In this document: piece by piece, positions 1-25,232 of the stretch
Layout of the letters: each line of letters opens with the position of its first letter
Numbering within the stretch: position 1 is the first letter of the stretch
DNA from: a virus
IMG/VR virus record: IMGVR_UViG_3300037507_001338
Location: 1 to 25,232 of that record
Reading direction: 5' to 3' (one strand)
DNA length: 25,232 nt
Translations under genes and position numbers: made by a program
The notes under the pieces: model-generated
Told to the model about the DNA's origin: nothing
The model's input: the letters and a program-made list of their open reading frames with translations, nothing else
Databases searched by the model: none

Positions 1-24
1 CACCGGTACGCTCGCTCGTTGCAT
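1..24 (-). CDS. Start of a truncated gene running off the left edge
   Basis: An ATG at position 24 follows the stop of the sliding clamp gene by a few bases and has a GGAG ribosome-binding site 8 bases upstream, inside the end of the clamp gene. Only eight codons (MQRASVPV) are in the window, so no function can be assigned. Its position makes it the next gene of the early operon. Confidence 0.5.
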
Positions 25-28
25 GGCG

Positions 29-1126
29 TCACTCCGCAGCAAGGGGCATGATGACGCCGACATACGGCCCGCACTTGAGCAGCACCCGACTCTGCGGGTC
101 CGTGGCGTACACGTTCACCTGGGGCTCCTCGTCGCCGGGAATGTGAGCGAGGAACTGCGACACGAAACGCGGGTCCAGCTTGGTGCCGCTCGTGGAGCCG
201 GCCGCCACGATGTCGCACTGAACCCGGCTTTCGCCGTACTCGCTCGAGCGGCCCGAGATGACGACGGCATTGGCCGTCCACGCCAAATCGACGCCCTTTG
301 ACTGCTCGCTCGTGACGATGGCCGCCGACTGCACCGCAGCGAGCAAGTCGGCCACCTCGCACACCGTGGGCTCGCCGGCCACCTCGCCCACCACGTCACG
401 CCACCGGGGGAACTTCCCTTCGAGCAGTTTCGCCGTCACCGTCGCACCGTCCAGGGTGAACCGCACGTCGCTCTTGTTGGCCTCGACTTGCACGCTGCCT
501 TCGCCGTGGGCCAGCGTCGCCGCCACGAGCACGGCCCGAGCCGGCACGATGGTCTGCGAGTCGTCCACCGCCTGGTCCGTCTCCGTCTCCACGCACGAGA
601 GCCGGCGGCCGTCAGTCGCCACCCAGGTCGGATTGCCCTTCGTCACGTCGATCAGCACGCCACCGAGGGCGAACCGGCTCGACTCGGTGTCGCAGGCATA
701 CGCCGTCGCATGCACCGCACGGCGGAACTGATCCGCCGGCAGCCGGCACACAGCCTTGAGCTCGCCAGTCGTGTCGGCCGGGAACTCGGCCACGTCCTCC
801 GTCGGCAGCGTCCACGAGCCACGGCCGCACTTGACGACGATGCTCGAGCCCTTCGGCGTCAGCGTCACCTCGTCGCCCTGGGCCGCCTTGAGGATGGCCG
901 ACAACTTCAGCGCCGGCAACAGCACGGCGTCACCGTGGTAGTCGATCTCCCGGTCGATCCGCACCTCAAGGTCCGTCGCCGAGAGAAGCCCGTCACCGAG
1001 CCGCACGTTCTGCAGCACGGGGCGTGGAGCCTTCGTCGGCACCGCACGGAGCACGTCAGCCAAAGCCGTTCGCAGCGTCGCCGCGTCCAGCGTGATGCCC
1101 GCCGTCTTAGTCTTTGTCGCAGTCAT
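29..1126 (-). CDS. dnaN: DNA polymerase III beta subunit-like sliding clamp
   Basis: A 365-residue protein, the same length class as bacterial DnaN (about 366 residues). It is expected to form a dimeric ring that tethers a polymerase to DNA. Family signatures are visible: ESSRFALGGVLID at residues 148-160, WVATDGRRLS at 168-177, and a C-terminal IMPL matching the conserved end of clamps that forms part of the partner-binding cleft. The ATG at 1126 has the site AAAGGA eight bases upstream, within the leader motif shared with three other early genes. It is the last complete gene of the leftward early operon, directly after a 35-residue membrane protein whose coding region contains its ribosome-binding site. 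No polymerase is in the window, so it may recruit the host replicase or one encoded further left. The family call is firm; the role in phage replication is inferred. Confidence 0.9.
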   Translation of the reverse strand: MTATKTKTAGITLDAATLRTALADVLRAVPTKAPRPVLQNVRLGDGLLSATDLEVRIDREIDYHGDAVLLPALKLSAILKAAQGDEVTLTPKGSSIVVKCGRGSWTLPTEDVAEFPADTTGELKAVCRLPADQFRRAVHATAYACDTESSRFALGGVLIDVTKGNPTWVATDGRRLSCVETETDQAVDDSQTIVPARAVLVAATLAHGEGSVQVEANKSDVRFTLDGATVTAKLLEGKFPRWRDVVGEVAGEPTVCEVADLLAAVQSAAIVTSEQSKGVDLAWTANAVVISGRSSEYGESRVQCDIVAAGSTSGTKLDPRFVSQFLAHIPGDEEPQVNVYATDPQSRVLLKCGPYVGVIMPLAAE

Positions 1127-1143
1127 GTCACGAGTCCTTTCGC
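1127..1143 (-). promoter_or_regulatory. Shared early-gene translation leader (sliding clamp copy)
   Basis: Read on the minus strand this is GCGAAAGGACTCGTGAC directly before the clamp ATG. It shares CGAAAGGACT with the leaders of the recT-like gene and the 172-residue gene, which is more than a Shine-Dalgarno core requires. Confidence 0.5.
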
Positions 1144-1235
1144 TTGAGAGCTATCCCTGTAAACACACCGACACAGAACGTGATGGCGAGCAGAATCTCG
1201 CCGGTCGCAATCCACACGAGGTCGTGAATCGTCAT
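1128..1235 (-). CDS. Small single-pass membrane protein, 35 aa
   Basis: This tiny gene starts MTIHDLVWIATGEILLAITF and ends KRKDS. Residues about 7-29 form one uninterrupted hydrophobic segment followed by a basic KRK tail, as expected for a single membrane helix with a positive end. Its ATG overlaps the stop of the preceding gene (ATGA), and a G-rich ribosome-binding site (GGGGGTG) lies just upstream, so it is probably translationally coupled. Its stop is one base before the sliding clamp ATG and its last codons contain the clamp ribosome-binding site. Function is unknown; small membrane proteins of this kind in phage early operons can act in superinfection exclusion or host takeover, but nothing here proves that. 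Confidence 0.65.
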   Translation of the reverse strand: MTIHDLVWIATGEILLAITFCVGVFTGIALKRKDS

Positions 1236-1465
1236 GTCGCACCCCCGTTGTTCGCACCAATCGCCACGATGTACGCCTTGAGCTGCTCGTTCTCAGCCTC
1301 CAGCAGCTCGGCCCGGTGAGCACACCGCGTCGCACGACGCATGAGCCGGCGAATGTGGTTGTGGGCGTGCTCCAGGGCGCACCGTGCACCGTCGTTGATG
1401 TCGTCGTCCCAGGAATGGGCCTGGCACAGGTCGGCGACGGTGGATGACGGGAGGGGGCGGTTCAT
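1232..1465 (-). CDS. Hypothetical 77-aa protein with C-terminal coiled coil
   Basis: The protein has an N-terminal region rich in acidic residues (SWDDDIND) followed by an amphipathic, heptad-like stretch from about residue 30 to 68 (HIRRLMRR, HRAELLEAENEQLKAYI), suggesting a short coiled coil. The ATG at 1465 overlaps the stop of the LexA-like gene by ATGA and has a perfect GGAGGTG site upstream. Its stop overlaps the start of the 35-residue membrane protein. I do not recognise a family. Its place in an unbroken chain of overlapping genes supports it as a real gene. Confidence 0.65.
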   Translation of the reverse strand: MNRPLPSSTVADLCQAHSWDDDINDGARCALEHAHNHIRRLMRRATRCAHRAELLEAENEQLKAYIVAIGANNGGAT

Positions 1466-1707
1466 TTGGCCACCTCCTCAAGCACGCGGATCGTGCGCGC
1501 CTTGCCGTCGTGCCACTCGATCCAACCCTTGTTTCGCAACGGAACAAGGTGGCAAATCGCACCGTTCGGCGAGTCGAATTTGAACGCCAAGCAGAGCTCG
1601 CGCACCGTCGGGCTGAACCCGTGCTCGGCGATGTAGGCCGAGAGCCAGCGCAGGATCTCCCGCTGGCGTTCGGTAAGCGGCTTGCGGTCAGTCGTGGTGG
1701 TGGTCAT
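1462..1707 (-). CDS. LexA DNA-binding-domain-only protein
   Basis: This 81-residue protein consists almost entirely of the winged-helix domain found at the N terminus of LexA: LTERQREILRWLSAYIAEHG at residues 11-30, then SPTVREL, and a wing-like GWIEW segment near 60-65. The Ser-Lys peptidase half of LexA is absent, so it cannot self-cleave in the usual way. It probably binds DNA, perhaps as a Cro-like or replication regulator, and may compete with host LexA. The ATG overlaps the previous gene by ATGA and has AAGGA upstream. It is a candidate for recognising the repeated operators near 5.85-7.06 kb, although these do not resemble known LexA boxes. Confidence 0.75.
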   Translation of the reverse strand: MTTTTTDRKPLTERQREILRWLSAYIAEHGFSPTVRELCLAFKFDSPNGAICHLVPLRNKGWIEWHDGKARTIRVLEEVAK

Positions 1708-2573
1708 GGGTTCTCGTCCTTGAGTTTGAAGGCAGTGGCAAGCGCAGTCGCCGCACCGCCGGATCTCTGGTCACGCTTCCAGGCGGCGTACTCGGATTCG
1801 TTCAGGTTGGCCTGGGCGTCGCCCCGCCAATACCGGCGTTTCGCCTGGTCAACCGGCGGCGGCCCCGCTGGTCGTGCAGCCTCTCGGTGGGTGCCACCAC
1901 GATCCTGGCACTTGCTGAGCCACACGGTGGTGACCCACTTTCGCCAGTTCGATTTGCGTGCCTTCTTCGGGTTGGCAACGAGCCAGAGATGGGCTTTCTG
2001 CAACTCGACGGGAAGGTCAGCCGCCGGGTAAGCCCGTAACCATTCCGCATGGTCAGCGTCGGTGATTCCCTCCCAGCCCGATTCCGCAGACCACCGAAGC
2101 GGATCGGCCGGCTTCGAGCACCGCCGCCGCTGCGGCGTGCTCGGAGCACCCAAGGTAGAAGGATTAGAGGTATAAGGATTAAAGGAAGGAAGAGCGCAAT
2201 TAGCAGCGGAAAATAATTGCTCGCCGTGAAAAATCACGGCTTGCCCATCTTCACACCCTGGAAAGCCTTCCGGCGTCTCTGACGGGTGGCATCGCTGGTG
2301 CTCGGCAAAGGTCGGGATCTCGAGGTACGACTTGTCGCCGACCTGGTAGATGACAACAAACCGTCGCTCGGCCAGCTGGGCCAGCATTGGCACGATGTCG
2401 CAGCAGTCGTACGGGAAAAGCTCGGCCTTGATCCGCAGCGGGCGGAACTCCATGCGGCCGGCGCTGTCGGCCAGCGTCCACAGACCGACGAACAGCAGGC
2501 GGGCCATGGGCTCGCACTCGGCCAGGTGCTCGTTCTTAAAGAACGAGGGTTTAACGTTACGGGTGCGGGCCAT
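1704..2573 (-). CDS. Replication initiator/organizer-like protein with N-terminal winged helix
   Basis: A 289-residue protein. Its N terminus (MARTRNVKPSFFKNEHLAE, then ARLLFVGLWTLADSAGR and RIKAELFPYD) is the pattern found at the start of many phage replication proteins of the DnaD/replisome-organizer type. The middle (about residues 125-165) is a low-complexity Asn/Ser/Pro/Thr linker encoded by an unusually AT-rich patch. The C-terminal half is rich in Trp and basic residues (KKARKSNWRKWVTTVWLSKC), consistent with DNA binding. I prefer the ATG at 2573 over 2585 because only 2573 has a well-placed GGAG six bases upstream. Its start overlaps the nuclease-like gene and its stop overlaps the LexA-like gene. 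The replication role is inferred from the N-terminal family and the neighbouring clamp. Confidence 0.7.
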   Translation of the reverse strand: MARTRNVKPSFFKNEHLAECEPMARLLFVGLWTLADSAGRMEFRPLRIKAELFPYDCCDIVPMLAQLAERRFVVIYQVGDKSYLEIPTFAEHQRCHPSETPEGFPGCEDGQAVIFHGEQLFSAANCALPSFNPYTSNPSTLGAPSTPQRRRCSKPADPLRWSAESGWEGITDADHAEWLRAYPAADLPVELQKAHLWLVANPKKARKSNWRKWVTTVWLSKCQDRGGTHREAARPAGPPPVDQAKRRYWRGDAQANLNESEYAAWKRDQRSGGAATALATAFKLKDENP

Positions 2574-3054
2574 CCGTGGCTCCATATGAAAAAAGCGGCA
2601 TGCAATTCAGCGGAACTTGCCCAACTAATGGCATATTCCACGCATCTCGGTACTTCCAATAATCGCAAACAAAAAACTCGTTACATAAGCTGCCGTCACC
2701 GCGACTTAGCGCTGTAAATGGAATCACGTAGTGATCGTCTCCGTAGCAAATCGCGAAAAAATCAACTTGATCTGCCGTGTAACGGTGAACGCTTTTTGAG
2801 ATTGAGCACTGACCAGTTTTCTTAACGCTGCGCTTCTTGCATTGAACCTTTTTGCCACACACCAACAGGTCGTACGGAAGCTGACGCAAGGACACGTCAA
2901 TCACTGATCCCTCGCCGCACGCTTTAACAAATTGGCTAACGCACTCGGCCGCCCAGCGGTCGCCAGCCACGTTTGGATGGATCACAAGTTTTGTGCCTAG
3001 CAATTCAGCTAGCTGCATCAAAAGTCGCTCTGCTGCCTCAACTGTAGAAATCAC
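2557..3054 (-). CDS. PD-(D/E)XK-like endonuclease-fold protein
   Basis: About 165 residues, starting at a GTG whose last bases form the stop of the upstream gene (GTGA overlap), with GGAG-type sequence just before it. The core shows PYDLLVCGKKVQCKKRS: an Asp at residue 62 followed by Q71-C-K73, the D...(E/Q)-X-K spacing of PD-(D/E)XK nucleases. It is followed by YTADQVDFFAICYGDDHYVI and a Pro, as in the PDDEXK families related to intron endonucleases. The usual Glu is replaced by Gln, which some active members share. Base composition is clearly more AT-rich than its neighbours, suggesting recent acquisition. It could be a nuclease partner for RecT, a Holliday junction or homing enzyme, or a defence function; the sequence does not decide. 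Confidence 0.6.
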   Translation of the reverse strand: MISTVEAAERLLMQLAELLGTKLVIHPNVAGDRWAAECVSQFVKACGEGSVIDVSLRQLPYDLLVCGKKVQCKKRSVKKTGQCSISKSVHRYTADQVDFFAICYGDDHYVIPFTALSRGDGSLCNEFFVCDYWKYRDAWNMPLVGQVPLNCMPLFSYGATDGPHP

Positions 3055-3356
3055 TCCAGCACCCTCCGATACACGCTCTGCCGCATCCGGCTTTCGCCCT
3101 TGGCAGTGCCGCACTTCTCGATGTCGCCTCGTCGCTCCATCGCGGCCAGGCGTCGCCACACCGCCGAACGCTCCAGCCCAGAGCGGCGGGCGATCTCGTC
3201 GCGGTGAGCCGGCCCAGCCGCCAGCGCCTCGAGGATTCGCCGCTCGTGGTCGCCCTTGAACTCGCGTGCCGCGTCGCCCGCGATCTGCGACGTGACCGGA
3301 TCGGTGCGGCGAAAGAGCGGGAGGTGCTCAACGCTCGCGGAAAAGTAGTCGCTCAT
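3051..3356 (-). CDS. Winged helix-turn-helix DNA-binding protein
   Basis: A 101-residue protein with an N-terminal segment RRTDPVTSQIAGDAA, a phrase commonly seen in small phage proteins. A winged helix follows: RRILEALAAGPAHRDEIARR, SGLERSAVWRRLAAMERRGDI. The helix-turn-helix (about residues 52-72) and the following basic wing are clear. It overlaps its upstream neighbour by ATGA and its downstream neighbour by GTGA, so it is embedded in the early operon. It is likely a transcriptional regulator or a DNA-processing accessory; the exact target is unknown. Confidence 0.7.
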   Translation of the reverse strand: MSDYFSASVEHLPLFRRTDPVTSQIAGDAAREFKGDHERRILEALAAGPAHRDEIARRSGLERSAVWRRLAAMERRGDIEKCGTAKGESRMRQSVYRRVLE

Positions 3357-3511
3357 GCCACGGCCTCCCGTGGCTGCAGATACTTGCCCTTAGCGATCTG
3401 GCAGACGACTTGGTTCGAGATCCCGAGTCGCAGCGCCACCGTCTTCTGCATCAGTCCTTGAGCGAGCAGCTGCTTGACGCGGTCAACGTCCACTCGTTGT
3501 CGTGCTGGCAT
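3353..3511 (-). CDS. Small homeodomain-like HTH protein, 52 aa
   Basis: The 52-residue product reads MPARQRVDVDRVKQLLAQGL and continues MQKTVALRLGISNQVVCQIA, a compact helix-turn-helix of the resolvase/Hin type, with residues about 21-41 as the HTH. A textbook GGAGGTGA site lies five bases before the ATG. The stop overlaps the start of the winged-helix gene (ATGA). It probably binds DNA as a small regulator. Confidence 0.65.
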   Translation of the reverse strand: MPARQRVDVDRVKQLLAQGLMQKTVALRLGISNQVVCQIAKGKYLQPREAVA

Positions 3512-3538
3512 CGTTCACCTCCGTGTGTATTTGCCCGG

Positions 3539-3694
3539 TTACGCCGGGCGCGACCGCCTCACCCGTGGAGTTACTCGGGCAGCGGCTGCGGTGGATTTGC
3601 CCGTCGCCCGCTTCGGGGCCGCTCCCGTAGACCGGGTTTGCCCCTGCGGCTGGGGCTGTTTCTTCATTGACGCCCACGTGTCGTGCCAGGCCAT
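3539..3694 (-). CDS. Small basic Ala/Pro/Lys/Arg-rich protein
   Basis: A 51-residue reading frame beginning MAWHDTWASMKKQPQPQGQ, then a strongly basic Ala-rich tail (KRATGKSTAAAARVTPRVRR). The ATG lies four bases past the stop of the coiled-coil gene, with GGGAG about seven bases upstream. The composition suggests a nucleic-acid-binding tail, but I do not recognise a family. It fills a gap that would otherwise be unusually large for this packed operon, which supports it modestly. Confidence 0.45.
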   Translation of the reverse strand: MAWHDTWASMKKQPQPQGQTRSTGAAPKRATGKSTAAAARVTPRVRRSRPA

Positions 3695-3698
3695 GTCA

Positions 3699-3926
3699 TC
3701 ACTCCCACTTACTGCGACGCAGATACTGCGGTTCTGGCTGCGGCGGGTGTGCGATCTCGGGTGGCACATGCTTCTCCAATGCAGCGATGCGTTCCTCGAG
3801 CCGCTCGCACTGACGCTTGAGCAGGATGCTCTGGCGCAGTGCATCGCCGCACCGGACGACCAACTCTTCGGGCACGCGGTAGTAGTCCCGCAGCTGCATC
3901 TCAACGGCGTGTGCGTCAAGGCTCAT
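3699..3926 (-). CDS. Hypothetical 75-aa coiled-coil protein
   Basis: The 75-residue protein contains a heptad-like helix from about residue 30 to 55 (LRQSILLKRQCERLEERIAA), followed by a Pro-rich, basic tail. The start overlaps the stop of the RecT-like gene (ATGA), with GAGGTG upstream. This overlap suggests translational coupling to recT. No family is recognised; a role in dimerisation or as an accessory of recombination is only a guess from position. Confidence 0.6.
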   Translation of the reverse strand: MSLDAHAVEMQLRDYYRVPEELVVRCGDALRQSILLKRQCERLEERIAALEKHVPPEIAHPPQPEPQYLRRSKWE

Positions 3927-4765
3927 GCCTGCACCTCGTGCTCGGCGGCCTCGTGGGCGAACTCCTGGCCTCGGTCCTCGGGCTCGGCCGACAGGATGTC
4001 GAGCTTGCCGTTGATGAGGTTGAAGAGCTCGTCGGCCTGGGCTGGCGTGTAGAAGCCGGCCCGCAGCCTCGTCTCGACGATGCCCTGCATCCGCTCGAGT
4101 TGCCCGGCCGTGGCCGTCTGAACGTGGTGCCTGGCCTTTCGCATGTCCTCGGCAGTCGCCTTGGCCGGCTGGCTAGCCGGGGCCGCCACGGGCTCGCTGA
4201 CGGGCTCTGACGGCACGACGGCCGTGGGGTAGTCCTGGGCTTCCTCGGCCGTGATCAGCCCACGCAGAGCGTCTGCAAACGCATTGCGTAGGGCGAAGCC
4301 ACGGGCCCGTAGGGCGCACATTCGAGAAGGGTAGGAAGCCCACGGGCCAGACTTGCCGGCGAGGCCCGCACGCTTGGCATCGGCCATGCTGAACCGCACG
4401 ACCGTGGGAGCCGGGTAGCCGCGTCGCTTGGCCTCGCAGACGGCCACCAAGCCGTCGCCCTCGCCTTCGGTGTACTCGCGGACGTACTCGCAGACGGGGC
4501 TGCTCTGCACTAGGGCCAGAGCGGCGTCTCCCCAAATCGTCGGCCTGCCGTTAATGACGGCGATCGACTGCAGCGACTGCATCGGCGACAAGCCGACTTC
4601 GCTGCCGTGCTGGACGGCCAGCATGCACGCCTCGGGCTTGCCACGGAAATCTTTGGGCGCGAAGTCGCTGCCCGCGACCAGCTTGGCAAACCGCATGGCA
4701 TCGTCGAACGAGGCGAGGGCCAGCCCCCTCGCGGGCGTCGTGTTTGTGCTGATTTCCGTGGTCAT
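3923..4765 (-). CDS. recT: RecT-family single-strand annealing recombinase
   Basis: A 280-residue protein matching the RecT family, which binds single-stranded DNA and promotes annealing and strand invasion in phage recombination. Characteristic segments are MLAVQHGSEVGLSPMQSLQS (residues 48-67), IAVINGRPTIWGDAALALVQ (68-87), GPWASYPSRMCALRARGFA (140-158) and the following NAFADALRGLITAEEA. A Pro/Ala-rich linker near 185-205 leads to a short C-terminal helical domain. The start at 4765 is chosen because it carries the leader CACGAAAGGACT and follows the upstream stop by 25 bases; an in-frame ATG at 4837 would overlap the upstream gene. No YqaJ or RecE exonuclease is recognisable nearby, which is unusual because RecT usually has such a partner. 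Confidence 0.88.
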   Translation of the reverse strand: MTTEISTNTTPARGLALASFDDAMRFAKLVAGSDFAPKDFRGKPEACMLAVQHGSEVGLSPMQSLQSIAVINGRPTIWGDAALALVQSSPVCEYVREYTEGEGDGLVAVCEAKRRGYPAPTVVRFSMADAKRAGLAGKSGPWASYPSRMCALRARGFALRNAFADALRGLITAEEAQDYPTAVVPSEPVSEPVAAPASQPAKATAEDMRKARHHVQTATAGQLERMQGIVETRLRAGFYTPAQADELFNLINGKLDILSAEPEDRGQEFAHEAAEHEVQA

Positions 4766-4782
4766 CGCCGAGTCCTTTCGTG
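4766..4782 (-). promoter_or_regulatory. Shared early-gene translation leader (recT copy)
   Basis: The minus-strand sequence CACGAAAGGACTCGGCG abuts the ATG at 4765. It differs from the leader before the ATG at 5309 at only two positions out of 17. Confidence 0.5.
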
Positions 4783-4790
4783 AAGTGGTG

Positions 4791-5309
4791 TCAGTTGTGG
4801 AATCCGTTCGCGCTGTCGCAGGCAGCGTGGATTTCACGCCGCAGATGCTCCTCGGCTCTCGGCTGAGTAGCCACGCTCTCGACGGCGGTGGTCAGCCGCT
4901 CGAGCACGCGGTAGATCTCGTCCAGCGTGGTGTCGATTGACGCCAGCGACTCGCACACGCGCTCGGCGTGCCTGGCGTCGATTACGCCAGAAAACACAGG
5001 CTTGCTGCCGACGATGCTGTGGCTTTCACAGTTGCCTTCCTGCCGTTCGTTGCTTCCCCTGCTGTCCCACTCGCGCTGAAGCCGCTGCATGTGATCGGGG
5101 TGCACATAGAAAGCACCTCCGTGACCGCTGCCAGTCTCAGGGTCGCCGCCAAACAGAATCGCCGTTGCGCGACCAGCGTGAATCTCCTTGCCGACGTAGT
5201 TGGCAAACACATAGCCACGATCTTGGTTTTTTGTATTCCTCACGTAGTCAGCCGGTATCAGTGCGCGATCGAACACTTGACTGATCTTTGGCTTTTTGTT
5301 CTTGCTCAT
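4791..5309 (-). CDS. Hypothetical 172-aa early protein
   Basis: The product starts MSKNKKPKISQVFDRALIPA. Its first half has mixed sequence with GYVFANYVGKEIHAGRATAI followed by a Gly/His-rich stretch. The last 70 residues are predicted helical and acidic (ASIDTTLDEIYRVLERLTTA), suggesting a coiled coil. I do not recognise the family. The start at 5309 is supported by the shared leader CACGAAAGGACT, and the longer frame upstream reads as low-complexity non-protein sequence. It lies immediately upstream of recT and is probably co-transcribed from the promoter near 5.87 kb. Confidence 0.6.
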   Translation of the reverse strand: MSKNKKPKISQVFDRALIPADYVRNTKNQDRGYVFANYVGKEIHAGRATAILFGGDPETGSGHGGAFYVHPDHMQRLQREWDSRGSNERQEGNCESHSIVGSKPVFSGVIDARHAERVCESLASIDTTLDEIYRVLERLTTAVESVATQPRAEEHLRREIHAACDSANGFHN

Positions 5310-5326
5310 CGCTAAGTCCTTTCGTG
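5310..5326 (-). promoter_or_regulatory. Shared early-gene translation leader (172-aa gene copy)
   Basis: CACGAAAGGACTTAGCG on the minus strand directly precedes the ATG at 5309, nearly identical to the recT leader. The AAAGGA core is the ribosome-binding site. Confidence 0.5.
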
Positions 5327-5340
5327 TTTCTGGAATCTGG

Positions 5341-5370
5341 AAAATCCCGCCTGGCGTCCTGCTCGGCGGG
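5341..5370 (-). terminator. Weak hairpin with short T tract in the leader of the 172-aa gene
   Basis: On the minus strand CCCGCC (5370-5365) can pair with GGCGGG (5351-5346) across a 13-base loop, followed by ATTTT. A second perfect hairpin, CCCGGT-TCC-ACCGGG on the plus strand, is at 5392-5406. Together they occupy the only sizeable gap in the early operon (5310-5442) and could act as a leaky terminator or an mRNA-processing site. The T tract is short, so this is tentative. Confidence 0.3.
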
Positions 5371-5442
5371 TGGTTCGTGCGTCCGTGCTGCCCCGGTTCC
5401 ACCGGGCTCCTTCCGGCATCGAGCTCCGCTGGGTGCCGGTCC

Positions 5443-5715
5443 TCAAAACGGGTAGATCGCTTCGGCATGGACGACGCGCCGGTGGCCGTCGTCGGAGTCG
5501 ATGACGTACAGGTCGTCGTTCGCCGCCTCCACGATGCGGCCCATGCGGCTCACGCCGTCCATGGCTCGGTACATCACGGCGTCGCCCACGCTGTAGACCG
5601 CAACGAGGCGACCGCCGACGTAGTGGGCACCGGTCGAGATTGGCCGCAGCGTCTGCTCGTGGAGATGGGTTGCCGCAGCTGCGGCTTCGGCGTCACCGGG
5701 ATGAGTCGTGTCCAT
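5443..5715 (-). CDS. Hypothetical 90-aa protein, possible SH3-like fold, first gene of early operon
   Basis: The product begins MDTTHPGDAEAAAAATHLHE. Its second half (VYSVGDAVMYRAMDGVSRMG, RIVEAANDDLYVID, then GHRRVVHAEAIYPF) alternates short beta-like strands in the style of small SH3/KOW-like barrels, though no family is certain. The start at 5715 is chosen from the leader CACGAAAGGA. It is the first gene after the promoter near 5.87 kb, with a transcript leader of roughly 135-140 bases that contains a perfect hairpin (ACGCAC-GAACA-GTGCGT, 5749-5765). Confidence 0.6.
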   Translation of the reverse strand: MDTTHPGDAEAAAAATHLHEQTLRPISTGAHYVGGRLVAVYSVGDAVMYRAMDGVSRMGRIVEAANDDLYVIDSDDGHRRVVHAEAIYPF

Positions 5716-5731
5716 GTCGATTCCTTTCGTG
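5716..5731 (-). promoter_or_regulatory. Shared early-gene translation leader (90-aa gene copy)
   Basis: CACGAAAGGAATCGAC on the minus strand precedes the ATG at 5715. It shares CACGAAAGGA with the recT and 172-residue gene leaders and diverges after it. Confidence 0.45.
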
Positions 5732-5841
5732 TTGGGTTGCGGGAATGTACGCACGAACAGTGCGTCGTCAAGGGGGCGGATCGTCAAAATGAGGGGACTT
5801 GAAACGGCGTACACCAGTGGGCCAAAGGTGCCGAGCATTGG

Positions 5842-5887
5842 GTGGCGGTATCGCAACGTAGGGTAGCGGTATCGCAACTTCTGTCAA
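5842..5887 (-). promoter_or_regulatory. Early operon promoter with two tandem operators
   Basis: On the minus strand TTGACA (5887-5882) is followed by a 16-base spacer and TACCCT (5865-5860). The spacer holds GTTGCGATACCGC; with the next three bases this is a GTTGC-N6-GCTAC site (5863-5878). A second copy with the same 13-base core lies 21 bp downstream (5842-5857), over the expected start of transcription. The 21-bp spacing puts both on the same face of the helix. This should drive the 90-residue gene, recT and the replication genes, and be silenced by a phage repressor. Confidence 0.7.
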
Positions 5888-5955
5888 CGGGTCAGCAACG
5901 TGGTTACGATCTTGAGCAGCACGGTGGCGAGCTCGAGCCAGAGGTCGGTGGTCAT
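5884..5955 (-). CDS. 23-aa hydrophobic peptide
   Basis: A very short reading frame starting MTTDLWLELATVLLKIVTTL and ending LTR. A strong AAGGAGG site lies eight to nine bases before the ATG, better than that of many larger genes here. The peptide is almost wholly hydrophobic or amphipathic and could insert in a membrane. Its stop codon overlaps the -35 element of the early promoter. It could be a small toxin-like or regulatory peptide or a leader peptide; the evidence is the ribosome-binding site and composition only. Confidence 0.45.
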   Translation of the reverse strand: MTTDLWLELATVLLKIVTTLLTR

Positions 5956-5983
5956 GGGTTGGGCCTCCTTGCCTAAAGTGAAA

Positions 5984-6163
5984 TCAAACAGCGGCGGCGG
6001 TTGCCGCCCGGATCTGGGCGAGCGCCGTCTTGGCCTCTTCCCGTGTGTCGTAGGTGGCGACGCTCCAGCGGTCCTCGCCACGCTGGGCCAGGATCTCAAA
6101 CCAGTAGCAGACGCCACGGCTGCGAGGGTCGGCGATCTTCTTGATGCGGTAGGTGGTGGTCAC
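5984..6163 (-). CDS. Hypothetical 59-aa protein, GTG start
   Basis: The product starts VTTTYRIKKIADPRSRGVCY, continues WFEILAQRGEDRWSVATYDT and ends in an Ala-rich helix. The pattern is beta strand, Trp-containing strand, then helix (TREEAKTALAQIR), typical of small single-domain proteins. The start codon is GTG at 6163 with AAAAGGA upstream. There is no ATG in a suitable position. The gene sits between the 121-residue gene and the 23-residue peptide and is probably co-transcribed from the promoter near 6.66 kb. No family is assigned. Confidence 0.6.
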   Translation of the reverse strand: MTTTYRIKKIADPRSRGVCYWFEILAQRGEDRWSVATYDTREEAKTALAQIRAATAAAV

Positions 6164-6192
6164 GGCGTCGTCCTTTTGTTCGTGGTGGAGTT

Positions 6193-6218
6193 GCCCGTCG
6201 GCCCGATTGCCGACGGGC
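6193..6218. other. Strong 10-bp hairpin between small early genes
   Basis: GCCCGTCGGC (6193-6202) and GCCGACGGGC (6209-6218) form a perfect 10-bp stem with a six-base loop, starting 12 bases past the stop of the 121-residue gene. No T tract follows on either strand, so it is not a classical intrinsic terminator. It may block 3' decay, stop transcription weakly or insulate the downstream ribosome-binding site. Confidence 0.5.
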
Positions 6219-6230
6219 CAGGGTGGTTGG

Positions 6231-6596
6231 TCAGTAGGTCATCGTCTCGCCGGTCGTCTCGTCGAGCACCTCGTCCCACGCGGCGTAGATCGCGTCGATC
6301 ATCCGATCAGCGACTCCCGACACGTTCATCGTAAAGACGCCGTGCAGCATCGCGGAGTAGCCGCCGACGCCCGAGCCGTCGGTGCCCCACATGCTGCCCT
6401 TCCACGGCAGGATCGAAAGGATGCCGTAGTACTCGCCGTCGAGCTGCACGAACTGCTCGCGGCTGTGTGCCGTGAATCCCTTAGTGATCGTCACGACGTT
6501 CTCGCGGCTGCTGATCCGCCAGCCTGCCGAGCGGGCGGCGGCGACAAACTTGCGGGCGGTCGCGAGCGTCTTGGTGGTCTTGATTGCGGTCTTCAT
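6231..6596 (-). CDS. Hypothetical 121-aa protein
   Basis: The protein begins MKTAIKTTKTLATARKFVAA and has a helix-strand N terminus (AAARSAGWRISSRENVVTIT), a central Gly-rich WGTDGSGVGG segment and a C-terminal helix (MIDAIYAAWDEVLDETTGE). I do not recognise a family. The ATG at 6596 has GGGAG about eight bases upstream. It is the first gene downstream of the operator-bearing promoter at 6648-6675 and so is likely under the same repressor as the early operon. Position in the immunity/switch region suggests an early regulatory or accessory function, but that is inference. Confidence 0.65.
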   Translation of the reverse strand: MKTAIKTTKTLATARKFVAAARSAGWRISSRENVVTITKGFTAHSREQFVQLDGEYYGILSILPWKGSMWGTDGSGVGGYSAMLHGVFTMNVSGVADRMIDAIYAAWDEVLDETTGETMTY

Positions 6597-6647
6597 CGTT
6601 CGTCTCCCGGTTGGCGTTGCGTCAGGTCACAAACGCCTGACACCCAC

Positions 6648-6675
6648 ATAGTAGCAGTATCGCAACTACGCACAA
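6648..6675 (-). promoter_or_regulatory. Promoter with operator in its spacer, upstream of 121-aa gene
   Basis: On the minus strand TTGTGC (6675-6670), 16-base spacer, TACTAT (6653-6648). The spacer and first half of the -10 box contain GTTGCGATACTGCTAC (6666-6651), differing at one base from the first operator of the early promoter and placed identically relative to the -35 and -10 boxes. The expected transcript begins near 6641, leaving a leader of about 45 bases before the ATG at 6596. Confidence 0.65.
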
Positions 6676-6702
6676 GGGGGCTTGAGAAAGATTTTTGGGG
6701 AG

Positions 6703-6717
6703 CCCCGTTTTCCGGGG
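6703..6717. terminator. Possible weak terminator after the excisionase-like gene
   Basis: CCCCG-TTTTC-CGGGG forms a five-bp stem just past the stop of the 6720-7034 gene, with a second small palindrome GGGGAGCCCC overlapping it. On the minus strand an A-rich, then mixed tract follows rather than a clear T run. It would separate this gene from the next promoter, but confidence is low. Confidence 0.3.
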
Positions 6718-6719
6718 AT

Positions 6720-7034
6720 TTAGCGGGATTTCTTCCGCTTGGCGGCCTTTTTCCGGCCCGTGGACGCCTTGGCGGCTGACCGGTGTCCGGCGGCCCGGCT
6801 GGTCAGGCTGCCCCGTAGGGCCTCTACGGACGCCCTGGAGACGAGCCAGGCCCTGCCGTTGACCAGCCAGCCCTCCAGCCTGCCCCCGGCCGTCCTGTGC
6901 GACGTGGGGGCACCCTTGTCGTCCTTGGGGATGTGCTCGAGCAGATCCCGCCGGATGAACTGTTGGGAGCAGCCGGCCAGCTTGGCGGCCTTGGCTACGG
7001 AAATCCAGTCGTCTTGGATGGACACGGCGATCAT
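6720..7034 (-). CDS. Excisionase/MerR-type HTH protein (Xis or Cox-like)
   Basis: A 104-residue protein with an N-terminal helix-turn-helix of the excisionase/HTH_17 type: WISVAKAAKLAGCSQQFIRR at residues 10-29, then a wing-like region with GGRLEGWLVNGRAWLVSRAS. The C terminus is very basic (STGRKKAAKRKKSR). The gene is divergent from the integrase, the usual position of a recombination directionality factor. Its own promoter carries the same operator as the two early promoters, and its ATG lies exactly seven bases past the -10 box, predicting a leaderless message. This arrangement fits a dual-role protein like P2 Cox (excision and repression), or an excisionase controlled by a separate repressor. 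The DNA-binding call is firm; the role is inferred. Confidence 0.7.
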   Translation of the reverse strand: MIAVSIQDDWISVAKAAKLAGCSQQFIRRDLLEHIPKDDKGAPTSHRTAGGRLEGWLVNGRAWLVSRASVEALRGSLTSRAAGHRSAAKASTGRKKAAKRKKSR

Positions 7035-7040
7035 GCCTCA

Positions 7041-7068
7041 ATCGTAGTTGCCGCTTTGCAACAGTCAA
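7041..7068 (-). promoter_or_regulatory. Promoter of the excisionase-like gene; palindromic operator fills the spacer
   Basis: On the minus strand TTGACT (7068-7063) and TACGAT (7046-7041) are separated by exactly 16 bases, GTTGCAAAGCGGCAAC (7062-7047), a perfect inverted repeat GTTGC-N6-GCAAC. The A of the ATG at 7034 is the seventh base after the -10 box, so transcription is expected to start at the initiator codon itself. This is the most symmetrical copy of the operator in the window. Confidence 0.7.
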
Positions 7069-7082
7069 ACGACCGCCGGCGC

Positions 7083-7097
7083 AGGATTTCCAGTCCT
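7083..7097. other. Candidate attP core resembling a tRNA anticodon stem-loop
   Basis: On the minus strand AGGACTGGAAATCCT folds as a four-bp stem with a seven-base loop CTGGAAA, which reads as an anticodon arm with GGA anticodon (tRNA-Ser type). Seven-base overlaps flanked by short inverted arms are typical tyrosine-recombinase crossover sites, and anticodon loops are frequent targets. It lies between the integrase and the excisionase-like gene. No T-arm or acceptor sequence is adjacent, so this is a hypothesis only. Confidence 0.25.
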
Positions 7098-7129
7098 CAC
7101 AGGTTTTGGTCGGTTCGTTGCCTTCGCGT

Positions 7130-7159
7130 CCCGGCACCCCATACAGTCGAGGTGCCGGG
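7130..7159. repeat. Perfect 9-bp inverted repeat upstream of integrase
   Basis: CCCGGCACC (7130-7138) and GGTGCCGGG (7151-7159) flank a 12-base loop. No T tract follows on either strand, so it is not a clear terminator. It may be a protein-binding site for recombination or a structured leader in the integrase message. Confidence 0.5.
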
Positions 7160-7194
7160 CAGATTTCAAGCGGAGAGGGCGGGGCTTGCGATCT

Positions 7195-7210
7195 TGTACA
7201 CATATGTACA
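7195..7210. repeat. TGTACA-CATA-TGTACA inverted repeat upstream of integrase
   Basis: Two copies of TGTACA flank CATA, giving a 16-base dyad about 33 bases before the integrase ATG. The location suits an operator or recombinase arm site controlling the integrase. It is distinct from the GTTGC-N6-GCAAC operators. Confidence 0.45.
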
Positions 7211-7242
7211 CTGGCTCCTGTCCGCCCTGTGGAGGTTGATCG

Positions 7243-8145
7243 ATGACGCTGCGAGAGATTCTGACGAAGTATTCGATTTTGCAAAACCTCACCGACCGCA
7301 CGGTCGTGCTGTACGGCCACACGCTGGACCGGTTTGCCGAGCACCTCGGCCACGAGCCGACGCTCGACGACATCGACGACCTGGTGGTGGCTGGCTTCCT
7401 GCGGTGGCGAGCATCCACGCCCAGACGCGGCAGGAAGCCGTCTGCGGCCTCGGTGTCCAAAGACAAGAGCCAACTCACGGCTTTGGCCAACTGGGCCGCC
7501 AAGAAGCGTCTGAAGCGTTCTGACGGGCGCGACGTGGAATTCCTGTCGCTGCCACGTACCCGGAAGATCCGCCACGCCCCGCAGGCGTATACGGCAGACG
7601 AGGTGGCCAGGCTTATCCGCACGGCCCGGAACCGCATCGGGCACATTGACGGCAAACCGGCGGCCTGGTGGTGGCCGACGCTGCTCTACGCAGCGTGGTG
7701 CTCAGGAGAACGTATCGGTGCCCTGCTCGAGCTCCGCTGGCAAGACGTGGACCTCGACAACCGGACGCTGCTGTTCCGGGCTGAGACAAGGAAGGGCCGG
7801 TCAGCCGACATCCAGCGAGCGATCACGCCGGACCTGGCAGGCATGCTGCGCCGGTTCGCCGGCGAGCCGGATGCTTTGGTGTGGCGATGGGACCGAGCCC
7901 ACCATTCGCTCTGGCCCAGCCTCAAGCTGCTCTGCAAACGGGCCGGCGTTCGCGGCACGGGTTTCCACAAGATGCGGAAAGCGTCGGCCTCATACGTCGC
8001 CCTCGGCGGCGGCGATGCGACCGAGCACTTGGGGCATGCCAGCCCGGAGATGACGAGGCAGCACTACCTAGATCCCAGGATCACGAGTCCGAAGACAGCC
8101 CTGGACTACCTCCCGCCCCTGGATCTCGACGGGCCGGCGGCGTGA
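7243..8145 (+). CDS. int: Tyrosine-recombinase phage integrase
   Basis: A 300-residue site-specific recombinase, the only sizeable plus-strand gene. The N-terminal part (residues 1-95) is the SAM-like core-binding domain; the catalytic domain follows. The full active site is visible: Arg157 in SGERIGALLELRW, Lys184 in ETRKGRS, His242 and Arg245 in FHKMRKAS, His265 in LGHAS, and the nucleophile Tyr275 in QHYLDP. It lacks a long N-terminal arm-binding domain, so it is a compact integrase. A strong GGAGGT site precedes the ATG by six bases. It is divergent from the excisionase-like gene and convergent with the late operon. It should integrate the phage genome at attB and, with the excisionase, remove it. 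Confidence 0.93.
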   Translation: MTLREILTKYSILQNLTDRTVVLYGHTLDRFAEHLGHEPTLDDIDDLVVAGFLRWRASTPRRGRKPSAASVSKDKSQLTALANWAAKKRLKRSDGRDVEFLSLPRTRKIRHAPQAYTADEVARLIRTARNRIGHIDGKPAAWWWPTLLYAAWCSGERIGALLELRWQDVDLDNRTLLFRAETRKGRSADIQRAITPDLAGMLRRFAGEPDALVWRWDRAHHSLWPSLKLLCKRAGVRGTGFHKMRKASASYVALGGGDATEHLGHASPEMTRQHYLDPRITSPKTALDYLPPLDLDGPAA

Positions 8146-8166
8146 CCCGGCACATGCGGAGCGGCC

Positions 8167-8190
8167 GGCAGGGGAAAGGATGACCCTGCC
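8167..8190. terminator. Possible bidirectional hairpin between convergent int and late operon
   Basis: GGCAGGG (8167-8173) pairs with CCCTGCC (8184-8190) over a ten-base loop in the short gap between the two convergent transcription units. There is no T tract, so terminator function is uncertain. The rest of 8146-8214 shows nothing else. Confidence 0.3.
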
Positions 8191-8214
8191 AGCACGCTCA
8201 ACGCATGGCCCGGA

Positions 8215-8679
8215 TCATTGGCTCTGCCGACACTCTTGGTGGCAGGCGGCGTAGCCCGCGATGTCGATGGCCGCATCGTCGGTGGCACCGGGGCCGCGCT
8301 GCCGGGCGATTTTGTCCAGCACCATCACGAGCGCCCAGTCGGCCGCCGTGAACGACGTGTTGAAGGCGGCGTTGACCAGAGCCGCCGTGCGGGCGAAGTG
8401 TTCGGTAGGTGGCCCGTACTTCCCGTGCCGGTCACGCACGGCAGCGATAGCACCGTGCAGAGCCTGCTCGGCACGAGTCGCCGCAAACCCAGGCGGCGTC
8501 CACTCCGCGTACGTCTCGCCCGGCTCCGGGTCGCCCTGGTCGAGCTTGTAGCCGATGACCTTTGGATCGTCGGCCGGCGTGGCGTCCATCCTTGATCGCC
8601 CAGAGGCGACAGCCTTCATGCGCTGTTCTATCGCTTGCCGCAGCGCGGCGTTCGCTTCTTCTACTGTCTGCACTGTCAT
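8215..8679 (-). CDS. DUF6378-like phage protein
   Basis: A 154-residue protein. After a helical N terminus and a variable linker, residues about 80-150 match the DUF6378 pattern: RHGKYGPPTEHFARTAALVN, FTAADWALVMVLDKIARQRG and DDAAIDIAGYAACHQE. This all-helical domain is common in phages and has no settled function that I can state. The ATG at 8679 has AAAGGA upstream, inside the end of the metallophosphoesterase gene, so the two are probably coupled. It is the last gene of the leftward late/accessory block and faces the integrase. Confidence 0.75.
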   Translation of the reverse strand: MTVQTVEEANAALRQAIEQRMKAVASGRSRMDATPADDPKVIGYKLDQGDPEPGETYAEWTPPGFAATRAEQALHGAIAAVRDRHGKYGPPTEHFARTAALVNAAFNTSFTAADWALVMVLDKIARQRGPGATDDAAIDIAGYAACHQECRQSQ

Positions 8680-8689
8680 GGTTGTCCTT

Positions 8690-9688
8690 TCATGCTGATC
8701 TCACCGTACCGTCACCCATCACCCGATAGTTGTGGACATCGAACGCTCCACGCTCGTGAACCGTCGCTACGGCAAAGCCCCAGTTCCAGCGATTGATGCG
8801 GGCGTACTCGGGTCGCAGGTCGCACAAGCATCCCGTTGACCAGCAGCCAGTCTCTCGGTGCCACATGTCGCTCTCGGCGTGGTTGCTGGTCCGGTGCGAG
8901 TGTCCTACCAGCACTGTCGAGAGCGTGCGTAGGAACGCACCTCGAGCCACGCTGACTGGAGCCGCCATGCCCTTCGGCAACTCGTGACCGTGGAGCACGG
9001 GAAGTTTGCCGAGCATCACGGGCCGCATGTCCTCGACCAGCGTGATGTCGTGCTTGTCGAGGTCGAGCCACGCGCCGAGCGACATGCGAGGGTCGTCGCT
9101 GATCTCGGGGCCGTGCTGGAAGAGCCAGTGCCGCCACCGCTCCTCATGGTTGCCGCTCTTGTAGACGACCGGAATGCCAGGAAACGTCTGTCGAACCCAC
9201 GCCAGGAAGTCTCGCACGGCGACGAGTTCGCCCTTGAAGTCCCGCTGCTTCGGGTCTTTCATGTAGCGGCTGATTGCATAGAAATCGGCGATGTCGCCAT
9301 TCAGTAGCAAGGCAGAGAGCGACTGCCCCTTGAGAAACTCAATCGCCGCAGCGACGGCGACTTCGGAGTGATACGGCACATGCACGTCGGAGATGATGCC
9401 GACCGGGCCGGTGACTCGCATGACGTGCGGCGTCCACGGCTCGGCGTGGCTGGGCGGCATCGAGTAAGTGACGCCGGCCTGTCGCTGGGGACGCCGTGTT
9501 GCCGGCTTCATCCTGGTGCGGTGCTTGTTACCGTGCACGCCGAACTGCCGGCTGATGCGTTTGCGGGCCTGCTCCAGTGTGATCGCCCCGTTCGCCTCTG
9601 CGACCAGACGCCGTGCGAGCGTGCGTGCCGGCGCGTCAGGGTGCGCCTGGGCGAGCCGGCGAGCCATTGCCGTGATCGGGTCAGCCAT
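8690..9688 (-). CDS. Calcineurin-like metallophosphoesterase
   Basis: A 332-residue enzyme with all signature motifs of the binuclear metallophosphoesterases: IISDVHVPYH (Asp101, His103), NGDIADF (131-132), SGNHEERW (179-182), HGHE (233-236) and VGHSHRT (262-265). These would coordinate two metal ions to hydrolyse a phosphoester. Residues 1-75 form a basic, helix-rich N-terminal extension (TLEQARKRISRQFG looks HTH-like). The ATG at 9688 is chosen for its AAGGAGGAG site and TGATG overlap with the metallopeptidase gene; a longer frame upstream lacks support. Possible substrates include nucleic acids or cyclic nucleotides, for example in DNA processing or counter-defence, but the substrate cannot be read from sequence. 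Confidence 0.85.
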   Translation of the reverse strand: MADPITAMARRLAQAHPDAPARTLARRLVAEANGAITLEQARKRISRQFGVHGNKHRTRMKPATRRPQRQAGVTYSMPPSHAEPWTPHVMRVTGPVGIISDVHVPYHSEVAVAAAIEFLKGQSLSALLLNGDIADFYAISRYMKDPKQRDFKGELVAVRDFLAWVRQTFPGIPVVYKSGNHEERWRHWLFQHGPEISDDPRMSLGAWLDLDKHDITLVEDMRPVMLGKLPVLHGHELPKGMAAPVSVARGAFLRTLSTVLVGHSHRTSNHAESDMWHRETGCWSTGCLCDLRPEYARINRWNWGFAVATVHERGAFDVHNYRVMGDGTVRSA

Positions 9689-9972
9689 CACTCCTCCTTG
9701 GGCGTCACGTCGTAGAGCGTCCACAAGACACGGGCCAAGTCTTTGCCGGCCTGCTCGATCACTTCCTCGCTGGCCTGCGGGAAGATCGCGTGTAGCAACT
9801 CGTGGATGAGCACTGTCAGCCGATGCTTGCCCCTCATGCCGTCATGCAGCACGATCCGAGGATGCTTGGCCTTCCTCGTGTACGTGATGCCGTACGCCTG
9901 GCCCTTGAGCTCAGTCCAGCGGATGAGCCACCGCTCGTCGCCGCTGAGCGTGAATGTGTGGTCGCGCGGCAC
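9688..9972 (-). CDS. Small HEXXH metallopeptidase-like protein
   Basis: A 94-residue protein starting at GTG (9972) with AAAGGGA upstream. It carries HRLTVLIHELLHAIFPQASE, a HEXXH zinc-binding motif (HELLH) in a hydrophobic helix. A downstream acidic helix (EEVIEQAGKDLARVLW) could supply the third ligand. The N-terminal half is beta-rich and Trp-rich. Such mini-peptidases resemble SprT/ImmA-like domains, sometimes linked to derepression of prophages or cleavage of repressors or host factors. Here it sits next to a metallophosphoesterase in a late accessory cluster. The motif is clear; the substrate is unknown. Confidence 0.7.
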   Translation of the reverse strand: MPRDHTFTLSGDERWLIRWTELKGQAYGITYTRKAKHPRIVLHDGMRGKHRLTVLIHELLHAIFPQASEEVIEQAGKDLARVLWTLYDVTPKEE

Positions 9973-10007
9973 GGGCTTCCCTTTCGCCCGTTATCGTTGC
10001 CGGCGTG

Positions 10008-10412
10008 TCAAGTGATGCCGTACCACTTGGCGGCTTTGTTCACGGCCTGCTCGATCCGCTCCTGCTGCTTGTAGCCCCACTGGTTCAACCATTTCTGTCG
10101 GGCCGGGCAGCCGCAGGGCTTGCGCGTGATCTTTTGCACGAGCTCTTTTGTGATCCCGACGGCCGACAGCGTCCGCTCGACAGCGTCACCGAGGGCAAAC
10201 CGCTTTCGGCGTGGTGCCGGCCGAGTCGTCCTCGGCTGCGGGAATTGTTTCTCGACCGCGATGAACTGCTCGCGGGTCAGGTAATAGTGGGACTCGTCGT
10301 GGCTCGCAGCCACGGCCTTGATCGCAGCGGCGTAGCCCGGCTGGCGTTGCTCGCGGACCGCGACGGCCGTGGCTCGCAGACGGAGTAGCGTTACGGGTTG
10401 GTCGGTGGACAT
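10008..10412 (-). CDS. Hypothetical 134-aa protein with Cys-Gly-Cys motif
   Basis: A 134-residue basic protein. The middle is rich in Pro and Arg (RTTRPAPRRKRFALGDAVER), and the C terminus reads KPCGCPARQKWLNQWGYKQQ followed by an amphipathic helix. The CGCPARQ...W arrangement recurs in small phage proteins, but I cannot name a function. The CXC pair might bind metal with partners elsewhere. The ATG at 10412 has a perfect GGAGGTG site that overlaps the end of the Cys-repeat gene, suggesting translational coupling to it. Confidence 0.6.
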   Translation of the reverse strand: MSTDQPVTLLRLRATAVAVREQRQPGYAAAIKAVAASHDESHYYLTREQFIAVEKQFPQPRTTRPAPRRKRFALGDAVERTLSAVGITKELVQKITRKPCGCPARQKWLNQWGYKQQERIEQAVNKAAKWYGIT

Positions 10413-11599
10413 TCTGTTTCACCTCCGGCTTGCCAGACCTGCACAAAACCCCCGAAGTCTGCTGCACACTCGTCGGCACGAACTGGGCCGAATGAAAACG
10501 TCAAATCGCCGTCTGTATACTCACAACAGATTTCCAGCGTGCATGGATTCGGATCGCAGTCCACGCCCTCCAGCCATGCACCGGCACAGTCCGCCTCGGT
10601 CGTCTCCGTGCAGTTGCCGTCCTGGCAGCAGGCTCCCGTCGGCGGCTGCGGGCACGGGTTCGGGTCGCACTCGACGCCCTCGCTCCACAGGCCGGAGCAG
10701 TCCGCCTCGATCGTCTGCGTGCAGTTGCCCTCGCCGTCGCAGCACGCACCCTCGGGCGGCTGCGGGCATGGGTTGGGATCACACTCGCCGCCGGCCGTCC
10801 ATGTGCCGGCGCACTGCTCTTCTAGCGTGTAGGTGCAATTCCCCGTTGCAGCATCGCAGCAGGTGCCGCCGCAGGTCACGTCCTCGCAGAGCGTGTCCAC
10901 GCCCTGCCAGTCTCCAGGGCAGGCACCCTCGGCGACGTTGTCCGAACAGATGACGCCCTGGCCGCCTTCCTCGCAGCATGCGCCGCACTCGCACGGGTCG
11001 ATCTGCATAGACAAGGTAAGCCCGAGCCCGTTGAGCCAGTCAAGCACGTCCTGCGCGTTCGTCTCAAGCTCGTAGCCGATCGGGCCCCCGTCCACAAACG
11101 CCCAGTCGGCGTTTGGGGAAAATGTAATTGCCGAGCCGTCGTCCGAGCATCCGTTGAGCGATTTGTCGGCCGTGAGCGACCGGCCATACAACAAGAAGCC
11201 GTCGTTGTCGAAACCAAACTCCGCCCGGAAACCGATAACGTACAGGCAGGATTCGCATCCGCAACTGTCGCCCAGCCTGGGAACGTCAGAAATAAGCGCG
11301 GACAGCTTCGCGTCAATCCATTCGCCGGACGTGTTCGGCAGCTCGGGAAGTTCCGGAATGTCTTCCAGCGGAATTACTATTCCGGTGTTTTCATAATCGT
11401 CGGAATTCAGGGCGAGCGTTTGTGGCGCATACCCACCCAGAGTCACGGTCCAGTCCACGCCAGACGTCGGGCACTCGTTGCCATTGTTGGCAAGGTGCGT
11501 GCATCGACTGCACGCCGGGCAGCAGCAACACGCCTGCTCCGCGCCTAACTTGCCGTCGCGCACAACGAGTTTACCGTCCTGTATCGTCAGTGGACTCAT
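10391..11599 (-). CDS. Cys-rich repeat virion protein, probable tail-tip or appendage protein
   Basis: A 402-residue acidic protein with about 40 cysteines. It starts MSPLTIQDGKLVVRDGKLGA, then EQACCCCPACSRC, a metal- or disulfide-prone knot near residues 24-33. Residues about 50-200 look globular. Residues 206-353 hold four tandem Cys-rich units; the last three share a GNC...C...W...G...CDPNPC pattern. The last gene of the tail module is the usual place for receptor-binding or decoration proteins, so a surface appendage is likely. The start at 11599 (ATGA overlap) is chosen over a longer frame. Similar Cys repeats occur in secreted planctomycete proteins, so the repeats may have a host origin; that is inference. 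Confidence 0.65.
   Translation of the reverse strand: MSPLTIQDGKLVVRDGKLGAEQACCCCPACSRCTHLANNGNECPTSGVDWTVTLGGYAPQTLALNSDDYENTGIVIPLEDIPELPELPNTSGEWIDAKLSALISDVPRLGDSCGCESCLYVIGFRAEFGFDNDGFLLYGRSLTADKSLNGCSDDGSAITFSPNADWAFVDGGPIGYELETNAQDVLDWLNGLGLTLSMQIDPCECGACCEEGGQGVICSDNVAEGACPGDWQGVDTLCEDVTCGGTCCDAATGNCTYTLEEQCAGTWTAGGECDPNPCPQPPEGACCDGEGNCTQTIEADCSGLWSEGVECDPNPCPQPPTGACCQDGNCTETTEADCAGAWLEGVDCDPNPCTLEICCEYTDGDLTFSFGPVRADECAADFGGFVQVWQAGGETECPPTNP
10541..10984 (-). repeat. Four tandem Cys-rich coding repeats
   Basis: Within the 402-residue protein, units of about 33-40 residues start at GACC (residue 206), GGTCC (244), GACC (284) and GACC (322). The last three end in CDPNPC, and two carry CPQPP spacers. 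The DNA copies are recognisably similar, so unit number could change by recombination. Confidence 0.75.
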
Positions 11600-12213
11600 G
11601 ACGCCGTTGCCGTCGCGCAAGTCGTGATAGTGAGTTGCACAGTGGATGCAGTGTCGTCGCACAGCACGCCGACTCGCCGGCGAGTAAATTCAACAGCCTC
11701 CGTTGTCAGCGTGGCCATCGTAAAGACTTCCACGGTCTGCACCTGCATTGTGAAAGTGCTGGTCGATTGGGTTGCCAGCGCAATACCCGGCAATGTCTTG
11801 AATTGAATGCCGCATTGCGTCGTCGTGGCCGCCGTAAAGAAATCGCCACGGAACAACTGCGGCACCAAAAGGAACCACGCCGTGCCGTCCTTTCCAATTG
11901 AGCAGTCACGCTCGCTCGAGTCGTTCTCATCAAGCGGCCAAAATAGATTGGTGGCGCTGACGGTGTTGGGCGTGGTGGTTTGATACTTGAACGTGACGGT
12001 GTTTGACGAGCCGATCGACCACGAACCCGTGAAGGTGCAGATGCGGATTTGCTTGTCGGTCTTGCCGGTTTGCCGCACCCCAAAGTGAAGCCCGGCCCCG
12101 TCCCGGTCGCCAGCCTCGACGATCCGCACCACCTTGGCGATACGGTCAGCCGCCGGCCGCGTGAACGTGACACGCTCCGTTCGTGCGGCCTTGCCGTCTG
12201 GCCTCTTTGCCAC
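11596..12213 (-). CDS. Virion-associated protein of unknown function (distal tail region)
   Basis: About 205 residues starting at GTG (12213) with GAGGA upstream; the longer frame beyond it runs over the preceding gene and has non-protein composition. The first part (VAKRPDGKAARTERVTFTRP) is basic. The remainder is beta-rich with repeated Thr/Ser strands (FTGSWSIGSSNTVTFKYQTT) and a FWPLDENDSSERDCSIG segment, in the style of tail or baseplate proteins. It lies between two other beta-rich proteins downstream of the tape measure gene. The ATGA overlap with the Cys-repeat gene indicates coupling. Confidence 0.6.
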   Translation of the reverse strand: MAKRPDGKAARTERVTFTRPAADRIAKVVRIVEAGDRDGAGLHFGVRQTGKTDKQIRICTFTGSWSIGSSNTVTFKYQTTTPNTVSATNLFWPLDENDSSERDCSIGKDGTAWFLLVPQLFRGDFFTAATTTQCGIQFKTLPGIALATQSTSTFTMQVQTVEVFTMATLTTEAVEFTRRRVGVLCDDTASTVQLTITTCATATAS

Positions 12214-12215
12214 GG

Positions 12216-12584
12216 TCAGTCCTCGTAGACGGTCAGCACCAGCCTCGTGCCAGCCACGGCGGCCTTGGCTGCGTAGTCGCCAGCTGCGAGCCGCAGCACG
12301 GCAGCCTCGCCGGCCTTGAGCCGCACCGTCTCGTAGAGCGCCGTGCCGTCGAGCCGGCCGAACGACACGGTGTGTGTCGTCGTCGTCGCCAGCGACCTGG
12401 CAAAGCACACGCCGAGCGAGCCCAGTGTGGCAGTCGAGACTTGCGTCGTGGCCGTGCCGAGGTTCAGCGTGACGCTCAGGACGCCAGCGGTAGCCATGTC
12501 GGCGGTGACGCCAGAGGCGGCGAAGGATTGCGACAGAGCGCCCTTGGTGACTTGGCCGTTGATGGAATAGTTCACGTCTGGCAT
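12216..12584 (-). CDS. Small beta-rich virion protein
   Basis: A 122-residue protein, rich in Thr, Ser, Ala and Val with alternating hydrophobic strands (TAGVLSVTLNLGTATTQVST) and a C-terminal RLVLTVYED. There are no enzymatic motifs. A GAGGA site precedes the ATG at 12584. Size and composition fit a minor tail or adaptor protein in the distal tail module, but no family is recognised. Confidence 0.6.
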   Translation of the reverse strand: MPDVNYSINGQVTKGALSQSFAASGVTADMATAGVLSVTLNLGTATTQVSTATLGSLGVCFARSLATTTTHTVSFGRLDGTALYETVRLKAGEAAVLRLAAGDYAAKAAVAGTRLVLTVYED

Positions 12585-12591
12585 GGAATCC

Positions 12592-13479
12592 TCACGATGG
12601 CGGTGTGCCGAAGTAGGTGGCGAAATTCACTTCTCTGTAGATGCGACGCTCAAGGATGTCCGGCGGGCCTGACGTGCCGCCCACGTATTTCAGCGTGCCG
12701 TCTTGGTTGAGTGGCTGCGGCGTTGATGCCGCCTCGTCCTCCCCCGTGTCCTTGTTTCTGGCGTACACCTGGAATTTTTGCCCGCCAGTGCCGCTTACGT
12801 AGTGAAAGCCGACGTGCGGAAGTTGCAGGTTCCATCCGCCCGCCCGGTACACAAGCTCCGTCGTGCCGCTCCAGTAGCCGATCTCTGAGTCGTTCACGAC
12901 TTCGTACTGCCTCTGGGACGAAATGCCCGAACACTGCCACGTGTGCGCGTCGCCCCAAAGGTACGGCGAGCCATTGATGCCGTTAGTGACTGCAGCCGCC
13001 AATGCGGCCGGGAACTGAGCGCGGTTCCATGCGATCGTGGCACGCACCTCGGCCTCGAGCGTAGTCAGCCCCTCAAAGAAATCGCCGGCCCCGTTCACCA
13101 GCGGTCGCACGTCGCCATTCCCGCCGCCGTGGTAGTACGTCAGTGCCGGCACCTGGGCACCGCCCGTTGAGAACGACCACACATCCGGGCGTGCCAGTGG
13201 GTTCGGATCGAGTTCCGCAGAGCCGACGTTCGGCAAGTCGTACGAGTACGTCGCCTCTACGTGAAACTGGTCAGGCTCTGTGAACGAGCCATTGAGGCAG
13301 CGAAGGTACGTGTACTCCGGGTGCACACTGCCATGGAAAATGCCGATGGCGTTGAGCACCTGCTGCGTAGGCGTGGCCCCGTCCACGGTGGCGACGAACT
13401 TGCGCTCGGCAGTCGGAGCCTCGCCAAACTTGTGCGAGAACGTGCGGGGCAGCACTTCGCGGTAGTTGATGACAGCCAT
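12592..13479 (-). CDS. Distal tail protein of unknown family
   Basis: A 295-residue protein directly after the tape measure gene (two-base gap), where siphophages normally encode the distal tail (Dit) or hub protein. It is Gly- and aromatic-rich with a beta pattern: TPTQQVLNAIGIFHGSVHPE, YLRCLNGSFTEPDQFHVEAT, SYDLPNVG, and later TELVYRAGGWNLQLPHVGFH. A classical Dit galectin fold cannot be confirmed by eye. Position gives the assignment. Confidence 0.6.
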   Translation of the reverse strand: MAVINYREVLPRTFSHKFGEAPTAERKFVATVDGATPTQQVLNAIGIFHGSVHPEYTYLRCLNGSFTEPDQFHVEATYSYDLPNVGSAELDPNPLARPDVWSFSTGGAQVPALTYYHGGGNGDVRPLVNGAGDFFEGLTTLEAEVRATIAWNRAQFPAALAAAVTNGINGSPYLWGDAHTWQCSGISSQRQYEVVNDSEIGYWSGTTELVYRAGGWNLQLPHVGFHYVSGTGGQKFQVYARNKDTGEDEAASTPQPLNQDGTLKYVGGTSGPPDILERRIYREVNFATYFGTPPS

Positions 13480-13481
13480 GG

Positions 13482-14819
13482 CTAGTTGAGAATGTCCACG
13501 GTGCCAATCTGTCCATTGCGGTTGATTTGCTGCAGTTGACGAACCGTTTCTGTTTCGGCGGCGTTCGGCTCAGTCTTCGTAGCGCTGTCTTTCAGTCGCG
13601 TCTCAAGTGACTTTGATGCCGTGTCGATTGCAGCATTAAAATTAGCCTGAAATTTGTTGAGCACGCCTTGCGATGCCTGGGCTGACACCTGGGCCTCAAG
13701 CTCGGCAATCCGGGCCAACTGTTCTGGCGTGAGCCCTTGCGCCCGTGTTTGTGGCAGACCGACGCCACCCATGCCACCCGAGCCAACAACTCCACCTGTT
13801 GCCGCCCTGGCTTGAGTTTCCCTTAGGGCCTGCAGCTCTTTCTCTGCCTCACTGCGAATGTCGATTCCAAGAATAGGCGCAAACTTTTTGATGAATTGCT
13901 CAATGAACGACGCCAAATTGAAAAACGCATTGCCGGCCAGCTGAATAAAATCCAAAAGGCCAGAAGCAATGTTTTGCGCGATTTGTTGCGGGCCGGCGGC
14001 TTGCACGAGTCCAAGCAAATCGTTGGCAATCTGTGCTATTGGCCCGGCTAGCTCCCCGACAATTTGTCCTGTCAACGCTTTGATAGTTGCGAACACTTTG
14101 TCAAATGCGTCATTCATGTTGCCGATTGATTTGATTGCGTCTTCGCTAACTACGAGTCCAAGTTTTTCCGCTTCCTCGCGCATTTTTGTTAGCGCTCCGG
14201 GCCCTTCCGAAAACAATGGCCCCAGTTCGATGCCGCCTTTACCAAACACAGAAACGGCGGCAGCGGCACGCTCAGCCGGATCAGTAATTTTGGAAATAGC
14301 ATCAGCAACAGCCTCGAACTGTTCCGTGGGGGTTTTTTGAATTAGGTCATCAAAGACAAGGCCTAGTTTCGTAAAACTTTCCTGCGCTTTTTCGTCCACT
14401 CTGGCACTGCCTAAGTTAATTGTCAGTTTTTGAATTGATTTAGCAAAGGTTTCTAGTTCCGTTCCGGCCAGCTTTGCAGCAAACCCGTAGGCCTGCAACG
14501 CTTCGACGTTGACTCCTGTTCGTTGCGACACGTCGAATAGTTGGTCCAATTGATCGGCAACGCTTTTGCCAAACTCGGCCAAAGAGACAACGGTGCCAGT
14601 TACGGCCTTACCAAGACTTAGAAACGCAGTCGTCGCCGCTTGAAGTCCGCCTAACGCAAGTTTGCCGATCTCAATGTTCTTAAGAGTGCTTAAATCGCTG
14701 GACGCTTTTTTGCCAGCGTCTCCAAGCGAGTCCAGCCGCTTGTTCACGTCGGCTAGAGCAGTAGCCAATTGGGCCGTGTTCGCGCTGATCTGCATGGCGA
14801 GGCCAAGTGCCGTGCTCAT
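13482..14819 (-). CDS. Tail tape measure protein
   Basis: A 445-residue protein, long and helical with few aromatic residues, starting MSTALGLAMQISANTAQLAT, then LADVNKRLDSLGDAGKKASS, a standard tape-measure opening. The middle has LTGVNVEALQ-type segments (DVSQRTGVNVEALQAYGFAA) and AERAAAAVSVFGKGGIELGP, both frequent in tape measure proteins. Hydrophobic stretches occur at about residues 285-320, followed by a C-terminal coiled coil (LTPEQLARIAELEAQVSAQA). It sets tail length; at 445 residues it predicts a short tail. The base composition is more AT-rich than its neighbours. It follows the chaperone T frame by one base, with AAGGG as ribosome-binding site. Confidence 0.85.
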   Translation of the reverse strand: MSTALGLAMQISANTAQLATALADVNKRLDSLGDAGKKASSDLSTLKNIEIGKLALGGLQAATTAFLSLGKAVTGTVVSLAEFGKSVADQLDQLFDVSQRTGVNVEALQAYGFAAKLAGTELETFAKSIQKLTINLGSARVDEKAQESFTKLGLVFDDLIQKTPTEQFEAVADAISKITDPAERAAAAVSVFGKGGIELGPLFSEGPGALTKMREEAEKLGLVVSEDAIKSIGNMNDAFDKVFATIKALTGQIVGELAGPIAQIANDLLGLVQAAGPQQIAQNIASGLLDFIQLAGNAFFNLASFIEQFIKKFAPILGIDIRSEAEKELQALRETQARAATGGVVGSGGMGGVGLPQTRAQGLTPEQLARIAELEAQVSAQASQGVLNKFQANFNAAIDTASKSLETRLKDSATKTEPNAAETETVRQLQQINRNGQIGTVDILN

Positions 14820-14820
14820 A

Positions 14821-15481
14821 TCATGTGCCCTTCAAATCTCGCGTCATTTGTTCCAGAACTGACTGCATTTGCAATTTGTGTTGCGGCGGCTTTTCCACTG
14901 GAATGAACTCGTTTGGCGACGGGCAACGACCACGCCTTGTGTGAGGCGCTAGCGCAACGCTGGCTAGGATTCCAGTCTGTGCCCAGCTGTTGTCGAGCGG
15001 CTGGAAATACCGTGCAAACGCTAGCCATTCGCTTAGCTCTCTGCTGTCCATTCGCTGCTCAAGCTCGCCTACAGTCATGCGGAGATGACTGGCCAGCATG
15101 AACAGGAATCGCCGAGACGGTCGCAGGCTAAAGCTCGCCGGCTAGTTCGACTACGTCCGCCTCCGTGATTTTGTTGTGCTTCTGGGCCACATCGAAAAGC
15201 TCGCCCATGACTGCCCCGTCGAGCTCGGCCACTTCGCTCATCTCGCTGTCGGTCCAGATCCGCACACCATGCTCGTCGCACAGCGTTCGCACCAGGTAGA
15301 AGGCCCGGAAGTTGTGAAACTTCTCCATGCCCTTGTTGCGAATGTCGATCCAGGAAAGCTCCCAATCATCCCGCTCGCCGACGCTCATTACGCGAACGTA
15401 CACATCAAGATTCCAATCCTTGACGTGAACCTTGAGCGGCTTGCGAACGTTGGCTGACTTAATTTGTTCTTTCAGTCCCAT
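14821..15481 (-). CDS. Tail assembly chaperone GT fusion made by +1 frameshift
   Basis: The downstream chaperone frame (T) has no good start of its own: its homologous block begins before the first ATG, reading SLRPSRRFLFMLASHLRMTV, then ELEQRMDSRELSEWLAFARY. This frame joins the G frame by a +1 shift at CTT TAG C (15133-15127), skipping base 15130, giving a 219-residue product (117 + 102). Phage tail chaperones are classically made as G and a minor G-T fusion; the T part recruits the tape measure protein and the G part the tail tube protein. Most known cases use a -1 shift; +1 cases exist. A T-only product from the ATG at 15099 is the alternative. Confidence 0.7.
15127..15133 (-). promoter_or_regulatory. 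Programmed +1 frameshift site CTT TAG C
   Basis: At the end of the G frame the codons are GGC GAG CTT TAG C. The peptidyl tRNA on CTT can slip to TTT, after which AGC CTG continues in the T frame. This is the layout of the prfB autoregulatory site (CTT TGA C) with TAG instead of TGA. A purine-rich GGCGAG directly upstream may act like the internal Shine-Dalgarno stimulator, but it is nearer and weaker than in prfB. Confidence 0.65.
15128..15481 (-). CDS. Tail assembly chaperone G protein
   Basis: A 117-residue protein starting MGLKEQIKSANVRKPLKVHV, with a beta-rich N terminus (KDWNLDVYVRVMSVGERDDW) and an acidic helical C terminus (GELFDVAQKHNKITEADVVE), the pattern of short tail chaperones between the tail tube and tape measure genes. 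It ends at the frameshift site CTT TAG C. It should bind the tail tube protein and, with the fused form, assemble it around the tape measure. The ribosome-binding site before the ATG is weak (TTGGAC). Confidence 0.8.
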   Translation of the reverse strand: MGLKEQIKSANVRKPLKVHVKDWNLDVYVRVMSVGERDDWELSWIDIRNKGMEKFHNFRAFYLVRTLCDEHGVRIWTDSEMSEVAELDGAVMGELFDVAQKHNKITEADVVELAGEL

Positions 15482-15482
15482 G

Positions 15483-15803
15483 TCAGTTGTCCAAGAGTTT
15501 AAACGTGACCGTGAACCGGGTGACTCCGTTCACTTCGTTAGCCACGCTCAGCGACTCCCATACTGCATTGAGTGTCAATGATTGGCCGCCGCCGCTGATG
15601 GCCAGAGTTTTTCTTAGACCGTACTCGGACGAGCTTGTGTTAGCGCCTGCCAACGTCGTTACGGTGACGCTGCCGGCTTCGTCAGTCCATACGACGCTAC
15701 GGCCTTTCGATGGGCCGCCGGCGTACTGCCAATCGAGGCCCACGACTTCCGTAAACGGCACGCCGCCCCAGCTGACGGCGACGTTCGTGCTGTAGCTCGC
15801 CAC
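15483..15803 (-). CDS. Tail structural protein (second tail protein)
   Basis: A 106-residue protein with GTG start (15803) and GGGAGG upstream. The sequence MASYSTNVAVSWGGVPFTEV and RFTVTFKLLDN is beta-rich. Its place directly after the tube protein and before the chaperones suggests a second tube-like or tail-terminator protein; the family is not certain. One base separates it from the G chaperone start. Confidence 0.55.
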   Translation of the reverse strand: MASYSTNVAVSWGGVPFTEVVGLDWQYAGGPSKGRSVVWTDEAGSVTVTTLAGANTSSSEYGLRKTLAISGGGQSLTLNAVWESLSVANEVNGVTRFTVTFKLLDN

Positions 15804-15821
15804 TGGGGCCTCCCGTGGCGG

Positions 15822-16199
15822 CTATGCCACCTGGAAAGAGGCCGAGCCCCGAACGGCGTCGTTGACCGTGAGCGTGACGCTCGAGCTCGCACACGTTGCG
15901 TTTACGCTAAGGGCAACGCCGCCTGTGATGGTCAGCGTGCCGCTGACCCCCTGAGCAATTGGGCCGCCGGCCGTTGGCAGATACTCAATCGTGACTTCCT
16001 TGCCAGTGTCGCCTGCTGAGCCCTTGAGCGGCCGGGCAAGCGTGAGAACGGTTGCCCCGGTCGTCTGCCCCAGGTGCGATACGTCGATCTGATCGGCCGC
16101 CGCCTGGTCGCTGATCGAGTACGTGATGCTGGTGACGGTAAACGTCGTGCCACCAAAGGCGAACGTCGTGCCAGTTGAATCATGGGGCGTAATCGGCAT
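15822..16199 (-). CDS. Major tail tube protein
   Basis: A 125-residue beta-rich protein starting MPITPHDSTGTTFAFGGTTF, then TVTSITYSISDQAAADQIDV and SHLGQTTG, a phrase typical of siphophage tube proteins (IDVSHLG). It continues with LARPLKG and a C-terminal Ig-like strand set. It should form the tail tube hexamers. Its position between DUF3168-type tail completion and the chaperones matches the standard order. Confidence 0.75.
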   Translation of the reverse strand: MPITPHDSTGTTFAFGGTTFTVTSITYSISDQAAADQIDVSHLGQTTGATVLTLARPLKGSAGDTGKEVTIEYLPTAGGPIAQGVSGTLTITGGVALSVNATCASSSVTLTVNDAVRGSASFQVA

Positions 16200-16202
16200 G
16201 CG

Positions 16203-16619
16203 TCAGCTCTCCTGCCACCACACGTCGTAGGTCTGCGTCACCTGGTACACCGGCGGGAGGTCGGCCCCAGCCAGCGTCACGAAGTCGTCAGACTCGTTTT
16301 CCAGGCTCGTCTGGTTGACCGTTGTATTGTCCACGGTTCCGCCGTAGCCATCCAGAATCACCCGCATCCGGTCGGCCACGTCCCGGGCTTGTTCGTAGGT
16401 CGTACCGTAGATGCCGTACTCGACTGTCACCCGTGGCATCCCGGCCGGACGCCCGAGAGTCTGGGCACGCTCGATGCCCGTTCGACGCCAGGTTACGAAC
16501 GGCAGCGTGGCTGTCGCCGGGGCCAGCACCGGGTAGATCCGCAGGCCCACGAGGGTGGTGACGTTGGTGCTGCCGACGAGGGCGGTACGCAGAACGGCTT
16601 CGGGGGATTTGAGAGGCAT
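16203..16619 (-). CDS. Tail completion protein, DUF3168-like
   Basis: A 138-residue protein from ATG 16619 (with GGAGG upstream and a TGATG overlap with the upstream stop; a GTG one codon earlier is possible). It shows SPEAVLRTALVGSTNVTTLV and GLRIYPVLAP, PFVTWRRTG and a repeated RVTVEYGIYGTTYEQARDVA segment, matching the DUF3168 tail completion proteins that close the tail end contacting the head. It ends in VTQTYDVWW, as in this family. Confidence 0.75.
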   Translation of the reverse strand: MPLKSPEAVLRTALVGSTNVTTLVGLRIYPVLAPATATLPFVTWRRTGIERAQTLGRPAGMPRVTVEYGIYGTTYEQARDVADRMRVILDGYGGTVDNTTVNQTSLENESDDFVTLAGADLPPVYQVTQTYDVWWQES

Positions 16620-17302
16620 CACTTCCTCCCCTTACCAAACGGGCTGGCCATCTCTTTCAAAGCGTTGTTCAGAGATACGGTCATTTGCTTAGCCAGGACT
16701 GATTTCATGGCTGGCAGGCTGCGTTCGTACGCCGTCCGCACGGGAGGAACGCCGCCCTTGCCGCCAATCGGAAAGCTGCCCAGGTCAACGGTGTCGCCGT
16801 CGCCCTTGCGAACCACTCGGATAAATCCCTTGGGCGGCTTTGGGTTGCTGACGACTTTGCCAGACCGGCCCGACACAATCGCTTTGATTTTGCCGGTTCT
16901 CTTGAAGCTCGATGCAATGTTTGATTTTGTGCGACGCTGCTTGGTGCCAAACTCAAGAAATCCGCCGTGCGAGCCCTTTTGATTTTTGCCCAAATCTTCT
17001 GACCGCTTGCGTGGCGGCGCGACGTAGCCAGCCAGTGCAACCGCAGCGCCGGGGCTTTTGGCTGGGTTGCGTGATTTAGGGCTGCCCGTGTACCGCTTTA
17101 CCTTTTTGGCGATTGCCCTTTTTAGGTTGCCGGTCGGGCCGCGCGGCGTAAGTGTCTTGAGCAACCGAAACGCCGGCTCGATTGTTTTGTTTAGCGCCGC
17201 ACCCATGTGCTTGGCTGCGATGTTGCGGGGCAGCAGTTCGTACGCCTGCTTGAGCTGCTTTAGCTCCGGGAACTCCACGCTGATGTCGATGCCTCCTGCC
17301 AT
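16619..17302 (-). CDS. HK97 gp10-like tail/morphogenesis protein
   Basis: A 227-residue, very basic protein starting MAGGIDISVEFPELKQLKQA, then YELLPRNIAAKHMGAALNKT and a central GGFLEFGTKQRR motif that is the classic gp10 signature (a FxEFGT-type phrase). The start at 17302 (TGATG overlap with the head-closure stop) is chosen; the longer frame upstream reads through other genes. It acts in head-to-tail joining, next to the closure and tail completion genes. Confidence 0.8.
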   Translation of the reverse strand: MAGGIDISVEFPELKQLKQAYELLPRNIAAKHMGAALNKTIEPAFRLLKTLTPRGPTGNLKRAIAKKVKRYTGSPKSRNPAKSPGAAVALAGYVAPPRKRSEDLGKNQKGSHGGFLEFGTKQRRTKSNIASSFKRTGKIKAIVSGRSGKVVSNPKPPKGFIRVVRKGDGDTVDLGSFPIGGKGGVPPVRTAYERSLPAMKSVLAKQMTVSLNNALKEMASPFGKGRK

Positions 17303-17619
17303 CAGACCTGCTCCTCGCAGATGGCAACGTGCTCGGTGCGGTTGCCGTACTCGAGCAGGCTGACGATGTTCAGCGTGCGGTTGCGCCACGCCAGCCGCAT
17401 GTTCTGATTGAGCCCTGGCAAGTACCGCAGCCGCACCCGGTGCGTGATCGTCACTTCCTGCTGCCCAGCATCCAACGCTTCCCGAGCCGACACGCCCTCC
17501 ACGCTGGCCCACACGGCCGAGGTGGTCGCCCAGCTCAGCACCGTCTCGCCGAGCGAGTTTGTCGTGCCGCTGGCTACCTCGACGGTGACACGCTCCCGCA
17601 TCTTGCCGGCGTCAATCAT
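17302..17619 (-). CDS. Head closure (head-tail joining) protein
   Basis: A 105-residue protein starting MIDAGKMRERVTVEVASGTT, then NSLGETVLSWATTSAVWASV, and ITHRVRLRYLPGLNQNMRLA; this is the SPP1 gp16 / phage head-tail joining family pattern. It plugs the connector after DNA packaging. The ATG overlaps the connector stop by ATGA, so it is coupled to that gene. A GTG five codons upstream is less likely. Confidence 0.85.
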   Translation of the reverse strand: MIDAGKMRERVTVEVASGTTNSLGETVLSWATTSAVWASVEGVSAREALDAGQQEVTITHRVRLRYLPGLNQNMRLAWRNRTLNIVSLLEYGNRTEHVAICEEQV

Positions 17620-18218
17620 CGGTACGATCCCCACCGCATTGAGTCGAGAAGCGACTCAACTCCGAAAGGAACGTCCTGCGGCACGGCACCCGTTGACACG
17701 GTCGCGCCACGGGCTTCATACCAATGGCTCACCAGCATGAGGATGGCGTGCCGGATCGCCACGGGGACGCTCGAGCCGCTGGCACCGTAGCCGGCCCACC
17801 ACGTGACCGTGACGGCGTTGTAGTCGTCCAAATTCGCTGGCCACGTCCCGCTCCGCAGCTGCCTCACCACGCCGGGCGTGCTGTTGCGGTCCACCCGGTA
17901 GTTCGCCTCGGGCAGCGTCGTGGTGGAATCGTCGCCCAGCGTGTACGTGACCACCACAGCCGTCGTTGTGCCGGCCGTAGCCATCGGCGGGCGTGGTAGC
18001 TCGATCTCGTACGGGAAGGCGTCCAGACGCATCGTGAGACGCTGGTGGACGATTGCCCGGTCAAGATACTCCTCCACCCACTCACGGGCAGCCGTGATGA
18101 GCGTGCCGATGTAGGTGTCGTCCGTGCTCGTGTCCACGCGGCAGTGCGCCTTCGCCTCCGCGAGCGTCACGGGCTCGGCGACCGGGGCAGTGGCGACAGA
18201 GAGGCTGCGGTACTTCAC
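17616..18218 (-). CDS. Head-tail connector protein (gp6-like)
   Basis: A 200-residue protein beginning MKYRSLSVATAPVAEPVTLA, with AKAHCRVDTSTDDTYIGTLI and TAAREWVEEYLDRAIVHQRL, the typical N-terminal pattern of the gp6-type adaptor family. The rest is beta-rich with NYRVD and a C-terminal helix (AIRHAILMLVSHWYEARGAT). It forms the ring below the portal. Its start overlaps the 65-residue gene (ATGA). Confidence 0.85.
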   Translation of the reverse strand: MKYRSLSVATAPVAEPVTLAEAKAHCRVDTSTDDTYIGTLITAAREWVEEYLDRAIVHQRLTMRLDAFPYEIELPRPPMATAGTTTAVVVTYTLGDDSTTTLPEANYRVDRNSTPGVVRQLRSGTWPANLDDYNAVTVTWWAGYGASGSSVPVAIRHAILMLVSHWYEARGATVSTGAVPQDVPFGVESLLDSMRWGSYR

Positions 18219-18412
18219 GGCTTACGCTTTCGCTTGAAGGTGGCGTCGGCCCGCTCGACCACCGGCTCCAGGGCCGCCGTCTCTATTTCCTGCTGCGTCT
18301 CTTCGATAGCCAGGCCGCGTCTGATCCAGTCGTTCGCCATGCCATCAGGCACGTCAGGCAACACCTGGCCGCGTCGGTATACGCGGTAGCTTTGGGTCAT
18401 TCTTATTTTCAT
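18215..18412 (-). CDS. Small 65-aa head-region protein
   Basis: Starting MKIRMTQSYRVYRRGQVLPD, with VPDGMANDWIRRGLAIEE and a basic tail. The start at 18412 overlaps the glycosyltransferase stop by ATGA, and AGGA lies immediately before; an internal ATG at 18400 is also possible. Short proteins with an RG...VLPDVPDGMANDWIRRG pattern are common in phage head modules between capsid and connector. No function is assigned. Confidence 0.6.
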   Translation of the reverse strand: MKIRMTQSYRVYRRGQVLPDVPDGMANDWIRRGLAIEETQQEIETAALEPVVERADATFKRKRKP

Positions 18413-19146
18413 TCCTGGGGCACACTCCATGCAGTTTCGGGGCGTTTCAGCGTGTTGCAGAAGTCGGTGCTGTACTGGAACACGGGCTTCGTGAAGTTCT
18501 GGCCTGGCCAGGTCACCACGTACTCGCCGTGGCCCAAGACCACACGGGGCGTGACGTAAACCTTGTTGCCGCTGTCTCGGAAGTTCTTCCAGGCATATAT
18601 GTCCGCATCTAATCTGCCGTCGTTCCACGAGCCGTCCGGTGCCGGCTCAGAGCGAAACCACGGTTTCTTGGTTCGCTTGAGGGCCGCCGTGGAGATGATC
18701 GTGCAGCCGAAGTGGGCGCTGTCCACTTCCTGCACGGGCTCGGCAAACCACGACATCGGCAGCGTCGTCTGGCCATCCTGGGGCGGCTTGAGCAACGTGC
18801 CCTTGAGCGTGAGCATGGGCCTGCCGTCTTCACGTTTGGTCTGCAGCCCGGTAAGGGCGTCGCATTGGAAGGTCATCGCCAAGGCGAACAGGTGCTCCAC
18901 GTCTTCCTTGGTGAAGAACGTGTCGTAGTCGATCGTGAGCAGATACTCGCACTTGTCCACGAACTGCTCGAACACACGCTCCATGCACTGATCCCAGAAC
19001 GCTCCGGTAACTTTCGTGGGCCGGATGCCCAACGGCATGAGTGCCTGGGCCCAGGTAAAGAAGTTGTCGTTGAACCCCAGCCGAGGCATCGAGAACACAG
19101 CCTCGACCCGAACGTCAACCTGCGAACCGCCGACCTTGACGAGCAT
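18409..19146 (-). CDS. Glycosyltransferase-like protein in the head module
   Basis: A 245-residue protein resembling a GT-A type glycosyltransferase: YLLTIDYDTFFTKEDVEHLF with a DYD (residues 73-75) as candidate DXD metal/nucleotide-sugar motif, then MTFQCDALTGLQTKREDGRP, an acceptor-side HFGCTIIST (145-153), KPWF, and DADIYAWKNFRDSGNKVYVT followed by LGHGE. It could glycosylate capsid or tail proteins. The start at 19146 has only a weak ribosome-binding site, and a strong terminator lies between it and the capsid genes, so its expression is probably kept lower. Enzyme activity is inferred from motifs only. Confidence 0.7.
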   Translation of the reverse strand: MLVKVGGSQVDVRVEAVFSMPRLGFNDNFFTWAQALMPLGIRPTKVTGAFWDQCMERVFEQFVDKCEYLLTIDYDTFFTKEDVEHLFALAMTFQCDALTGLQTKREDGRPMLTLKGTLLKPPQDGQTTLPMSWFAEPVQEVDSAHFGCTIISTAALKRTKKPWFRSEPAPDGSWNDGRLDADIYAWKNFRDSGNKVYVTPRVVLGHGEYVVTWPGQNFTKPVFQYSTDFCNTLKRPETAWSVPQE

Positions 19147-19157
19147 GTGCGTGACCC

Positions 19158-19198
19158 AAAAGAAAACGGCTGGCAGAGCGTTGTGCCCTGCCAGCCGT
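19158..19198 (-). terminator. Strong Rho-independent terminator after the decoration gene
   Basis: On the minus strand ACGGCTGGCAG (19198-19188) and CTGCCAGCCGT (19176-19166) form a perfect 11-bp stem with an 11-base loop, followed by TTTTCTTTT. It lies 24 bases past the stop of the 146-residue gene. This should limit readthrough from the highly expressed capsid genes into the glycosyltransferase and connector genes. Confidence 0.88.
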
Positions 19199-19222
19199 CC
19201 AGTGTGCTCAGAGCGTCAAGCG

Positions 19223-19663
19223 TCAGCCGGCCGTGTTGACCGACACGCCCTTCGTGGCGGCGTTGTACGGGGCCTCTTCGGCCCGCGACAGCCGGGCCGC
19301 GATCACGATCACCGCGTCGGTGTTTGGCGACGTTGCGACGGCCAGGTAACGCTTCTTGCCACGGCAGTCCACCTCAAGGCGGCTGATGGTCATGGTCGTG
19401 GACACCGTCTGGCCGGCGTAGGCCGCCGGCTTCATGTCGCCCGTGAACCCGGTCACGTTCTCGGTGACGGCGTTCGACGCATCGCCCTGCTTGAGCGTCA
19501 GCGTCTGGGCCACGCTCGAGGTGCTCGCCACAGGGCCGTAGATCACGTCGATGCTGGCGTAATCGTAGCCGAGGGTGTCGAGGGTCAAGGTGTTGGTCTG
19601 GGACGAGGTAAAGACCGCGTTCTTGCCGCTGACGACGCTCTTGGTCGCTGCTACAGAAATCAT
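19223..19663 (-). CDS. Putative capsid decoration protein
   Basis: A 146-residue Thr/Ser/Val/Ala-rich protein starting MISVAATKSVVSGKNAVFTS, with TVSTTMTISRLEVDCRGKKR and YLAVATSPNTDAVIVIAARL. The beta pattern without any enzyme motif suits a head decoration or minor capsid protein. It lies 29 bases after the major capsid gene and just before the strong terminator, which suggests high co-expression with the capsid. A GAGGAG site precedes its ATG. Confidence 0.6.
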   Translation of the reverse strand: MISVAATKSVVSGKNAVFTSSQTNTLTLDTLGYDYASIDVIYGPVASTSSVAQTLTLKQGDASNAVTENVTGFTGDMKPAAYAGQTVSTTMTISRLEVDCRGKKRYLAVATSPNTDAVIVIAARLSRAEEAPYNAATKGVSVNTAG

Positions 19664-19692
19664 GTCAGAGATTCTCCTCGAGGGTCAGAGGG

Positions 19693-21015
19693 TCAAGAGT
19701 TCGCCGAGTGCGTACGGAGGGCAACCACCGGACCAACCTCGGTCGTCGATCCCAGGCTGTGGAAGTTCGCGGTGGCCCGCACGACGCCCGAGACGAGCGT
19801 CTGGTCGAGCTCCACAAACCGCTCCTGGCTCACCCGCAGCTGGTAGCCCTGGCGAAGACCAAGGGCACCGGCCATGGCGAGGTCACCGAAGAGCACCTTC
19901 ACCTTCGACACGTCCGTGCCGAGGGTGCTGTTCATCGGGTGAACGAGCACAACCGGGTAGCCCATGAACGTCAGGCCGAAACCCTGAGCGACGCTCACGC
20001 TGCCACCTTGGGCCAAGTCCAGCCGCTGCATCGAGGCGTGGTAGCCAGCCGGCGAGATGTACCACCGAGCGCCGGGCAGGGCGTAGCGCGGACACTTCGC
20101 CATGACCGCAAGGAAGTCTTCCTTGTCGAGCGTCTCGAAGGCACCGTTGTTGGTGGCAGCCGTGACGAGCGAGGCCGAGTAGGCCGCGTCGGTCAGCTTG
20201 ACCGTCACGCCGTAGTGGCCGCCGTAGGTCGAGGTGCCGTCACCGATGAAGACCGCTTCGTCCAGGGCCTTGGCGATGGCGAGCGAGTGCTCGGTGGCGA
20301 TCAGGTCCGCAACGCCCACGCCGTCGGCGAAGAGCTCGTTGCTGACCTTGGTCGCCACGCCGAACTTCTGCGCCACGAGCTGCACCTGCGTGCCGGTCAT
20401 GTCGCTGTAGGAAAACTCGGCGTTCTCGCCCATCCACGCGCCTGACACGCCGCTGATCCGCTTCGGGATCGACAACACGTCCGAAGACATGTTGAAGTTC
20501 TGCAGGGCCGTCGGAGCCACGCCGTACGTCTCGACGTTGCGAATGATGGTGGCAGACATCTCCTCGGGCACGGCGAAACCGCCGGCCGAGTTGACGCCAC
20601 CGACCATCGTGCGGGCCTCGACCCCGTGGTCATGGCACCACCGCTTCGCCTCGGCGTCTCCCGCGTAGGTGGCCTGGAGCCACTTGCCGACGCGGTAGGC
20701 GTCCTCGTGCGAGCGGAACGCCTTCAGCGTCCGACCGTCACGCACCGCCTCGATCCGGGCCTTCGGCTGCTCGGCACGCACCTCGGGGGCCGGGCTGCAA
20801 CGCTCGGCGACACTGCGGAGGTTGGCAACCGACTCGGCGACCTTCGCCTCAAAGTCGATCTGCGACGACAGCGACTTGGCCTTGTCGGTCAGCCCCGAGA
20901 GCTCGAGGTTCCGGGCGTCGATGTCGGACTTGTTGTCGGAGTCGAGAGCGGTCAGCGCCTCGATGCGGGTCGCAACCTCGGCGGCCTCGTTGCGGAGCGT
21001 GCTAAGGCGGTCCAT
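19693..21015 (-). CDS. Major capsid protein, HK97 fold
   Basis: A 440-residue protein. Residues 1-130 form a helical, coiled-coil delta scaffolding domain (DRLSTLRNEAAEVATRIEAL and following) that the protease should remove. The mature part begins near TMVGGVNSAGGFAVPEEMSA (residues 136-155), the usual GG-F-x-VP junction of HK97 capsids, then IPKRISGVSGAWMGENAEFS, EHSLAIAKALDEAVFIGDGT, and a C-terminal RVSQERFVELDQTLVSGVVR. The ATG at 21015 has GGAG nine bases upstream. It is the main shell protein and the strongest marker of an HK97-type head. Confidence 0.92.
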   Translation of the reverse strand: MDRLSTLRNEAAEVATRIEALTALDSDNKSDIDARNLELSGLTDKAKSLSSQIDFEAKVAESVANLRSVAERCSPAPEVRAEQPKARIEAVRDGRTLKAFRSHEDAYRVGKWLQATYAGDAEAKRWCHDHGVEARTMVGGVNSAGGFAVPEEMSATIIRNVETYGVAPTALQNFNMSSDVLSIPKRISGVSGAWMGENAEFSYSDMTGTQVQLVAQKFGVATKVSNELFADGVGVADLIATEHSLAIAKALDEAVFIGDGTSTYGGHYGVTVKLTDAAYSASLVTAATNNGAFETLDKEDFLAVMAKCPRYALPGARWYISPAGYHASMQRLDLAQGGSVSVAQGFGLTFMGYPVVLVHPMNSTLGTDVSKVKVLFGDLAMAGALGLRQGYQLRVSQERFVELDQTLVSGVVRATANFHSLGSTTEVGPVVALRTHSANS

Positions 21016-21060
21016 GCGTGATTTCTCCAGGGCGTGATTGCCGTGGAGTTCACAATCGCA

Positions 21061-21234
21061 TTACGACCGTGGAGCCTTGCAGTAGCGAATTTGAGAATGT
21101 GTTGTTTTCACAAACGCCACCGCGCGAGCGCCGCACCGTGGGCAGCGTAGATACCGCTGCCGCTCGTCGCCGCACGCGCGGCTCGATCGTGTCCGCAGCT
21201 GTTCGCCGCATTGACAGCGTGGTCGGTCAGACAT
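21061..21234 (-). CDS. Small zinc-ribbon protein
   Basis: A 57-residue protein beginning MSDRPRCQCGEQLRTRSSRA and continuing with RYLRCPRCGARAVAFVK. CQC and CPRC form a two-part Cys cluster typical of small phage zinc ribbons (Mu Com-like), which may bind nucleic acid. It sits between the prohead protease and the capsid gene. Its start overlaps the protease end by a few bases and its ribosome-binding site is weak. The longer upstream frame is rejected as a shadow of the protease gene. Confidence 0.6.
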   Translation of the reverse strand: MSDRPRCQCGEQLRTRSSRACGDERQRYLRCPRCGARAVAFVKTTHSQIRYCKAPRS

Positions 21235-21892
21235 GCTTGGTTCGCAGGATGGCAGCCCAGGCGGCGGCGACGCCCCGCAGGGCCGAACGCGAACAGGCCA
21301 CCTGGGCTGCCGGCTCCTGCGTCTGCTCGGCCAGCCACGCCTCGTATGAACGCATGGCGACGGCAACGCTGCTTGACGGGTACGCCGGGGTCAGAACTAC
21401 GGAAACGTCATAAAGATTCCGCACTTCCCGAATCTGGCGAATCGGCCCGTCGTCGTCCTTGGTCCACTGCTCGTCTGAGCGAACGTCCAGAGTGAACGCG
21501 AATGACGCGCCGCGCAGGTCACGACGGCGGACCAGCTCAAGAGTGTCCCGGCCCACCTGGGTGTCGGGCGGCAAGATGTTCATCCGCAGCCCCTTGTCAT
21601 CACTGGAGAGCTCCAGCGTGCCAGACGATGTGCGGCCAAGGATGAGGTCGGAATTGTGGTTAAGCAACGCCACCGTGTCTTGCTTGCCACGCTGCCGATT
21701 GAGAATCTTGTCGAACGCACCAGGCAGAATGATCTCGCGGAATTGAGTTGAGCCTTCACGCAGCGGCAAGCTCAGGCGGTTGTAGACGGCGGCATATCCC
21801 GCGATGACTTGCGTGCCGTTGGCGCGAGTCTCCAGGGTGAGGTCAGCCTCGGGCACCTCGTCAAACGCTAGGCAGCGGCGCTCAAGTTCCAT
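21227..21892 (-). CDS. HK97-type prohead protease
   Basis: A 221-residue serine protease starting MELERRCLAFDEVPEADLTL. Family signatures: GYAAVYNRLSLPLREG, FREIILPGAF, VALLNHNSDLILGRTSSGTL with the catalytic His79, GASFAFTL with Ser130, and NLYDVSVVLTPAYPSS. It cleaves the delta domain from the capsid protein and then itself. The ATG at 21892 is chosen because of the GGA-rich site upstream and family length; it overlaps the last codons of the portal gene. Confidence 0.88.
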   Translation of the reverse strand: MELERRCLAFDEVPEADLTLETRANGTQVIAGYAAVYNRLSLPLREGSTQFREIILPGAFDKILNRQRGKQDTVALLNHNSDLILGRTSSGTLELSSDDKGLRMNILPPDTQVGRDTLELVRRRDLRGASFAFTLDVRSDEQWTKDDDGPIRQIREVRNLYDVSVVLTPAYPSSSVAVAMRSYEAWLAEQTQEPAAQVACSRSALRGVAAAWAAILRTKHV

Positions 21893-23177
21893 CTGTCTCT
21901 TCCTCCTGGTCGTCCTCAACGTCGTCTTCCGGGCTGTCCTCAACCTCAAACACCGGCTCGGGTGCCGGCTCCGGCTGCGGCTCTTCGTCGGCAGCCACCT
22001 TTTCAAGCGTGGTCATGTTTAACTGGATGAAGTGCTGGTCGCCCTCGGGCCCCAGCGGGTTCATGTTCTCGAGCTCGCGGATCTCGTTGACGCTCATCCA
22101 CCCGTTCTGCAGGGCCGACACGTAATAGGCCGACCGGCTCGCGTGGTCGCCACGCAGAAGCCCGGCCACGCTGTGCTCGGCGAAGTACGTCTCATCCTCG
22201 CCCTCCGCGAGCAGGTCGCGGGTAATGGCGGCTTCCCACCGCTTGAGATGCGGCAAGAGGCAGTGCTGCACGAACTCGGTGCCTTGCACCTCGATGTTCG
22301 AGTACGTGCTGCGGGTGAGGTCTTGAATCATGTGCGGCGGCACGCGGAACGCCCGGCAGATTTCGATGACTTGGTATTGCCGCGTCTCGAGGAACTGGGC
22401 CGCCTCGTTGGAGCCAGAGAGCTCGTGAGCCTTGACGCCGGCCGGCAGGACCGCCGTGCGGTGGGCCCGATCCGGGCCACGGTGCATCCGCTCCCATGAC
22501 TCGCGGAGACGCTCGGCTGCTTCGATGGGCACCGGGTTGTCGCTCTCGAGCACGATGCCCGGCCGGGCACCGTTGCCGAAGTACGTGGCCCCATGGGCCT
22601 CGAGTGCCTGGGCCAAGCCGATGGCGTTGGCGAACAGGCGGTAACTCGGGATGGGATGGATGCCGTCGTCCGTCGTGAACCGCAGGGCGAAAATCTGCTC
22701 CTGGCGGTACACCGTCTGCCGGCCGTCGGGCTCGCGGTAGATGTACCGGAGCCGGCCGTTCTCCAGCCGCTCGACTTCCATGCGGCTCGGGTGCAGCGGC
22801 CACAACTCGCTTACGGGCCCGCGAACGCCAGCGCGGATCTCGGCGTAGCTCGCCCCGTAATGCAGGTAGAGCCCCGTCATCCAATCGCGGAACTCCTGCG
22901 CGGTCTGCCACGGGTTCGGCTGCATGTGCAGGATGCGGTACAGCGGATGCTCGGGCACCTTCCGCTTGCCGCCGTTGGGCTGCCGCTCAAACAAGTGGAG
23001 CGGCAAACTCGACACGCTGTCCGAGATCACCCGGATGCACGCCGTGTAGGCCGAGCACGCCATCGACGTGTCGGCCGTAACCCGGATGCCCGACGCCGTG
23101 CGGCCACCTCCCACGTTGCCCCAGTCGATGCCACGCAACTCGTGCAGGCGAAAGTCCGTGGTGGCCTCGGTGGTCAT
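21882..23177 (-). CDS. Portal protein, HK97 family
   Basis: A 431-residue portal starting MTTEATTDFRLHELRGIDWG. Recognisable segments include ACIRVISDSVSSLPLHLFER, HPLYRILHMQPNPWQTAQEF, MTGLYLHYGASYAEIRAGVR, and FRVPPHMIQDLTRSTYSNIE followed by FVQHCLLPHLKRWE, all typical HK97 portals. The C terminus is acidic and Pro/Glu-rich. The ATG at 23177 overlaps the terminase stop by ATGA. It forms the dodecameric DNA entry channel. Confidence 0.92.
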   Translation of the reverse strand: MTTEATTDFRLHELRGIDWGNVGGGRTASGIRVTADTSMACSAYTACIRVISDSVSSLPLHLFERQPNGGKRKVPEHPLYRILHMQPNPWQTAQEFRDWMTGLYLHYGASYAEIRAGVRGPVSELWPLHPSRMEVERLENGRLRYIYREPDGRQTVYRQEQIFALRFTTDDGIHPIPSYRLFANAIGLAQALEAHGATYFGNGARPGIVLESDNPVPIEAAERLRESWERMHRGPDRAHRTAVLPAGVKAHELSGSNEAAQFLETRQYQVIEICRAFRVPPHMIQDLTRSTYSNIEVQGTEFVQHCLLPHLKRWEAAITRDLLAEGEDETYFAEHSVAGLLRGDHASRSAYYVSALQNGWMSVNEIRELENMNPLGPEGDQHFIQLNMTTLEKVAADEEPQPEPAPEPVFEVEDSPEDDVEDDQEEETDGT

Positions 23178-24781
23178 AGCGAGATGATGTCCCAGGATTG
23201 TTCGGGCGGCTTCGCGGTCGCCGTGGCGTGCAGCCCCAAGGCCATCACGAGCGACACGATGCCGTCGATGCGTTCGGTGCTCTTGGCCTTGCTCGGCTTG
23301 ATGTTGCCTTGGTGATCGCTCTGCACTGCCACGTTGGCCGCCATCCACGCAAGCACGGGGTGGCCGGCGTGGCGAATCCGCTCCGACAGCACGTAATTTT
23401 CAAGGGCGCGACTTGGGCTCGACATGGAGCCGTAGCCCTGCCCGAATCCTGTCACATCTACCCCGTCGCCTTGCAGTTGCGTGGCCAGCTGCGTGGCGTT
23501 CCAGCGGTCGATCCCCACCTGCCGAATGTTGAACTTCTGCGACAGTTCGACGATGTCGCGCCGGATCACGTCGTAATCGGTGACGTTGCCATCGGTGGCC
23601 CGGATAAAGCCGTCGCGTATCCACCCGATGTAGTCCACTTTGTCGCGGAGCGTCCGCTCTGCAGCGTTGGCTTGCGGCACCCAGAAATACGGCAGCACGT
23701 CGAAGGTGCCGTCGTCGGCCTGGCTCACCATGACGAACGCTGAAAGGTCAAACGTGCTCGCCAAGTCCAGCCCCGCGTACCACTCCCGCTTCTCAAGCTC
23801 GTCCCGCAGTGGGCCGCCGCACTTGGCCCAGTTGTCGGGCGATAGCCACCGCACGTCTTGCGTCGTCCAGACGTTGAGCCTGTACCGCAGGAACGCATTT
23901 AGCTTGGAAGGCGACTGGTCGGCTTCGCGGGCGTCGGCGGCAAACGAGTCCAGCGTGATCGTCTCGCCCAGCGACGGGTTGGCCTTGTGCCACGTCTTTT
24001 GGTCTTTCCAATCGTCCTCGGGCGACGCGGCGTAGATGCACCCGAAAAAGGCCGGGTCCACGCCCGTGGGATCGGCAATACATCGCTCGGCATACGCATG
24101 CTGTTCCCAGCAAATCGACTTGCGGTCGTAGCCGGCCGTCGTGATCGACAAGAGCAGCGGCTGACGCCGGGCCGCGCCGCCGTACCGCAGGGCGTCCCAC
24201 AGCCGCCGGTCCCGCTGGGCGTGCAGTTCGTCAAAGAGCAGAGCGTGGATATTGAGCCCCTCGGCCCGGAACGCATCGGCCGACAGCACCCGATAGAACG
24301 AGTTGCTTTTCTTGTGAACGATGGTCTTCCGCGAGTCGATTACCTCGAGGTGGCGAGACAACGCCGGCGAAGCCCGCACCATCGACGCCGCCTCGCGGTA
24401 GATGATGCCAGCTTGCTCACGGTCGCACGCCGCACCGTAGACCTCGGCACCGGGCTCCGAGTCGAACGCCGTCATGTAGAGGGCAATGCCAGCAAGCGTG
24501 GTGCTCTTGCCCTGCTTCTTCGGCAGCTCGATGTAGCCCACCCGATGCTGCCGCGTGCCGTCTGGGTTCAGCCGGCCGAAGAGCTCACGCAGGACGTGGT
24601 GCTGCCACGGCAAGAGCGTGAACGGCTTGCCGGCGTTCTGGCCCTTGCTGTGCCGCAGGATCTTCTCGAAGAAATGAACGACACGCTCGTACTTGGCCTG
24701 GCCTTCGGCCGTGAGCTCAAGCGCCGTGGAGCTTGAAGAAGTCTTCGACTTCGTCGCTCGGCTTTTCTTCCTTGCCACCAA
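23174..24781 (-). CDS. Large terminase subunit
   Basis: A 535-residue packaging motor of the Terminase_1 type. Walker A is LPKKQGKST (residues 86-94), Walker B LLFDE (181-185), followed by the coupling motif LLSITTAGYD (210-219). The nuclease domain shows Asp339 (AGLDLAST), Asp425 (VGIDRWNA) and Asp506 (TERIDGIVSLVMAL). It pumps DNA into the head and cuts it. No ATG is available at the start: TTG at 24781 or GTG at 24778 lie inside the end of the small terminase gene, so the first residues are uncertain. Confidence 0.92.
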   Translation of the reverse strand: MVARKKSRATKSKTSSSSTALELTAEGQAKYERVVHFFEKILRHSKGQNAGKPFTLLPWQHHVLRELFGRLNPDGTRQHRVGYIELPKKQGKSTTLAGIALYMTAFDSEPGAEVYGAACDREQAGIIYREAASMVRASPALSRHLEVIDSRKTIVHKKSNSFYRVLSADAFRAEGLNIHALLFDELHAQRDRRLWDALRYGGAARRQPLLLSITTAGYDRKSICWEQHAYAERCIADPTGVDPAFFGCIYAASPEDDWKDQKTWHKANPSLGETITLDSFAADAREADQSPSKLNAFLRYRLNVWTTQDVRWLSPDNWAKCGGPLRDELEKREWYAGLDLASTFDLSAFVMVSQADDGTFDVLPYFWVPQANAAERTLRDKVDYIGWIRDGFIRATDGNVTDYDVIRRDIVELSQKFNIRQVGIDRWNATQLATQLQGDGVDVTGFGQGYGSMSSPSRALENYVLSERIRHAGHPVLAWMAANVAVQSDHQGNIKPSKAKSTERIDGIVSLVMALGLHATATAKPPEQSWDIISL

Positions 24782-25190
24782 GTCGCACCCTGCTGCTGGG
24801 AGTCAGTCCAAACTCGCCCATTAGCGACGCCTGCAGCGCCACTAAACTTCGATATAGCGGCCCGGCCGGGTTCGGTTTCACGCCACCTAAGTCTGTTCGC
24901 ATCACGGGCCCGGTCGCTCGGAGCTCAAGCAAACACGCCTGCGTCGCAGCGTACACCTCGCACAAAGTCGCCAAGGCTTCTCCGTCAGCAGTCGTGAGCG
25001 TGCCGAGGCCGAGCAAGATCGGCACGAGCTCAGTCCACTTGTCCACGGCAGCCGGCTCGAGCATCAACCGCTTCGGCATCGGCGGCGCGCCGGCAGGGGC
25101 CGGCAGGTCGGGCCGGATTTTGCGCTTGCCTGGATTTCCAGCAAGCAGGCGAGCGGCGGCAGGCTTAGGTTTTGGGCCCCGTTTGCCCAT
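24717..25190 (-). CDS. Small terminase subunit, P27 family
   Basis: A 157-residue protein with the P27-type signature: MGKRGPKPKPAAARLLAGNP at the N terminus, then RPDLPAPAGAPPMPKRLMLE, DKWTELVPILLGLGTLTTAD, and the C-terminal LMGEFGLTPSSRVRLGG. It recognises the packaging site and loads the large terminase. The ATG at 25190 (AAGG upstream) is chosen over a TTG two codons earlier. It is the first gene of the leftward late block; the late promoter must lie outside the window, since 25191-25232 shows no clear promoter. Confidence 0.88.
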   Translation of the reverse strand: MGKRGPKPKPAAARLLAGNPGKRKIRPDLPAPAGAPPMPKRLMLEPAAVDKWTELVPILLGLGTLTTADGEALATLCEVYAATQACLLELRATGPVMRTDLGGVKPNPAGPLYRSLVALQASLMGEFGLTPSSRVRLGGKEEKPSDEVEDFFKLHGA

Positions 25191-25232
25191 GGGCAAAAAC
25201 CTTGCGGAAACTTGCGGCCGCGCACACAGAGC

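What the first reader, a model, noticed from the sequence alone, without database searches (positions are those of the whole stretch)
14821..15481. Probable programmed +1 frameshift (CTT TAG C) fusing the G and T tail chaperone frames
The G frame ends GAG CTT TAG and the T frame is exactly +1 to it and open from just before this point. The T-domain sequence (RRFLFMLASHLRMTVGELEQ) starts upstream of the first T-frame ATG, as expected for a fusion product. CTT + stop + C is the layout of the bacterial prfB +1 site. Most tail chaperone frameshifts are -1, so a stop-codon-dependent +1 with TAG, which would respond to release factor 1 rather than 2, is unusual.
Basis: partly seen in the sequence, partly recalled or inferred. 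Interest (0 to 1): 0.75.

Follow-up and report, generated by a model that had tools for sequence, protein, structure and literature searches.

The report
Phage tail-chaperone +1 frameshift at CTT-stop
A family of uncultured tailed phages appears to make its second tail-building helper protein by letting the ribosome slip one base forward at a stop codon, whereas nearly all of its relatives slip one base backward at the same place, so the direction of a supposedly fixed reading trick has switched during evolution.

Summary
The G frame (15481-15128, minus strand) ends GAG CTT TAG C; the T frame is +1 and opens only 11 nt upstream of the stop. Among 131 distinct related G/T junctions in IMG/VR, 69 are +1 and all 69 read CTT TAR (TAG 37, TAA 32, TGA 0; 68 with C next). 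All 62 others are in the -1 phase, 60 of them at A-run sites such as GCA AAA AAC; named phages outside are also -1. The T frame is under purifying selection from the junction onward (non-synonymous/synonymous ratio 0.09, against >4 in the other two frames) and has no conserved start codon there, so translation must enter from G. CTT is invariant while every other Leu codon of G varies, and a 45-nt stretch 5' of the site is frozen at synonymous positions. Best explanation: programmed +1 slippage of tRNA-Leu from CUU to UUU while the stop codon waits, giving a 219-aa GT fusion. The shift codons are of prfB type, but without prfB's adjacent Shine-Dalgarno or its UGA. RF1-only control is not conserved, since nearly half use TAA. 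A protein tree puts the +1 group inside -1 lineages. New variant of a known kind; no experiment shows the product.

The parts
15128..15481 (-). G frame: tail assembly chaperone, 117 aa, ends GAG CTT TAG
   Evidence: PHROG 344 'tail assembly chaperone' E 5.5e-23
14821..15129 (-). T frame as read after the +1 shift (AGC CTG CGA ... TGA), 102 aa
   Evidence: PHROG 337 'tail protein' E 6e-14; Pfam Phage_tail_T E 3.1e-5, 24.8 bits against a cut-off of 25.9
15127..15133 (-). Shift site CTT TAG C: P-site CUU re-pairs to UUU, T15130 is skipped
   Evidence: CTT TAR in 69/69 distinct +1 junctions, C next in 68/69
15131..15175 (-). Conserved 5' element, last 15 codons of G (AAC AAR CTY ACG GAG GCG GAY GTA GTY GAA CTN GCC GGN GAR CTT in the family; ATC in place of CTY in the window)
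   Evidence: mean synonymous entropy 0.27 against 0.94 in the rest of G; permutation 1/100000; 5 of 5 single-codon sites of 4-fold or higher degeneracy lie here
15142..15144 (-). T-frame stop TAG just upstream, limits where the shift can happen
   Evidence: T opens 11 or 20 nt before the G stop in all 69
15151..15153 (-). Second T-frame stop TAG, overlapping the invariant GTA codon
   Evidence: GTA 68/68 in the main +1 set
15097..15099 (-). First T-frame ATG (M of FLFMLA), inside the conserved domain; not the T start
   Evidence: replaced by CGG (R) in +1 member L227
13482..14819 (-). Tape measure protein gene directly downstream
   Evidence: PHROG tape measure hits, E down to 1.2e-26
16203..16622 (-). 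Tail terminator (gp17-like) upstream in the same gene row
   Evidence: Pfam Tail_completion_gp17 E 8.9e-8

Best explanation
This is the G/GT tail assembly chaperone pair of a temperate tailed phage. Most ribosomes terminate at the G stop and make gpG (117 aa). A minority pause with peptidyl-tRNA-Leu on CUU in the P site and the stop codon in the A site; the tRNA slips +1 onto UUU, AGC/AAC enters the A site, and a 219-aa GT fusion is made. Shown here by sequence: the +1 phase, the invariant CTT TAR, T-frame coding selection starting at the junction, no conserved T start, and a frozen 5' stretch that accompanies the +1 sites. Inferred: that slippage occurs on the ribosome, its low efficiency, that the 5' stretch stimulates it, and that GT links the tape measure to the tail tube as lambda gpGT does.
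For: 69/69 distinct +1 junctions are CTT TAR; 106 of 107 matches of the extended motif in the loci read back carry CTT TAR followed by the T domain, the other is cut by a contig end. T-frame non-synonymous/synonymous ratio 0.09 over the 8 codons after the junction, against 4.7 and 4.2 in the other frames. Nine other Leu sites of G use several codons; the last is CTT in 68/68. GAG varies to GAA or AAT and GGC to GGG or GGT while CTT does not, which points to CTT|T. CUU-U was the best of 32 shift codons tested with UAG as the next codon (PMC5009743). The same heptamers, CUU UAG C (Mimivirus) and CUU UAA C (Megavirus), occur in a giant-virus release-factor gene, and the Mimivirus site was shown to shift +1 in E. 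coli by mass spectrometry (PMC3521657). Gene order and families fit gpG/gpGT.
Against: No protein or reporter data. Two -1-phase relatives, L348/L349, join L227 in the tree, so +1 is not universal even within the clade. No downstream or upstream RNA structure is conserved, and no Shine-Dalgarno sits at the prfB spacing, so efficiency is unknown. The host is unknown.
Confidence: 0.9

Rival explanations
1. T is translated on its own by termination-reinitiation after the G stop, from the T-frame ATG at 15099 or a non-standard start; no fusion is made.
For: An ATG sits 28 nt past the G stop and is conserved as FLFMLA in the 68 main +1 sequences. In the -1-phase relatives L348/L349 the T ORF starts with an ATG overlapping the G stop (GAATGA).
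Against: The conserved domain (RPSRRFLF) starts upstream of that ATG and is under strong T-frame selection. +1 member L227 has no ATG there. No ATG, GTG or TTG is conserved between the T-frame stop and FLF; 49 of 69 have none. Reinitiation would not need an invariant CTT.
Confidence: 0.05
2. A -2 shift rather than +1 brings ribosomes into the T frame.
For: -2 and +1 give the same frame and the phase alone cannot tell them apart (PMC10885494).
Against: In the short window open to a shift, tRNA on CTT would have to re-pair with AGC (or ATC in L069), without complementarity, whereas CTT to TTT keeps pairing with one G:U. GAG and GGC vary, CTT does not. Other codons for a -2 shift were judged by eye only.
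Confidence: 0.03
3. Transcriptional slippage or a sequencing error creates the apparent frame change.
For: There is a TTT run at the site.
Against: A three-base run is too short for polymerase slippage by general knowledge, and the same state is present in 69 distinct sequences from many samples.
Confidence: 0.01

Closest known systems
Lambda gpG/gpGT and the conserved tail assembly chaperone frameshift
   Same: Gene position before the tape measure gene, G and T domains, T made only as an extension of G
   Different: Lambda and most others shift -1 (PMC5009743); here the shift is +1 at CTT-stop
-1 homologues L271-L337 (IMG/VR), Streptomyces phages Dubu and phiSASD1, Rhodococcus REQ1, Moraxella Mcat phages
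   Same: Homologous G and T; fusion proteins of the IMG/VR set align without gap across the junction (ELAKKL-N.RP against ELAGEL-SARP)
   Different: A AAA AAC, G GGA AAA or G GGA AAC type sites, T in the -1 frame, and TGA stops common in the IMG/VR set
Bacterial prfB (release factor 2) +1 frameshift, CUU UGA C
   Same: CUU before a stop codon, C after it, +1 phase
   Different: prfB uses UGA and a Shine-Dalgarno just upstream and autoregulates RF2 (PMC5009743, PMC3711429); here UAG/UAA, no such Shine-Dalgarno, a structural ratio rather than RF2 control
Mimivirus R726 / Megavirus mg280 release factor
   Same: Identical shift sites CUU UAG C and CUU UAA C (PMC3521657)
   Different: Giant virus of amoebae, release-factor gene
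SPP1 major tail protein gp17.1*, +1 at CCC UAA
   Same: Stop-dependent +1 shift in a phage tail gene
   Different: Different gene and shift codon; SPP1's own chaperone is -1 (PMC6316719)

Membership tests
Tail assembly chaperone G/GT pair | Homology of both domains to known tail chaperone families | tested here: met
   PHROG 344 E 5.5e-23 and PHROG 337 E 6e-14; Pfam Phage_tail_T slightly below cut-off
Tail assembly chaperone G/GT pair | Lies between tail tube/terminator genes and the tape measure gene | tested here: met
   Terminator 16203-16622, tape measure 13482-14819
Tail assembly chaperone G/GT pair | T made as a G-T fusion at low ratio | not testable with these tools
   Phase and coding selection support it; no protein data
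-1 XXXYYYZ tail chaperone shift | T in the -1 frame with a slippery heptamer | tested here: not met
   T is +1 in all 69
prfB-type shift site | CUU followed by a stop and C, +1 phase | tested here: met
   69/69 CTT TAR, 68/69 with C
prfB-type shift site | Internal Shine-Dalgarno about 3 nt upstream of CUU | tested here: not met
   Only GGNGAG/GGGAAT next to CTT; the best anti-SD match (GGAGG) is 26 nt upstream
prfB-type shift site | UGA stop, dependent on RF2 | tested here: not met
   TAG 37, TAA 32, TGA 0
CCC-stop +1 (SPP1 type) | CCC before the stop | tested here: not met
   CTT in all

The most novel reading that the evidence does not exclude
The phage lineage replaced a -1 slippery site by a stop-dependent +1 site plus a new, linear 5' RNA stimulator of about 45 nt that is neither a Shine-Dalgarno at prfB spacing nor a hairpin, making the gpG:gpGT ratio depend on how fast the host terminates at UAG/UAA.
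Probability: 0.35. Interest if true: 0.75.

Novelty: new variant of a known kind. Interest (0 to 1): 0.62.

Why it matters
A survey of prokaryotic frame transitions found that shift direction is conserved among orthologs (PMC3711429), and every CUU-stop site in the RECODE set was prfB (PMC10885494). Here homologous tail chaperones have changed direction while the fusion protein aligns across the junction without a gap, with close -1 and +1 relatives to compare. That makes it testable how a programmed shift can reverse direction, and whether the ratio of gpG to gpGT follows release-factor supply. It also tells annotators to look for CTT-stop +1 joins in tail chaperones.

Tried and rejected
Pattern scans for CTT-stop next to other T domains of the F.F[RK]LA..H and F.FALA..H type found only L227; the other matches either failed the frame test or had no tail-protein T domain. 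A search of GTDB genomes for a host found nothing with the first alignment and only distant tail-chaperone relatives with the second; of these L425, L426, L427 and L428 have G in the -1 phase and L429 gave no clear pair. Planctomycetota genomes gave distant capsid matches and one clear -1 chaperone relative, L441, so the host stays open. A first automatic junction caller mis-assigned L057 and L165; it was replaced by one anchored on G and T homology. Conserved RNA structure 5' or 3' of the site: none. RF1-only regulation: rejected as a conserved property because 32/69 use TAA.

Full report
Observation. On the minus strand, G runs from 15481 to 15128 and ends GCC GGC GAG CTT TAG C. The T frame is +1 relative to G and is closed by two TAG codons at 15153-15151 and 15144-15142, so it is open only from 15141. 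Reading CTT, skipping one T and going on with AGC gives a 219-residue protein. The window is itself a virus record.

Identity of the genes. G matches PHROG 344, tail assembly chaperone (5.5e-23), T matches PHROG 337, tail protein (6e-14) and Pfam Phage_tail_T (3.1e-5, just under its cut-off); the next gene is a tape measure and a tail terminator lies upstream. This is the gpG/gpGT position.

Comparison. Homology searches and three pattern scans of public collections brought in relatives. After removing identical 500-nt junctions from the IMG/VR loci, 131 remain: 69 with T in +1 and 62 with T in -1. All 69 have CTT TAR; 68 have C next and one (L258) T. Stops are TAG 37, TAA 32, TGA none, whereas the -1 set uses TGA in 33 of 62. 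All but two of the -1 junctions have A-run sites such as GCA AAA AAC, GGA AAA GGC, GGG AAA ACC or G GGA AAC; the two are L348/L349 (GCG GGG GAA TGA). Fourteen named-phage loci examined, from Streptomyces, Rhodococcus, Moraxella, Psychrobacter, Acinetobacter and Thermobifida phages, also have T in the -1 phase. Across the IMG/VR set the predicted fusion proteins line up without a gap at the junction, ELAKKL-N.RP.RRFLF for -1 and ELAGEL-SARPSRRFLF for +1, so the direction changed while the protein was kept.

Selection. Over the first eight codons after the junction, non-synonymous relative to synonymous change is 0.09 in the T frame and above 4 in the other two frames. T is therefore read from the junction on, although no start codon is conserved there; in 20 of 69 some ATG, GTG or TTG occurs, mostly the Leu codon of FLF itself. 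The only ATG near by lies inside the domain and is absent from L227. In G, nine other Leu sites use several codons while the last is CTT in 68/68, with CTT 13% of Leu codons in the window's genes. Synonymous entropy of the last 15 codons is 0.27 bits against 0.94 elsewhere (permutation 1 in 100000; shared ancestry is not modelled). The frozen stretch is ACG GAG GCG GAY GTA GTY GAA CTN GCC GGN GAR CTT. L227, only about 57% identical in protein, keeps nearly all of it; L348/L349, its closest relatives in the tree, do not. No conserved RNA fold was found on either side, and there is no Shine-Dalgarno at prfB spacing.

History. In a tree of 51 fusion proteins the 19 main +1 rows form one side of a branch (98/93), L227 (+1) groups with L348 (-1 phase) at 100/99, and the remaining rows are -1. 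Holding all +1 rows together is rejected (p-AU 0.003), so the label changed at least twice. One gain of +1 followed by a loss in the L348/L349 lineage fits the shared 5' element better than two gains; this is inference. L348/L349 read GCG GGG GAA TGA ACG, where T could also begin at the overlapping ATG.

Mechanism. The likeliest course is P-site slippage of tRNA-Leu from CUU to UUU during slow termination, as in prfB. Published work supports the chemistry: CUU-U was the best shift codon in a 32-variant series made with UAG as the next codon (PMC5009743), and the Mimivirus release factor uses CUU UAG C, shown to shift +1 in E. coli, with CUU UAA C in Megavirus (PMC3521657). The role of the 5' element, the efficiency and any dependence on release factor 1 are untested. 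Because TAA is used by nearly half, control by RF1 alone is not a conserved property; the absence of TGA may reflect RF2 or simply the amino acid (D) that TGA-C would put into T.

Novelty. Tail chaperone frameshifting is long known, +1 in a tail chaperone has been proposed for the archaeal virus HSTV-2 (PMC5009743), and a +1 CCC-stop shift is documented for the SPP1 tail tube protein (PMC6316719). A CTT-stop site in a tail chaperone, and a traced switch of direction among homologues, were not found in the papers searched; that library lacks many subscription papers.

Noticed in passing
L348:2501-3042, L349:2277-2818: Closest relatives of +1 member L227 have T in the -1 phase with GCG GGG GAA TGA, where T could start at an ATG overlapping the G stop; possible loss of frameshifting.
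   Followed up: partly
window 29-1126 (-): Phage-encoded DNA polymerase III beta clamp (Pfam DNA_pol3_beta_2, 1e-18).
   Followed up: no
window 1462-1707 (-): 81-aa protein consisting almost only of a LexA DNA-binding domain (Pfam 9.8e-23), without the LexA protease part.
   Followed up: no
window 10391-11662 (-): 423-aa protein with cysteine-rich repeats (like GACCQDGNCTETTEADC), no Pfam match.
   Followed up: no
window 13482-14819 (-): Short tape measure protein, 445 aa, suggesting a short tail.
   Followed up: no
window 7243-8145 (+): Tyrosine integrase (Pfam Phage_integrase 5.3e-10), with no tRNA gene in the window; the phage is probably temperate.
   Followed up: no
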